Assembly: GCA_035559435.1 (NCBI GenBank)
Contig: DATMBC010000063.1
Span: 1-60,909, forward strand
Reading direction: 5' to 3'
DNA from: a bacterium
GTDB taxonomy: Bacteria; Zixibacteria; MSB-5A5; WJJR01
DNA: 60,909 bases
This document shows positions 1-60,909 of this stretch, piece by piece. The position numbers and the translations under genes were made by a program. Within the stretch, counting starts at the first letter, position 1. Each line of letters opens with the position of its first letter. The notes below the pieces were generated by a model, which saw nothing but the letters and a program-made list of their open reading frames with translations, ran no database searches and had not been told where the DNA came from.

Positions 1-2868
1 GCCCTCCCCGCCGACAATTGGGCCGAGATCGCCGCCGATGAACGCGTTGTCTGGATCGAGCCGTTCTGGCCGCGTGTGCCGCACAACAATTCCAATCGCG
101 CGAATGTCAACGCCGACATCGCTCAGGCCGCGCCGTACAATCTCAACGGCCTCGGCATCGTCGTCGGCGAATGGGATGAAGGCCGCGCCGATCCGAACCA
201 TGCCGACTTCGGCGGACGCATTATCTCCGCCGATGCCTCGGCCATTTCGACCCACTCCACCCATGTCGCCGGCACCGTTCTTGGCGCCGGCGCCGCGCCA
301 TCGTTCACCTACAAGGGCATGGCGCCGATGGCCACCCTGCTTTCACACCAGTGGTGGAACACCGGCTCGGAGATGGAGCTCGAGTACCAAAACGGCATCG
401 ACAATGTCGACATGCGCATCGCCACCAACTCCTGGGGTGTGGGCTATGGCCCGCCCAACGCCTCCAACTGCAACGCCTTCCTCGGAAACTATTTCGCCGA
501 GTGCGGCAATCTCGATGATGTCGCCCGCGGCGAATTGGGCAAACCCGTGACCATCGTCTGGTCGGCCGGCAACGAGCGGTCGACCGGTTCGCAGTATTGC
601 GGCTCGATCGGGTTCACATGGGGAACGGTCACCCCGTATGGCACCGCCAAGAATGTCCTGACCATCGGCGCGATCAATTCCAACAATTCGACCATGACCG
701 GCTTCTCCAGTTGGGGACCGACCGATGATGGCCGTCTCAAACCCGAACTGGTCGCCCCCGGTTGCCAGACCTCCGTCGACTTCGGCGTCACCTCCACCAA
801 ACCCGGCAGCGGCTACACCGTCGCCTGCGGCACCTCGATGTCGGCGCCGACCGTCAGCGGCTGCATCGCCCTCTGGATGCAACGCTGGATGGCCACGCGT
901 CTCGAGCCGCCGCTCTCCTCGACCGCCAAGGCGGTCTTTGTCGAAAGCGCCGATGACCTCGGCGACCCCGGCCCCGAATATGATTGGGGCTATGGCCGCG
1001 TCGATGTCACCGCGGCCGTCGACCTGATCGACCAGAATCGCTACCTCGAGGACTCGATCACGCAAGGGGAGACCAAGACCTGGACTTTCACCAATTCCGG
1101 CGCGCTGTCGCTGGTTTCCGTCACGCTCGCCTGGGATGATCCCGCCGCCGCCGCCAACGCGGCCACCACGCTCATCAACAACCTCAACCTGCGCCTGATT
1201 CCACCGTCGGGGCCGGCTGAGCATCTCCCGTGGGTCCTCAACCCGGCCAATCCCTCCGCCTCCGCCACCACCGGCGTCAACGTGCGTGACAATCTCGAGC
1301 AGGTCCGTCTGACCGGCGCGCTGGCCACCGGCACCTGGATAGTCGAAGTCACCGGCGCGTCGGTGCCGCAGGGTCCGCAGCGCTTCTCGCTGGCGTTCGC
1401 GCCGGGCATGACGCTCTCGTCGACCCAGCAGGCCTACAACCTCGACATCGAGCCGGTCACCAATCCCTCCGCGCTCGCCGGCGTCGCATGGCTGCCGTTT
1501 ACGCTGGCCAACATGGGATTCACCGCCGACACATACGATGTCACGCTGACCAGCAGCCACGGCTGGGCCATTGCCGACAATCCGCGCGTGATCGCGCTGG
1601 GCGCCTATTCCGACTCGGCGCTCACTTACAGTCTGACCATTCCCGACGGCACCCCCTATGGGACGATCGACACGGTCGTCGCGCTCGCCGCATCGCAGGG
1701 CGCTCCGCCGCTTTCGTCGATCGACACGATGTTTGTCACCGTCATCTCCGGACGCGCCGTCTGGGCCGAGGCGGGACGCGACTCGCTGGGTGTCGTCGGA
1801 CGCACCGTGCAGATGACCGCGCGCCTGACCAATGCCGGCATCGCCGATGACACGATCAACTGGACCGTCGGCAATGCTCTCGGCTGGAGCGTCAGCCCCG
1901 CCGCCGGTTCGGTCGCGGTCGCGCAGGGGGAGTCTGCCGACATCGCGTTCGATGTCGCCATCCCGCCGTCGGTCCCCTATGGCACCACCGCCGAGATCGT
2001 CGTCGCCGGCGTGTCGAACGATGACCCGTCTGCCGCGGACGCCGACACGATGACATTGCAGGCGTTGCCGCGCCCGCCGCATCCGGTCCTGCTGGATCCC
2101 GCCGACGCGCTCCTGACGAATCAGAGCGCGCAGACCCTGCGCTGGACGCATGATGCCTACATCGCGCCGCCGCCGGGCTTCTCCAACTTCGACTACTACG
2201 TCGACTTGGCCGATGATCCCGCCTTCACGGTCAACGCCCTGCGCACCGGCCCATTCCCCGATACACAGACCGTGACCGCGGCGCTGCCCGATGGCGCCCA
2301 TTACTGGCGCGTGCTCACCGTCAATCCGCTCGGCGACACCAGCGATCCATCGGCCGCGCGCCAATTCACCACCGACACCCAGGCGCCGGCGATTCCGACG
2401 CTGAATCCCGCCGCCGACAGTCTCTACGAGGCCGACACCACCGTGACCTTCACCTGGCAGAGCGTCCTCGACGCCGCGCAGTACAAGTGGGAGATGGCGC
2501 CCGACCCGTCGTTCACGGTCGCCGTCGATTCCGCCCTGCTGGCCGTCGCCACCCAGGATCGCGTCCTGCCCTCCTGCAGCACCGTCGTCTTCTGGCGCGT
2601 GGCCGCCATCGACGCCGCCGGCAATCGCTCGGCGCCGTCGGCGCCGCATCGCTACGCGGTCTATCAGGTTGGCGACATCAATTTTGACTGCCAATTGAGC
2701 ATCCTCGATGTGGTCGGCATTGTCGAGATCGCCTTCCGCGGCGGCGCCTTCCCCGATCCCGAGGGCCGCGCCGAACTGCTCTGCAATCCGCCGATCGACA
2801 TCACCGACGTCGCGCGGCTGGTCGATGTGATCTTCCGCAACGGCCCGCCACCCTGCGGTCCGAATTAA
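1..2868 (+). CDS. Secreted subtilisin-like (S8) protease with C-terminal dockerin, 5' truncated
   Basis: The frame is open from base 1, so the start and signal peptide lie outside the window; 955 codons are visible. The subtilase triad is present: Asp at codon 175-177 (context GEWDEG), His at 262-264 (STHVAGT) and Ser at 835-837 (GTSMSAP). After the catalytic domain come a beta-rich region like the P-domain seen after many secreted subtilases, repeated CARDB/fibronectin-like segments to about base 2640, and a final dockerin-type stretch with two calcium-loop repeats (GDINFDCQLSILDV and PIDITDVARLVDV), each followed by an FRG/FRN motif. It is probably exported and degrades extracellular protein. 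The substrate is unknown. A second dockerin subtilase lies at 36844-39114 on the other strand. Confidence 0.93.
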   Translation, partial: ALPADNWAEIAADERVVWIEPFWPRVPHNNSNRANVNADIAQAAPYNLNGLGIVVGEWDEGRADPNHADFGGRIISADASAISTHSTHVAGTVLGAGAAPSFTYKGMAPMATLLSHQWWNTGSEMELEYQNGIDNVDMRIATNSWGVGYGPPNASNCNAFLGNYFAECGNLDDVARGELGKPVTIVWSAGNERSTGSQYCGSIGFTWGTVTPYGTAKNVLTIGAINSNNSTMTGFSSWGPTDDGRLKPELVAPGCQTSVDFGVTSTKPGSGYTVACGTSMSAPTVSGCIALWMQRWMATRLEPPLSSTAKAVFVESADDLGDPGPEYDWGYGRVDVTAAVDLIDQNRYLEDSITQGETKTWTFTNSGALSLVSVTLAWDDPAAAANAATTLINNLNLRLIPPSGPAEHLPWVLNPANPSASATTGVNVRDNLEQVRLTGALATGTWIVEVTGASVPQGPQRFSLAFAPGMTLSSTQQAYNLDIEPVTNPSALAGVAWLPFTLANMGFTADTYDVTLTSSHGWAIADNPRVIALGAYSDSALTYSLTIPDGTPYGTIDTVVALAASQGAPPLSSIDTMFVTVISGRAVWAEAGRDSLGVVGRTVQMTARLTNAGIADDTINWTVGNALGWSVSPAAGSVAVAQGESADIAFDVAIPPSVPYGTTAEIVVAGVSNDDPSAADADTMTLQALPRPPHPVLLDPADALLTNQSAQTLRWTHDAYIAPPPGFSNFDYYVDLADDPAFTVNALRTGPFPDTQTVTAALPDGAHYWRVLTVNPLGDTSDPSAARQFTTDTQAPAIPTLNPAADSLYEADTTVTFTWQSVLDAAQYKWEMAPDPSFTVAVDSALLAVATQDRVLPSCSTVVFWRVAAIDAAGNRSAPSAPHRYAVYQVGDINFDCQLSILDVVGIVEIAFRGGAFPDPEGRAELLCNPPIDITDVARLVDVIFRNGPPPCGPN

Positions 2869-2872
2869 TCGC

Positions 2873-2900
2873 CGGTGGGCGCGCACCCGCGCGCCCACCG
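2873..2900. terminator. Perfect hairpin after the subtilase
   Basis: A 12-bp stem (CGGTGGGCGCGC) closes a 4-nt loop 5 bases after the subtilase stop codon. There is no T tract, so it may be a transcript-end stabiliser rather than an intrinsic terminator. Confidence 0.5.
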
Positions 2901-3107
2901 CCCGCATTCCCGCTCGGCCGCATAAGAGGCGACCGGATGGCGCGATCGCTGCCGCGCCTACGGGCCCAGACCATCCCAGTGCATTCCCGTTCAATTCTCC
3001 GCCCGCTTCGCCGATAAGTAGACAGGGGCCGGTCGACAGACCATGCGTTCACCTGCCGACCGTATGACCGTGCCGTTGCGACCGTCTGACCGCAAGTGGA
3101 GGACGTC

Positions 3108-4577
3108 TTGACTCAGCGCCATTTACGCATCGTACTCGTCGACGACGATCCCGAGATCGCCCAGGCGGTGGTCAACTATCTCGCCCCCGAAAAGTACCAC
3201 ATCCGCGTCATCGGTGATGGCGCGCTGGTCATGACGGCGGTGCGGGAAGAGGCCCCCGACGTGGTCATTCTCGATGTCCATCTGCCGTCGATGTCCGGAC
3301 TGGAGATCCTCCGCCAGATCAAGGCCGAAACTCCGCAGACCCCCGTCATCATCGTCTCCGGCTATGTCTCCACCGACAACGCCATTGAGGCGATGCGCCA
3401 GGGGGCCTTCGAATACCTGACCAAGCCGTTCCGTCTGGCCGAACTGGAGCGCGTCCTCGGACGCGCCACCGGCCAGAACGCCGGCGATCACATCCCCGAC
3501 GACGAAAACGTGCCCCTGGACGGCGACCAGATTCTCGGCAAGTCGCCGGAGATGGTCGCGGTCGCCAAGATGATCGGGCAGATCGCGCTGACCGACGCGC
3601 CGGTGTTGATCATCGGCGAGACCGGCACCGGCAAGGAACTGGTGGCGCGCGCCATCGTCCGCAACTCCGCCCGCCACAAGGCGCCGTTTTTCTCCGTCTC
3701 CTGCAGCGGCGCCTCGCCGCAGTCGCTGGAGGCCGAGCTGTTCGGCACCTTTGCCGATGGCCGTACCGTCCGCGGCAAACTCGAAATGGCCAACGGCGGC
3801 ACCATCTTCCTCGATGAGGTCGCCGATCTGTCCCTGCTGGCGCAAAGCCGTCTCTACCGTGTCCTTGAAGAGAAAATGTCCGAGCCGCTCGAAGGCGGCG
3901 AGAAGCGCCCGGTCAACGTCCGGGTGATCGCCGCCTCCAACCAGAGCCTGGTCGACGCGATGAAGGAAGGCCGCTTCCGCGTGGACCTCTTCTATATGTT
4001 GAAGGCGGTTTCGGTTCACCTGCCGCCGTTGCGCGAGCGCAAGGCCGACATCCGCCTGCTCTGCGACTACTTCGGGCGCAAGTACTCGCGCATGGAGCAT
4101 CGGCCGCACAAGCCGCTGTCGACGCAGGCCTACGAGCGCCTGCTGCACTACCACTGGCCAGGCAACGTGCGCGAACTGGAAAACGCCGTCCATATGGCGG
4201 TGCTCCTGTCGCGTGAGTCCGAACTGATGCCGGAGGATTTCCCGGTGCTGGCCGATGTCCGGCCCGCCGTGTCGCTGGACACCGACCAGGTGCGCCAGGA
4301 GTGTCGCGACATTTTTGCCCGGATCCTCGCGCAGGTCTTCGACAAGGCCGCGGCCGCGGCGCCGGGACGGGTCTATGCCGACATTACCGCGGCGCTGGAG
4401 GAGACGTTGGTCGAAGCGGCGCTGGCCGCCACCGAACAGAATCAGGTGCGCGCCGCGCAACTGCTGGGCATCTCGCGCAACACCCTGCGCGAACGCATGA
4501 AGCGCATGGCGCCGCAGGCGGGCGCCGAGGCGGTCACTGCCGGGCGCGCCCAGACCGAGCCGGCAACACGCTTCTAA
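3108..4577 (+). CDS. NtrC-family response regulator lacking the GAFTGA loop
   Basis: Receiver domain (about residues 5-115) with the DD acidic pair, phospho-acceptor Asp56 (VVILDVHLPS) and Lys106 (EYLTKPF). An AAA+ domain follows with Walker A GETGTGKE near 170-177 and Walker B TIFLDEV near 232-238, then a C-terminal Fis-type helix-turn-helix (AAQLLGISRNTLRERM). I chose TTG at 3108 because GGAGG sits 5 bases upstream; a GTG at 3096 is in frame but has no ribosome site. The stretch between ELFG and MANGGTIFLDE is about five residues shorter than in NtrC and contains no GAFTGA, the loop that contacts sigma-54. It may therefore act as a sigma-70-type activator or repressor, as TyrR and HupR do. 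It lies just upstream of pilMNOPQ, which is a likely target. No cognate kinase is in the window. Confidence 0.9.
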   Translation: MTQRHLRIVLVDDDPEIAQAVVNYLAPEKYHIRVIGDGALVMTAVREEAPDVVILDVHLPSMSGLEILRQIKAETPQTPVIIVSGYVSTDNAIEAMRQGAFEYLTKPFRLAELERVLGRATGQNAGDHIPDDENVPLDGDQILGKSPEMVAVAKMIGQIALTDAPVLIIGETGTGKELVARAIVRNSARHKAPFFSVSCSGASPQSLEAELFGTFADGRTVRGKLEMANGGTIFLDEVADLSLLAQSRLYRVLEEKMSEPLEGGEKRPVNVRVIAASNQSLVDAMKEGRFRVDLFYMLKAVSVHLPPLRERKADIRLLCDYFGRKYSRMEHRPHKPLSTQAYERLLHYHWPGNVRELENAVHMAVLLSRESELMPEDFPVLADVRPAVSLDTDQVRQECRDIFARILAQVFDKAAAAAPGRVYADITAALEETLVEAALAATEQNQVRAAQLLGISRNTLRERMKRMAPQAGAEAVTAGRAQTEPATRF

Positions 4578-4610
4578 TGTGGAACCCACAGTGTGGGACA
4601 AACCCCACAC
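4578..4610. promoter_or_regulatory. Two adjacent short palindromes, candidate operator upstream of pilM
   Basis: TGTGG-N3-CCACA (4578-4590) is followed at once by GTGTGGG-N6-CCCACAC (4591-4610), so the same TGTGG/CCACA half-site occurs four times. It starts one base after the regulator stop and about 190 bases before pilM. It could be an operator for the regulator or a transcript-end hairpin pair. I found no sigma-54 type GG-N10-GC element in the spacer. Confidence 0.35.
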
Positions 4611-4800
4611 ACGGGTGTTTGCGGACCGGCCGGGTCCGAGAAAAAAGCCCTAAATCGAACAGCCCAACCGGCCGATGCAGTAACAGACAGTCGGGAAACT
4701 CGATGGCCCGGGCGAAAGGCAATTGGCCGTCGCATCCCGCCAGGATACTCAAAGCACGACGGCGCCACGGCGCCGCATGAGAGCGGAAGTGGGGAGGATC

Positions 4801-5856
4801 ATGGGCTTTCCATTCAAACGCCGTAACAAGTCGGTCGCCGCGCTCGACATCGGCGCCAACGCGCTGAAGTTCGTGCGCCTGGATCGACACTCCGATGGGT
4901 TCACCCTGTCGGCCGCCGGCATCCGTGAAATGCCGCCCGAGGCCCTGGTCTCCCACGAGATCAAGGACCGCGACGCGATCATCCTCAATATCCAGAGTCT
5001 GCTGGACCAGTGCGATCCCCGCACCGACGAGGTGGTCGTCTCGATCGCCGGACACGGCGTCATCACCGACAAATTCGAAGTCGATCTCAAGACCGGCGGC
5101 GAGGCCGAACAGGCCATCCTCTTCGAGGCCGAACAACGCTCGCCCTTCGACGTCGACGACGTCTCCATGGACTACCACATCCTGCGGACCGACCCCGACC
5201 GCGGCAAGATGGAGGTCCTCCTCGTCGCCGCGCGCCGCGAGTTTCTGCAGGAGTATCTGCATTTGATCGAGGACGCCGGCCTGAAGACCAACATGGTCGA
5301 CACCGACGCCTTCGCGGTGCTCAACGCCTACCAGATCAACTACGAGATCGATCCGGAGCGTGTCACCGCGCTGGTCAACATCGGCTTTGACACCACCAAC
5401 GTGATCTTCCTCAAGGATGGTTCCTACCACTCGACCCGCGACGTCTCCGCGGGCGGGCGGATGATCTACGAGGCCATTCAGCGCGAGTTCCGTCTCAACC
5501 AGGAACTGGCCGCCAAGGTGCTCAAAGGCGAGCTGGAGTCGACGGTCGATCAGGACATGCTGCGCGCCACCGTGCGCAACGCCGCCGACGAATTGCTCAC
5601 CGGCATGGAAGTGGCGTTTTCGTACTTCCGCACCCTGGCCAAGACCGACGCCGTCGATTGGATCGTGTTGTCCGGCGGCGGCGCCCTGATCCCGTATCTG
5701 CCCGAGAGCGTGCAGTCCAAACTCGGCATCCCGATTGAGATCTTTAACCCGCTGCGGAACATTGAATACGATCCCGAACTGTTCGGCGGCATCGACCCGG
5801 AAAAGATCGCCCCGCTTCTGGCGGTGGGCGTCGGATTGGCTTCGCGCGAGGTCTGA
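4801..5856 (+). CDS. pilM: Type IV pilus assembly ATPase-like protein PilM
   Basis: 351-residue actin-like cytoplasmic protein of the pilus alignment complex, which links the inner-membrane PilN-PilO pair to the assembly ATPase. The N-terminus KSVAALDIGANALKFVRL is the typical PilM/FtsA-like phosphate-1 region, and LVNIGFDTTNVIFLKDG and VLSGGGALIPYL are later nucleotide-binding motifs. ATG 4801 is preceded by GGGGAGGA; an in-frame upstream extension has no pilus-like sequence and is not used. First gene of pilM-N-O-(AMIN-P)-Q, with pilN starting 4 bases after its stop. Confidence 0.95.
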   Translation: MGFPFKRRNKSVAALDIGANALKFVRLDRHSDGFTLSAAGIREMPPEALVSHEIKDRDAIILNIQSLLDQCDPRTDEVVVSIAGHGVITDKFEVDLKTGGEAEQAILFEAEQRSPFDVDDVSMDYHILRTDPDRGKMEVLLVAARREFLQEYLHLIEDAGLKTNMVDTDAFAVLNAYQINYEIDPERVTALVNIGFDTTNVIFLKDGSYHSTRDVSAGGRMIYEAIQREFRLNQELAAKVLKGELESTVDQDMLRATVRNAADELLTGMEVAFSYFRTLAKTDAVDWIVLSGGGALIPYLPESVQSKLGIPIEIFNPLRNIEYDPELFGGIDPEKIAPLLAVGVGLASREV

Positions 5857-5860
5857 GACC

Positions 5861-6586
5861 ATGTCAATGATTGAAATCAATCTACTGCCACGCGAACTGC
5901 GCCGCTCCACAAGCGGCCTCGCCGTCCCGAAATCGGCCATCACCGGCATCATCGGCGCGGTGATCTTCGCCGGCGTTCTGGGCGGCCTCACCTTCTGGCA
6001 AACCCAGCGCCTGGCCGCCGTCGAAGCCGACATCACCCGCGCACAGGCCAAGGTCGAAAGCATGCGCGCCGACATCGAGCTGGTCGACCGCCTGACCAAC
6101 GTCAAGGCGTCGATCGCCCAGCGCCTCGAGGCCATCGAGGCCCTCGACCGCAACCGCGGCGAGTGGGTGCGCAACCTCGAAGACATCGTCGCGGTCATCC
6201 CCGACTACCTCTGGCTGACGGGGTTCCGCCGCAATGACTTCAAGGCCAACCGCCCCGGACGCGGCCAGACCGATTCCACCGCCGCCCCGGTCAACAACGA
6301 CTACCTCTTCGACGGCTACTGCTACTCGCTGTCGAGCCTGGCCAATCTCATCCTCAACATGCAGGATTCGCCGCGCTTCTCCGATGTGTCGCTCAAGCGC
6401 GCCAACTTCACCGACGTCAAGGACCGCAAGGTCTATGAATTCACCGTCTTTTGCCTCCTCCAGCCGGTGTCCGATGGCGAAGGCACCGGCGACGAGGCGG
6501 TCAACCCGGCCGAACTGGGCATCGATCCCAACGCGCTGGCAACCGAAGTTTCGGTCTACGACGAAACGATGGACGACGGGGAATAA
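5861..6586 (+). CDS. pilN: Type IV pilus assembly protein PilN
   Basis: 241 residues. The N-terminal motif MIEINLLPRELRR is the PilN cytoplasmic peptide that binds PilM. One transmembrane helix follows (about residues 28-46), then a coiled-coil periplasmic segment rich in charged residues and a ferredoxin-like domain. ATG 5861 follows the pilM stop by 4 bases, implying a shared message. An acidic tail of roughly 30 residues extends past the usual fold. Confidence 0.93.
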   Translation: MSMIEINLLPRELRRSTSGLAVPKSAITGIIGAVIFAGVLGGLTFWQTQRLAAVEADITRAQAKVESMRADIELVDRLTNVKASIAQRLEAIEALDRNRGEWVRNLEDIVAVIPDYLWLTGFRRNDFKANRPGRGQTDSTAAPVNNDYLFDGYCYSLSSLANLILNMQDSPRFSDVSLKRANFTDVKDRKVYEFTVFCLLQPVSDGEGTGDEAVNPAELGIDPNALATEVSVYDETMDDGE

Positions 6587-6642
6587 CTCCCCGCGACGGC
6601 AGTCAGGAGCGTATTCGCAGACGGGCGCTGCGCCGCCCATGG

Positions 6643-7272
6643 ATGGATGACATGGACCTGAGGAACCCCACAACGCAAAAATGGCTTCTGGCGGGACTGG
6701 CGTGTTGCGCGGCCGCTTACTTCTGGTACACCAAGGTGTACGTCGACTACCAGGAGAAAATCGACGCCTCCTACACGCGTCTCGAAGCGCTCGAGACCGA
6801 GGTCAAGAACGTCGAAATGAAGTTCCGGACCCTCGATGCGCTCAAGCAGGAGTACAATGACATCGTCTCCCGCTACCGCAACGTCTCCCAGTTGCTGCCG
6901 GAGGAGAACCAGCTCTCGCCGCTTTTGACCAAGATCCACGGCGCGGCGCTGGAGACCTCCTCGCGCGTCGCCACCGTCGATCCCCAGCCCCCCGTCGACG
7001 AGGGCTTCTACCAGCGCGAGAGCTTCAATTTGACGGTGCACTCAACCTTCCACGACTTCGGCGACTTTCTGTCGCGGCTGTCGAACCTGCCGTTCATCGT
7101 CAACGTGCAGGACGTCGAATTGGCGACCGTCGAAGACCAGAACAATCCCGAAATGGAGACCGGCGGCTACACGCTCACCGCGCGGCTGACCATCTCCACT
7201 TATCACGTTAAAGAATCCGAGCGCCTGATCCTTCTGGATCAGCCGTCGATTGCGCAAACGCCGGGGGAGTAA
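6643..7272 (+). CDS. pilO: Type IV pilus assembly protein PilO
   Basis: 209 residues with one transmembrane helix near the N-terminus (WLLAGLACCAAAYFWY), a coiled coil (KIDASYTRLEALETEVKN) and a periplasmic ferredoxin-like domain, the standard PilO layout. It heterodimerises with PilN and supports the secretin. The start is uncertain: ATG 6643 and ATG 6652 are both in frame and neither has a strong ribosome site; CAGGAG lies about 30 bases upstream. Confidence 0.88.
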   Translation: MDDMDLRNPTTQKWLLAGLACCAAAYFWYTKVYVDYQEKIDASYTRLEALETEVKNVEMKFRTLDALKQEYNDIVSRYRNVSQLLPEENQLSPLLTKIHGAALETSSRVATVDPQPPVDEGFYQRESFNLTVHSTFHDFGDFLSRLSNLPFIVNVQDVELATVEDQNNPEMETGGYTLTARLTISTYHVKESERLILLDQPSIAQTPGE

Positions 7273-7276
7273 GACG

Positions 7277-8881
7277 ATGAAGCGACTGGATAAGATCGTA
7301 AGTCTCGTGACGGTCGGCGCCGTCGTCTGCGCCGTGGCCCTCCCCGCGATCGCCGGGGCCGCCACGCCGGTGCGGAATCTCACCCTCGCCAAAAACGGGG
7401 ACTTCACCGAGATCACCCTGCCGGTGCCGTCGTCGCAGTTGTGCGATCATTTCACCGAGCCGGCCACCGCGGCCCGGCCGTTCCGCATTGTTCTCAACAT
7501 CTGCAATGCCGAGCACGCGTTGACGCAGCAGCACTTCGTCAACCTGCCGCCGTGCGTCGTGCAGAAGATTCGCACCAGCCAGTTCGCGCCGAATCCGGAG
7601 CCGGTTGTCCGCGTCGTTCTCGACTTGACGAAGTCGGCGACCTACACCGTGCGCGCCGAGGCCGACCGTCTGGTGATCGCGATCGCCGACGCCTCGCCGG
7701 CGTTCGCCGCCTGGAACGCGAACGCCGACGCGCCGATCCTGGCCCAGGCCGTGGCGCCGACAAAGACTGAAACGCCCGCGGTGGAAAAGCCCAAGGTCAA
7801 TCCGCCGACCGCCGCTCCGTCCGCTCCGGTCGAAACCAAGCCCGCGCAGTCGCTGACCGCCGAGCCGGTCCTCACCCAGAACGAACCGGTCAACAATGCG
7901 CCGGTCACCGCCGCCGATCTGGCCGGCCCGAACGCCGCCACGGCCACGGCCGCGACCGACGTGACGCCGAACACCGACGCGCCCGCGCCGAGTTTCTCGC
8001 TGCCCTCGCAGCCGCTGGTCCTGGCGCCCGAATATCTCTCCGCCGCCCGGGAAGCCGAGACGGCAATGAAACAGCCGGAGAGCGCCACGGCCCCGGTCAA
8101 CCCGGACAACAACGCGCCCCCGATGCTGGCGGCCACCAATGACCCGCTGGCCAATCTCGGACTGCCGCCGGAAAACACGACGACCGACACCGCGACCACG
8201 CAGGAAGCGCTGATCGATCGCCTCAAAGCCAAATTCTTCAGCAACAACCGCGCGCCCAAGCCCTATCTGACCGAAGAGGGGATCTTGATCGAGCAGTTGC
8301 AGAACATGGACAGCGCGGTCTATGGCCCGCCGACGCCGGGCACGGAAATCGACCGCGAGGCGCTCTTGGAGCGCATCCGCCTTGCCTCGCAGCATCCGGG
8401 CATTCCCGCCAACATGCTGCCGTCGGTGCCGGGCGGCCCGGCCCGCGTCGAGGTCTTTTACGATGACCTCGGCCGCCGCGACCCGTTCGAGCCCCTGCTC
8501 AAAGGCCTGCGCTCGGGCTTCATCTCCGAAGCGCTGCCCAGCGTCGAGACCCTGCGCATGGTCGGCGTGCTGAAGGATGAGGAACGCGCCATGGCGCTGA
8601 TGGAAGACACGGAAGGGCACTCGTACATCATGCGCCCCGGCGACCCGGTCGAAAACGGCCGCGTCCTGTCGGTGGGCGAGATGCGCACCGTCATTCAAGT
8701 GGACGAATACGGATGGACCCGCACCGTGGTCCTGCAGTTGTCGCCGCGCGGCGCCGATCCTTCGAAGGCGCTCGGGGCCAACAGCTGGGGACCCGACGAA
8801 ACGGAAACCGTGACGCCGACTCCGGCCGCGCCGGCCACCACCGCGCCCGCGCCGACGACGCCACAGCCACAGGGTAATTGA
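7277..8881 (+). CDS. pilP: Fusion of an AMIN domain to a PilP-like domain, pilus secretin partner
   Basis: 534 residues with a signal peptide (about 1-28). Residues about 30-135 look like an AMIN domain (strand-rich, with RIVLNICNAEH and VVRVVLDLTKSATYTV), the peptidoglycan-binding module normally found at the start of PilQ. About 240 residues of Pro/Ala/Thr-rich low-complexity linker follow. The C-terminal 120 residues match PilP: GRRDPFEPLLKG, then LRMVGVLKDEERAMALME and GRVLSVGEMRTVI. PilP usually joins PilNO to PilQ and is a lipoprotein of about 170 residues, so this is an enlarged, peptidoglycan-anchoring version. It starts 4 bases after the pilO stop. The PilP part is firm; the AMIN call is by pattern. 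Confidence 0.82.
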   Translation: MKRLDKIVSLVTVGAVVCAVALPAIAGAATPVRNLTLAKNGDFTEITLPVPSSQLCDHFTEPATAARPFRIVLNICNAEHALTQQHFVNLPPCVVQKIRTSQFAPNPEPVVRVVLDLTKSATYTVRAEADRLVIAIADASPAFAAWNANADAPILAQAVAPTKTETPAVEKPKVNPPTAAPSAPVETKPAQSLTAEPVLTQNEPVNNAPVTAADLAGPNAATATAATDVTPNTDAPAPSFSLPSQPLVLAPEYLSAAREAETAMKQPESATAPVNPDNNAPPMLAATNDPLANLGLPPENTTTDTATTQEALIDRLKAKFFSNNRAPKPYLTEEGILIEQLQNMDSAVYGPPTPGTEIDREALLERIRLASQHPGIPANMLPSVPGGPARVEVFYDDLGRRDPFEPLLKGLRSGFISEALPSVETLRMVGVLKDEERAMALMEDTEGHSYIMRPGDPVENGRVLSVGEMRTVIQVDEYGWTRTVVLQLSPRGADPSKALGANSWGPDETETVTPTPAAPATTAPAPTTPQPQGN

Positions 8882-8910
8882 CAGGCACTCTTACGGAGGG
8901 CGAAAACACT

Positions 8911-10233
8911 ATGCGACGCACCGAACACCGCCGCACACGCTGGACGGGCGCGGCACTGCTCTTGGCCGGAATCATCGGTCTTGCCCTGCTCTTCGCGAGT
9001 CCGGCGAGCTCCGAGCCGATCAAGAACATCAATTTCCAGAACGCCGACATCCGTTCGGTCATCAACTTCCTGGCCGAGTACGGCGGCGTCAACATGGTGG
9101 CCGCCCCCAACGTCCAGGGACAGGTGACCCTGAACCTGAAGAACGTCGAGTGGCGCCAGGCCCTCGAAATCCTCGCCAACACCTACGGCCTCAAGGTGGT
9201 CGATGAGCCCGAAGGGTATGTCCATGTCCTGCTGATGAAGGACTTCATGGAACGCGAGGCCGAGCGCGAACGCCACAACAACGAACAGCGGCAGATCGTC
9301 GACCTCGAAACCAAGTTCTTCCCGATCAAGCACGCCAACGCCAAGGACATCATCCCGCCGGTCAAGTCGATCCTCTCGACCCGCGGCAAAGTGGAAGTCG
9401 ATGTCCGCACCAACGGCCTGCTGGTCTCCGATGAGCCCGGCAACCTGGTCCGCCTCGAGAAGTTCATCGCCGAGATGGACCGCGAGACCCGCCAGGTGAA
9501 GATCGCCGCCAAGATGGTCGAAGTCTCCAGCGACTACCTGCACGAACTGGGTGTGAGCTGGCAGGTCAACTCCGAAGGCGAAGACTCGCGTGGACGCGAC
9601 TACTTCAACGAGGGCGTCACCGACGGCGCCGACCGCCTCGCCGATCCGTTCGGCCAGTACACGTTCACCACGATTCAAAACGGCTGGGAGCTGGAAGCGA
9701 GGATCGCCGCGCTCGTCTCCGACGGCAAAGGCAAGATCGTCGCCCATCCCGAAATCACCACCGTCGACAACAAGGAAGCCCGCATCCAGGTCGGGCAGAA
9801 GGTGCCGGTCAAGCAGTTCTCCGCCACCGGCGACGTCGTCATCACCTTCGAGGAAGTCGGCACCATCCTGCGCGTCACCCCGCACATCACGTCCGACAAC
9901 CGCATCCTGCTGCAGATGAAGCCGGAGCGCTCGTCGTTCTTCTTCGACCCGAGCGGCATCGTGATCAACACCAGCAACGCCGAGACCAACGTGGTCGTGG
10001 AAAACGGCCAGACCGCGGTCGTCGGCGGCCTCACCACGCAGGATGAGATCGTCACCGAGACCGGCATCCCGGTCCTCAAGGACATTCCGGTCATCGGCGT
10101 GCTGTTCAAATCGAAGAGCACTTCGCAGGAGTCGCGCGACCTGGTCATCTTCGTCACCCCGACCATCGTCGACCCGGCCCTGATGGGCGCCGCCGACACC
10201 GAGGGCACTACTCACGCCCCCGGCACCAATTAG
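8911..10233 (+). CDS. pilQ: Type IV pilus secretin PilQ, short form
   Basis: 440 residues. A signal peptide (about 1-33) is followed at once by an STN/N0-like domain (INFQNADIRSVINFLAEYGGVNMV), an N1 domain (about 100-180; IKHANAKDIIPPVKSILS) and the secretin pore domain to the end (VGQKVPVKQF, VVVENGQTAVVGGL, IPVLKDIPVIGVLF, ESRDLVIFVTPTIV). The outer-membrane pore for the pilus fibre. ATG 8911 has GGAGGG 10 bases upstream. PilQ usually has one or more AMIN domains before STN; here there is none, and an AMIN-like domain sits on the preceding PilP-like protein. Confidence 0.93.
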   Translation: MRRTEHRRTRWTGAALLLAGIIGLALLFASPASSEPIKNINFQNADIRSVINFLAEYGGVNMVAAPNVQGQVTLNLKNVEWRQALEILANTYGLKVVDEPEGYVHVLLMKDFMEREAERERHNNEQRQIVDLETKFFPIKHANAKDIIPPVKSILSTRGKVEVDVRTNGLLVSDEPGNLVRLEKFIAEMDRETRQVKIAAKMVEVSSDYLHELGVSWQVNSEGEDSRGRDYFNEGVTDGADRLADPFGQYTFTTIQNGWELEARIAALVSDGKGKIVAHPEITTVDNKEARIQVGQKVPVKQFSATGDVVITFEEVGTILRVTPHITSDNRILLQMKPERSSFFFDPSGIVINTSNAETNVVVENGQTAVVGGLTTQDEIVTETGIPVLKDIPVIGVLFKSKSTSQESRDLVIFVTPTIVDPALMGAADTEGTTHAPGTN

Positions 10234-10261
10234 TCTACCCCCGTAGTGCGTGCAAGTTATA

Positions 10262-10295
10262 AACGTCCCGTGGCCCGCCAGCCACGGGACGTTTT
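10262..10295 (+). terminator. Strong intrinsic terminator closing the pil operon
   Basis: A perfect 13-bp stem (AACGTCCCGTGGC) with a 6-nt loop, running into TTTTCTTT, begins 29 bases after the pilQ stop. Confidence 0.85.
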
Positions 10296-10358
10296 CTTTG
10301 CCCACTCAGTGGCGCCGGCTTTCAGCCTGCGCCGAACAGGTTGAAATCCTGTTCCACC

Positions 10359-10413
10359 GAAGAGCAACAAAGATCCCAGGACCCGGCAAAAAGCGCCGGG
10401 TCCTGGGATGACG
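10359..10413 (+). repeat. 55-bp palindromic repeat family, copy 1
   Basis: The core is a perfect 15-bp stem (ATCCCAGGACCCGGC, 10373-10387, pairing with 10395-10409) with a 7-nt loop. The reverse complement of 54986-55040 matches it at 51 of 55 positions by my alignment. Two differences are in the loop and two form a compensatory G-C to A-T exchange in the stem. No T tract follows. Confidence 0.8.
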
Positions 10414-10856
10414 TTGTTTGGGATCGTGTGATGTAGTGTGGTGAGGCGGGTCTCACGCCCGCCCAGATGATTTGGGATTCGAGTAGCAGCCGGTCGGGGA
10501 ACTGCGCCTCACAGCGTCATCCCCTCTTGCCGTCATTCCAGGGCCAACGACCGGAGACGAAGCCGATGGTCGTTGTCCCGGGAATCTTTGTGCCATGGCG
10601 CGGCGGTGGAATAAGGATTACATCGTCGTCGTCCGCTTGCGGCGGATCCCTTCTCGGAATGGATGCAGCGCCAGACCTGTTTGTCTCACCCACAGACGAA
10701 AGCAGATGCTTCGCTTCGCCCGGCATGTCATCGCCGGGCGCATGGAACTTGACTCTGGATTGAAAACCGCAGGGGCAGATCTGAGACCTGCTCTCTGCTG
10801 CTTAGGTGACGTGAGGGCGATCGGCCGCAGCGGAGAGCCCGCTTTTTGCCGTCGAG

Positions 10857-11288
10857 TCATCTCCTGCCGGCGCGCGGACGCGGGGCCGCACGGTCATAAC
10901 GATCACGCGCCTCCTTGATCGCGGTGCGATGCCGCTCGGCCCAGTCCGCCAGGGCCATGATCGGCTTGAGCAGCGTGCGTCCCTGCGTGGTCAGTTCATA
11001 CTCCACCCGCGGCGGCGTGGTGGGGAAGACGGTGCGCCGGATCAGTCCATCCCGTTCCAGCCCGCGCAGCGTCGTGGTCAACATCCGCTGCGAGATGCCG
11101 TCGATGGTGGAACGCAACTCGCTGAACCGCCTGGCCCCGCCCCCCAGCAGCGCCACCACCAACACGCTCCACTTGTCCCCCACCCGATTGAGAATCTCGC
11201 GGATCAGGCAGGCGTCATCCCGACGGCCGCGCGGGGCGCGGCCTCCCTCGCAGAAGCAGTGACGCAATCTTTTGTGACGCAATGGCAT
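10857..11288 (-). CDS. HxlR-family winged-helix regulator
   Basis: 143 residues. The HxlR signature is clear: an N-terminal Cys near residue 27 (DDACLIREIL), DKWSVLVVALL, RRFSELRSTIDGISQRMLTTTLRGLERDGLIRRTV and PPRVEYELTTQGRTLLKPI. These are dimeric one-component regulators that often use the N-terminal cysteine to sense quinones, aldehydes or thiol stress. It is divergent from the RND efflux operon starting at 11479, and a dyad lies between the two starts, so it probably represses the pump and perhaps itself. Confidence 0.9.
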   Translation of the reverse strand: MPLRHKRLRHCFCEGGRAPRGRRDDACLIREILNRVGDKWSVLVVALLGGGARRFSELRSTIDGISQRMLTTTLRGLERDGLIRRTVFPTTPPRVEYELTTQGRTLLKPIMALADWAERHRTAIKEARDRYDRAAPRPRAGRR

Positions 11289-11328
11289 AATGCGACTGTT
11301 CGTGTCCCGTTTGGAGCGCGGTACCTTC

Positions 11329-11349
11329 TTGGTTCCGAAAAGTAACCAA
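11329..11349. promoter_or_regulatory. Candidate HxlR operator
   Basis: Perfect inverted repeat TTGGTT-N9-AACCAA in the 190-bp space between the divergent regulator and the efflux operon. Symmetry, spacing and location suit a winged-helix dimer. The assignment is inference. Confidence 0.5.
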
Positions 11350-11478
11350 CAAATGGAACAAAACCTCTCTCGCGTCGTTAACGCAGATTATCGCGGAGAG
11401 TTTCTGAGAAAATGATAACCTCCGTGCTCCGAATTTCGTTTGCATCAGCGATTCAGGGGACCGTACACCGCGAGGACC

Positions 11479-13065
11479 ATGACCTTGACTCGATCCGCAT
11501 CGCTTGTGCCGGCCACCGTTCTGGCGTTGGGGCTGACACTCTTTCATACGACGGCGCCTCTGGCGCAGCAGCGCATTCTGCCCGACAGCGCGCTCGCGGC
11601 GACGCTCGATAGTCTGTCGGGGATGCCCTTGCCGCTGTCGGAGGCCGTGCGGCACGCGCTGGCCAACTCGACGGCGGTCCGTGCCGCCCAGGCCTCCTAT
11701 CTGGCCGCGCGCGGCGCCGCCCGCCGCGAAGCCGGTGCCTTCGATCCCGAACTGTTCTTCCAACTGGACTACCTGGACGATGAGCAGCCGACCGCCTCCT
11801 TCTTTGCCGGCGCGCCGACCCTGCTCACCACCACCACCACAACCACATCCGGCCTGCGCCTGCGTCTGCCGACCGGCACCAGTTTCGAATTGGCGCTCAA
11901 CACCACCCGGTTGGAGACCAATTCCGGTTTCGCCTTTCTCAATCCGGAATACGACGCGTTCGGTTACTTGCGTTTCCGTCAGCCGCTCCTGCGCGGGTTC
12001 ACCGCCTCCGGCGCCAGGGACTACCGTCGGGCGCGCCGGCAGCGCGATGCCGCGCGCGCGCGTTACGAACAGGCGATCCTCGCGGCCACCGCCGAGGTCG
12101 AACGCGCCTACTGGGACCTCTACGCCACCGTGCGCGATTACGCCGTGCAGATTCTGACCGTCGAGCGCGGCCGGGCGTTGCGGCGCGAGACCGAATTGCG
12201 CGCCCAGGCCGGGCTGGTCGGTCCCAACCAGGTCGCCAATGCCCGCACCTTCCTCGCGCAGCAGGAATTGCTTCTGCTTGATCTGGCCGAACAACTCGAT
12301 ACGCAGTCCGACCGGCTTGCTTCCTTGATCGGGGTCCGTCCCGAATCCGGCCTCTCGCGCTTCATCCCCGTCGGCGAGCCGCCGGCGCGTTTTGTGATCG
12401 CGCCGATCGACTCCCTGGTCGCCTTGGCGCAGCGCAACAACCTCGATCTGCGCGCGGCCGCGCAGGATGTCGAGGCCGCGGAGGTTCTCGCGCGCGCCGC
12501 CGGCTGGGAACTGCTGCCCACCGTCGACCTCGTCGGTTCGGTCGGCGGCAACGGGCTGGCAGGATCGCCGCAGGACGTCATCTTCGGCGATGACACGCTG
12601 CGCGTCGAGCGCCAGGGCGGTCTCGGCGATGCGATCAGCGAAGTGACCGGACGCGACTATCCCAACTGGAGCGTCGGCATCGAGGTCACCATTCCGATCG
12701 GATTCCGCCAGGGACGCGGCGAGCGCGACCGGCTCAAGGCCGAGGCGCTGCTCTCCCGGGAGCGCCAACGCGAACTGTCGCGGCTACTCGAAGAACGGGT
12801 CCGTGCCACCCACCGTGAATTGACCAACGGCCAGGCCCGGCTCGACGCCGCCCGTGAGGGTGTCGATGCCGCCCAGGAACAGGTGCGCACTGGTCTCATA
12901 GAATTTCATAATGGCCGCACCACCGCCTTCGAGCTGGTGCGTCTGGCGGCCGATCTGGCCGCCGCGCAGCAGCGCTACTCGGAGGCGCTGGCCCGGACCG
13001 CCAAGGCCGCCGCCACGCTGCGGGAACTGGCCGCCGACCCCGACGCGGTCACCGCGACGCCGTGA
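11479..13065 (+). CDS. TolC-like outer-membrane efflux channel
   Basis: 528 residues. A signal peptide (about 1-30, ending TAPLAQQ) is followed by two outer-membrane-factor repeats made of long helices and short beta strands (LPLSEAVRHALANSTAVRAAQASYL; later LVALAQRNNLDLRAAAQDVEAAEV). ATG 11479 is chosen because it begins the signal peptide; GAGGA lies just upstream, with tight spacing. First gene of a three-gene operon encoding channel, adaptor and RND pump. Confidence 0.92.
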   Translation: MTLTRSASLVPATVLALGLTLFHTTAPLAQQRILPDSALAATLDSLSGMPLPLSEAVRHALANSTAVRAAQASYLAARGAARREAGAFDPELFFQLDYLDDEQPTASFFAGAPTLLTTTTTTTSGLRLRLPTGTSFELALNTTRLETNSGFAFLNPEYDAFGYLRFRQPLLRGFTASGARDYRRARRQRDAARARYEQAILAATAEVERAYWDLYATVRDYAVQILTVERGRALRRETELRAQAGLVGPNQVANARTFLAQQELLLLDLAEQLDTQSDRLASLIGVRPESGLSRFIPVGEPPARFVIAPIDSLVALAQRNNLDLRAAAQDVEAAEVLARAAGWELLPTVDLVGSVGGNGLAGSPQDVIFGDDTLRVERQGGLGDAISEVTGRDYPNWSVGIEVTIPIGFRQGRGERDRLKAEALLSRERQRELSRLLEERVRATHRELTNGQARLDAAREGVDAAQEQVRTGLIEFHNGRTTAFELVRLAADLAAAQQRYSEALARTAKAAATLRELAADPDAVTATP

Positions 13066-13078
13066 AAGGACTGACGAT

Positions 13079-14185
13079 ATGACACGCCCGATGACCATGA
13101 TTCACAACCGGCGCTGCAACTGGATTCTTCTGACCGGCGCCCTGACGCTGGCCGCGGCCGGCTGCGGCACACAACAGGCCGGTGGCGGCGGATTCACCAT
13201 GCCCCCCATGCCGGTCGAGGTCGCCCGGGCCGCGATGCAATCGGTCGCCGACAAGTTCGAAGCCGTCGGCACCATCGAGGCGCTGGAGGCGATCAGTGTG
13301 GTGGCCGAAATCGACGCCGCCGTCGTCAGTCTGCCTTTCGAAGAGGGGGGAAGCGTCCGCAAGGGCCAATTGATCGCCCGGTTGGACGACTCGCAACTGA
13401 AGGCCGAAGTTGACCGCGCCGCGGCCGTGCGCGATCAGTCCCAGGCCACCTACGACCGCGTCAAGGCGGTGGTGGAGCAGAAGGCCGCCGCGCCGCAGGA
13501 TCTTGATGACGCGCTGGCCGCGCTGCGCGTGGCCGAAGCCAATCTGGCCGCCGCCAGGGCCCGCTTCGACAAGACCCGGATCACCGCGCCCTTCGACGGT
13601 ATCGTCGGCGCCCGCCGCGTCAGCGTCGGCGCCTTCCTGCGCGCCGGTGAGACCATCACCGATCTGGCCAACATCGACGAGATCCGCGTGATTTTCTCGG
13701 CGCCCGAGCGGTTTCTGCCGCAGCTGACCCGCGGCGCCGATGTCACGATCTGGACCCCGGCCTATCCCGGCCGCACGCACACCGGCAAGATCGCCGTGAT
13801 CGAGCCGGTGGTCGATCCGGCCACACGCACCGCGCGGATCGTGGCGCGGGTGCCCAACCCCAAAGGCGAGTTCCGCCCCGGGATGTCCGCCAACGTCGCC
13901 GCCGAGCTGGCCCGCCGCGACAGCGCCATCACCATTCCCAACGAGGCCATCTTCGCCAACGCCGGGCAGATGTTCGTCTTCCTGGTCAATCCCGACAGCA
14001 CCGTCGCCCGCGCCGCGATCACCGTCGGCGCGCGGCTGGTCGATGTCGCCGAAATCACCGCCGGTCTGACGCCGGGCTGCGTCGTCGTGCGCGCCGGTCA
14101 CCAGAAACTCTTTGAAGGCGCGCGCGTCATGCCGATTGCCGACGCCGAGGCCGCGGCCGGCGCAAATGCGCCCACGGCCCAGTAG
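13079..14185 (+). CDS. RND efflux periplasmic adaptor (membrane fusion protein), lipoprotein
   Basis: 368 residues. The lipobox LTLAAAGC points to lipid anchoring to the inner membrane. MFP order: beta-barrel start (MPVEVARAAMQSVADKFEAVG), biotinyl-lipoyl half (VVSLPFEEGGSVRKGQLIARLDD), alpha-hairpin (about 120-175), second lipoyl half (KTRITAPFDGIVGARRVSVG), then the beta-barrel and membrane-proximal domains. It couples the RND pump at 14213 to the channel at 11479. The gene starts 13 bases after the upstream stop. Confidence 0.93.
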   Translation: MTRPMTMIHNRRCNWILLTGALTLAAAGCGTQQAGGGGFTMPPMPVEVARAAMQSVADKFEAVGTIEALEAISVVAEIDAAVVSLPFEEGGSVRKGQLIARLDDSQLKAEVDRAAAVRDQSQATYDRVKAVVEQKAAAPQDLDDALAALRVAEANLAAARARFDKTRITAPFDGIVGARRVSVGAFLRAGETITDLANIDEIRVIFSAPERFLPQLTRGADVTIWTPAYPGRTHTGKIAVIEPVVDPATRTARIVARVPNPKGEFRPGMSANVAAELARRDSAITIPNEAIFANAGQMFVFLVNPDSTVARAAITVGARLVDVAEITAGLTPGCVVVRAGHQKLFEGARVMPIADAEAAAGANAPTAQ

Positions 14186-14212
14186 GCCGAATGACCCACG
14201 AGGGCTGACCAT

Positions 14213-17200
14213 ATGAAACTCAGCGAGACTTCCATCCGCCGGCCGGTCTTTGCCACCGTCATGAGTCTGGCGATCGTGCTCTTCGGCGTGATCGCCTTTA
14301 CGCGCCTGCCGGTGCGCGAATACCCCGATATCGATCCGCCGATCATTTCGGTCGTCACGCTCTACCGCGGCGCCAGTCCCAGCGTGGTCGAGACCGAAAT
14401 CACCAACGTCCTCGAGGAGCAGTTCGCCACCCTCGAAGGGGTCAAGACCCTCAGCTCGGCGTCGCGTGAGGGCGGATCGGTCATCACCATTGAGTTCGAA
14501 CTGGACCGCGATGTCGACGAGGCCGCCAACGATGTCCGCGACCGTGTCTCGCGCATCCGCGGCCAACTGCCGGAGGAAGTTGAAGATCCGGTCATTTCCA
14601 AAGTCGACGCCAACGCCCAGGCGATCATGTGGCTGGGTCTTTCGAGCGAAACCTACGATGGCCTGCAGCTAAGCGAGACCGCCGACCGGGTGCTCAAGGA
14701 GCGCATTCAGCGTCTCGACGGCGTCGGGTCGGTGATCATCGGCGGCGAACGCCGCTACGCCATGCGCGTCTGGCTCGATCCCCTGCGCCTGGCGGCGCAT
14801 GGGCTCACCGTCCAGGACATCGAAGCCGCCATTCGCCGCGAGAACGCCGAGATCCCCGGCGGACGCGTCGAAGGCGACCTGCGCGAGTTCGCCGTCCGCA
14901 CCCGCGGCGAACTCTCCCGCCCCGAGGAATTCGGCGCAATCATCGTCGCGCAAAGAGACGACGAGGTCGTGCGCCTGCGCGACGTCGCCGAGGTCGTGGT
15001 CGGCGCCGAAGACGAACGCACCGTCGCCCGCTGGAACGGCCAGACCGCCGTCGGACTGGGCATCGTCAAGCAGTCGAAGGCCAGCACCGTCGATGTCGCC
15101 CAGGCCGTGCGCGACGCCCTCCCCGAACTGATCGGGCTTCTGCCCGAGGGGATGAAGCTCGATGTCGCGTATGATTCCTCCGAGTTCATCAACGACTCGA
15201 TCGCCGAGGTCGCCGAGACCCTCATCATCGCCATGTGCTTGGTGGTGCTCGTCGTGCTGGCGTTTCTCAAAAGCTTCCGCGCCACCACCATCCCGTCGCT
15301 GGCCATCCCGGTCTCGATCATCGGCGCATTGGCCGTCGCCTACTTTGCCGGCTTCACCATCAACATCCTGACGCTGTTGGCGATGGTCCTCTCCATCGGT
15401 CTGGTGGTCGATGACGCCATCGTCGTGCTCGAAAACATCTACCGACACATGGAAATGGGCAAGGACCGCCGACGCGCCGCCCTCGACGGCAGCCGCGAGA
15501 TCGGCTTTGCCGTCATCGCCACCACCATCGCCCTGGTCGCCGTCTTTGTCCCGCTCGCCTTCCTGACCGGCTCGGTCGGGCGCCTCTTCAACGAGTTTGG
15601 CATCACCGTCGCGGTGGCCGTGCTCATCTCGGGATTCGTCGCGCTGACTATGACCCCGATGCTCTCCTCGAAGATCCTGCGGCCGCTGCACTCCGGCGGC
15701 TCGAGCTGGGCGTCGCGCTCCTTCGATGTCTTCTTCGATGCGCTCGACCGAGTCTATCACCGCATTCTGACCGGGGCGTTGCGCCGCCGCGGCCTCATGC
15801 TCGGCGCCGGCGTCCTGACCATCGCGCTCGCGCTGGCCCTGTTCAGGCTCCTGCCCAGCGAACTGGTTCCGACCGAGGACCGCGGACTCGGATTCGGTAT
15901 CGTGATCGCTCCCGAGGGCGCCACGCTGGAGTACACCGACAAATACGTGCGTCAGATCGAACAACAACTGCTGGCTTTGCCCGAACGCCAGGGGCTGTTC
16001 ACAGCCATCGGGCTGGGCTTCAACGGCCCCGGACAGGTGACCAATGCCTTCATGTTCCTGCGCCTGGCGCCGCGCGAGGAGCGCGCCCGCTCGCAGCAGC
16101 AGATCGTGCAGTCGCTTTTCCCGCAACTGATGGCCATCCCCGGCGTGCTGGCCTTCGTCATCAACCCGCCCAGCATCGGCGGCGGCGTCTCCTCGTCACC
16201 GGTTTCCTATGTGCTGCAGGCCGACAGTTATGAGGAACTAAGCCAGGGCGTCGGTATCATGATGGCCGAAGCCTCACAACTCGGCTACCTGATCAACCTC
16301 GACTCCGATCTGCGTCTCAACAAGCCGCAACTGGACATCGAGATCGACCGCGAACGCGCCGCCAATCTCGGGGTGTCGGTCACCGCCATCGGCTCGACGC
16401 TGGAGACCTTCCTCGGCGGACGCACCGTCACCAACTTCAAGCGCGGCACCAAGCAGTACGACGTCATCGTGCAGATGCGCCCGCAGTCGCGCGCCACCCC
16501 CGACGCGGTGCAGGACATCTACGTTCGCGGCAACACCGGGCTGGTCCAACTCGCCAACGTCGTCAACATCCGCGAGAGCGTCACGCCCAAGGAGCTGAAC
16601 CATTACAACCGCGTGCGCTCCGCCACCATCACCGCCAGTCTCGCCCCCGGCGCGACCGTGGGGCAGGCCCTCGATGATCTCGATCGCATCGCCCGCGAGA
16701 AGCTGCCCGCCGGGATCAAGCGCGAGTACTCCGGCCAGTCGCTCGAGTACAAGTCGTCGAGCACGAGCTTGTATCTCATGTTCTTGCTGGCGGTCATCTT
16801 CATCTACCTGGTGCTGGCCGCCCAGTTCGAGAGTTTCGTGCACCCGCTGACCATCCTGCTGTCGGTGCCGCTGGCGGTCTTCGGGGCGCTCTTGACCCTG
16901 TTTATCTTCCGCGAGAGTCTCAACATCTACTCGCAGATCGGCCTCATCATGCTGATCGGGTTGGTGACGAAGAACTCGATTCTGATCGTCGAGTTCGCCA
17001 ATCAACTGCGCGCGCAGGGCAAGGCGGTGATCGACGCGGTCATCGAGGCCTCGACCATCCGGCTGCGCCCGATTTTGATGACCTCGTTTGCGACCATCTT
17101 CGGCATTCTGCCGATCGCGGTGGGCCTGGGCGCCGGCGCCGAATCACGCCGCCCGCTGGGTCTGGCGGTCGTCGGCGGCATGTTCTTCTCAACGTTCCTC

Positions 17201-17350
17201 ACCCTGGTGCTGGTGCCGGTGGTCTACACATTGCTCGCGCGTTTTGTCCCCGCGCGCGCCGCCGCCGAGAATCCCGAGCCCGTCGCGCCCGCGCACGGCC
17301 ACGCGCTCCCCGGTCCGATCCCCGGCGCCCAGCCGGCAACGCCGCAATAA
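14213..17350 (+). CDS. RND multidrug efflux transporter, HAE-1 type
   Basis: 1045 residues, the normal length for AcrB/MexB relatives. The N-terminus SIRRPVFATVMSLAIVLFGV and VREYPDIDPPIISV are typical. Twelve transmembrane helices are expected; the fourth carries the proton-relay Asp pair in LVVDDAIVVLENI. The second half repeats the fold (VFGALLTLFIF, IGLVTKNSILIVEFANQLR). Two large periplasmic loops form the substrate pocket. Exports hydrophobic drugs or metabolites using the proton gradient; the substrate cannot be read from sequence. Probably controlled by the divergent HxlR gene. Confidence 0.95.
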   Translation: MKLSETSIRRPVFATVMSLAIVLFGVIAFTRLPVREYPDIDPPIISVVTLYRGASPSVVETEITNVLEEQFATLEGVKTLSSASREGGSVITIEFELDRDVDEAANDVRDRVSRIRGQLPEEVEDPVISKVDANAQAIMWLGLSSETYDGLQLSETADRVLKERIQRLDGVGSVIIGGERRYAMRVWLDPLRLAAHGLTVQDIEAAIRRENAEIPGGRVEGDLREFAVRTRGELSRPEEFGAIIVAQRDDEVVRLRDVAEVVVGAEDERTVARWNGQTAVGLGIVKQSKASTVDVAQAVRDALPELIGLLPEGMKLDVAYDSSEFINDSIAEVAETLIIAMCLVVLVVLAFLKSFRATTIPSLAIPVSIIGALAVAYFAGFTINILTLLAMVLSIGLVVDDAIVVLENIYRHMEMGKDRRRAALDGSREIGFAVIATTIALVAVFVPLAFLTGSVGRLFNEFGITVAVAVLISGFVALTMTPMLSSKILRPLHSGGSSWASRSFDVFFDALDRVYHRILTGALRRRGLMLGAGVLTIALALALFRLLPSELVPTEDRGLGFGIVIAPEGATLEYTDKYVRQIEQQLLALPERQGLFTAIGLGFNGPGQVTNAFMFLRLAPREERARSQQQIVQSLFPQLMAIPGVLAFVINPPSIGGGVSSSPVSYVLQADSYEELSQGVGIMMAEASQLGYLINLDSDLRLNKPQLDIEIDRERAANLGVSVTAIGSTLETFLGGRTVTNFKRGTKQYDVIVQMRPQSRATPDAVQDIYVRGNTGLVQLANVVNIRESVTPKELNHYNRVRSATITASLAPGATVGQALDDLDRIAREKLPAGIKREYSGQSLEYKSSSTSLYLMFLLAVIFIYLVLAAQFESFVHPLTILLSVPLAVFGALLTLFIFRESLNIYSQIGLIMLIGLVTKNSILIVEFANQLRAQGKAVIDAVIEASTIRLRPILMTSFATIFGILPIAVGLGAGAESRRPLGLAVVGGMFFSTFLTLVLVPVVYTLLARFVPARAAAENPEPVAPAHGHALPGPIPGAQPATPQ

Positions 17351-17362
17351 ATCGTGACTTTC

Positions 17363-17400
17363 GGACTGACTGTCGCCGGTTTGTCGGCGACAGTCAGTCC
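17363..17400. terminator. Perfect hairpin after the RND operon
   Basis: A 16-bp perfect stem (GGACTGACTGTCGCCG) with a 6-nt loop, 13 bases after the transporter stop. No T tract follows. Confidence 0.6.
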
Positions 17401-17442
17401 GTGGCCATCCTCTCATTCCTCGCCATTCGCCGTCCGCCTCGC

Positions 17443-17471
17443 TTGACTTTGGCCGCCTGAGAAATTAGGAT
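17443..17471 (+). promoter_or_regulatory. Candidate sigma-70 type promoter for the FAD oxidase
   Basis: TTGACT, a 17-base spacer, then TAGGAT in a locally AT-rich patch. It lies about 70 bases before the ATG at 17544. Confidence 0.5.
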
Positions 17472-17543
17472 AAAATTCGACGGACTTGCGCTCGCGCACC
17501 CGGCATTCCGATTCGTGCCAGTCACAAGCTTCAAGGAGGAACG

Positions 17544-18968
17544 ATGGGACCTGTGAAAGTCGCCGCTCTCTCGGGGGGTGCCACCGAAGTGCCGTCGGAG
17601 GCCGTCACGCAACTGCGCGCGCGACTGCGGGGCGCGTTGCTGCAATCCGGCGATCCGGGCTACGATGACGCGCGCGCCCTCTGGAACGCGATGATCGACC
17701 GTCGCCCGGCGCTCGTCGCGCAGTGCGCCGGCGCCGCCGATGTCGCCGCGGTCGTCGCCTTTGTCCGCGAACACAATCTGTTGTTGGCGATCAAAGGCGG
17801 CGGTCACAACATCGCCGGCAACGCCGTCTGCGACGGCGGCGTCCTGGTCGAATTCTCGCGGATGAGAACCGTGGAGATCGACGCAAAGGCAAAGGTGGCG
17901 CGGGTCGGACCGGGCGCGACCCTGGGCGACTTCGATCAGGCGGCGCAAAAGCACGGCCTGGCCACGCCGCTGGGCATCAACTCTACCACCGGGGTCGCCG
18001 GCCTGACGCTCGGCGGCGGTTTTGGCTGGCTGTCGCGACGCTTCGGGATGACCATCGACAACCTGCTGGCCTGCGAAGTGGTGCTGGCCGATGGGCGCGT
18101 CGTCACCGCCAGCGAAAAGGAAAACGCCGATCTCTTCTGGGCGCTGCGCGGCGGCGGCGGCAATTTCGGCATCGTCACCCGCTTCGAGTTCCGCCTGCAT
18201 CCGGTCGGTCCCGAAATCCTCGCGGGGCTTTTTGTCTTCCCGCTGTCCGATGCCCGCTCCGCGCTGAAAAAGTACCGCGAATACATCCAGTCACTCGGTG
18301 ATGAGACCACCGTCTGGGTCGTGATGCGCAAGGCGCCGCCGTTGCCGTTTCTGCCCGCCTCGGCCCATGGCACGGAAGTCATTGTCTTTCCCGTCTTTCA
18401 TTCCGGCGACCCCGACGCTGGCCGGCGGGCGATCGAGCCGGTGCGTCACTTCGGCGCGCTGCTCGGCGAGGCGGTCGGCATGCAGCCCTATACCGGCTGG
18501 CAATCGGCCTTCGATCCGCTGCTCACGCCCGGCGCGCGCAACTACTGGAAGTCGCACAATCTCGCGGAGCTCAAGGATGGCTTGATCGATCTGTTGATCG
18601 ACTACATCGGCAAACTGCCTTCCGATCAGTGCGAGATCTTTCTCGGCGGCATCGGCGCGGCCACCACGCGGCCGGCCCGCGACGCGATGGCGTATTCGCA
18701 GCGCGACACCGTCTATGCCATGAACGTGCACAGCCGCTGGGACAATCCCGCCGATGACCAGAAATGCGTTCAGTGGGCGCGCGACTTCTGCCAGAAGACC
18801 GAGCCGTATGCCACCGGCGGCGTGTATGTCAACTTCCTGACCGCCGACGAAATGTCGCGTGTGCGCGCAGCCTATGGTCCCAACTATGACCGCCTCGTCG
18901 CGGCCAAGCAGAAGTACGATCCGGGCAATCTCTTCCGAATGAACATGAACATCGCGCCGGCGCGGTAG
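17544..18968 (+). CDS. FAD-linked oxidase of the berberine-bridge (BBE) type
   Basis: 474 residues. An FAD_binding_4 (PCMH) domain covers about residues 40-210: IKGGGHNIAGNAVCDGGVLV, whose His is the usual 8-alpha-histidyl FAD link, and TTGVAGLTLGGGFGWLSRRFG. The short C-terminal BBE motif is KYDPGNLFRMNMNI. The second flavin link of bicovalent BBE enzymes, a Cys before the GGG loop, is replaced by Thr (NSTTGVAG), so the flavin is probably attached only through His. There is no signal peptide. It oxidises an alcohol, sugar or amine using oxygen; the substrate is unknown. AAGGAGGAACG gives a near-perfect ribosome site. Confidence 0.9.
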   Translation: MGPVKVAALSGGATEVPSEAVTQLRARLRGALLQSGDPGYDDARALWNAMIDRRPALVAQCAGAADVAAVVAFVREHNLLLAIKGGGHNIAGNAVCDGGVLVEFSRMRTVEIDAKAKVARVGPGATLGDFDQAAQKHGLATPLGINSTTGVAGLTLGGGFGWLSRRFGMTIDNLLACEVVLADGRVVTASEKENADLFWALRGGGGNFGIVTRFEFRLHPVGPEILAGLFVFPLSDARSALKKYREYIQSLGDETTVWVVMRKAPPLPFLPASAHGTEVIVFPVFHSGDPDAGRRAIEPVRHFGALLGEAVGMQPYTGWQSAFDPLLTPGARNYWKSHNLAELKDGLIDLLIDYIGKLPSDQCEIFLGGIGAATTRPARDAMAYSQRDTVYAMNVHSRWDNPADDQKCVQWARDFCQKTEPYATGGVYVNFLTADEMSRVRAAYGPNYDRLVAAKQKYDPGNLFRMNMNIAPAR

Positions 18969-19397
18969 GAAGTGCCCGCCTTCTGGCGGAACTGACGCGC
19001 GGCACCCAGAATCGGTTCGCCCGGCTCGGCAGGGGGGAAAAGGATTGCTTCGTCGTCACCTGCGCCTCCGGCTTGGCTCCGCCTCGAAATGACCGTGAGG
19101 TAACCTGTGTCGGAGGAATGATCCCCTCCGTCATGGCGAGGAGGCCCAGTCCGCCGTGGCGGGAAACAGGCTTTACTGCAATGCGCCCCAATGAGCGATT
19201 TGTAATTGATTGCAATTCATATGATTAATACATTCCAGTGAAGCGCAATATCACGAGACCGTCGCTGTCGTTTCCTGTCGCTTTACAACTCCCGTCATTT
19301 CAACAGGATAACCAATGCGAGCCGACGATTTCTCTTGACCGCCGCGATTCGCCGCCGTACTCTCTTTCCCATTGTCTGTCTTGCGGTTGCACAAATC
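18969..19397. other. Spacer with repeats and an AT-rich patch
   Basis: About 430 bases without a gene. It contains a GATTGCTTCGTCGTC-type repeat (about 19038-19094), a half-related GTCATGGCGAGGAGGCCC segment near 19131, and an unusually AT-rich stretch at about 19195-19240. A weak promoter-like pair, TTGACC-N17-TACTCT, lies at 19335-19363, about 35 bases before dtd. Confidence 0.55.
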
Positions 19398-19835
19398 ATG
19401 CGAATCTGTCTGCAAAGGGTCCGAAGTGGTCGGGTCAAAGTCGACAACGAGGTTGTCGGCGAGATCGAATCCGGCTTGGTCCTCCTGGTCGGCTTCAAGA
19501 CTGGCGATGACGAGTCCCAGATCGAGCCGATGGCGCGACGGATCGCCAATCTGCGCATCTTTGAGGACGATCAGGGGAAGATGAACCTCTCGCTGCTGGA
19601 CCTGGGGTACTCCGTCCTGGTCGTTTCGCAGTTCACACTCTACGCCGACACCGAAAAGGGCCGCCGTCCCTCGTTTACCGGGGCGCTGGAACCGGGGCTG
19701 GCGGAGAAATACTACTTGCGGCTGGTCGAGGTGTTTCGGAGTATGAACCTGACGGTCGCCACCGGGAAGTTCGGCGCGAAAATGCTGGTCGAAATCGCCA
19801 ACTGGGGCCCGGTGACGCTCGTTCTGGACGCGTGA
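19398..19835 (+). CDS. dtd: D-aminoacyl-tRNA deacylase
   Basis: 145 residues, normal length. Removes D-amino acids mischarged on tRNA. Start MRICLQRVRSGRVKVD; signature SQFTLYADTEKGRRPSF; C-terminal Gly-cisPro type motif NWGPVTLVLD (usually NDGPVT). The ATG at 19398 aligns with the family start; the in-frame upstream extension is not used. The following maf gene begins at a GTG that shares bases with the stop codon. Confidence 0.95.
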   Translation: MRICLQRVRSGRVKVDNEVVGEIESGLVLLVGFKTGDDESQIEPMARRIANLRIFEDDQGKMNLSLLDLGYSVLVVSQFTLYADTEKGRRPSFTGALEPGLAEKYYLRLVEVFRSMNLTVATGKFGAKMLVEIANWGPVTLVLDA

Positions 19836-20491
19836 GATGGACGCAACGAGACTGGTCGGATCGCCTCGCGCGCGGGCTGTGGGCCGACGATGCCGCCGCG
19901 GCGCGTCTTCATGCGCTCTTGGCCGGACATACGGTGATTCTCGCGTCGGCGTCGCCGCGACGGCGCGCGATACTGCGGCAGTGCCGCGTTCGCTTCCGCG
20001 TCTGGAATCACACGCTCGACGAGCCCCCGCCGCGGGGTCCCGATTGGCGTGGCTGGGTGCGGCGCTGGGCCTGGCGCAAAGCGGCCGATGCCGCCGCCCA
20101 TCAGCGCCGCGGCCTGGTGATTGCGGCGGACACCATCGTCGTCCAGGGTCCTTGCGGGCTGGGCAAGCCGCGCACACACGCTCAGGCGCGCGCGATGTTG
20201 CGTTCACTCTCCGGCCGGACACATCAGGTCTACACCGGCGTGGCGGTCATCAACGTTACTGCGGCACGGCACGCCGCCGGGTCGGCGGTGTCACACGTTC
20301 ACTTTCGCCGTCTCTCGGATCGGGAGATCGCCGGCTACATACGCTCCGGCGAGCCCGCCGATAAGGCCGGCGCGTACGCGATACAAGGGGGAGGGGGACA
20401 GTTCGTGGACCGTATCGCCGGTCCGCTCGACAACATCATCGGGTTGCCGGTGGGTTGTCTGAACGCTGTCCTCGCACGGGTTCTCAGATGA
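19832..20491 (+). CDS. maf: Maf-like nucleoside triphosphate pyrophosphatase
   Basis: 219 residues. Family motifs: VILASASPRRRAILRQC, VIAADTIVV, LSGRTHQVYTGVAV and GEPADKAGAYAIQGGGGQFVDRI. Hydrolyses non-canonical or modified NTPs (dTTP, UTP or m7GTP types). The start is GTG 19832, overlapping the dtd stop (GTGA). About 30 N-terminal residues precede the usual LASASPRR start, so translation could begin further in. The stop overlaps the next ATG (ATGA), so the run is translationally coupled. Confidence 0.93.
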   Translation: MRWTQRDWSDRLARGLWADDAAAARLHALLAGHTVILASASPRRRAILRQCRVRFRVWNHTLDEPPPRGPDWRGWVRRWAWRKAADAAAHQRRGLVIAADTIVVQGPCGLGKPRTHAQARAMLRSLSGRTHQVYTGVAVINVTAARHAAGSAVSHVHFRRLSDREIAGYIRSGEPADKAGAYAIQGGGGQFVDRIAGPLDNIIGLPVGCLNAVLARVLR

Positions 20492-21444
20492 CAAACGGTC
20501 GTAACACCACAGGCAGCGCGCCCGAGTCCGGCAACACACCGGGCGCCGGGCGTATCGACATCGCCGCCGGCGAAATCGACATCACCAGAGACCGTCTCGG
20601 CGAAATCCTCGCCGCGCGCCGTCACCAACTCGGCCTCAAGATCGAGGAGATCGCCGAGGACATCAAGATTCGCGCCGAATACCTTCGCTTCCTCGAGCAG
20701 GAGGCCTTCGACAAACTGCCCACGCCCGAATATGGCCGGCTGTTTCTCAAGTCCTACGCCGAACGTCTCGGGCTCAACATCAACGACATCTATGCGCTCT
20801 ACGATGTGCATCATCGTCCGGCCTGGGCGCCGCCGGCCCGTACGCGGGTGACCGCGAACGACGCCGGCATGCCGATCGGCCCGACGCCGCGTCTGCCCGC
20901 CGCCAAGCCGATCCCATCGAAGGTCTGGCTCTATGTCATCTTTGGCATCGTCGCGCTGGCGCTCGTTATCTTCGGCGTGATGAAGCTGGTCGAATCACGC
21001 AGGTCCGCCGACGCCGCCCCGGCGACATCGGGGTCGAACGTCGCGCAGCGGCCCGTGCGCGAGCCGGAACCCGCGCCGACCGCCTCTGCCGCGGCTGCCG
21101 ATACGACCTCGGCCGCCGCAACGGTCACCGACACCGCCGAAGTCCTGATTCCCGATGTGATGGAACTGTCGCTGGCGTTCGACCGGCCGACCTGGGTCGA
21201 GCTGTTCGCCGACAACGACAGCATCACGTCGCGCATCTACCAGGCCGGCGAGATTCTGACCGCCAAGGGACTGGACCGGTTCATTCTCTCGCTGGGTCAC
21301 ACCGACGGTGTCCGGGCCGCCGCCAACGGCCGTCCGCTCAAACCATTCCGTTCTTGGACCGTCGGCTTCAAGCGCATGCTCGTCACCGCCGACTCGATCG
21401 CCGCCTGGCTTGTGCCGGCGTCGGCCGGAGGCCCGATTCAGTGA
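20488..21444 (+). CDS. RodZ-like helix-turn-helix membrane protein
   Basis: 318 residues. A Xre-like N-terminal HTH (about 34-105; LGLKIEEIAEDIKIRAEYLRFLE, then YGRLFLKSYAERLGL), a Pro-rich linker, one transmembrane helix (about 146-167), a Ala/Thr-rich periplasmic linker and a C-terminal DUF4115-type beta domain (about 228-310; WVELFADNDSITSRIYQAGEI). This is the RodZ layout of the MreB-linked cell-shape protein; no mreBCD genes are in view. It overlaps maf by 4 bases. Confidence 0.87.
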   Translation: MTNGRNTTGSAPESGNTPGAGRIDIAAGEIDITRDRLGEILAARRHQLGLKIEEIAEDIKIRAEYLRFLEQEAFDKLPTPEYGRLFLKSYAERLGLNINDIYALYDVHHRPAWAPPARTRVTANDAGMPIGPTPRLPAAKPIPSKVWLYVIFGIVALALVIFGVMKLVESRRSADAAPATSGSNVAQRPVREPEPAPTASAAAADTTSAAATVTDTAEVLIPDVMELSLAFDRPTWVELFADNDSITSRIYQAGEILTAKGLDRFILSLGHTDGVRAAANGRPLKPFRSWTVGFKRMLVTADSIAAWLVPASAGGPIQ

Positions 21445-21451
21445 GGGCGCG

Positions 21452-22015
21452 ATGATCAAAGAGTGGCTGATCAAGTGGTGGGCCAACAAGTGCGACGATG
21501 CCGAGTTCACCTTTCCCGCCGCCTTGCGCTCGGCCCGGCGCATCCTCGTGCTCATGCCTCTCGATCTGGAGGAATTGCACCAGTCCGAGTTCTTTCTCTC
21601 GCGGCTGCCGCAGGCCTTCCCCGGCGCCAAGGTCACGTTGTTGTATCCGCCGAAGAGTCTGGCGCCGCGCTTCTACAATCCCTATGGCTTCACCGCGCTG
21701 GTGCCCGAAGCTTCGCATGTCGGCCCCTTCGGCATGCCCAAACGCAAGTTTCTCGATCAGTTGTTCGAGCAGCCCTTCGATGTGATGATCGCGCTCAACC
21801 GGCAGCCCACGGTCTTCTTCGCCGGCGTGGCGATGAGTTCGCACACGCCCGCCCGCATCGGGCTGCCCGGCGGCATGGGACGTCCCTTCGTCACCATCGA
21901 GCTGCGCCATGGCCGCGAGTCGGCCGACACCAAAACCGAGTACATCCTGTTCGTCGAAATGTTGCGCAAGCTCGCCGCCCCGCCGCCGGCGGCCGCGCCC
22001 ACGCCCACGGCCTGA
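21452..22015 (+). CDS. Conserved-looking protein of unknown function between RodZ-like gene and smc
   Basis: 187 residues with no signal peptide or membrane segment. It reads as an alpha/beta protein: RRILVLMPLDLEELHQSEFFL, KVTLLYPP, FDVMIALNRQPTVFFAGVAM, TPARIGLPGGMG. The pattern of a Rossmann-like strand, then a loss of sequence, then an ARIGL strand resembles a shortened GT9 (heptosyltransferase) fold, but the C-terminal nucleotide-sugar motifs are absent. I do not assign a function. ATG 21452 is 8 bases after the RodZ-like stop, and smc follows 24 bases after its own stop. Confidence 0.75.
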   Translation: MIKEWLIKWWANKCDDAEFTFPAALRSARRILVLMPLDLEELHQSEFFLSRLPQAFPGAKVTLLYPPKSLAPRFYNPYGFTALVPEASHVGPFGMPKRKFLDQLFEQPFDVMIALNRQPTVFFAGVAMSSHTPARIGLPGGMGRPFVTIELRHGRESADTKTEYILFVEMLRKLAAPPPAAAPTPTA

Positions 22016-22039
22016 CGATCGTCGCTTAAGGATGACCGC

Positions 22040-25636
<3,597 letters not shown>

Positions 25637-25676
25637 GCGCCGCTATCGCATCCCCGCCACGTCGCGCATTCGCCGG

Positions 25677-25699
25677 ACAAGGGGCCTCCAGCCCCTTGT
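25677..25699. repeat. ACAAGGGGC hairpin repeat, copy 1 (after smc)
   Basis: ACAAGGGGC, a 5-nt loop, then GCCCCTTGT, preceded by CGCCGG. It lies 40 bases after smc and could also end the transcript. Related copies: 26681-26701 and 51530-51550. Confidence 0.65.
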
Positions 25700-25744
25700 T
25701 TACCGCCCGGCAACGCGATATCCTTGCCCCTCCCGGAGGACATC

Positions 25745-26665
25745 GTGCGTTCCTTTTTTCAGAAACTCAAAGACGGCCTCTCCAAGACTCACAGGAACCT
25801 CACCGACAAGATCAAGGAATCGATCGGCCTCCAGCCGAAGTTCGATCCCGCGCTCTTCGACGATCTTGAGGCGGCCCTGATCGCCGCCGATTGCGGCCTC
25901 GACCTGGCCGTCGAACTGACCGAGACCACCCGCGAGGCCTGCAAGCGTGACAACGTCGGCGACTCCGATGGCGTGATCGCCCGGCTCAAGCAGGCGATGG
26001 CCGATGTCCTGCGCCACAGCGCCCGCCCCGCATCCGGTTCGATCGGACGGCCGCAGGTGACGGTCTTCGTCGGCGTCAACGGCGCGGGGAAGACCACCTC
26101 GATCGGCAAGATCGGTTGCCACCATGCCCGCGCCGGACGCTCCGTCATCTTCGCTGCCGCCGACACCTTTCGCGCCGCCGCCGGCGAACAACTGGAAATC
26201 TGGGCCGAACGCGCCGGCGCGCAGATCGTGGCATCGCAGCATGGCGCCGATCCGGCCGCGGTCGCTTACGATGCCGTCGCCGCCGCCAAGGCGCGCGGCG
26301 TCGATGTCGTGCTGATCGACACCGCCGGACGCCTCCAGACCAAATCGAACCTGATGGCCGAGCTGGCCAAGGTGCGCCGCTCGGTCGACAAGGCGCTGGG
26401 CAACGATGCGCCCAAACCGGAAGTCCTGCTGGTCATGGATGCGACCACCGGGCAGAATGGTCTGTCACAGGCGCAGGAATTCACCAAGGCCGTCGGCGTC
26501 GATGGCATCGTGCTCACCAAACTCGATGGCACCGCCAAAGGTGGCATCGTGCTGGCGATCGCCCACACACTGAAGATTCCCGTCGCCTGGGTCGGTGTCG
26601 GCGAGGGAATAGAGGATCTCGAAACCTTTGACCCCGACGAGTTCGTCGAAGCCCTCTTCGCCTGA
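25745..26665 (+). CDS. ftsY: Signal recognition particle receptor FtsY
   Basis: 306 residues, N and G domains only, without the long acidic A domain of E. coli. N domain about 1-85. GTPase motifs: G1 GVNGAGKTTSIGKIG, DTFRAAAGEQLE, DTAGRLQTKSNLM, TKLDGTAKGGIVLAIA and the closing GVGEGIEDLETFDPDEFVEALF. It receives SRP-ribosome complexes at the membrane. I chose GTG 25745 because GGAGG lies 5 bases upstream; a TTG at 25724 would skip that site. Confidence 0.95.
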   Translation: MRSFFQKLKDGLSKTHRNLTDKIKESIGLQPKFDPALFDDLEAALIAADCGLDLAVELTETTREACKRDNVGDSDGVIARLKQAMADVLRHSARPASGSIGRPQVTVFVGVNGAGKTTSIGKIGCHHARAGRSVIFAAADTFRAAAGEQLEIWAERAGAQIVASQHGADPAAVAYDAVAAAKARGVDVVLIDTAGRLQTKSNLMAELAKVRRSVDKALGNDAPKPEVLLVMDATTGQNGLSQAQEFTKAVGVDGIVLTKLDGTAKGGIVLAIAHTLKIPVAWVGVGEGIEDLETFDPDEFVEALFA

Positions 26666-26680
26666 CTGTTCTCACCGGGA

Positions 26681-26701
26681 CAAGGGGCTGAAAGCCCCTT
26701 G
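26681..26701. repeat. CAAGGGGCT hairpin repeat, copy 2 (after ftsY)
   Basis: CAAGGGGCT-GAA-AGCCCCTTG, a perfect 9-bp stem with 3-nt loop, 16 bases after the ftsY stop and 18 bases before the rlmH ATG. Confidence 0.65.
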
Positions 26702-26719
26702 CGTTCGGCTGAGCGTCCC

Positions 26720-27190
26720 ATGCGCCTGACCGTAATCGCCATCGGCAAGCCCCGCGCACCGTGGGCAATCGCCGCGCTGGAGCATTACACCAGGTTCCTG
26801 TCCAAGTACACCGACGTACGCTTCGCGTGGCTCAAACCCGCGCCGGCCTCGCTCGAGAACACAGGCGCCATTGTCCGCCATGAAGGCGACCGCATCCTGG
26901 CGCACCTGACGGCCGAACCAGGATTCGCCATCGCCTGCGACAAGGCCGGGAGGAGCTTCACATCCGAAACGTTCGCGGCGCGTCTGCAGAAGGGAATTGA
27001 TGCGCATGGCGGCCGGGTGTGTATCATCATCGGCGGCGCTTGGGGGCTGGATCCCCGGGTGCAGGAAGCCGCCCATCTGGCCTGGTCGTTCGGCCCGTTG
27101 ACCTTCCCGCACGAACTGGCGCTGGTCACCGCCTGCGAACAGACCGCCCGCGCCCTGTCCATCCTGCGTGGCGAGGGCTACCACAAGTAG
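26720..27190 (+). CDS. rlmH: 23S rRNA pseudouridine(1915) N3-methyltransferase RlmH
   Basis: 156 residues, normal length for this SPOUT methyltransferase. Motifs: MRLTVIAIGK at the start, the SAM-knot region CIIIGGAWGLDPRVQEAA and the C-terminal WSFGPLTFPHELALVTACEQTARALSILRGEGYHK. The second knot motif is GGAWG instead of the common GGPEG/GGAYG. Methylates pseudouridine 1915 in helix 69 of 23S rRNA. Confidence 0.95.
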   Translation: MRLTVIAIGKPRAPWAIAALEHYTRFLSKYTDVRFAWLKPAPASLENTGAIVRHEGDRILAHLTAEPGFAIACDKAGRSFTSETFAARLQKGIDAHGGRVCIIIGGAWGLDPRVQEAAHLAWSFGPLTFPHELALVTACEQTARALSILRGEGYHK

Positions 27191-27255
27191 TATTCGTCTC
27201 GGTATCTGGTTGTCAGCGAATAAGATACTTTTATCCTTCGATATTTATCGCCATG

Positions 27256-27276
27256 CCCGCTCGCGGGTTTTATTTT
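27256..27276 (+). terminator. Weak intrinsic terminator after rlmH
   Basis: CCCG-CTCG-CGGG followed by TTTTATTTT. The stem is only 4 bp but the T tract is good. It lies 65 bases after rlmH. Confidence 0.4.
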
Positions 27277-27325
27277 GACAGGCCAATGGTTGCAGTTTGA
27301 CAGCCAACACATCCAAGGAGGGTGC

Positions 27326-28012
27326 ATGCGCAAAGTGATCGTTCTGACATCCGTACTGATGGTCGCCCTGCTCTTCAGCAGCGCCGCCCAGGCGGAAGTC
27401 CTCGGCCGGTTCGCCGTCTCACCGTATGGCGGCGTTGTCATTCCGATCGGTGACTTCGCCGACAACGATCCCGAAAATGAGAATTCACTGGGCGCCAAGA
27501 CGGGGTTCGGACTCGGCGCGATGGCGGAGTATGGTCTGACCGAGAATGTCATGGTCGGCGGCCGCTTCGGTTACAATCAGTTTGGATTCGACGAAGACAT
27601 GTCGCCGGTCGAGGGCGCCACACTGGACGGTCCAAAGTGGACCGTGATGGAGTTCGGTGCCTTTGTGAAGCTTCTGCTTTCAGCCGGCAGCAACACCCGC
27701 CCGTACTTCAAAGCCGGAGTCAACGCGGGGAAAGCGAAGTTCAAAACGGATGCCGAGGCCGGAGGTGAAAGCGGCGAAGTCGAAATAGACGTCGCAACAG
27801 CGCTCGGCCTGGAAGGCGGGGTCGGAGTCTTGCACATGTTCTCGCCGAATCTCGGCGGTTTCGTCGAGGGAAGCTTCAATCACCTGATGACTGACGGCAA
27901 GGATGTCGAATTGACCGTCGACGGTGATTCGTTCGGCACGGAAGAGGCGACGACCAACGTGCAGTGGATCGCCGTCCGCGCCGGCGTGTCGTTCTTCTTC
28001 GGCGGCAAGTAG
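27326..28012 (+). CDS. Outer-membrane beta-barrel protein, paralogue A
   Basis: 228 residues. A signal peptide (about 1-24, ending AAQA) and an alternating-residue beta-barrel typical of the small OmpA/OmpW-like porin fold: RFAVSPYGGVVIPIGDFADNDPE, GFGLGAMAEYGLTENVMVGGRFGYNQF, and a C-terminal WIAVRAGVSFFFGGK ending close to an aromatic residue as outer-membrane proteins do. AAGGAGGG is the ribosome site. Its neighbour at 28173 shares the IPIGDFADxD and LVGGRFGY motifs, so the pair is a tandem duplication. Confidence 0.85.
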   Translation: MRKVIVLTSVLMVALLFSSAAQAEVLGRFAVSPYGGVVIPIGDFADNDPENENSLGAKTGFGLGAMAEYGLTENVMVGGRFGYNQFGFDEDMSPVEGATLDGPKWTVMEFGAFVKLLLSAGSNTRPYFKAGVNAGKAKFKTDAEAGGESGEVEIDVATALGLEGGVGVLHMFSPNLGGFVEGSFNHLMTDGKDVELTVDGDSFGTEEATTNVQWIAVRAGVSFFFGGK

Positions 28013-28172
28013 TCCGTTCCATTCAGGATGATAGACACCAGCAGGCCGGGGCGTCCGCTCCGGCCTGCTGCGTTTTCACCCGGCTCGAATTATCGCTCGC
28101 CATCGACGGCCGCCGCGTGTATGTTTGCCGTCGTCTTTCAGTCGCGGTCCCACAACACAACCCGGAGGCTCT

Positions 28173-28856
28173 ATGCGCCGACTCACGCTGTCCGTTGTCA
28201 CGCTGGTTGTGATCGCCTGCTGCGCCGCTCCCGCGTCCGCCTTCGACGCGTACCATCGCTTCTTCCTTGCGGCCTGCGGCGGCGTGGTCGTCCCGATCGG
28301 GGACTTCGCCGATGATGATCTGGCCAATCCCCAGGCCGGCGGCGCCAAGACCGGCTTCGACTTGGGCCTCAGGCTGGAGTACGGCGTCACAGAAACCTTC
28401 CTGGTCGGCGGCCGTTTCGGCTACGACCGCTTCGACGTCAAGCGGGAGATGCTCGATGCGATCGCGCCCGACCTCGAAGCCCACTGGACACTGACCGAAA
28501 TCTTCGGCCTCTACGGCAAGTTCCTGGCCATGCCCGGCGCGGCGACCCGTCCCTATGCACGCGCCGGCGCCTTCCTCGGCAAGCCCGAGCTGACCTTCGA
28601 CAGCGGCGACGAGATCTGGTCGGGCGAATACGATGTCTCGCTCGGTCTCGAAGCGGCCATCGGCGTCACCCACATGTTCAGCCGCAATGTCGGCTTCGGG
28701 TTCGAGGCGCGTTTCGCCCACCTGTTCACCAGTGATTCCGATTCCGGTGACGATGCGGAGACCTTGGCGCGCATCGCCGGACCATCCGGCGTACGCGACC
28801 CCGGCGGCAACGTCAGTCTGATCGATCTGGCCGCTTTTGTCGACTATTCGTTCTAA
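28173..28856 (+). CDS. Outer-membrane beta-barrel protein, paralogue B
   Basis: 227 residues with a signal peptide (about 1-24, ending PASA). It shares with the upstream gene the start GGVVVPIGDFADDD, the segment KTGFDLGLRLEYGVTETFLVGG and a C-terminal DLAAFVDYSF ending in Phe, the usual BAM-recognised outer-membrane terminus. CCCGGAGG is the ribosome site. It has a longer acidic loop (SDSDSGDDAE) than paralogue A. Function is not readable beyond barrel. Confidence 0.83.
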   Translation: MRRLTLSVVTLVVIACCAAPASAFDAYHRFFLAACGGVVVPIGDFADDDLANPQAGGAKTGFDLGLRLEYGVTETFLVGGRFGYDRFDVKREMLDAIAPDLEAHWTLTEIFGLYGKFLAMPGAATRPYARAGAFLGKPELTFDSGDEIWSGEYDVSLGLEAAIGVTHMFSRNVGFGFEARFAHLFTSDSDSGDDAETLARIAGPSGVRDPGGNVSLIDLAAFVDYSF

Positions 28857-28888
28857 GGGAGGTCCGAATCTGGCTCGGCGCTGAGGAT

Positions 28889-28925
28889 CGTCATCCTGAT
28901 CCGCCGCGGGCGGAGAGGGATCTGC
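28889..28925. repeat. CGTCATCC...GGATCTGC repeat, copy 1
   Basis: Starts CGTCATCCTGAT and ends GAGAGGGATCTGC with an intervening GC-rich palindrome. It pairs with the copy at 28991-29019. It resembles the CATCC-GAGCG-AGGGATCT intergenic repeats common in many bacterial groups. Confidence 0.5.
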
Positions 28926-28990
28926 CTCTTGACTGGCGCGTCGCAGGTCAGAAGCACTGCGTCTACGACGCTGACTCAGCGGTCAAAAAT

Positions 28991-29019
28991 CGTCATCCCG
29001 AGCGGAGCGAGGGATCTGC
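28991..29019. repeat. CGTCATCC...GGATCTGC repeat, copy 2
   Basis: CGTCATCCCGAGCGGAGCG then AGGGATCTGC, the canonical form of this widespread short dispersed repeat. It lies between the barrel genes and the convergent permease. Confidence 0.55.
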
Positions 29020-29078
29020 TTCGTTCGCTGAACGGCAACAGACGTGACAACAGTGCTCTGATATTCGAGTGTCTGCCC

Positions 29079-30110
29079 TCAACCCGCCGCGGCGAACAGG
29101 CGGCTCTTGCGCAATTGCCGCCACCACACCGACCCCAGCGCGGCCACCAGCGCCGCCAGCCCTGCCCAGTGCCAGATGCCGATGCGTTCATCCGCCGCAA
29201 CCAACGCGATCCTGGGTGTCCAGTCCCATGAACCCATCGTCGCATCGACCAAAACGCCCAACAGCACCGCCGTTATGATCATTCCCGCCAGATAGACCGT
29301 TGCGGCCCGTGCCCCCAGTTCGCGCACGATGACCGCAAACGACGCCGCGTTTGTCGCCGGCCCCACCAGCAGGAAGACCAGCGCCGCCCCGGGGCTCATC
29401 CCCTTGGCGAGGAAGACCGCCGCGATCGGCGTCGACGCCGACGCGCAGATGTAAAGCGGGACACCCACCACCACACCCATGACCATCTGCGTAAACGATC
29501 CGATGCGCTCAAACCAGTTGTCGGGAATGATCACCGCCAACACGCCCGACAACACAATCCCTACAACCAGCCAATTGGCGATGTCGGGCAGAAAGTCCTT
29601 CATCACATAGTCAAACGATCCCCGCAGCCGCGCCGCCCACGAAGAATCGGTCCTCTCGGCCCCATTGGTCCTGTCCGTTTCGAACACCGCCTTGCGCGGC
29701 GCAAACCGCTCCACCGCCAGCCCCGTGGCGGTCGCCGTGACCAACGCCGCCACCGGCCGCAGCACCGTCATCAGCGGATTGATCAACGCCCAGGTCACCG
29801 CGATCGAATCCGGACCGGTCTCGGGCTCCGACACCAGAAAGGAGACAGTCGCCCCGTCGGAGGCGCCGCTGCGACGCAACGTCATTGCCACCGGCACGAC
29901 GCCGCATGAGCACAAGGGAAGGGGAATTCCCGCCAACGCCCCCTTGATGATCGAGCCGATCCCACGCCGTCCCAGCCAGCGAAAAATCTGGCCCTTCGGG
30001 AAGGCCGCATAGATCAACACCGCCGCGACAAGCCCGAGCACGATATAAGGCGCCATCTCCAGCGCAATCCGCCCGGTCTCTATCGCCGCGTTGGTGATCC
30101 AGGTTTTCAT
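29079..30110 (-). CDS. Permease of the YraQ/SO_0444 (DUF318) family, probable metal or metalloid efflux
   Basis: 343 residues with about eight to ten hydrophobic segments. The conserved PLPLCSCGVVPVA (Cys67 and Cys69) and SFLVSEPETGPDSIAVTWALI, and the second-half LYICASASTPIAAVFLAKGMSPGAALVFLLVGPATN, are hallmarks of the SO_0444 copper/zinc efflux-type permeases; ArsP methylarsenite transporters are relatives. The start ATG at 30110 is chosen over an upstream extension that has no membrane character. An ArsR-type dyad lies 44-59 bases upstream and an arsR-type gene is nearby, so metal-induced expression is likely. Which metal cannot be read. Confidence 0.87.
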   Translation of the reverse strand: MKTWITNAAIETGRIALEMAPYIVLGLVAAVLIYAAFPKGQIFRWLGRRGIGSIIKGALAGIPLPLCSCGVVPVAMTLRRSGASDGATVSFLVSEPETGPDSIAVTWALINPLMTVLRPVAALVTATATGLAVERFAPRKAVFETDRTNGAERTDSSWAARLRGSFDYVMKDFLPDIANWLVVGIVLSGVLAVIIPDNWFERIGSFTQMVMGVVVGVPLYICASASTPIAAVFLAKGMSPGAALVFLLVGPATNAASFAVIVRELGARAATVYLAGMIITAVLLGVLVDATMGSWDWTPRIALVAADERIGIWHWAGLAALVAALGSVWWRQLRKSRLFAAAG

Positions 30111-30153
30111 CGTTGGCTCGCTAACTCCTTCTACGTCAGCAACGATAGAACAC

Positions 30154-30169
30154 TTGAACAAATATGCAA
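30154..30169. promoter_or_regulatory. Candidate ArsR/SmtB-family operator
   Basis: Imperfect dyad TTGAACAAATATGCAA (10 of 16 positions symmetric) in an AT-rich patch 44 bases upstream of the permease ATG. It resembles the TGAACA-type half-sites of ArsR/SmtB repressors. The matching regulator gene is at 30544-30930. Confidence 0.5.
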
Positions 30170-30290
30170 ATAAAAAACGAGGACTGACAACCGGCCAAGT
30201 CCCTGTTCGGCCGCAACTTTGGCGTTGCGGCAACGTATGTCAGATGTGTCCAGTTGAGGTCACCATCCCGGCGGATCGGAAGGTGGTCCC

Positions 30291-30515
30291 ATGTTGAAGT
30301 GGATACTCCTGAGTTCCCTGGCCTTGCTCCTGGCGGTGCCGTTGGCCATTGCCGCGGGCGCCCTGCTTGTGGGCGACGGATTCGCGACCGGCATCATTGT
30401 GGGATTCGGTGTGCCGTTATTTGTCGGTGTGGGCATGCTGATCGCCTTCGCCGTCGAATTCGCCGGACCCATCCTCCTGGCAATCGCGATCATCTATCTG
30501 ATCAAGAAGGGGTGA
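30291..30515 (+). CDS. Small two-helix membrane protein
   Basis: 74 residues, almost entirely hydrophobic, with two predicted membrane segments (about 4-26 and 32-70, the second possibly split) and the C-terminus IYLIKKG. ATG 30291 has a GGAAGGTGG ribosome site. It sits in the 430-bp gap between the divergent metal permease and the convergent ArsR gene. It could be a phage-shock/PspC-like or transporter-accessory small protein. No family recognised. Confidence 0.6.
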   Translation: MLKWILLSSLALLLAVPLAIAAGALLVGDGFATGIIVGFGVPLFVGVGMLIAFAVEFAGPILLAIAIIYLIKKG

Positions 30516-30543
30516 GCGCGGAACTTCACGGGCCGCGTTCGTC

Positions 30544-30930
30544 TCACCCATGCCGCACATGCTCCAGCCCGAGCGCAAAGAGCGCCCGCACATGCTCGTC
30601 ATCGATGGAGTAGTAGGCCATCTTGCCCTCGCGGCGATACTTCACCAGCCGCAGCGACCGCAATGTCCGCAACTGATGCGACACCGCCGACACGCTTGAC
30701 CCGAGCACCTGCGCCAAGTCGCAGACACACAGCTCGCCGGTGAACAGCGCCTGGATGATCTTGATGCGTGTCGGATGCGCCACGCATTGGAAGATCGATG
30801 ACATCCGCTCGATCTCGTCGGCGGGCAGCATCAACTTTCGCGCCGCCGCCACCTTCTTCGGATCAAACGAGTCGATTTCGCAGCGGTCGTTGGGGCCGTT
30901 CGGGCCGGGCGTTGGTGACTTGGCTGGCAT
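30544..30930 (-). CDS. ArsR/SmtB-family metal-sensing repressor
   Basis: 128 residues. Winged helix about 40-115: MSSIFQCVAHPTRIKIIQALF, then GELCVCDLAQVLGSSVSAVSHQLRTLRSLRLVKYRREGKMAYYSIDDEHV. The ELCVCDL motif (Cys68 and Cys70) at the DNA-binding helix is the classic alpha-3 metal or metalloid site of ArsR/CadC proteins. Dissociates from DNA on metal binding. Probable target: the SO_0444-type permease through the dyad at 30154. The frame continues upstream on the minus strand but that part is antisense to the next gene, so the start is ATG 30930. Confidence 0.92.
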   Translation of the reverse strand: MPAKSPTPGPNGPNDRCEIDSFDPKKVAAARKLMLPADEIERMSSIFQCVAHPTRIKIIQALFTGELCVCDLAQVLGSSVSAVSHQLRTLRSLRLVKYRREGKMAYYSIDDEHVRALFALGLEHVRHG

Positions 30931-31038
30931 GGGGCCAATATAACCCGATTGCCGCCGCGGTGCCGCGCCAAACCGCCCCCCGCCTCGTTGCCCATCTGCG
31001 CCCATGCGTCCATGCGCGGAATCGGTTATCTTTGCCGC

Positions 31039-32592
31039 ATGCGCCAGCGGCCGGCATTGTCCCTCCTCTTCCTCATCGCCATCGCGGTCCCGGCCCAAGC
31101 CAATCCCGCCGACAGCGTCTTCTCCGCCTATGTCGCCGCCGTCCTCGGCGACAACTGGACCGCCGCCAAATCGCTCTGGCTGTCGGCGGAGGTGGAACTC
31201 GCCAACCGTCTCGAAGTCCGCTTCACCGGGTTGCCGCTCAAGGTCGATTGCACTTCGCCCCTGCAGGAGCACCGGGCGGTGATCGCCAACGGGACAATCC
31301 AATACTCCGTTTCCGATTCGCTGGTCACCGACACGCTGGTCGCCAAAGTCGTCGAGGTCCGTTCCGGCGCCGTCGCGGTACGGCACACCTATCTCCTTGT
31401 GCCGACCGAAACGGGCTGGCGGCTGACCTCGCCGATTTACCATGCCACCCGCGACTGGCCGGAGTATCACACGCGCTTCTTCCGGGTGCGCTGCCCCGAC
31501 TCGAGCCTGCTCAACGATTTTGCGCTGGAAGCCCTCGATGCCGCCGTCGATTCGCTCGGCGGCGTCTTCCACTTCCACGACGATCACTGGATCCGTCTGA
31601 CCGCGCGTCGCATCGATTACTACCTGGCCGACCGCGCGCGCGTGCGCGCGCTCACCGGGCATGACGCCCATGGCCTGACCTACCTGCCTTTGGATGCGAT
31701 CGTCACCAGTCATCTGCCGCACCCGCATGAGATCGTGCATGCGCTGATGAATTTCCGTCTCGGCCAGTTGCCGATGTACACCCTGCCCGCTCTGCAGGAG
31801 GGCGTGGCGGTGGCCTACGGCGGCCGCTGGGGCAAGGCGCCGCACGTCAGTTTGCAGATGGGCGCGTATGTCCTCGATGCCGAGTTGATGACCGTCGAGG
31901 ACATCCTCACCTATGACGGCTTTCAGGCCGATGCCTCCGACCTCTCGTATGCCGTCGGCGGGCTGTTCACGCGCTGTCTGATCTCCTCCATGGGATTTCC
32001 CAATTTCACCGTGCTGTATCGCCGGCTTTCCGGACCGCAGCAATATGTGCGCGGCATCCGCGCCGAAGATGTCCGGCAGGCAGTCGAGGAGAGCACCGGG
32101 CAACCCTGGGAACGGGTCGTCCCTGCCTGTCTGGTGCGCGAACTCGAGCTCTTCACCCACCGCGGCCTCGACCCCTGCCACGCAAGCCCCGATGCGTCTC
32201 TCCTGTGGCAGGAAGTGGCCGATGGTCTGGATGTGCGTATTCTCGCGGATGGGGTCCGCTACTACGTTGAACTGACAGGGGAGAAGTCGGGCGGCCAGAC
32301 CGGCATCACCCTAAGCGACCCGGACTTTGGCGACAACGCCTACCGCAGCCGTCTGTTCTCCGAGCAGTTTCCCGATGCGCAGTATGACCACCAAATCCTC
32401 GGCATCGTTTGCGACAGTCTCGAGGCGGGCCTCTACGATTACCGCCGCGATTTGCTCCTGGCCAAGTTCGCCTCCGGCTTCTCGACCGGAGAGAGCATCT
32501 GGGACCCCGCCGCCCGCCGCATACGGTTTCAACTCGACAGGGCGATGCTCCCGGACACACTGGCTTCCGGACAGTTGCGGCTGATCCGCTGA
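31039..32592 (+). CDS. Secreted HEXXH protein, putative gluzincin-type metalloprotease
   Basis: 517 residues. A signal peptide (about 1-22, ending VPAQANP). Residues about 23-150 look like an NTF2-type or beta domain. A zinc motif HPHEIVHALMNF (His230, Glu231, His234) is followed 20 residues later by Glu254 in ALQEGVAVAYGG, the spacing and EG context of peptidase-MA/gluzincins. The C-terminal 110 residues form an unknown beta-rich domain. ATG 31039 begins the signal peptide; the longer frame upstream lacks one. I do not recognise the exact family. It is followed 35 bases later by a thioredoxin-like gene. Confidence 0.75.
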   Translation: MRQRPALSLLFLIAIAVPAQANPADSVFSAYVAAVLGDNWTAAKSLWLSAEVELANRLEVRFTGLPLKVDCTSPLQEHRAVIANGTIQYSVSDSLVTDTLVAKVVEVRSGAVAVRHTYLLVPTETGWRLTSPIYHATRDWPEYHTRFFRVRCPDSSLLNDFALEALDAAVDSLGGVFHFHDDHWIRLTARRIDYYLADRARVRALTGHDAHGLTYLPLDAIVTSHLPHPHEIVHALMNFRLGQLPMYTLPALQEGVAVAYGGRWGKAPHVSLQMGAYVLDAELMTVEDILTYDGFQADASDLSYAVGGLFTRCLISSMGFPNFTVLYRRLSGPQQYVRGIRAEDVRQAVEESTGQPWERVVPACLVRELELFTHRGLDPCHASPDASLLWQEVADGLDVRILADGVRYYVELTGEKSGGQTGITLSDPDFGDNAYRSRLFSEQFPDAQYDHQILGIVCDSLEAGLYDYRRDLLLAKFASGFSTGESIWDPAARRIRFQLDRAMLPDTLASGQLRLIR

Positions 32593-32627
32593 CAAACCTG
32601 CGCCGCCTTGTCAAAAAGGAGTGCCCC

Positions 32628-33149
32628 ATGCGACGTGCCCATTTGTCCATCCGCTACATTCTCGCCGCGGCGATTGTCATGATCGCCGGGGAGAATGCCA
32701 TGGCCGGCTGGTACACTGACTCGATCAAAACCGCGCCCGTGATCGAAATCCGCGGCGAACTGGCCGACACCGCCCGTTGCCGCGAGCTGGGCGACCGCTA
32801 CATCGACGACAATCTCGACTACCTGCTCTCCGCGAACGAATGGCTGATCGTCAACTTCTGCGCCTACTGGTGCGGCGACTGCAACAACTTCACCCCCGAT
32901 TTCAACCGCGCCGCCGGCCAATCCGCCTACGCCGGCATTCGCTGGGCCTACGCCGACATCGATGGCACCCGCGGCAACGAAAACATGCGCAAACGTTTCA
33001 GTCTGCCCGGTACGCCGGTAGTGATCCTTTTCCACAAGGGCGAGATTGTCAAAGACGCCGACGGCAACCCCGCCATCCTCGATGGCCACGCCGGCGACAA
33101 GACCTACGACGACATCATCGCCTACCTGAACGCGCACTACCGTCCGTAG
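32628..33149 (+). CDS. Periplasmic thioredoxin-like protein
   Basis: 173 residues. A signal peptide (about 1-26, ending NAMA) then a thioredoxin fold: WLIVNFCAYWCGDCNNFTP with active-site Cys82 and Cys85 (WCGDC), then the cis-Pro segment PGTPVVILFHKGEIV. A thioredoxin or thiol-disulfide oxidoreductase of the cell envelope; the GD dipeptide differs from the common GPC/GHC. AAAGGAG precedes the ATG. A second envelope thioredoxin (36229) lies on the far side of the phage-type genes. Confidence 0.87.
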   Translation: MRRAHLSIRYILAAAIVMIAGENAMAGWYTDSIKTAPVIEIRGELADTARCRELGDRYIDDNLDYLLSANEWLIVNFCAYWCGDCNNFTPDFNRAAGQSAYAGIRWAYADIDGTRGNENMRKRFSLPGTPVVILFHKGEIVKDADGNPAILDGHAGDKTYDDIIAYLNAHYRP

Positions 33150-33317
33150 GCAACGTCCCGATCGAGAACCTGATTCAAGTGTCGCGGGACACGGGGCTTT
33201 CAGCGCCTTGATCGCCGGCCGCCCGCTACGTCGCCACCAGCAGGCACGGCCGAAGCCTCGCCTTCCCAATCGTGCCGCCACCACACCCCCATCTCACAAT
33301 CGCCAATCGCCAATCCC

Positions 33318-33336
33318 CACCCCCACTTCGGGGGTG
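33318..33336. terminator. Hairpin between thioredoxin-like gene and portal gene
   Basis: CACCCCC-ACTTC-GGGGGTG, a perfect 7-bp stem about 170 bases after the thioredoxin stop. It lacks a T tract. Just upstream are tandem AATCGCC units. Confidence 0.35.
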
Positions 33337-33361
33337 CCAGTCACGTGACCGGGTAGGGTAG

Positions 33362-34642
33362 ATGCCGCACTTTCCCTCCTCCTGGTGGCAACGCCTCTTT
33401 GCCCGCCGTGTCTCCTCCTCCAGCGACCGTCCCGCCGCCTTCACGCGGGCCGCCGGTTGGTCGACTCGCCCGCGCTCCCAGCGTCCCGACTTCGGCGAGC
33501 ACGAGTGGACTTTCGCCGGCGGCGCGGTCACCGACCGTGCCTTCGCCACACGCCTGCATCGCTTCATGCGCGACCACATCCCCGTCCTCAAAGCGGTGAT
33601 CTGGACATGGACACGTCTGGCCGCCGCCCCCTCCCGCTTCGAAATCAGCGCGTCCACCGAAGCCATCAAGAATCGGTCCTATGCGGTCCTATCGGACCTG
33701 TCACACCGCATCCACCCCGACCGTCTCACCCGCTTTGCCGGATTCGACGCTCTGCTCTTGCAGTATTTCGATGCGCTCTTCACCGATGGCGCCGTCTGCG
33801 GCGAGCTCACCCTGTTGCCCTCACGCGCCGGCCTGGCACGGTTTGATTTCATCGACACGGCCACGCTCGAGTTCGCGCCGGACCCCCAGGATGGCTGGCG
33901 GATGTACCAGCGCACGCCGGGAGGACGCCTGACGCTCGATTCGGATGCCATCTTCTACCAGCCGCTGGATGCCGAGGCCGGACGTCCCCACGGCAAGTCG
34001 CTGATCGGGGCGGTCGGATTTGTCGCGCGCATCGAGCAGGAGCTGGTGCGCGACATCGGCAAGGCGACGCACAACGCCGGTTATCACCGTCTGCATGTGG
34101 CGATCAAGCCACCGGCGCCGGGCGCGGCCGAATCCGACAGCGACTACACCGCCCGCGCCAACGCCTACTTCGACCAGACCGTGCGCGCCCTGCGTGAATT
34201 CGATGTCGACGACAACCCGGTCACCTGGGACGATGTCGAAATTCGCCACATCAGTCCCTCCGGCGAGGTGACCTCGTCGCGCAGCTGGTATCTCAATCAC
34301 CGCTCGATGGTCGAGGATGTGATCGCCGGCTGCCATCTGGCGTCGTTCATGCTCGGCTACGCCTACGGCGGCACCCAGACCTGGGCCAAATTCAAATACG
34401 AGATGGTGGGCCGGCAGATCGCGACGCTGCAACGCGCCGCCTCGCGCTTCTGCGAGTGGATCGCCAACATCGAACTGGCCCTGCATGGTCTCGACGCCGA
34501 AGCCCGCCACGTCTTCGACAACCGCCTCGACTTCGACCGCCGCGAACGCTACGAAACCGACCGCGCCCTCACCGACCTGATCCTCCGCCAACTCGAATCC
34601 GGCCTGATTACGATCGACGAAGCCAGACAAAAGCTCGCGTAG
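33362..34642 (+). CDS. Phage-type portal protein
   Basis: 426 residues, usual portal length. N-terminal helix region HRFMRDHIPVLKAVIWTWTRLAAAPSRFEI; central HGKSLIGAVGFVARIEQELVRDIGKATHNAGYHRL (portal wing/stem region); then SRSWYLNHRSMVEDVIAGCHLASFMLGYAYGG and the C-terminal IANIELALHGL ... LILRQLESGLITIDEARQKL, the ending typical of HK97/SPP1-like portals. A portal is the dodecameric DNA gate of a tailed-phage head and the docking site of the terminase. The terminase gene follows after 62 bases. No scaffold, protease, capsid or tail genes are in reach. The ribosome site is weak (GGGTAGGG). Confidence 0.82.
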   Translation: MPHFPSSWWQRLFARRVSSSSDRPAAFTRAAGWSTRPRSQRPDFGEHEWTFAGGAVTDRAFATRLHRFMRDHIPVLKAVIWTWTRLAAAPSRFEISASTEAIKNRSYAVLSDLSHRIHPDRLTRFAGFDALLLQYFDALFTDGAVCGELTLLPSRAGLARFDFIDTATLEFAPDPQDGWRMYQRTPGGRLTLDSDAIFYQPLDAEAGRPHGKSLIGAVGFVARIEQELVRDIGKATHNAGYHRLHVAIKPPAPGAAESDSDYTARANAYFDQTVRALREFDVDDNPVTWDDVEIRHISPSGEVTSSRSWYLNHRSMVEDVIAGCHLASFMLGYAYGGTQTWAKFKYEMVGRQIATLQRAASRFCEWIANIELALHGLDAEARHVFDNRLDFDRRERYETDRALTDLILRQLESGLITIDEARQKLA

Positions 34643-34649
34643 GGTGCGT

Positions 34650-34704
34650 GCGCTTGTTGCGCGCACCGCGTGTCTGAAAGGGGAGAGGGCCAGGGTGAGG
34701 GGCC
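34650..34704. repeat. GGTGCGTGCGC hairpin and GGGGAGAGGGCCAGGGTGAGG half-repeat
   Basis: Right after the portal stop: GGTGCGTGCGC-TTGTT-GCGCGCACC (near 34653), then a one-sided copy of the GGGAGAGGGC-CAGGGTGAGG intergenic repeat often seen in high-GC genomes (about 34679-34702). The repeats immediately precede the terminase reading frame. Confidence 0.45.
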
Positions 34705-36153
34705 TTGGCACGCGCCTCACTCTCCATCCTCTCTTGCCCGTCCGATCATCCATCACTCACTCATGACTTCCGCAATCCCATTCTGCACCCCCGTCTGCCC
34801 TCCCCCTCCTTCCGCCGCGCGCTGGTAGATCCCGTCTACTTCGCGCAATCCTTCCTCCAGATCGACCCTCACCCCGGCCAACGGCTCTGGTTGGCCAACT
34901 CCATCACGCCCGAAAACCTGCTCCACTGCGGCAACCGCTGGGGCAAATCGCTGGCCCAGGCGATCAAGATCGCCCACCGTCTGTTGTTCCGGATCCGCGA
35001 CCCGCGCCATGACCGGGTCGGACGCTACGTCGTCGCCAATGTCTCGATCACCCTCGATCAGGCGCGGATCATCTTCAATGAGACGGTCAATCTCCTGCGA
35101 CGCCTCCCGTATTGCGACTACCTGATCGACGATCTGTTGGTCACGCCCTTCCCGATGCTGCGTCTGACCAACGGCGCGATGCTCTGGGCGCGTTCGACCC
35201 AGCGGCGCGGCGAGTACCTGCTCGGCCACGATTTTGATTTCATCTCCTTCGATGAGGCCGCCTTCGAGCCGGCCGCCGACGATGTCGTTGAGGAAGTGCT
35301 GATGATGCGCGTGGTCGACCGCGCCGGGCAGATCGATTATGTCTCGACCCCGCGCGGCAAGAACTGGTTTTTCCGCAAGGCGCAGGAGATCGCCGCGCGC
35401 GGCGGCGGGGGCTATGTTCAACGCGGCGACAGCCGCGACAACCCGCACCTGCCCGCCGCCTATCTCGAACGGACCATCGCGCGCTTGTCACCGCAACGCC
35501 GCGCCCAGAACATCGAGGGCCGCTTTGTCGACCTCGGCAACGAAGTCCTGCGCGAAGAAGACATCCAACGCGCCCTCGCCCTCTGGAAGGGCGCGCACGC
35601 CGACGCGGGGCAGGGGGCTGCAGTCGCCTTGCCCCGCCGGCGGCACTATGTCCACGGCTGGGACCTGGCCCGCAAACGCACCTGGACGGTTGGTGTCACT
35701 CTCGACATCACCGAGCGCCCGTTCCAGCTTGTCGCCTTCGAGCGCTTCCAGCATCGTGCCTGGCCGGCGGTCATCAGCGCCATTCGCGAGCGTCATGCCC
35801 GTTTCGGCGGCCGGGTAATCATCGACGCCACCGGCCTGGGCGATGTCATCCTCGCCGAGCTGGCCGACATTGGCGCGCAGGGATACAATTTCGGCGAACG
35901 CGGGGGAAAGGCGAAGGCGGAGCTGATCGCCACGCTGGAACACGCCTTTGCCGCCGGGCTGATCGGCCTCCCGATGATTGAGATGACCACCGCCGACGGC
36001 GACTACTGGTCGCTGCCCAACGAACTGCGCGAATTCACCTGGGATGACAACCAACACTGCGATGCGGTCTTCGCGTTGGCGCTGGCGCTGTGGCTGGCGC
36101 GTCAGCCGCGCGACGCGGGCACTGCGCCGTCTTTCCGTGTCGCCGGATGGTGA
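34705..36153 (+). CDS. Phage-type large terminase (TerL), packaging ATPase and nuclease
   Basis: Up to 482 residues. Walker A-type LLHCGNRWGKSLAQ (about 76-82), Walker B with catalytic Glu FDFISFDEAAF (about 178-187), coupling motif YVSTPRGKNW (213-220). RNase-H-like nuclease: Asp320 in VHGWDLARKRTW, Asp374 in VIIDATGLGD and Asp453 in NQHCDAVFALALALW. All three metal-binding Asp are kept, so the enzyme looks intact. The only early start is TTG 34705, which abuts a repeat and lacks a ribosome site, so the true start is uncertain. It lies downstream of the portal, the reverse of the usual phage order. Confidence 0.85.
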   Translation: MARASLSILSCPSDHPSLTHDFRNPILHPRLPSPSFRRALVDPVYFAQSFLQIDPHPGQRLWLANSITPENLLHCGNRWGKSLAQAIKIAHRLLFRIRDPRHDRVGRYVVANVSITLDQARIIFNETVNLLRRLPYCDYLIDDLLVTPFPMLRLTNGAMLWARSTQRRGEYLLGHDFDFISFDEAAFEPAADDVVEEVLMMRVVDRAGQIDYVSTPRGKNWFFRKAQEIAARGGGGYVQRGDSRDNPHLPAAYLERTIARLSPQRRAQNIEGRFVDLGNEVLREEDIQRALALWKGAHADAGQGAAVALPRRRHYVHGWDLARKRTWTVGVTLDITERPFQLVAFERFQHRAWPAVISAIRERHARFGGRVIIDATGLGDVILAELADIGAQGYNFGERGGKAKAELIATLEHAFAAGLIGLPMIEMTTADGDYWSLPNELREFTWDDNQHCDAVFALALALWLARQPRDAGTAPSFRVAGW

Positions 36154-36228
36154 CGCAGACAGACGCAGGGGCGAACCTCGTGTTCGCCCTCGTTGCTTGG
36201 TTTCACCGATACCCCGACCGTGGGAACG

Positions 36229-36717
36229 CTACCAAACTCCATCACGAAGGCGCTCCAGTTCTCCGGCAAACTGCGCCGCATCGCGATAGCCGACCATCGG
36301 CCCGATCATAGTCCCGTTGCGCTGCAAGAACACCATCGTCGGCACCCCGCCCACATCAAAAACATCCCGGGCCATCTGCCGGCAGGTCACCATGCTGTCG
36401 CCGCAGACCACCATCGTGTCGAGATCGGGATTGAGGTTGACGATGTTGTACCACGATCCGAGCATGCGGATGACGGTGGTGTCGGCCAGTGTCTCCTGCT
36501 TGAGCCGCCGGCACCAGCCGCACCAATCGGCCAGCACAAACACGATTGAAACATCCTTCTTGCCGGGTGTGTCCCGGTACACGACCTCAGTCCCCACCCA
36601 CTGTAGCTCGGTGTAGACCGGTGGATCGTCACTGCTCACGCTCTTGTCGCCGCCGCAGGCGGCCAGCGACAGAAGCAGGATCATTCCCAACAGACACACA
36701 GCGCGTCGTGGGCTCAT
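36229..36717 (-). CDS. Thioredoxin-like lipoprotein
   Basis: 162 residues. Lipobox LLSLAAC with Cys21, a short linker, then a thioredoxin-fold active site VLADWCGWCRRLKQE (Cys66, Cys69) and the cis-Pro segment GGVPTMVFLQRNGTMIG. WCGWC is the motif of DUF255/thioredoxin-7 and some DsbD-linked proteins. Likely inner-face outer-membrane or periplasmic thiol reductase. It is transcribed away from the subtilase end at 36844 and reads toward the terminase. Confidence 0.87.
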   Translation of the reverse strand: MSPRRAVCLLGMILLLSLAACGGDKSVSSDDPPVYTELQWVGTEVVYRDTPGKKDVSIVFVLADWCGWCRRLKQETLADTTVIRMLGSWYNIVNLNPDLDTMVVCGDSMVTCRQMARDVFDVGGVPTMVFLQRNGTMIGPMVGYRDAAQFAGELERLRDGVW

Positions 36718-36794
36718 AGCGTTCTCCTTTGGTCGGTATCTACCCCGGTCACACCGCAGCGGTCAAGCCCCGGACGCGTTATCCTGACCAGAAA

Positions 36795-36819
36795 ATGGGG
36801 CGAACCATGTTCGCCCCAT
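36795..36819 (-). terminator. Intrinsic terminator for the dockerin subtilase
   Basis: Perfect 11-bp stem (ATGGGGCGAAC with a 3-nt loop); on the minus strand it is followed by TTTCTGG. It lies 25 bases beyond the subtilase stop. Confidence 0.7.
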
Positions 36820-36843
36820 CGGTCCATTCACCGTGGCGTCCGG

Positions 36844-39114
36844 CTAAGGGCACGGCGCCACGCACGGATCGCAGAACTCCAATGCGGCGTTCGCGCCGCG
36901 AAATGCCACATTCACCAGGTGCACGACGTCCGAGACCGACACCACGCAGTCGCAGTCGACATCGTTGCGGCTGACGTGCGTGCAGCTTGCGTCCACAAGC
37001 GGTGTCCCGTTGCGGAAGGCCTCCGTCACCATCAGCACCACATCCTGCACGTTGGTCACGCCGTCGCATTGCGGGTCGGCATGGCAATCGCAGACATTGA
37101 TCGCGGTTGTGCCTCCGGTCGGGCTGGCGGCGCCGGACGCGCACGCATTCTTGCCGAGCACATGGTAATTGTAAGTCCCGGACGCGTGGTTGGCCGTGTA
37201 ACTCAGATTCGGGCCGTCATAGACCAGCACATTATTCTCGTAGAGTTCATAGGCGGTCGCCAGCGCCACGGCGTTCCAACTGATCGTGTAATCGACCGCC
37301 CCGCAGGGCGCGGCGTTGGACGTTTGCGGCGCGGCCGGCGCCGCCGGCGCCGACTGCACCGTCGTTGCGCCCCCCGCCGGACCCGATGGTCCGGCGCCGC
37401 AGGCATTGGTCGCCTTCACCGTGTAGGTGAAACTCCCCGACACCCGTGATAACGTCTGCTGGGTCAGCGGTCCGGCACAGATCAGGTTCCCGTTTTCGTA
37501 CAGTTCATACGCGGTCGCCCCGGATTCGGGCGTCCACGAGATGATGTAGTTCTCGCTCGGGCATGGCGTCGCGTTCGTTGTCGATGGCGCGTTCGGCGCC
37601 CCCGGCTCGGCGCAGCCGTCGTAGTTGATCGCCGCCATGATGTCGACGATCCCCCAGCCATAGGTGTTGTTGGGGGAGAAGGCCTGTGAGGCGGTTGCCA
37701 TCAATGCGTCGCGCACCTGCATCGGCGTCCAGGACGGATGCGCCGACAGGATCACACCCACCGCGCCCGCCACCATCGGCGTCGACAACGATGTCCCCGA
37801 GACCCCGCCGAAGGTGTTCGTGCCGGTCGCCGTGGCGCACCAGGTGGCCACGCCCTGCGCGCAGACTTCCGGCTTGATGCGCGCATCTGCCGTCGGGCCG
37901 CGCGAGGAGAAACTGGCAATGACTCCGTTGGAGTCGACCGCGCCGCAGGCCAGGATCGAATCGGCATCGGCCGGCGCGCCCAGCGTCGAGGCCCCCGGAC
38001 CGGCATTGCCCATCGCGTTGCACACCACAATCCCCAACACCGCCGCCGAATCCGCCGCCTTGGTGATCGTGCAGTAGTCGCCGTTGTAATTGGCCGTGAC
38101 ATACCAATCGGTGTAAGTCAGCGACGAAGAAATGACATCGGCGCCGTTGAGATCGGCCCACTCCACCGCCGCCACCCAGTTGTCCTCTTCCACCGGCGTC
38201 TCGGAGGAGATGTCCTCCGTCTTGCCCAGCAGGAATTCCGCCTCGAAGGCGGGCCCGTAGAGCGTGCCATCCAGCTTTCCGCCCGCGGTCGACCAGCAGT
38301 AAGTGCCATGATTGTGCTGGCCCGCCGGATCGGCGCCCTCGTTCTGAGTGTTGCCATCGTTGTTGATGAAATCCCACTCGGCGATCACCCGTCCCTCGGC
38401 AAACGCCTCCGCAAAGGCGGTGTGATCCTTGCGATACCCGGTGTCGAGCATACAGATGCGGACACCCTGCCCGCGGTACCCGGCGGTGTGCGCCGCCAAC
38501 GCGTTGATCTGTAAGTTCTGCCGATACGACCGTCCGTAGTTGAGGATGTCGGCGATGCCGGACATGCGTTCGCCGCCTGTCGCTGCCGTCTCCTCCGACT
38601 CCGGCGTCTCCGCGCCGCCGCGAAATCCGACCACCGGGCGGATTTCATACACGAACGGCAGGCGCGACAGCGAGTCCAGTTGCCCCGGATCGATGTCGAA
38701 CGAGGCCGCGTTCAGCCAGCGCGAGGCGCGCCGCAACGTCCCGCCCAGGTCGGCGACACGGTCGATGTACTCCTGGCGCACCGGCATGTCGAGAAACATC
38801 ACCCGGTCGCGGCCCATCTTGGCGCGACGCGCCGCGGCGCGCTCGGGCAACGTCACCGCGCCCTGCGCCGCCGCCATCATGCCGCGCTCATCGTAGAATC
38901 CCTTGTCGGTGAAGAACACCCACACCCGCGCACGGCCCGCGCGCAGATGCGCGGCGGTGGTCGCCGCCGCCCACGCGGAGATGACCGGATCCTTCTTTGT
39001 GCGCACAAATTGACGGCTTGGCGCGCTCGAATACGCGTTGAAGACCAGCGCCAAGGTCAACGTCCCGGCCGCACAGACTCCCCAAATCCACCTGCGGGAT
39101 TTTGCCAACTGCAT
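36844..39114 (-). CDS. Secreted subtilisin-like (S8) protease with propeptide, Fn3-like repeats and dockerin
   Basis: 756 residues. A signal anchor (about 8-28), a roughly 150-residue propeptide (EYIDRVADLGGTLRRASRWLNA, inhibitor-I9-like), then an S8 domain: Asp in ICMLDTGYRKDHTAF, His in GQHNHGTYCWST, Asn in CNAMGNAGPGAS and Ser in GVSGTSLSTPMVAGA. Two Fn3-like repeats follow, each with an ATAYELYENG core. The end is a dockerin pair (PQCDGVTNVQDVVLMVTEAFRNG and DVDCDCVVSVSDVVHLVNVAFRG). ATG 39114 has AAAGGTGG upstream; a GTG at 39123 is also in frame. The propeptide suggests self-activation after export. Confidence 0.94.
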   Translation of the reverse strand: MQLAKSRRWIWGVCAAGTLTLALVFNAYSSAPSRQFVRTKKDPVISAWAAATTAAHLRAGRARVWVFFTDKGFYDERGMMAAAQGAVTLPERAAARRAKMGRDRVMFLDMPVRQEYIDRVADLGGTLRRASRWLNAASFDIDPGQLDSLSRLPFVYEIRPVVGFRGGAETPESEETAATGGERMSGIADILNYGRSYRQNLQINALAAHTAGYRGQGVRICMLDTGYRKDHTAFAEAFAEGRVIAEWDFINNDGNTQNEGADPAGQHNHGTYCWSTAGGKLDGTLYGPAFEAEFLLGKTEDISSETPVEEDNWVAAVEWADLNGADVISSSLTYTDWYVTANYNGDYCTITKAADSAAVLGIVVCNAMGNAGPGASTLGAPADADSILACGAVDSNGVIASFSSRGPTADARIKPEVCAQGVATWCATATGTNTFGGVSGTSLSTPMVAGAVGVILSAHPSWTPMQVRDALMATASQAFSPNNTYGWGIVDIMAAINYDGCAEPGAPNAPSTTNATPCPSENYIISWTPESGATAYELYENGNLICAGPLTQQTLSRVSGSFTYTVKATNACGAGPSGPAGGATTVQSAPAAPAAPQTSNAAPCGAVDYTISWNAVALATAYELYENNVLVYDGPNLSYTANHASGTYNYHVLGKNACASGAASPTGGTTAINVCDCHADPQCDGVTNVQDVVLMVTEAFRNGTPLVDASCTHVSRNDVDCDCVVSVSDVVHLVNVAFRGANAALEFCDPCVAPCP

Positions 39115-39356
39115 CACACCCACCTTTGATCGCCGGCCGCCGTCCGGCAGCCCGCACCGATGCCTTTCTTATTTTCGGCCGGAATTGCGACCGCTCGATG
39201 AGACCTCACAACGATTCCACGGCCATCCGGCGGTGAGGGACCGCCGCCAACCGCTTCCTGCCACGCAAGATACCGCATTCCCCCGGGGTGTCAACCCCAC
39301 CGGCGGATCGCCGCAACCCGCTTGGCAGATGCCCCGCCGCGACTTAATTTCTCCTC

Positions 39357-39842
39357 ATGCCACGCACCGCGACCGTCGTGACTGTCTCCACCGGCATCGC
39401 CAACGGCGATCGTCAGGATGCCTCCGGCGGCATCCTCCGCGAGGGACTGGCCGCGCTCGGGCTTGAGGTCGCTGATGGCGGCGTCATTCCCGATCAACGA
39501 CTGGCCATTCAACAGGCCATTATCCGCCTGGCGGACTTCGACCAGCGCGCCTTGATCGTTCTCACCGGCGGCACCGGCCCGACCCCCGATGATGTCACCA
39601 CACAGGCGATCCTGCCGTTGCTGGACCGTCGCTACCATGGGATCGAAAACGCCCTCTTTGACGATGCGCGCGGCTCCACTCCCCGCGCCCCGATGACCCG
39701 GCTTCTGGTCGGCGCGCGGCGCGGCAGCGTCATCATCGCGCTGCCCGGCTCGCCCGGCGCCTGCCGCGATGCCCTCAGGACCCTCTCCGGCTTCCTGTCG
39801 CATCTTTTGACACTGAGCGCCGGGATGGTGGATCCGCATTAG
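39357..39842 (+). CDS. MogA/MoaB-like molybdopterin-binding protein
   Basis: 161 residues. Matches the MoCF_biosynth fold: ATVVTVSTGIANGDRQDASGGIL, then DFDQRALIVLTGGTGPTPDDVTTQAI with the TGGTGxxxxDVT motif, and SVIIALPGSPGACRDAL. MogA and MoaB adenylylate molybdopterin in cofactor synthesis. The expected acidic pair of MogA is partly recognisable, but the segment between VTTQA and LPGSPGA is short, so activity is not certain. No other molybdenum genes are in the window. The 3' end overlaps the antisense small gene at 39775. Confidence 0.85.
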   Translation: MPRTATVVTVSTGIANGDRQDASGGILREGLAALGLEVADGGVIPDQRLAIQQAIIRLADFDQRALIVLTGGTGPTPDDVTTQAILPLLDRRYHGIENALFDDARGSTPRAPMTRLLVGARRGSVIIALPGSPGACRDALRTLSGFLSHLLTLSAGMVDPH

Positions 39843-40050
39843 CTTCCTCCCACAGCGTGCACAACTGGATGCCGCGACGCCGCGACTCATCCAGTCCCTC
39901 CAGCATCGGCAGCCCCATCCACATCAACATCCGGCAGACATCGGCCACCGGACGCTCCAGCCGCTGCGACAACGTCTCCAGATGCGACTTCAGTTCGGTG
40001 GAGATAAAAAGCTTCAGCGCATGTTCCCCGCGCAGATTCGGCACCAGCAT
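39775..40050 (-). CDS. Small ribbon-helix-helix-like protein
   Basis: 91 residues: EHALKLFISTELKSHLETLSQRLERPVADVCRMLMWMGLPML looks like a ribbon-helix-helix DNA-binding core of about 45 residues followed by a charged tail. The ATG has a strong AAAGGAG site at good spacing, which is why I prefer it. The gene shares 164 bases in another frame with the HTH gene at 39887-40492 and overlaps the antisense 3' end of the MogA-like gene by 68 bases. Function unknown. Confidence 0.55.
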   Translation of the reverse strand: MLVPNLRGEHALKLFISTELKSHLETLSQRLERPVADVCRMLMWMGLPMLEGLDESRRRGIQLCTLWEEANADPPSRRSVSKDATGSRRGS

Positions 40051-40492
40051 CGGCGCTCCTTTCCTCGATAAAGATTCGGTGTTTGCGTTGGTGGGCCAGA
40101 AGCGTCTGCGGACTGCGGACGCGGAAGCCGGTTGCCCGCTCCAGCCGCGCGATGATCTGGCCCCAGGTAGTTGCCGGCGTCTTCCCGTCGATGATCGCTT
40201 CGGCGTCCTCCCGCCACGGCGCCGCGCAAATCGGGCATCCCGCCACCGAGGCCGCGCCGATGCCATACAAGCGCGCCACCAGCGGCGCCAGCGCGGTGCG
40301 CAACGCGCGGAACGCCTGACGCTGCGCCAGCACCATGCGATTCAGCGAGACGCCCTCACGCTCGGCCAATTGTCCCAGCGAACGGCCATCGAAATAGTAT
40401 CCCTCGATCACGATCCGCTCCAGCCCGCGCAACTGCCCCACCGCCCCACGCACCCCCCGTTCGATCACTGTTTCATTACCCCATCGCTTCAC
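39887..40492 (-). CDS. Sigma-70 region 4-like HTH protein with CPIC...H-x3-H motif
   Basis: Up to 201 residues from GTG 40492, which has GGGAGG 4 bases upstream. Residues about 18-65 are a sigma-region-4-like HTH (LRGLERIVIEGYYFDGRSLGQLAEREGVSLNRM). About 84-140 hold CPIC (Cys86, Cys89), REDAEAIIDGKTPATTWGQI, then VRSPQTLLAHQRKHR (His134, His138), a putative zinc module similar to proteins found beside phage terminases. The last 55 residues overlap the small gene in another frame and look like a shadow. The true C-terminus may be shorter, or a frameshift may exist. Confidence 0.6.
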   Translation of the reverse strand: MKRWGNETVIERGVRGAVGQLRGLERIVIEGYYFDGRSLGQLAEREGVSLNRMVLAQRQAFRALRTALAPLVARLYGIGAASVAGCPICAAPWREDAEAIIDGKTPATTWGQIIARLERATGFRVRSPQTLLAHQRKHRIFIEERSADAGAESARGTCAEAFYLHRTEVASGDVVAAAGASGGRCLPDVDVDGAADAGGTG

Positions 40493-40894
40493 GGTGCCTC
40501 CCGGACAGCACGGCGCGCTCGCGCCGCGCACATCCGAGGAAACGCCCGAACCGTGTCACTCCGCCACCATCTGACTGTCAGCGACCGTCGCGTGCGTGGC
40601 TGACTATCATCTGACGCATCACCGCGCCAAAAAAGATTGCTTCGTCGTCGTCGCGCCTACGGCGCGACTCCTCCTCGCAATGACGATAGGGTGGTCGATG
40701 AGGAAAGTGCCGTCATTGCGAGCCGGCCCGGCGTACCGCCGGACCGGCGAAGCAATCTTTTTCCCGCCCCGTCCGGCGCGAATCCCCCGCCCCATCTCCG
40801 CATTTGTTCGCAACCCCGCCATGTGCTATACTCGCGCCACCATGGGCCGGCATCCGACGGCGACGGTATCAGCACAGGCAGACAGGGAAGAGGG
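40493..40894. other. Repeat-bearing spacer before the thiolase operon
   Basis: About 400 bases without a gene. Its main content is a large inverted repeat pair (40629-40762). A frame running through it joins the thiolase but has no coding character before ATG 40895. Confidence 0.6.
40629..40762. repeat. Inverted pair of GATTGCTTCG/CGCAATGACG intergenic repeats
   Basis: Left end AAAAAAGATTGCTTCG (40629-40644) pairs with right end CGAAGCAATCTTTTT (40748-40762). Inside, CTCGCAATGACG and CGTCATTGCGAG are also inverse copies. Two units of a widespread short repeat face each other and could form a 134-base hairpin resembling a MITE. Confidence 0.75.
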
Positions 40895-42070
40895 ATGGAC
40901 CCGGTTTACATCGTTGGCGCCACACGCACTCCGATCGGACGCTTTGGCGGAACCCTCGCCAAGTTCAGCGCCGTTGAACTCGGCGTGGCCGCCGCCCGGG
41001 CCGCCATTGCGCGTGCCGGCGTCGATCCACGCGGGATCGCCGAGTCCGTGATCGGCCATGCCCGCCAGGCCGGGTGCGGTCCGAACCCCGCGCGACAGAT
41101 CGCCATCCGCGCCGGACTGCCCGATACCATCCCTGCCGCCACCATCAATCAGGCCTGCGCGTCCGGTTTGCGCGCCATCGCGCTGGCGCATGACGCGATC
41201 CGTCTCGGACGCGCCGACATGGTCCTTGCCGGCGGAACCGAGTCGATGTCGAACACACCCTATCTGCTCACCCGCGCGCGCTTCGGCTACCGTCTCGGCC
41301 ACGGTGAACTCCTCGACGGCAATTACCAGGACGGCTTTTTCTGTCCGCTGGCCGACCAACTCATGGGACGCACCGCCGAGACGCTCGCCGAACGGTATGC
41401 GATCTCCCGCGACGAGCAGGACGAGTACGCGCTTCGCTCCCAGCAACGCGCCGCCGCCGCGCGGGCGCATTGGCAGACGGAAATCGCTCCGGTGATGGTG
41501 GCCGACCGCAAGCAGGGGATGATCCCGTTTTCGACCGACGAGCATGTGCGCGGCGAGACCACCCGCGATGACCTGCGCCAACTCGCGCCGGTCTTCAAGG
41601 ACCACGGCAGCGTCACCGCCGGCAACTCCTCGGCGATCACCGATGCCGCCGCCGCCATGCTCATCGTCTCGGGCGAAGCGGTTCAACAGCATGGCCTGAC
41701 GCCGCAGGCGCGCATTGTCGATTACACCGTCGTCGGCGTCGACCCGAAGGTCATGGGTCTGGGGCCGGTCCCGGCCATCCGGCAATTGCTGGAACGCACA
41801 CGCATTCCACTGGCGAAAATCGACCTCATCGAACTCAACGAGGCCTTCGCGGCGCAGGTGATCGCCTGCGATCGCGAATTGCATCTGGACATGGAACGCA
41901 CCAACGTCAACGGCGGCGCGATCGCCCTCGGCCACCCCATCGGCTGTTCCGGCGCCCGCATCGTCGTCACCCTGGTTCACGAGATGAACCGACGCCAATC
42001 ACGTTATGGCCTGGCCGCCCTCTGCGTCAGCGGCGGCATGGGCATGGCGATGCTACTGGAGAAACCTTGA
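40895..42070 (+). CDS. Thiolase (acetyl-CoA C-acyltransferase family)
   Basis: 391 residues, normal length. Acyl-enzyme Cys88 in [12 protein letters not shown]; the GHP motif is [17 protein letters not shown], and the C-terminal [13 protein letters not shown] holds the second catalytic Cys (usual CIGGG becomes CVSGG). N-terminus [16 protein letters not shown]. Catalyses beta-ketoacyl-CoA thiolysis or condensation. ATG 40895 follows GGAAGAGGG. The SDR gene starts at the ATG that overlaps its stop, and a crotonase gene follows, so these form a beta-oxidation-like or acetoacetyl-CoA operon. Confidence 0.95.
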
Positions 42071-42810
42071 TGGCCCGCAAGGCATCCGAACGTCCGACCG
42101 CCCTGGTCACCGGCGGCGCCAAAGGCATGGGACGCGCCATCACGCTGGCGCTGGCCGAAGACGGCTACGATATCGGCATCGTCACGCGCAAAAGCGAAGC
42201 CGCCGCCCGATCCGTCTGCGCCCAATGCGAAAAACTGGGCGTGCGCGCCGCCTACTGGAAGGCCGATCTGACAGATGTCGATACCACCGAGGAGATAGCC
42301 CGCGACTTTGTCCGCGAATACCGCCGCTGGGATGTCCTGATCAACAACATCGGCGACTACTGGAGCGGCCCGATCCTGTCGATGAAGACCGACACGCTGC
42401 GCGAGATGTTTCAGTCGAACTTCTCCGCCGCGGCGCGCCTCTCGCTTTTGGCCACCAAGATCATGCGGATGCACCGCCAGGGACGCATCGTCAACATCGG
42501 CTGGGTCTTCGCCGACCGGCTGCAGGGCATCCCCGACACCGCCGCCTACCATGCCGCCAAGACCGCGCTTCTGTCGTTCACCTCGTCGCTGGCCAAAGTG
42601 GCGATGGTCGATGGCATCACCATCAACACCGTCTCGCCGGGGATGCACTACACCTCGGTCGATCTGCCCAAGGATGTGCGCAAGGTGATCCCGGCCGGAC
42701 GGTTCAGCAGCGACGAGGACATCGTCGGCGCTATCCGCTATTTCCTGTCGCCGCATGCCGCCTATGTGACCGGCAGCAACATCAAGGTCTCCGGCGGGTA
42801 CGGGGTCTGA
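42070..42810 (+). CDS. Short-chain dehydrogenase/reductase lacking the catalytic Ser
   Basis: 246 residues. Cofactor motif TGGAKGMG (14-21), NNIGDYW (92-98) in place of NNAG, and YHAAK (Tyr160, Lys164). The segment IGWVFADRLQGIPDTAAY between the NI strand and Tyr160 has no Ser, whereas active SDRs have one 12-15 residues before the Tyr. Context suggests an acetoacetyl-CoA or 3-hydroxyacyl-CoA reductase, but the missing Ser casts doubt on standard chemistry. It may use a substitute residue or be a non-catalytic paralogue. ATG 42070 overlaps the thiolase stop (TGATG). Confidence 0.87.
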   Translation: MARKASERPTALVTGGAKGMGRAITLALAEDGYDIGIVTRKSEAAARSVCAQCEKLGVRAAYWKADLTDVDTTEEIARDFVREYRRWDVLINNIGDYWSGPILSMKTDTLREMFQSNFSAAARLSLLATKIMRMHRQGRIVNIGWVFADRLQGIPDTAAYHAAKTALLSFTSSLAKVAMVDGITINTVSPGMHYTSVDLPKDVRKVIPAGRFSSDEDIVGAIRYFLSPHAAYVTGSNIKVSGGYGV

Positions 42811-42828
42811 CATCGCACGGGTCCCATC

Positions 42829-42842
42829 GGACCAATTGGTCC
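42829..42842. promoter_or_regulatory. Perfect 14-bp palindrome before the crotonase gene
   Basis: GGACCAATTGGTCC lies 8 bases before ATG 42850, with a near copy of its half (GGTCCCATCGGACC) just upstream. There is no ribosome site otherwise. It could be an operator or translation-control hairpin. Confidence 0.35.
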
Positions 42843-42849
42843 AATCGCC

Positions 42850-43635
42850 ATGTTATCCGGTCGCATCCATCTTGAGACTGCCGGCGGGATCGCCACCGTC
42901 GTGATCGACAATCCCGACAAGCGCAACGCGCTGACCGCGGCGATGCGCGGCGAATTGTTGGCGGCGCTCCAGCGCGCCGACCGCGACCCGGCCGTCCGCG
43001 TCATCTGCCTGACCGGACGCGGCAACGCCTTCTGCGCCGGCGGCGACATCAACGTCCTGCGCGAGCTGAAGGCGGCCAACGACGAGGAGGGGTTTGTCCG
43101 TCTGCTCGATGACGGCAAGGCGATCGTCGGGTTGATGCGCAACTCGCCGAAGCCGACCATCGCGATCGTCAACGGCCCCGCGCTTGGCGGCGGATTCTTC
43201 ATCGCGCTCTCCTGCGATCTGCGCCTCTGCGGCGCAAGCGCCAGTTTCGGCGCCCCGCTGGTCCGTCTCGGCCTCGGCCCCGACTGGGGCGGCACCTACC
43301 TGCTGCCCCGCCTCGTCGGCAGCGCCAGGGCGTTGGAGATGCTTTTTACCGGCGAACCGGTCGGCGCCGAGGAGGCGTTGCGCATGGGGCTGGCCAACCA
43401 GGTCTGGCCCGATGACCAACTGACAGCAGCGGCCGGGGCGTTCGTGCGCAAGCTGGCCGCCTACCCGGCCGCATTGCTGGCCCGCCACAAACAGGCCATT
43501 CACGCCACCTGGGACCAGACGTTCGACCAGACCGCCGACCTGGAACGCCGCCTCCAGTTGCTCAACTTCCGCTCGGCCGACTTTGCCGAGGGCATCGCCG
43601 CCTTCCTCGACAAACGCCCACCGCAATTCTCCTGA
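42850..43635 (+). CDS. Enoyl-CoA hydratase/isomerase (crotonase) family protein
   Basis: 261 residues. Crotonase core: VVIDNPDKRNAL, oxyanion-hole segments AFCAGGDINVL and AIVNGPALGGGFFIALSCDLRL. At the catalytic loop hydratases carry Glu in the PE.xLG motif; here it reads GAPLVRLGLGPDWGGTYLLPRLVG, with PDWGG as in PaaG-type and other isomerases where an Asp does the proton transfer. It is therefore more likely an isomerase or epoxide/dienoyl-type enzyme than a hydratase. It follows the SDR gene by 39 bases. Confidence 0.92.
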   Translation: MLSGRIHLETAGGIATVVIDNPDKRNALTAAMRGELLAALQRADRDPAVRVICLTGRGNAFCAGGDINVLRELKAANDEEGFVRLLDDGKAIVGLMRNSPKPTIAIVNGPALGGGFFIALSCDLRLCGASASFGAPLVRLGLGPDWGGTYLLPRLVGSARALEMLFTGEPVGAEEALRMGLANQVWPDDQLTAAAGAFVRKLAAYPAALLARHKQAIHATWDQTFDQTADLERRLQLLNFRSADFAEGIAAFLDKRPPQFS

Positions 43636-43791
43636 TTTCTTATCATCCTCGACGGCCTTCGCCGAAACGGTCGCCCCGCTACCGGAGTGAAACTCCCGGC
43701 GCTTTCCCACGTCTGACTCTTGACAGATGGCGCTCGCGCGTCCGGGGCCCGGGAGGAAATCTTTCGCATGTCCACACCAGACAGAGGAGAA

Positions 43792-45216
43792 ATGATGCCG
43801 GGGATCTGTGGCCTGATCACCCTATACGTAGGCATGGTCCTGAGCATGCCGGTTCTGGCTGATGCGCAAGGCCCGCGTGTGGCCGCCTACACTCTGGATG
43901 TCGCTTTTGCGCCGGCCGCCGCCACGATGCGCGGCGAAGCCGTGGTTCGGTTCAATCCGTCCGACTCTGTCGGGGACAGCGTCAGATGTTACCTGCACGG
44001 CGAACTGTCCGTTGACAGTGTCCTGGTCGATGGCGTCCCGACCGTTCCGTCTGAGCGGCCGGTCTTCTACGACTTTGATTACTCATTGATCGCGCGGGAG
44101 ATCACGATCCCGGTCGCCGGCGCAATGCCGCAATCGCTGACGATCGCCTACTCAGGGTTGTTTAATCGTTCGCAGTCCCGTTCGCCGTCCGACTACATGC
44201 GCATCGATGAGGGCGGCGTCTTTCTGCGCGCCTATGGCTACTCCCTGTGGTTTCCGGTTTTTCTGCCGGCCCGCGCCGATGACTACGATGTCGATTTTGA
44301 TCGAGTCACCGTGCGTCTGCCGCGGGGGTTTACCGGCGTCTTCGTCGGCGCGCGAACAGGCGCGCGGACCGTCGGCGATACCGTGATTACCGAATGGACG
44401 GCGCCGAACACTAGCCTCTTCGCGGCCCAGCTGACGGCACGCCCCTTCCAGATATTGCGCGGCGGAGCATTCGAGATTCTGCATCTGCCCGATTCGGCGT
44501 CCGCCGATGCTGCGCGCTCCATCCTGGCCTTCGCGCAGCTCCTCTGCCATCGGTACGCCGCCCGATATCGCGCGCCCGACACCGCGGCCGTTCACTACGT
44601 CGTCCAAATGCCGCCCTACGGGGACATTGCCAGCGGCGGCGTGACCGGGCTGATGGAATCGACCTGGCGCGTCTTCAGCGAGGACGAGAATGCCCAACGG
44701 GCGCTGGCCCATGAACTCGTGCATTCCTACGTTCGACTCGACGTCCCCCGCGACGATTCCCTCTATTGCCTAGCGGTCGAGGGCTTCCCCAGCTACTTCC
44801 ATCTTCCCTGCGTCGCCGAGCAACGGGGCGCCGAGTTCTACAATCGGTTTGTCGGATGGATGGAGAAACTCTACCTCGATCGCCGCGCGACCGGGAAGGA
44901 CCGCCGTGGGCGACCGGTGCCCCCCGAAAAGCCGCTGCTGACTCTGACGGCCGACGATCTGCCCGCGTACAAGGATGGCTTCGTGCTCGGCGACCGCGCC
45001 CTGCTGTTTCTGAACTTCCTCCGTGCGCGCATGGGCCGGCGGTTTGACGATTTTACCGCCGATCTGTTCTGTGCCGGCGTGACCTCAATCGGGCAATTCC
45101 GTGCGATGATCGAAAAGCACCTGCCGGGCTCTGCCGCGGATGTTCGGATCTGGTTGGAAACCACCGAATACCCCGAACGATTGCGCTTTGACCATTATCG
45201 GATGGTTGAACCGTGA
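43792..45216 (+). CDS. Secreted M1-like metallopeptidase
   Basis: 474 residues. A signal peptide (about 1-26, ending VLADAQ). An N-terminal beta-sandwich (about 30-200) like the M1 bowl: YTLDVAFAPAAATMRGEAVVRF. Then SGGVTGLMES as the exopeptidase loop equivalent (M1 GAMEN) and HELVH (His307, Glu308, His311) followed by Glu330 exactly 19 residues on (CLAVEGFPSYF), the HEXXH-x18-E spacing of M1. There is no ARM-like C-terminal domain; the protein ends about 140 residues after Glu330. ATG 43792 with AGAGGAG is the best start. Peptides or modified ends are likely substrates. Confidence 0.82.
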   Translation: MMPGICGLITLYVGMVLSMPVLADAQGPRVAAYTLDVAFAPAAATMRGEAVVRFNPSDSVGDSVRCYLHGELSVDSVLVDGVPTVPSERPVFYDFDYSLIAREITIPVAGAMPQSLTIAYSGLFNRSQSRSPSDYMRIDEGGVFLRAYGYSLWFPVFLPARADDYDVDFDRVTVRLPRGFTGVFVGARTGARTVGDTVITEWTAPNTSLFAAQLTARPFQILRGGAFEILHLPDSASADAARSILAFAQLLCHRYAARYRAPDTAAVHYVVQMPPYGDIASGGVTGLMESTWRVFSEDENAQRALAHELVHSYVRLDVPRDDSLYCLAVEGFPSYFHLPCVAEQRGAEFYNRFVGWMEKLYLDRRATGKDRRGRPVPPEKPLLTLTADDLPAYKDGFVLGDRALLFLNFLRARMGRRFDDFTADLFCAGVTSIGQFRAMIEKHLPGSAADVRIWLETTEYPERLRFDHYRMVEP

Positions 45217-45283
45217 CCGCTGTATTCCCGCTCGACCCAGCCAGTACCGCCAATTAACTTGCGGCGTGCCCGACATTCCGCCC

Positions 45284-45979
45284 ATGCGCTCAGCCCGCGG
45301 ACCCGTCATCACCATCGATGGCCCCGCCGGCTCCGGCAAGTCCACCACCGCCCGCCTGCTCGCCGCGCGTCTGGGATTTTCGTATCTCGACACCGGCGCG
45401 ATGTACCGCGCCGCCGCGTTGCTGGGCGACCGCCTCGGCACCCATCTGGGCGACGAGGGACAGGTGCAGGCGTTGCTCGACCGTCTTCATCTCGCCTTCG
45501 CCCCGCCTCACCCCGGCGATGACCGTCCGCGGGTTCTACTGGACGGGCATGACATCACCGACGCGATCCGCGATCCGAAGATCGATAAAATGGTCTCGCC
45601 GGTGGCGGCGCACCCGCTGATCCGCCGCCACATGGCGGCGCTGCAGCGCCGCTTCGCGCAGGACGGGAACGTGGTGCTGGAAGGACGCGACACCGGGACG
45701 GTGGTCTGCCCTGATGCCGATGTGAAAATCTATCTGGATGCCAATCTCGAGGAACGCGCCCGCCGCCGTATCACTCAGCGCGCCGAAGCCGCCTCCGAGG
45801 ACAGACTCGACAGGGAAGAGGCGGAACTCGACCGTCGCGACCGCGCCGATCGCGAACGCGCCGTCGGACCGCTGCGCATCCCCGATGACGCCATCGTCAT
45901 CGACACCTCCAACCTGACCATTGCCGACCAGGTCGAGCGGGCCTACCGCATATGCAAAGACCGTCTCCGTCTGTCCTGA
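45284..45979 (+). CDS. cmk: Cytidylate kinase
   Basis: 231 residues. P-loop PVITIDGPAGSGKSTTARLLA, then FSYLDTGAMYRAAAL, NMP-binding VVLEGRDTGTVVCPDADVKIYL and EERARRRITQ. Phosphorylates CMP and dCMP. ATG 45284 starts the P-loop neatly; GTG 45266 in frame would add six residues and has no better site. First of cmk-plsC; rpsA comes later in the same direction, the usual cmk/plsC/rpsA order with an insert. Confidence 0.95.
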   Translation: MRSARGPVITIDGPAGSGKSTTARLLAARLGFSYLDTGAMYRAAALLGDRLGTHLGDEGQVQALLDRLHLAFAPPHPGDDRPRVLLDGHDITDAIRDPKIDKMVSPVAAHPLIRRHMAALQRRFAQDGNVVLEGRDTGTVVCPDADVKIYLDANLEERARRRITQRAEAASEDRLDREEAELDRRDRADRERAVGPLRIPDDAIVIDTSNLTIADQVERAYRICKDRLRLS

Positions 45980-46010
45980 TCGCCATCGGGTCGCGGCATT
46001 GGGCCTGACC

Positions 46011-46652
46011 ATGCGCCCCATCTACCGGACCATACTCGCCGTTGCCCGAATCGTCTACCATCTGCTCTGGTGGCCGCGGTTCTCCGGCCGTGAGAACCTG
46101 CCGAGCGGGCCGTTTCTGCTTTGCGCCAATCATCGCTCCTGGTTCGATCCGCCGCTGCTGGCGCTCCTGGTCTCCCGCGAAGTCGGTTTCCTCGCCAAGG
46201 CGGAACTGTTCAAGAATCCTCTCTTCGGCAGACTCATCTGGACCATCAACGCCCGCCCGATTCGCCGCGGCGTGGTCGACCGCGCCGCCATCGACCATGT
46301 GATCGGCCTGCTGAAGGACAATCGACCGGTGGTCGCCTTCCCCGAGGGCACCCGCTCGCGCGACGGGCAGATGCAGCCACCCAAACCCGGCATCGGCATG
46401 ATGGCCCGTCTGGCGGCGGTGCCGGTCGTGCCGGTCTATATCTCCGGCTCCCACAAGCTCGCGCGCCGCCTCTTCCATTGGGGACGTCTGCGCGTCCGTA
46501 TTGGCGATCCGATTCCGGTCTCGGAAGTCCTCTCGTTTGCCGACGACAAGGACGGATATCGTCGACTATCCCGCCGGATCATGGAGCGTATCTGCGCCCT
46601 GTCCGATGATCCCGAACACGACCGCGCCACCGCACTGGCCGCGGAATCCTGA
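46011..46652 (+). CDS. plsC: 1-acyl-sn-glycerol-3-phosphate acyltransferase
   Basis: 213 residues. Motif I LLCANHRSWFDPPLL (HX4D), motif II around ARPIRRGVVD, motif III VVAFPEGTRSRDGQMQ and motif IV VPVVPVYISGS. N-terminal membrane-contact helix (YRTILAVARIVYHLLWW). Makes phosphatidic acid from lysophosphatidic acid at the inner membrane. It starts 31 bases after cmk. Confidence 0.93.
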   Translation: MRPIYRTILAVARIVYHLLWWPRFSGRENLPSGPFLLCANHRSWFDPPLLALLVSREVGFLAKAELFKNPLFGRLIWTINARPIRRGVVDRAAIDHVIGLLKDNRPVVAFPEGTRSRDGQMQPPKPGIGMMARLAAVPVVPVYISGSHKLARRLFHWGRLRVRIGDPIPVSEVLSFADDKDGYRRLSRRIMERICALSDDPEHDRATALAAES

Positions 46653-46668
46653 CCCCGGGTCGGCAGAT

Positions 46669-46700
46669 TTGACAGATTGTCCGGCCCTGTCTTCGCAAAT
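46669..46700 (+). promoter_or_regulatory. Weak candidate promoter before the DUF5916 gene
   Basis: TTGACA at 46669-46674 is a perfect -35 box, but about 17-18 bases on only TCGCAAAT-like sequence serves as -10. The gene starts at 46787. Confidence 0.3.
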
Positions 46701-46786
46701 GTGAAACCTGTCACAACGTCGGCCGTACTTGGGTTACATCCGCTGGCGGCAATGGGACGCCGGCAACGTTCGCCAACGAGGCCCGC

Positions 46787-49102
46787 ATGTTGAACCCGTA
46801 TCCAGTCATTCGACGGCCATTGATCCCGTTCTGGCCGCTTCTAATCATCGTCATTCTCGCCGCCGCGCCGGCCCCGGCGCAGACATCCTGGACTCCGCAA
46901 CGCCTCCCGCGCCTGGCCATCACCCGCGCCGTCGGCGACATCAAACTCGATGGACGTCTCGATGACGCCGGCTGGCGCAACGCCGCGCGCGCAACCAGCT
47001 TTGTCGAACACGAGCCGGGCGATCAAACCCGGCCGCCGGTGGCGACCGTGGCCCTGGTCACCTATGACGACAGCCGGTTCTATGTCGCCTTTGTCTGCGA
47101 GGACGATCCCCGGCAGGTGCGCGCCTCGTTCTGCGAGCGCGACCGTATCTGGGACGACGACAATGTCGGCATCCTCCTTGACACCTACGGCGACGCCGCC
47201 TGGGCCTATGAACTCATGATCAATCCCTATGGCATTCAGGGTGACCTGCTCTATTCGCGCGAAGGGGGCGAGGACGAGGGATACAACATGATCTGGGAGA
47301 GCGCCGGTCAGATGACCGACAGCGGTTACCAGGTCGAGGTCGCCATTCCCTTCGCCAGTCTGCGGTTCCCCGCCGCACCGCAACAGTCATGGCGGATGGA
47401 TTTCTGGCGCAATTATCCCCGCGAGGTCCGCCGCCAGTTTTCCTGGGCGCAGTATGATCGCGATGAACCCTGTTGGCCCTGCCAGTGGGGAACGGTGGAG
47501 GGAATGGCAAACATCGTGCCCGGACGCGGCATCGAGCTGCTGCCGTCGGCCATCGGCTATCAGAGCGGTTTGCGCAACGACGTCACCGGCCACGTCGACA
47601 ACGCCGATCCCGACGGCGAGCTTTCCCTCAATGGCAAATATGCCATCACCTCCGGCGTGACCGTCGAAGCCACGGTCAATCCCGATTTCAGCCAGATCGA
47701 GTCCGACGCCGCCCAGATCGATGTCAACTCCGCCTTCGCGCTCGACTACCCGGAACGGCGGCCGTTTTTCCAGGAGGGCAGCGATCTTTTCCTGACGCCC
47801 TTTCGCACCGTCTACACCCGGATGATCAACGATCCCCGGGCGGCGGTGAAGCTGGTCGGCCGCTTAAACCGGTTGAGCATCGGCTACCTCTCCGCCTACG
47901 ATGAGCACTCGCCGATCATCGTGCCGTTCGAGGAGTTCAGTCGCAGCGTCCCCTCGCGGCTCAGCCCGAAGAGCGTCTCCAACATCTTGCGCGCCCGCCG
48001 CGCCTTCGGCACCGATTCGTATGTGGGCCTGGTCGCCACCGACCGTCACCTCGACGGCGGCGGCCACAGCGCCCTGGCCGGGATCGACGGCGAAATTCGC
48101 TTCCTCAAGAACTACCAGTTCCGTCTGCACATCGTCGGCACCAGCACCGAGGAACCCGACGATTCGGCGATGAGCGCCTCCTTCGGGGATTTCCGGTTCG
48201 ACAACGGCCGTCACACCGCCGCCTTCGATGGTGAGTCGTTCACCGGCCATGCGCTTCACGCCCGCGTCGAGCGTTCCGGACGGCACTTCTCATCGGAGAT
48301 CTACTACAGCGAGCGCAGCCCGTCCTTCCGCGCCGACAACGGCTTCGAGCCCGCCAACGACCAGCGCAAGGCCGAGGCGGCGTTTGGCTATGAGTTTTTC
48401 CCCACACACGGCCCGCTCACGCGTTGGTATCCCGAGGTCTCGTTCTACCGCCAGTGGAACTTCAACGGCCGGCGCAAGGCGGAGAGAGTTGAAGTGGAAG
48501 TTGGTTCCACGCTGAAGTGGGCGCAGATTCTGCTCGTCGTCGCCGGGGCCCACGGCAGCGAGCGTTACCGCGACCTCTGGTTTGACAACATGTGGAACGT
48601 GGGTTTTGCCTGCAAGAGCCGTCCCAGCAACCTGCTGGCATTCGGCACGGAGATCACCTACGGCGACGAGATCGCCCGCGGCGCGCGCGTCCGCGGACGC
48701 GAGTTGGCCTTCGAGCCCGCGCTGGATCTGAAGCCCAGCGACCGACTGCTGATTGAAAACTCCATCCAGTACGTGCACAGCGCCAACCCCGACACCGACC
48801 AACGTCTCTACCGCGAGACCGTGGCGCGCACCCGTCTCACCTATCAGTTCACACGGCGCCTTTCCGGACGCGTGATCGTCCAGTATGTCGACAGCCGCGA
48901 CTGGACCGACCCCTGCGCCGAGCGCCACTGGCAGGTTGATCCGCTGGTGACCTATCGCGTCAATTCGTTCTCCATGGTCTACGCGGGCTCGACCCACAAC
49001 TACGATGACCTCGCCGCCGACGATGGCGATTCCGACACCACCGACTGGTCGCTGGCCTCACGCCAATTCTTCCTCAAGGTCCAATACCTCTTCCAGCTCT
49101 AA
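46787..49102 (+). CDS. DUF5916 outer-membrane protein with N-terminal carbohydrate-binding-like domain
   Basis: 771 residues. A signal peptide (about 1-31, ending APAPAQ). Residues about 43-240 form a CBM9-like domain: ITRAVGDIKLDGRLDDAGWRNAARATSFV, then WDDDNVGILLDTYGD and YQVEVAIPFASLRFP, as in DUF5916 proteins. The rest is an outer-membrane beta-barrel with DYPERRPFFQEGSDLF and many alternating aromatic strands, ending in VQYLFQL. DUF5916 proteins are common in FCB bacteria, and their function is unsettled; polysaccharide binding or uptake is the usual guess. It lies between plsC and rpsA. Confidence 0.87.
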   Translation: MLNPYPVIRRPLIPFWPLLIIVILAAAPAPAQTSWTPQRLPRLAITRAVGDIKLDGRLDDAGWRNAARATSFVEHEPGDQTRPPVATVALVTYDDSRFYVAFVCEDDPRQVRASFCERDRIWDDDNVGILLDTYGDAAWAYELMINPYGIQGDLLYSREGGEDEGYNMIWESAGQMTDSGYQVEVAIPFASLRFPAAPQQSWRMDFWRNYPREVRRQFSWAQYDRDEPCWPCQWGTVEGMANIVPGRGIELLPSAIGYQSGLRNDVTGHVDNADPDGELSLNGKYAITSGVTVEATVNPDFSQIESDAAQIDVNSAFALDYPERRPFFQEGSDLFLTPFRTVYTRMINDPRAAVKLVGRLNRLSIGYLSAYDEHSPIIVPFEEFSRSVPSRLSPKSVSNILRARRAFGTDSYVGLVATDRHLDGGGHSALAGIDGEIRFLKNYQFRLHIVGTSTEEPDDSAMSASFGDFRFDNGRHTAAFDGESFTGHALHARVERSGRHFSSEIYYSERSPSFRADNGFEPANDQRKAEAAFGYEFFPTHGPLTRWYPEVSFYRQWNFNGRRKAERVEVEVGSTLKWAQILLVVAGAHGSERYRDLWFDNMWNVGFACKSRPSNLLAFGTEITYGDEIARGARVRGRELAFEPALDLKPSDRLLIENSIQYVHSANPDTDQRLYRETVARTRLTYQFTRRLSGRVIVQYVDSRDWTDPCAERHWQVDPLVTYRVNSFSMVYAGSTHNYDDLAADDGDSDTTDWSLASRQFFLKVQYLFQL

Positions 49103-49474
49103 CGCCAGGCCGCGGGGCTTTCAATCGCCTGACGCCATCAACCGACACACCATGCCGCCCCCGGGAGGGCTCGCCTCCCGGTGAGCCGCCGCCGCATGAG
49201 TGCCCAGTAACATCCACGTCCGATCCCTTCCCCCACACGGATCCGCGCATCGCCACCCATCGCGCCCACAATCCGCGGCGGCTCCGCAGGAGCGTCGCCC
49301 TCCCGAATCGTTTCTGTGCCCATTCCCCGGCCAAAGGGCCTTCACCCCCTTGTCCCGTCCCAATTTTCCGCTTGGCTGGATCGCGTCTATGCCCCATCTT
49401 AGAGGGCTTTTTGCTTTCCGCAAAACGCCGCCCTAACGGGCGAATGCTGATCCATGTTTGGAGGATCCACCTCA
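49103..49474. other. Spacer before rpsA
   Basis: About 370 bases with no gene. It holds degenerate GGGGCTTTCA/GCGCC and AAGGGCCTTCACCCCCTTG repeat remnants (about 49110 and 49333), and ribosome site TTGGAGGA (49458-49465) for the S1 start. Confidence 0.5.
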
Positions 49475-51445
49475 GTGCCAACCAAATCCACCAAGACCAC
49501 CGCCGAGGCCGAAGAGGCCAAAGGCACAACCGCCAAGGGCCGCGCCAAAAAGACCGACGCCGCCGCCCCGAGCGCCCGTACCCGTAAGAAGGTCACCGAG
49601 GTCAAGACCGAAGGTCTGGCCGCCGGTTCGACCCGCAAGACCAAGTCCCTGCGCCGCGCCGAAGAGGGCTACCAGGCCCCGGCCATGGCCGCCGTCGCCG
49701 AGAAGGAGGAGATCTACGCCCCCGATCTCGACGATGAAGAGTTTACCCCCGATGACGACGCCCGCATGGAGGAGATGTACCAGACCACCATCTCCGAACT
49801 GAAGGAGGGCGAAGTTGTCAAGGGACGTGTCCAGGCCGTCGGCCGCGATGTCGTCATCGTCGACGTCGGCTTCAAATCCGAAGGCGCCATTCCGATCACC
49901 GAATTCTCCGAGCCGCTCAACGTCAAAGTCGGCCAGGAGATCGAGGTCTTCCTCGAGGCGGTCGAGGACCAGGAAGGCCAGCTGGTGCTCTCCAAGAGCA
50001 AGGCCGACTTCCTGCGCGTCTGGGACAAGATCCGCGACGCCCATGATCAGGGCGCGATTGTCGATGGCCGCATCGTCCGCCGCATCAAGGGCGGGCTGGT
50101 GGTCGATCTGTTCGGCGTCGAGGCCTTCCTGCCCGGCTCGCAGGTCGCGTTGCGCCAGGTGCCCGACTTCGACTCGCTTTTGAATCAGACGTTGCCGATG
50201 AAGATCATCAAGCTCAACAAAACCCGCCGCAACATCGTCGTCTCCCGCCGCGTCGTGCTCGAAACCGAGCGCGATGTCATGCGCGAGAAGGTCCTGACGC
50301 AGATTTCCGCCGGCGAAATCCGCCGCGGTCGCGTCAAGAACATCACCGACTTCGGCGTCTTCATCGATCTGGGCGGCGTCGACGGCCTCCTGCACATCAC
50401 CGACATGTCCTGGGGACGGATCCGTCATCCTTCCGAAATCGTCTCGGTCGGCGACGAAATCGACGTCAAGATCCTCGACTTCGACGCCAAGACCCACCGC
50501 ATCTCTCTCGGCCTCAAGCAACTGACCGCCCACCCGTGGGAGAACATCGAATCCAAATACCCGGTCGGCTCCCGTGTCACCGGACGCGTCGTCTCGATCA
50601 CCGATTACGGCGCCTTCGTCGAGCTGGAGAAGGGCGTTGAGGGGCTGGTGCACATCTCCGAGATGTCCTGGACCCATCATGTCCGTCACCCCTCCAAGCT
50701 GGTGCAGGTCGGCGACACCGTCGAGGCGATGGTCCTCAACGTCGACCGCGAGCATCAGAAGATTTCGCTGGGCATCAAGCAGCTGGAACCCGATCCCTGG
50801 TCGACCGTCGAGCAGCGCTACCCGATCGGCACCCGGCACGAGGGACGGGTGCGCAACCTGACGGCCTTCGGCGCCTTTGTCGAGCTTGAGGACGGCATCG
50901 ATGGCCTCGTGCACATCAGCGACCTCTCCTGGACCCGCCGCGTCCAGCACCCCTCCGAGATCATGAAGAAGGGGGATCTGGTGCAGGTGGTCATCCTCAA
51001 CATCGATGTCGAAAACCGCAAGATCTCGCTCGGCCACAAGCAGGTGCACGATGATCCGTGGCCGAACTTCCACGAGCGCTTCCGCGTCGGCAACGAGATG
51101 CAGGGCAAGATCGTCCGCATGCTCGAACGCGGCGTCGTGGTCGAAGTCGACGGCGATGTCGAGGGGTTTGTCCCGCTCAATCAACTCGGCAAGAAGGACC
51201 TGGAGAAGCCCGAAGACGCCTTCAAACTGGGCGACATCCTCGGGCTGAAGGTGATCGAGTTCGATCCGACCAACCGCCGCATCGTGCTGTCGGTGGATGC
51301 CTACTACAAGGATCGCGACCGCGCCGAACTCGAGGCCTACCTGGCAGCGCATCCGACCGTCGCCGCGACCGTGGGCGAAACCGCTACGGTCAAAAGCGCC
51401 GAGCCGGAAGCCCCGGCGGAGCCCGAAACCCCCGCCGAAGCGTAA
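49475..51445 (+). CDS. rpsA: 30S ribosomal protein S1
   Basis: 656 residues with six S1/OB repeats: GEVVKGRVQAVGRDVVIVDVG, GAIVDGRIVRRIKGGLVVDLF, GEIRRGRVKNITDFGVFIDLG, GSRVTGRVVSITDYGAFVELE, GTRHEGRVRNLTAFGAFVELE and GNEMQGKIVRMLERGVVVEVD. Repeats 3 to 5 carry HIT/HIS-DMSW type endings typical of bona fide S1. The start GTG 49475 follows TTGGAGGA by 9 bases; ATG 49454 lies upstream of that site. The first about 95 residues are Lys/Ala/Thr/Glu-rich and probably disordered. Unwinds and recruits mRNA on the 30S subunit. Confidence 0.95.
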   Translation: MPTKSTKTTAEAEEAKGTTAKGRAKKTDAAAPSARTRKKVTEVKTEGLAAGSTRKTKSLRRAEEGYQAPAMAAVAEKEEIYAPDLDDEEFTPDDDARMEEMYQTTISELKEGEVVKGRVQAVGRDVVIVDVGFKSEGAIPITEFSEPLNVKVGQEIEVFLEAVEDQEGQLVLSKSKADFLRVWDKIRDAHDQGAIVDGRIVRRIKGGLVVDLFGVEAFLPGSQVALRQVPDFDSLLNQTLPMKIIKLNKTRRNIVVSRRVVLETERDVMREKVLTQISAGEIRRGRVKNITDFGVFIDLGGVDGLLHITDMSWGRIRHPSEIVSVGDEIDVKILDFDAKTHRISLGLKQLTAHPWENIESKYPVGSRVTGRVVSITDYGAFVELEKGVEGLVHISEMSWTHHVRHPSKLVQVGDTVEAMVLNVDREHQKISLGIKQLEPDPWSTVEQRYPIGTRHEGRVRNLTAFGAFVELEDGIDGLVHISDLSWTRRVQHPSEIMKKGDLVQVVILNIDVENRKISLGHKQVHDDPWPNFHERFRVGNEMQGKIVRMLERGVVVEVDGDVEGFVPLNQLGKKDLEKPEDAFKLGDILGLKVIEFDPTNRRIVLSVDAYYKDRDRAELEAYLAAHPTVAATVGETATVKSAEPEAPAEPETPAEA

Positions 51446-51529
51446 TCACATTCCCGCATCACCCAGGGCCGCCGAACCGAAAAGGTCCGGCGGCCTTGTC
51501 ATTTACGGCTCAGCTTCCCATCCGCCGGA

Positions 51530-51550
51530 CAAGGGGCTTCCAGCCCTTTG
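51530..51550. repeat. CAAGGGGCT hairpin repeat, copy 3
   Basis: CAAGGGGCT-TCC-AGCCCTTTG, one G-T wobble compared with copies 1 and 2, again preceded by CGCCGGA. Confidence 0.6.
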
Positions 51551-51596
51551 CTCCCCACGCTCGCCCTCCCCCAATCCAGAATTCATGCCGCAGTAG

Positions 51597-51615
51597 GGGC
51601 GTATTGCATACGCCC
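51597..51615. repeat. GGGCGTATTGCATACGCCC palindrome
   Basis: Perfect 8-bp stem with TGC loop inside CAGTAGGGGCGT, a short intergenic repeat seen in several bacterial groups. Only one copy was noticed here. Confidence 0.5.
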
Positions 51616-51814
51616 GTACGCGCTCACGACAATCGAATCCACTTCATACCCCGCCGCTCATTCCCCGTTCCGGGCGCTCCCCAACTTTCCCGCCCGATCC
51701 CGACTTTATTTTCGCATGGCAAAAAATCCGGAATATTCCCGCCCCCTCGTCTGTAAACCGGGCAGAGAACAGACGCAGTGCACCCCGTCCTCCGCGCACG
51801 AAAGGAGGCAGTCC

Positions 51815-54007
51815 ATGATCCGCCGCTGTCCGCTTGTGGCATGCGCCGTCGCCGTGGCGTTGCTTGTTGCCGTTCCGGCATCCGGCATGATTGTCATCAC
51901 CCCTCATGACGGTCAGACCTTCCCCCGTCACACCGTTCAGTTGGTCAAGCAGACGGTCGATGTCCGGCTGACCGACCGCGCCGCCGAAGTCTCGGTCGAG
52001 TGCGTTTATCACAATTCCTCCAACCGCGACCTGGAAGGGGAATGGATCTTCCCGCTGCCGCACGAGGCGGCGGTGGACAAGTTCTCGATGTTTGTCGGCG
52101 GCGAGGAGATCAAAGCCGAACTGCTTGACGCCGTCACCGCGCGCGGCGTCTATGAGTCGATCGTGCGGCGCACCCAGGACCCCGCGCTGCTGGAGTATGT
52201 CGACCGGCAGCTCCTGCGCGCGCGCATCTTTCCGATCGAAGCTCGCAAGGACGCCGCGGTGAAACTCTACTACACCCACCCGCTGGTGGCCGACTTCGGC
52301 GTCACCGATTTCGTTTTCCCGCTGTTCAATGAAACCTGGTCACCGCGCATCGTCGCCGAAGACAACCTGCGCGCCGAAAGCCGCCTGCGCATCGAGATCA
52401 ACACCGTCGGCACGCTCAAATCGGTCACCGTTCCTACCCATGAGGTCGCCATCCGCCATTCCGACCCCCATCACGCCGTGGTGGAAGGGGATCTGGAAGA
52501 CCTGCGCGAGGCCGGTGACTTCCATCTGCTCTGCGCCTATGACAGCCGTGAAATTGCCGCGCAGTTTCTGACCACCGAAAACGAAGATGGCCGCTTCTTC
52601 ATGGGGATCATCGCCCCCGGCAACGCCGAGGGGCTGGCCACATTGCCCAAGGATGTGGTCTTCTGCTTCGACCGCTCTGGCAGCATGCAAGGGGAGAAGA
52701 TCGTCCAGGCCCGCAACGCCCTGCGCTTCTGCCTCGAAGGCCTCAATCCCGAAGACCGTTTCGCGGTGGTCTGGTTCAACGATGGCGTCGAAACCATCGC
52801 CGATCATCTGGTCCGCGCCGATGGCCCCGATCGCGCCGCGGCCCTCGACCGCCTCGCGGGACTCAGCGCCGATGGCGGCACCTTCATCGATGGCGCCCTG
52901 GCCCGCGCGCAGACGCTCTTCGAGGACAACGACCGTCCGAAGTATCTGGTGTTCCTCACCGATGGCCTGCCCACCGTCGGCGAACGCAATTCCGATCTCA
53001 TCACCCGCGCCGCGCGCGAGCGCAACGGCCTGCGCGCGCGCATCTTTACTTTCGGTGTCGGCTACGACTTGAACGCCGGTCTGCTCAACGATCTGGCGGA
53101 ACAGAACCATGGGTTCTCCTCCTATGTCGCGCCCGAAGAGGATGTCGAAATCGCCGTCTCCAACTTCTTCCGCAAGATGAGCCGTCCGGTCCTCTCCGAC
53201 TGCCGCCTCGAATTCGCGCCGGGGGTGGTCATCAATGATATGTATCCGGCGACTCTCCCCGACGTCTTCGCCGGCAGCGAGATCGTCGTCTATGGCCGCT
53301 TCCTCAACGACGCCGAAACCACCGTGCGTCTGCTTGGCACCCGTGGCGGCACGAAGGTCAATCACACCTTCCCCGCGGTCTTTAAGCCCAAACGCGATCA
53401 GTACCCGTTCATTGCCAAGTTGTGGGCGGGACGGCGCATCGGACATCTGCTCGACGCGATGCGCGTCTCCGGGGAAAGCCCGGAGATCAAAGATGAGGTT
53501 GTGCGGCTGTCGAAGACCTACGGCATCATGACGCCCTACACGTCGTTCCTGGCCGCCCCCGAAGAGGTGAAGGCCGCCATGAACATGACCACACCGCAGC
53601 GGGCCTTCGAATCCCATGGGTTGGCCGCCGGCACGCCGCAGGTCCTCTCTGCCATCGAAGCCAGCAAACTGAAGTCGTCGCCGCAGGTCGATTACTACCT
53701 CGCGCCGGCACAGGCCGATTATCTCACGGCGCCGGCCGCCAAGGCGGAGAAGGCCGTGTCCGGACGCCGCTTCACCCTGATCGATGGTGTCTGGACCGAC
53801 TGGAATGCCACTACCGCCGCTTTGGCCGTCAGCGATACCATCGTGGTCAAACCCTACTCGCCCGCCTACTTCCGGCTGTCACAAAACAAGGAAATCGCGG
53901 CGATCCTGTCTCTGGGTTCTAAGGTCAAGTTCTTGTGGAACAATGTGTTAATCAGGACTGACGAAAGCGGGGCTGAAGAGTGGAACAATAACTGGCCTCA
54001 ACTGTAA
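51815..54007 (+). CDS. VIT and von Willebrand factor A domain protein, secreted
   Basis: 730 residues. A signal peptide (about 1-24, ending VPASG). A VIT domain (about 35-160; VDVRLTDRAAEVSVECVYHNSS, LEGEWIFPLPHEAAV), a linker, then a vWA domain (about 275-440) with the MIDAS motif DVVFCFDRSGSMQGEK and later LVFLTDGLPTVGE. The C-terminal 200 residues are of unknown fold. This VIT-vWA layout is like inter-alpha-trypsin inhibitor heavy chain and Bacteroidetes/Planctomycete marine proteins; they bind metal-dependent ligands. AAAGGAGG ribosome site. Confidence 0.88.
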   Translation: MIRRCPLVACAVAVALLVAVPASGMIVITPHDGQTFPRHTVQLVKQTVDVRLTDRAAEVSVECVYHNSSNRDLEGEWIFPLPHEAAVDKFSMFVGGEEIKAELLDAVTARGVYESIVRRTQDPALLEYVDRQLLRARIFPIEARKDAAVKLYYTHPLVADFGVTDFVFPLFNETWSPRIVAEDNLRAESRLRIEINTVGTLKSVTVPTHEVAIRHSDPHHAVVEGDLEDLREAGDFHLLCAYDSREIAAQFLTTENEDGRFFMGIIAPGNAEGLATLPKDVVFCFDRSGSMQGEKIVQARNALRFCLEGLNPEDRFAVVWFNDGVETIADHLVRADGPDRAAALDRLAGLSADGGTFIDGALARAQTLFEDNDRPKYLVFLTDGLPTVGERNSDLITRAARERNGLRARIFTFGVGYDLNAGLLNDLAEQNHGFSSYVAPEEDVEIAVSNFFRKMSRPVLSDCRLEFAPGVVINDMYPATLPDVFAGSEIVVYGRFLNDAETTVRLLGTRGGTKVNHTFPAVFKPKRDQYPFIAKLWAGRRIGHLLDAMRVSGESPEIKDEVVRLSKTYGIMTPYTSFLAAPEEVKAAMNMTTPQRAFESHGLAAGTPQVLSAIEASKLKSSPQVDYYLAPAQADYLTAPAAKAEKAVSGRRFTLIDGVWTDWNATTAALAVSDTIVVKPYSPAYFRLSQNKEIAAILSLGSKVKFLWNNVLIRTDESGAEEWNNNWPQL

Positions 54008-54063
54008 TAGCTTATGCGAGCACAGTGCGGGGCAATACCACCTCCTTGTCCCGCTTCTGCACA

Positions 54064-54093
54064 ATCCCCGGGTCAATCCACCGACCCGGGGAT
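54064..54093 (+). terminator. Terminator after the vWA gene
   Basis: ATCCCCGGGTC, 8-nt loop, GACCCGGGGAT then TTCTCC; perfect 11-bp stem about 55 bases after the stop. Confidence 0.65.
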
Positions 54094-54155
54094 TTCTCCA
54101 TTCAGCGGACAGGGCAATCCGCCGCAGCGGAGAGCCTGCCCTTCCGTAGCGCCGC

Positions 54156-54743
54156 CTACCCCTGCGCCACCATCATCCCGCCCACCAACATGGCCGGCAA
54201 GCCCATCAGCACAAACCAGATGATGATTGAGACCACTAGGATCACACCCATGTAGGGCAGCCGTTGGTCCTCCGGTGTCTTCATCACATGCGGCAAACCG
54301 ACGTAGAACAAATAGAGCCCATAGAGCTCCACCAGGATCGCCAGCATGCCGAGAATCGGAATGAGCGTGACCACCGATGCCACCCAGTGGGGCGCCTGCG
54401 AGAAGGTCACGATCTTGAGGGCGTCGACGAATGACCCCTGCGACTTGAACGTGGGCGCCAGCTTCTGCGTGATGAAGGCGGTCACCGCCACAGCGATCAG
54501 CCCCAGCACATACGTGAAGACCATCATGAAAAGCAGCGTGCTGATCGCCGGACGCACCGACAGCCCGGTGAACGGAATCCCCTGCCCGAAGATCGTCCCC
54601 GAAATGAACCCGCACACCGGCCCGATCGCCGACAGCGGGATGATGTACTTCGTGTAGATCCCGGCGGTGCTCATCGCTTCCTGCGCGATCACCGGCCACT
54701 CCTGGCCGGGCCGCAGGGCAACGTTGATGACGCGCTGCAACAT
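54156..54743 (-). CDS. Yip1-family membrane protein
   Basis: 195 residues. Start MLQRVINVALRPGQEWPVIAQE is the typical Yip1 entry helix; then five membrane segments (YIIPLSAIGPVCGFISG, LLFMMVFTYVLGLIAVAVTAFI, ALKIVTFSQAPHWVASVVTLIPILGMLAILVELYGLYLFYVGLPHVM, GVILVVSIIIWFVLMGLPAMLVG). The role in bacteria is unknown. Reads convergently toward the vWA gene; the terminator at 54064 lies between. Confidence 0.82.
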   Translation of the reverse strand: MLQRVINVALRPGQEWPVIAQEAMSTAGIYTKYIIPLSAIGPVCGFISGTIFGQGIPFTGLSVRPAISTLLFMMVFTYVLGLIAVAVTAFITQKLAPTFKSQGSFVDALKIVTFSQAPHWVASVVTLIPILGMLAILVELYGLYLFYVGLPHVMKTPEDQRLPYMGVILVVSIIIWFVLMGLPAMLVGGMMVAQG

Positions 54744-54933
54744 GGCAAGACCCTCCGTGGTCGGCCCCTGTCAACGATCCCGTGCAACCGCAACAAGCCG
54801 GGCCCCGCAACATCTGTCAAGACGAATCCCCGCACCCGGAAGGCGATCCGACGCGGCGGATCGTCTTCCGTCTGCGATCTAACCGGGAGGACGAGGCTTC
54901 CGCCGAGCCTGCTCTTTGGCCGTAACGACCAAG

Positions 54934-54952
54934 GGCAGGTCTCAGACCTGCC
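54934..54952. repeat. GGCAGGTCTCAGACCTGCC palindrome
   Basis: Near-perfect 19-bp palindrome; a diverged form is at 10774-10791. Each lies within 420 bases of a copy of the 55-bp repeat. Confidence 0.5.
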
Positions 54953-54985
54953 ACCCGCGCACCAGACAACGTGATTCGCAAAGTT

Positions 54986-55040
54986 CGTCATCCCAAGACC
55001 CGGCGCTCGTTGCCGGGTCTTGGGATCTTTGTTGCTCTTC
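54986..55040 (-). repeat. 55-bp palindromic repeat family, copy 2
   Basis: Reverse complement of 10359-10413 with 4 differences in 55. A 15-bp stem is kept through a compensatory A-T for G-C exchange; the other two differences are in the loop. Confidence 0.8.
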
Positions 55041-55127
55041 CATCGACGACCCATTGCAGGAAGGGCCGGTCACCGACCGGCCCTCCACATCTCATACTCG
55101 GGAAATGACCTTCGAACGCATGATCGC

Positions 55128-55886
55128 TCACCGCCCGCAGCTGCGCGCCTGCACCTTCACTTCCGGCCAGCAGCTCTCGCCCGGCCAGACGCTCAGGAAC
55201 TTGTCGACCACCAGCGCCTGCTCCTTGCCGGCGCCATCGGCCCGCGGACGGTTGATGATCCGTCCCTCGACCGACACCAGCATCGGCTCTCCCGGCGCGC
55301 TGCGCGCAAACGAATAGGAACGCTCCAGCGCCGCGTTGTCCCCCGCGGCCGCCACCGGCAGCCGGAGGCGGGTCAGGCATTCGGTGATCTGGCCGGCATC
55401 GGCCAGGTAGGTGTACATCCCATGCAGACGCACCCGTGGCTCAAACCAGTCGATGGCGGGCTGACGCTCCAGCGCGTAGTTCAATGATGACTCGATCGGC
55501 CGGCTATCGTGGTCCAAAAGCCGCAGGACATTCTTCCCTTCGATGGCGAGGAGAATGGGAGTCTCCTCCTTGCTGCGCAGAATCAGCGATTTGCCGTCCT
55601 TCGAAAACTCCCAGTATCCGATCTGATCGAAATGCGCCACCGCCTCCGGTTCGCCCCGGTAGGTTTGGCGCAGGAAGTAAACGCCGTCCGACCAGATGTT
55701 GAGCGAGTGGTCGATCCCGGCGCCGTCGGCGCCGGGGAGAGTCCCCTTGTAGGTCGCCGGAAAATCCATCGGCATGCGCCGGGTGATGTCGGCCATGCCG
55801 CCGCCGCCGGGCCGCGCGCAGTAACTGCTGCAACCGCCGGCAAACGACAACGAGATGATCAGAACGGCGACGAGTCGACGCGCCAT
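55128..55886 (-). CDS. NlpE-like lipoprotein without the metal-binding cysteines
   Basis: 252 residues. Lipobox SLSFAGGC (Cys19). The NlpE N-terminal barrel core is present: ATYKGTLPGADGAGIDHSLNIWSDGVYFLRQTYRG; in classic NlpE the loop reads CADC with two Cys, here G-A-D-G. A second domain (about 135-250) resembles the OB-like META/NlpE C-terminal half. NlpE senses outer-membrane stress and copper for the Cpx system. Lacking the Cys pair, it is unlikely to sense metal or thiols in the same way. The start at 55886 is preceded by a GGGGGG stretch; 55898 is also in frame. Confidence 0.8.
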   Translation of the reverse strand: MARRLVAVLIISLSFAGGCSSYCARPGGGGMADITRRMPMDFPATYKGTLPGADGAGIDHSLNIWSDGVYFLRQTYRGEPEAVAHFDQIGYWEFSKDGKSLILRSKEETPILLAIEGKNVLRLLDHDSRPIESSLNYALERQPAIDWFEPRVRLHGMYTYLADAGQITECLTRLRLPVAAAGDNAALERSYSFARSAPGEPMLVSVEGRIINRPRADGAGKEQALVVDKFLSVWPGESCWPEVKVQARSCGR

Positions 55887-56017
55887 CAAGCCCCCCATAC
55901 AGACTATGTCGGCCGCCCGCGGCTGGGATTTGACCCCGATGCCGCCGACGCCGGCGCGCAAAAATAGGGGCGCGGTGGCCGCGCCCCTAAGGAAATCTCA
56001 CGCTTGCATCGACCGCG

Positions 56018-56386
56018 TCACGATGTGCGGAACTTGAGACGGTCGCCGTACTCCGTCATGAGTTCATCGCGGATCTGCTGGCCGGTCTTGCCGGCGGCCA
56101 GTTCCGATTTTACGCGGTCTTCGATCGCGTGCGCGACGTTGCAGTGGCAGCCCAGCAGCGCGACCTGCGAATCCTCGGTCCCCGGGCAGCGGAACCCGGC
56201 GATGATCCACTGATCCTTGACGTCCAACTGGTGCGGGCAGGTCGCCGTGGTCCCCGCGCCGGCCGCCATCCCGGCGCCCGCCGGCGCGGTGCGCTGTCCG
56301 ACGAAATACCCGCCGATGAACCCGATCAACAGGCCCACCACCGCCATCAACACCACATTGACCGATCCGCCCTTCTGACCGTTCAT
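56018..56386 (-). CDS. CcmH-like membrane-anchored protein, paralogue 1
   Basis: 122 residues. One N-terminal membrane helix (VVLMAVVGLLIGFIGGYFVGQ), then IIAGFRCPGTED (Cys67), LLGCHCNVAHAIEDRVKSELAAGKTGQQIRDELMTEYG, like CcmH/NrfF which bind apocytochrome haem motifs (IxxxL...G.sdeeI...l..rYG). Cys80 and Cys82 form CxC; there is also Cys50. It lacks the CPxC of paralogue 2. It shares length and the IIAGFRCP and YG motifs with 56424-56792, so the two arose by duplication. Last gene of the minus-strand cluster before the NlpE-like gene. Confidence 0.75.
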   Translation of the reverse strand: MNGQKGGSVNVVLMAVVGLLIGFIGGYFVGQRTAPAGAGMAAGAGTTATCPHQLDVKDQWIIAGFRCPGTEDSQVALLGCHCNVAHAIEDRVKSELAAGKTGQQIRDELMTEYGDRLKFRTS

Positions 56387-56423
56387 CGCATTCCTCCCGA
56401 GAGCGGCGCTCTCACTATTCCGA

Positions 56424-56792
56424 TCAATTCGGCCCCATCTTCAATTGATTGCCGTACTGGGCCATCATTTCCTGACGAATCACCGTGCCATCCTTGCCCT
56501 GGCCCAGCTCCTGTTTGACCCGGTTGCGCAGTGTCTGCGCCTCGGCGCAGTCGCAGTTGCGCAGTTCGCATTGCGGGCAGGCCGGCGAGGGACAGCGAAA
56601 ACCGGCGATGATATACTCATCCACCGGCGACAGCAACGACGGATCGACCCCGGTGGTCAACGTCACCTGCGAGGCGATCGGCCCGCCCTGACCGACAAAG
56701 AAACCGGCGATCCCCCCGACCAACAGGCAGAGGACCAGCACCAGCGACGGGTTGACACCCGACAGATTCTCGCGCACTGCGTTCACATTCAC
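56424..56792 (-). CDS. CcmH-like membrane-anchored protein, paralogue 2, Cys-rich
   Basis: 122 residues from GTG 56792, whose GTGA overlaps the upstream stop, implying coupled translation. One membrane helix (PSLVLVLCLLVGGIAGFFVGQ), then a cysteine cluster CPSPACPQCELRNCDC (Cys67, 72, 75, 80, 82) and a helical tail QELGQGKDGTVIRQEMMAQYG like CcmH. The spacing of five Cys exceeds the single CxxC of CcmH and could bind a metal or Fe-S cluster. Possible role: thiol or haem handling, or a metal-binding periplasmic protein; unproven. Confidence 0.75.
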   Translation of the reverse strand: MNVNAVRENLSGVNPSLVLVLCLLVGGIAGFFVGQGGPIASQVTLTTGVDPSLLSPVDEYIIAGFRCPSPACPQCELRNCDCAEAQTLRNRVKQELGQGKDGTVIRQEMMAQYGNQLKMGPN

Positions 56793-59305
56793 TCCACGTT
56801 GGGTTGGGTCTCGCGCACGGACTCCGCATGAACCGGCGGGTAATTCAGATACGTCATCAGTCTGTATTCCCATTGACTGATCGTGTTCTGCGTCGGGTTG
56901 GGAATCATGGCCGTGTATCCCATCGTCTTGCGTTCAAACACATGCGAGTTGGCAAAGGCGATCACCTGGCCCTCGCCGACTTTGACCCGCGCGCAGATCG
57001 CGCTGCCGTCCGGCCCGGCCAGGATCGGTTCGCCGCCCACCACCCGTCCGCCGGCCGTCCACAACACCTGCTGCAGATAGTCGGTCATGCCCGCTGGCGG
57101 CGCCTGCGCGCGCAGATCGAGACTGAGGCCGAAGCCCGCCAGCAGTTGATTGGCGGATGAGTGCGTCGCGTTGGTCGGATCGTCCAGCACATAGAGGGTC
57201 CCGCCGCCCTCGACAAACCGACGCGCCATCTCCAGTTCGGCGGTCTCAAACGTGCCCTGCGGGTCGATGATGATCTGTCCGCCCGGTTTGCTGAAGGACT
57301 CTTCGAAGGTCGGCCACTTGCGCGGCACCACACCGACGCGCTGTGTCCAGAGGAAGAACGTGCTGAAATCCTTGTCCGCCTCGCGCGCCAGACGCAACTC
57401 CGGCACGAAGAACTTCGAATGCTCGCTTTCGAAATTCAGTTGGGCAAAGGGCGTGTGCGGCTCCGGCAGGGGATAGCTGGCGCGATTGGCGCGCTCGATC
57501 CAGCGCGCGCTCCCGGCAAACACCAGGCAGCCGACCGCGGCATACCACAGCCACCCCTCCAGCCGCAGCGAATGCGCCGCCACCGCGCCACCGATCAGGC
57601 AAACGGAGGCCAGCAGGAAGGTGAGAATGCGCCAGTAGGGGAAGGGATCATAGCGATTGCAGTACTCCGCCAGCCCCAGCGCCAACTCGGGCTTGCCGGG
57701 TATGAACACAAAGAAGTTGGACCAGAGCGTCGAGTCGGTAAACGAGACAATCCGTCCCTTGCCAAACCGCGTCTGCAACGCGTTGAAAAACACTCCGAAC
57801 CGATACCCCGTGCTTTGCGCCCGCTCCGGGAAGAAGTTGCGTTGCGTGTAGTCGGCCGGCAGCGTCTTCACGCCGATCGTGGTCATGATCGATCGCGCCG
57901 AAAGGTCGCCGTACATCGTGCATGGCCCGCCGAACAGGAACGTCGGCATGTTCTGCGCCACCGGATGCGGCAGGATCCCCTGGCGTTCATGCACGTTCAA
58001 ATCGCCGGTCTTCAGTTCATAGATGATGTCGGAAATGAATCGCTGCCCGAAGCGCGTCGCCACCGGATTGAGGAAGGTGGCGTACCCGAACACGTTGGTG
58101 TGTTCGCCGATGAGGAAAAGCCCGCCGCCATCGGCGACCCACTCCTCGATCGCGGCGATCTCGCCCGGCGAGTAGGGCTGCGTCGGCACCTTCAATACCA
58201 GGATGTCGACGCTGTCGAGCACCGCCGCCGTGAGCGAGTCGAAATGACGCCGCACGTGGTAATGCTGGTTCCAGAATTCGGCGAGGCAATAGAAGTTGTA
58301 AGTCGATTGCTGGCCGTACCAAACCGTGTCAAACGGCATCTCGGTCCATTCCCAATCGGAATGGTACTCGTCGATGAGCATCCGCCCCTGCTTCTGCACG
58401 CCGGCCGGGTGATACCCCTCGTAGGCGGTCCACGCCAGAGTGCCCACCGCCACCAGCGCCACCGTGAACGCCAGCCGTTTCCCCGCCGAGGCCTGACGTG
58501 ACTCCGGCAGCGTCACCGCCGGACGCTTCCAGATCGTCGCCCCGTGCAGGAAGAACCCGACTGGCCACACGGTCCAGGCAAAGATCTTCGGACTCCAGAA
58601 CGTGTCGGCCATCCCGCCCTGGTTGTAGTCCCAGAGGACAATCGCCGCGTAACGCGCCAGCATGAACACCGCCAGCGCAAACGCCCCGGTGATCAACGAG
58701 CGCAGGCGAATCTTCCCGGTGACGCACAGGCCCGCCAGCCCCATGAACATCATCAGGAAGACATACACGCCCATGTTGTTGAGCGAGGGCACAACCTGAT
58801 AGAGACGGTCAACGGCAAACAGATGCAGGCCATCGGGCAGCGCCGACGCGTCGGCGCCAAACAAGCGGAACGCGCTGGCCAGGATATCGCTGGTGACCGC
58901 GCACCCATGCCCGCGCGGTCCGACATAGACCATGTACAGATACAATCCGGCCAACTGCATCAGGGCGACACTGCCCGCAACGATCAGTCCCTCTCCGAGA
59001 CGCGCCCCGAGCGGCGTCCGTCCGAGGATGACCAGAGTGGCCGCGCCGACGGCCAGGAGGAGCGGCCCGAGATAGGGGAGATCGAACCATAGCCAGGCGA
59101 ACACCGCCAGCCCCGCCGCGGCGATCAACACCCGTGGATGCCAACTCCGCGCGGCCGCGTCGCGGTTCCACGACGCCGCCAGGATCAGGAACGTCCCCAA
59201 TCCCGCCAGCCAGAGAAAGGTCCGCGCCGACGGATCGGGATTCGGCCAGACAAACAGCCACCCGATCGCCCACAGGATCACACCCCAGGTGTAGAGTCGC
59301 TTCAT
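56789..59305 (-). CDS. Large membrane protein: exosortase-like N-terminal region plus duplicated DUF4350/GldG-like lobes
   Basis: 838 residues. About eight hydrophobic segments in 1-260, then a large soluble part. ILVLKVPTQPYSPGEIAAIEEWVADGGGLFLIGEHTN (about 390-430) and a later GQIIIDPQGTFETAELEMARRFVEGGGTLYVLDD (about 685-720) are two DUF4350-like (GATase1-like) lobes, separated by two membrane helices (about 555-600). The N-terminal region (residues 140-250) has a pattern like exosortase/archaeosortase: AFRLFGADASALPDGLHLF, then an Arg in MLARYAAIVLWDY, but the usual catalytic Cys-Ser-Gly is replaced by SLNNMG. Function unknown; envelope assembly or a gliding/secretion component is a guess. 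The upstream gene ends one base before this ATG. Confidence 0.75.
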   Translation of the reverse strand: MKRLYTWGVILWAIGWLFVWPNPDPSARTFLWLAGLGTFLILAASWNRDAAARSWHPRVLIAAAGLAVFAWLWFDLPYLGPLLLAVGAATLVILGRTPLGARLGEGLIVAGSVALMQLAGLYLYMVYVGPRGHGCAVTSDILASAFRLFGADASALPDGLHLFAVDRLYQVVPSLNNMGVYVFLMMFMGLAGLCVTGKIRLRSLITGAFALAVFMLARYAAIVLWDYNQGGMADTFWSPKIFAWTVWPVGFFLHGATIWKRPAVTLPESRQASAGKRLAFTVALVAVGTLAWTAYEGYHPAGVQKQGRMLIDEYHSDWEWTEMPFDTVWYGQQSTYNFYCLAEFWNQHYHVRRHFDSLTAAVLDSVDILVLKVPTQPYSPGEIAAIEEWVADGGGLFLIGEHTNVFGYATFLNPVATRFGQRFISDIIYELKTGDLNVHERQGILPHPVAQNMPTFLFGGPCTMYGDLSARSIMTTIGVKTLPADYTQRNFFPERAQSTGYRFGVFFNALQTRFGKGRIVSFTDSTLWSNFFVFIPGKPELALGLAEYCNRYDPFPYWRILTFLLASVCLIGGAVAAHSLRLEGWLWYAAVGCLVFAGSARWIERANRASYPLPEPHTPFAQLNFESEHSKFFVPELRLAREADKDFSTFFLWTQRVGVVPRKWPTFEESFSKPGGQIIIDPQGTFETAELEMARRFVEGGGTLYVLDDPTNATHSSANQLLAGFGLSLDLRAQAPPAGMTDYLQQVLWTAGGRVVGGEPILAGPDGSAICARVKVGEGQVIAFANSHVFERKTMGYTAMIPNPTQNTISQWEYRLMTYLNYPPVHAESVRETQPNVE

Positions 59306-60909
59306 TTAGGACGCGCCGGGTCGGAACACCGCTTCCATCAACGCGCGGAAAAACCGCACGTTCTCCATGACCACTTGTTCGTTCTGTCCCTCAAGGTTCT
59401 TGCAGTAGAAGAACTGCGAGTCGCCGATGGCGATCAGGCCGCCCTGCCCGCGACGCACCACCTTGGCCACCGGCGTCTGGAACGCCTCGATCAGCGTCTC
59501 GATCCCCGCGCCGTCGCCGGCCACCGGGTACGCGTCGGCCATCTTGACCGTCCCGCCAAAGGCCGCGCCATCGGCCGCGCCCAGCGGGACATTCTCCAGC
59601 CGCACGCCGAAACGGTCGTAGAGATCGCGCACATACGGGTAAGTGTTCCACCCCGCCGCGCTCAACACCCAGCCGCCGCGCTCGGCGAATTGCTCCAGCG
59701 CGTCGATTTCCTCGCCGCTGAAATGGCGCGTCGGCGCAAAGATCACATACAAATCCGCTTCGCCCGGCTTCATGTCGGTGGGCGAATCGACAAACTTCGG
59801 CGAGAATCCGGTGCGCATCAGATTGTACTGCAGGCCGCCGATGGACTTCGGCTCCCAGGCCATCAGATCGAACATCGAGCCGTGCCCCTCGTCGATGAGC
59901 GCCTGACGGTACGTCCCCGTCTTCCACTCCGCCTGCCCGTCGCCGGCAATCATCGCGCCCAGCCCGACCGACAGCGCCGGCAAAAGCAGCGCCGTCATCA
60001 TCCACACCGGCTGCGAGAGCGAAAGCACAACCAGCACGGTGCCGACAATCCCGATCAACAGCAGCAGCAGCTCGCTGCGCCAGCGGTCAATGAACGACAG
60101 CCATGAGTCATCGGTCAGCCAGTGCAGCGTGCGGTTGATCATCGCGTACGAGCGGATGATCGTGCCGTTCTGATACGGCGACGTGTCGCCGTGCAGCACC
60201 GCCTTGCCCTTGCCCCAATGCGCCGCCGCCGCCAGCACCACATCCCCCAGCGGCTCCCCCGGATCGTAGGCAAGGTTGCCGAGGTAGGAGCGCGCCTTGT
60301 TGTTCATGTCGCCGGGATCGGAGAAGGCGCCGCGGCCGACGACAAACGGTTCCCCTTTGGGGCCGGCGGTCACCGACGCGCCCAGCCACAACTCCGCGTC
60401 CATCTCGCCGCCCGAGCGCCCCAGCGGATGAAACAGGTACGACTTCGCCGCCACCCAACTGCGCCGCAACGGCACCGCCGTGTCAAAGTTCAGCTCCAAC
60501 CCGGTGGGGGAGAGCAGGTCGTTGGTCGGCTCACGGATCGCGTCGGTGCCGGTGTGGTCGCCCACAATCAGGAGTCCGCCGCCCCGCTCAACAAACTCCC
60601 AGATCAGGTTGCGTTCATCCTCGGGGAACTTCTCCAGCAGATTGGCGATGAAGATGACATCGATCGAGTCGAGGATCTCGCGACGGATCGCCGCGCGCCG
60701 CCAGGTGTGCCCGGTGCTCTCCAGGTAGGTGGGCAGGAAGCCGAACATGCCCCCCGAACGGTCGCCGTAGCGTCCATGCTGCGGGACTCCCTGATCGAGA
60801 ATGTTGCGCTCGGGCAAAAGCACCCGCACCGGCTTGTCCCCATACGATGCGGCCAGCGCGACCAGCGCCGTGACGGCCAGAAGTCCGAGGGAAACCCAGG
60901 CGGGCCGTG
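59306..60909 (-). CDS. DUF4350-like membrane protein, 5' truncated by window end
   Basis: 533 codons visible; the frame stays open to base 60909, so the start lies beyond the window. A membrane helix (LGLLAVTALVALAASYG) is next to the edge. Then a DUF4350/GATase1-like lobe (IFIANLLEKFPEDERNLIWEFVERGGGLLIVGDHTGTD), two membrane helices (about visible residues 285-330, LLLLLIGIVGTVLVVLS and MTALLLPALSVGLGAMIAG), and a second lobe (YVIFAPTRHFSGEEIDALEQFAERGGWVLSAAGWN). The two-lobe and helix layout mirrors the downstream 838-residue protein. The TAA stop abuts its ATG. Confidence 0.75.
   Translation of the reverse strand, partial: RPAWVSLGLLAVTALVALAASYGDKPVRVLLPERNILDQGVPQHGRYGDRSGGMFGFLPTYLESTGHTWRRAAIRREILDSIDVIFIANLLEKFPEDERNLIWEFVERGGGLLIVGDHTGTDAIREPTNDLLSPTGLELNFDTAVPLRRSWVAAKSYLFHPLGRSGGEMDAELWLGASVTAGPKGEPFVVGRGAFSDPGDMNNKARSYLGNLAYDPGEPLGDVVLAAAAHWGKGKAVLHGDTSPYQNGTIIRSYAMINRTLHWLTDDSWLSFIDRWRSELLLLLIGIVGTVLVVLSLSQPVWMMTALLLPALSVGLGAMIAGDGQAEWKTGTYRQALIDEGHGSMFDLMAWEPKSIGGLQYNLMRTGFSPKFVDSPTDMKPGEADLYVIFAPTRHFSGEEIDALEQFAERGGWVLSAAGWNTYPYVRDLYDRFGVRLENVPLGAADGAAFGGTVKMADAYPVAGDGAGIETLIEAFQTPVAKVVRRGQGGLIAIGDSQFFYCKNLEGQNEQVVMENVRFFRALMEAVFRPGAS

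Follow-up and report, generated by a model that had tools for sequence, protein, structure and literature searches.

The window, that is, the whole 60,909-nucleotide stretch of DNA analysed here, carries two adjacent phage-type genes on the plus strand. The upstream gene (33362-34642) encodes a protein of 426 aa that matches PHROG 3753, "portal protein" (E=5.5e-20), and our cassette profile c0 (E=4.6e-173). It is followed by a 482 aa ORF for the terminase large subunit (TerL; 34705-36153), which matches PHROG 2 (E=7.5e-30), scores above the cut-off for the Pfam family Terminase_6N (PF03237) and, in a comparison with the PDB, matches the phage terminase large subunits 4znj and 5m1q. TerL has probably been annotated with a TTG start that lies too far upstream: homology starts at approximately residue 34, and the true start probably lies ~30 codons downstream of the annotated one. 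Along the same strand we located the Walker A motif GNRWGKS (residues 76-82; 34930-34950), the Walker B pair D183-E184 (35251-35256), the coupling motif S214-T215-P216 (35344-35352) and the nuclease aspartates D320 (35662-35664), D374, together with the conserved D380 (35824-35844), and D453 (36061-36063). Residues 76-81 of Walker A and all of the other residues listed show identities of 97% or more among 36 TerL sequences from across the class. The initial annotation had described an intact portal gene beside an intact terminase gene with these catalytic motifs, in the reverse of the usual order; the open reading frames, the profile matches and the conservation among homologues agreed with that description, and the portal-then-TerL order proved to be real and the rule within the phylum of the host.

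The pair sits in a core chromosomal stretch, with FtsY (SRP54 family), an S1-domain protein, a cytidylate kinase and a thiolase as neighbours, and a subtilase and thioredoxins as further ones. Two different thioredoxin-like genes flank the pair on opposite strands (32643-33149, plus; 36229-36717, minus). GC content does not stand out. When 28 window proteins were scanned against PHROGs and the whole window was searched with the cassette profiles, no further capsid, tail or lysis gene was found, so that, as far as these scans reach, the pair is unaccompanied by other recognisable phage structural genes; the sole integration-category match among the 28 proteins was marginal and fell on a cytidylate kinase. 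The gene at 39887-40531 (minus) was considered as a small terminase, an assignment that found no support: it lies outside the conserved cassette, and its small product has a weak match to sigma-70 region 4 below the cut-off, a Cys-x2-Cys motif and no known family.

A search of the remainder of the genome placed the major capsid gene on another contig, C12 (37585-38682, minus strand), which rules out a missing capsid. The surrounding locus (C12, 27000-42359; positions below count within this locus) carries 11 cassette genes, all of them open reading frames on the minus strand recognised by cassette profiles: a protease-like gene (12903-13685), c5 (12640-12963), n27 (12181-12498), a decoration protein gene (11747-12169), the capsid gene (10580-11704), a propeller gene, c6 (8817-10271), c8 (7967-8791), c9 (7562-7936), c7 (7258-7545), n20 (6637-7221) and c182 (5407-6546). 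The products of this second locus include small neck-like proteins. The holin-like n15 was not found by profiles in the cassette loci of this genome. Because the remaining cassette genes are open on C12, the genome has a two-locus system rather than an orphan pair without a capsid, as had been proposed, and the suggested recent loss of the rest is not supported either. In several related family members the capsid half lies near genes that we read by eye as recN and der.

Next, we compared the arrangement of the cassette among related genomes. Outside the taxonomic order to which the window's genome belongs, the flanks of 20 relatives showed the pair usually followed by a conserved operon. The usual gene order, seen across 80 loci, is portal, TerL, protease-like protein, a short membrane/coiled-coil protein, a protein of 130-140 aa, decoration protein, capsid, propeller, c8, c9, c7, c182 and sometimes the holin-like n15; in a few lineages c8 and c9 are swapped, or c7 lies between portal and TerL. 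The cassette is uninterrupted in most genomes of the phylum and divided into two loci in the window's order. TerL and capsid genes lie on one contig in 66 genomes, within 12 kb of each other in 58 and farther apart in 8. Examples of such a distance are 60 kb (G001) and 91 kb (G050, whose genus-mate G024 has both genes together); the extreme distances measured in G117 and G130 may be artefacts of assembly. The split into two loci is most simply read as secondary, and because the parts are separated by over 12 kb in 8 of the 66 genomes, the case of the window's genome is one of several rearrangements.

Several proteins of the operon could be related to known families. Operon genes match the PHROG 3922 major head protein (E=3.7e-62) and the PHROG 4588 virion structural protein (E=1e-10); a search of the capsid profile against PDB sequences gave no match. 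The protease-like protein matches PHROG 16951, a family without known function (E=2e-17), and has a conserved His and Ser in the fashion of prohead proteases plus a Cys/His cluster, from which we infer a protease role. The structural model of the propeller protein c6 is of high confidence (pLDDT 95), and because in a fold search it resembles lectins and sialidases, as well as one chain from a phage portal-tail complex, c6 is a candidate glycan-binding protein. The model of c8 shows a three-helix bundle at its C terminus; its fold search returned baseplate and tail proteins at low TM only and gave no clear structural match. c8 may be a head-tail adaptor, a reading helped by its one homologue on a phage contig, which lies near capsid and portal genes on the phage-like contig L178, described below. 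The N termini of c182 and n20/c150, read by eye, are signal-peptide-like.

No integrase, replication or tail gene was recognised within the conserved cassette, nor was an endolysin, and the holin-like n15 gave a weak match only. Searches for the tail sheath (PF04984) and for PhageMin_Tail (PF10145) each gave hits in just 5 of 58 genomes but did pick up the control genomes, which rules out a contractile or long flexible tail, as far as these two families represent one, as a conserved partner. Both tail hits in the window's genome lie on a separate phage-like contig of 26071 bases (C74) with its own structural genes. This contig carries contractile-phage-like genes, including a sheath and a tape measure; a counterpart of the sheath was not detected elsewhere in the genus, and the contig may be a prophage acquired recently or else the result of faulty binning. 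In family f12 (G021:C158; G038:C87 and C240; G043:C23; G051:C282) we observed two tail-sheath genes, ~5 kb apart where they are on one contig, and these pairs are reminiscent of an extracellular contractile injection system or of a phage.

The host belongs to the phylum Candidatus Zixiibacteriota (Zixibacteria, GN15); the group includes a few genomes under other names, which are probably misnamed or misbinned. We examined 132 genomes of the phylum, 78 of which were at least 90% complete and at most 5% contaminated and are referred to as good genomes. The capsid profile detected the capsid in 111 of the 132 genomes and in 73 of the good ones, essentially in single copy, with seeming second copies being two fragments of one gene. 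TerL was present in 115 and 71 genomes, respectively. Among 58 whole genomes of the class, 47 have a TerL homologue, nearly always in single copy, with identities of 77% within the genus, 68-73% within the family, 61% within the order and mostly 42-57% within the class; a portal homologue occurs in 48 of them and gives the same picture. Conservation of the pairing over many host lineages, which had been put forward as support for a domesticated system, was therefore observed. In four genomes (G063, G085, G098 and G119) TerL has one in-frame stop, which may reflect errors of assembly or pseudogenes of recent origin. Hosts can do without the system, because Zixibacteria RBG-1 (G023), assembled as a single contig, has no detectable TerL and the 98% complete genome G039 lacks portal, TerL and capsid. 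In RBG-1 both portal and capsid are present (C1, 1560000-1579900); a genome search detected no TerL, and a sensitive search around the portal found no diverged one beside it. The absence of TerL from this genome may be a loss or a gap. G039 and G058, both fairly complete and of family f8, have neither capsid nor TerL and are candidates for a true loss of the system.

To follow the inheritance of the system, the trees of portal, TerL, capsid, propeller and c8 were set against an rpoB tree. Gene distances correlated with those of rpoB (r 0.74-0.87). For TerL, 19 of 20 well-supported splits were present in the rpoB tree and none conflicted with its well-supported splits; the capsid shared 23 of 25, with one conflict, and the portal 18 of 22, with three. 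Pairwise dN/dS (NG86) for portal, TerL and capsid was 0.01-0.18 for within-genus pairs, values that are approximate since dS was often ~1 or above, and rose to 0.27 for within-family pairs; it reached 0.28 and 0.31 for the protease-like and decoration genes. All of these ratios lie well below 1, the signature of purifying selection that the initial annotation had asked for. Because dN/dS is low and the catalytic residues are preserved, the portal and motor are very likely used for packaging DNA.

We then looked at relatives among phages. Tailed phages from metagenomes with a PHROG 3922 capsid and a PHROG 3753 portal have homologous TerL, portal, protease-like, decoration and capsid genes; unlike the Zixibacteria cassette, their contigs place TerL before the portal wherever both were detected, and some have tail genes, such as that for a sheath-like protein read by eye in contig L171. 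Close homologues residing in complete prophages, against which the domesticated reading had to be held, were not what we found: identity is no more than 33-37% for the best capsids of true phages, and in each of the capsid, portal and TerL trees the Zixibacteria sequences group as a clade separate from the phage homologues (support 0.92, 0.93 and 0.84-1.0, the last with six phage TerLs only). Because the phage contigs have TerL first and the Zixibacteria clades are separate, the gene comparison indicates that the portal-TerL order is a derived trait of the Zixibacteria clade. Two IMG/VR contigs deserve mention. One, IMGVR_UViG_3300027896_005586 (L165), is a Zixibacteria cassette with 57% capsid identity and the same gene order, which the database calls a viral contig. 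The other, IMGVR_UViG_3300009431_001290 (L178), is phage-like and has a close portal, a c4 gene and the only c8 homologue seen outside Zixibacteria, in a permuted order; it is possibly a relative of the ancestor.

Taken together, these results leave us highly confident that the genes belong to a vertically inherited, domesticated DNA-packaging particle system. The existence of a pair alone in the window and of a distant family of phages that shares the head genes would suit a remnant prophage, decaying or recently broken, of which portal and terminase are left; this explanation is made hardly credible by the open capsid genes elsewhere in the genome and by the single-copy presence across the phylum, the congruence with rpoB and the purifying selection, which rule out recent prophage decay. 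An equally improbable alternative is an active, cryptic Zixibacteria virus, integrated in many genomes and spread by horizontal transfer. It would account for the homology of the head genes to those of tailed phages and for the cassette with 57% identity called a virus in IMG/VR, but the integration, replication and tail genes that an active prophage has along with its head genes were recognised neither in the cassette nor among the scanned neighbours of the pair, the split loci can lie tens of kb apart, no genome holds more than one copy and the trees follow rpoB. An encapsulin-like compartment re-using a phage capsid protein would share with our system the presence of a domesticated phage-type capsid protein in bacterial chromosomes. 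Encapsulins are built to hold enzymes rather than DNA and are not known to have a portal or a terminase. Here, no cargo enzyme was recognised in the operon, and portal and TerL are co-conserved with the capsid and kept under selection, so that such a compartment is very unlikely. Encapsulins share the virus-derived HK97 fold (PMC8346489).

The function of the particle is less certain. We favour, with moderate confidence, gene transfer by a phylum-wide domesticated particle resembling gene transfer agents (GTAs), which would package host DNA and deliver it. The suggestion of a domesticated packaging machine, perhaps of GTA type, is supported by the conserved pairing and the purifying selection read from the sequences; nothing that we saw points to a role in defence. 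A domesticated DNA-packaging head particle could instead have a job other than gene transfer, for instance in killing relatives or competing with them, in the storage or shedding of DNA, or as a source of extracellular DNA. Such a job would fit the lack of a conserved long tail and the signal-peptide-like c182 and n20/c150 next to a lectin-like propeller, an unusual mix for a phage head operon, and conservation proves usefulness, not transfer; yet the kept nuclease and ATPase residues, while compatible with it, fit GTAs best, and we consider it unlikely, if worth keeping in mind. To our knowledge, the vertically inherited particles that have retained a packaging motor are GTAs.

GTAs have been defined by six features: caudovirion-like particles made of caudoviricete-derived proteins, full endogenisation, often at several loci, mostly vertical inheritance with co-diversification with the host, encapsidation of mostly random host DNA, a head too small for the whole of their own genome and delivery of the packaged DNA to other cells (PMC9662315). 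In Zixibacteria, similarity to portal, TerL, capsid and virion-structural PHROGs points to caudoviricete-derived proteins; the genes are chromosomal, lie in core-gene neighbourhoods and occupy two loci in the window's genome and order; and their trees and distances co-vary with rpoB as described above. As to head size, the observation is that 60 kb (G001) and 91 kb (G050) separate the two halves, and as to delivery, that no conserved long tail was found. With three of the six features seen in the sequences, we regard the system as a candidate GTA, not as a proven one. It resembles the type I GTAs of alphaproteobacteria (RcGTA family) in having caudoviricete-derived chromosomal genes that are vertically inherited and co-diversify with the host, in comprising a structural cluster, with the genes spread over more than one locus, and in the presence of TerL, portal, protease and capsid. 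In contrast to these, it occurs in another phylum, and almost throughout it, has another head-gene set in which portal precedes TerL, lacks the recognisable tail that RcGTA has and includes a lectin-like propeller and signal-peptide-like proteins. In the BhGTA of Brachyspira a single-copy terL, conserved in the host group, lies outside the main structural cluster (PMC9662315). Both BhGTA and the window's genome have terL apart from the structural cluster, but in Zixibacteria the split is lineage-specific, portal and TerL stay together, and the host group is a phylum, not one genus. Our literature searches, which covered sources other than preprints and most subscription journals, found nothing linking Zixibacteria or Zixiibacteriota with gene transfer agents, nor anything on Zixibacteria and capsids.

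If the GTA-like reading is right, the protease would mature the procapsid, into which the terminase would pump host chromosomal DNA by way of the portal. The particle would then leave the cell, the propeller would bind a glycan on a sibling cell, and that cell would take up the DNA in GTA fashion, without a recognisable long tail. A bolder version, which we put forward tentatively and regard as doubtful, is that of a vertically inherited DNA-packaging particle without a conventional tail, almost phylum-wide, in which the lectin-like propeller, perhaps together with the particle's own secreted surface proteins, serves to deliver or display host DNA along a route unlike that of any GTA known.

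That motor and capsid operon have come apart repeatedly would show how a domesticated virus loses the need to travel as one piece. Should the gene-transfer interpretation be true, cassettes of this kind are being miscalled as viruses or as orphan phage genes, the L165 contig in IMG/VR being one of them. GTAs would then not be limited to a few cultured groups but would have been present early in an entire uncultured phylum, and a particle system would have been retained in about nine tenths of its good genomes. Zixibacteria would possess a built-in route of gene exchange, and why hosts keep such particles would become a question testable at a very deep time scale.
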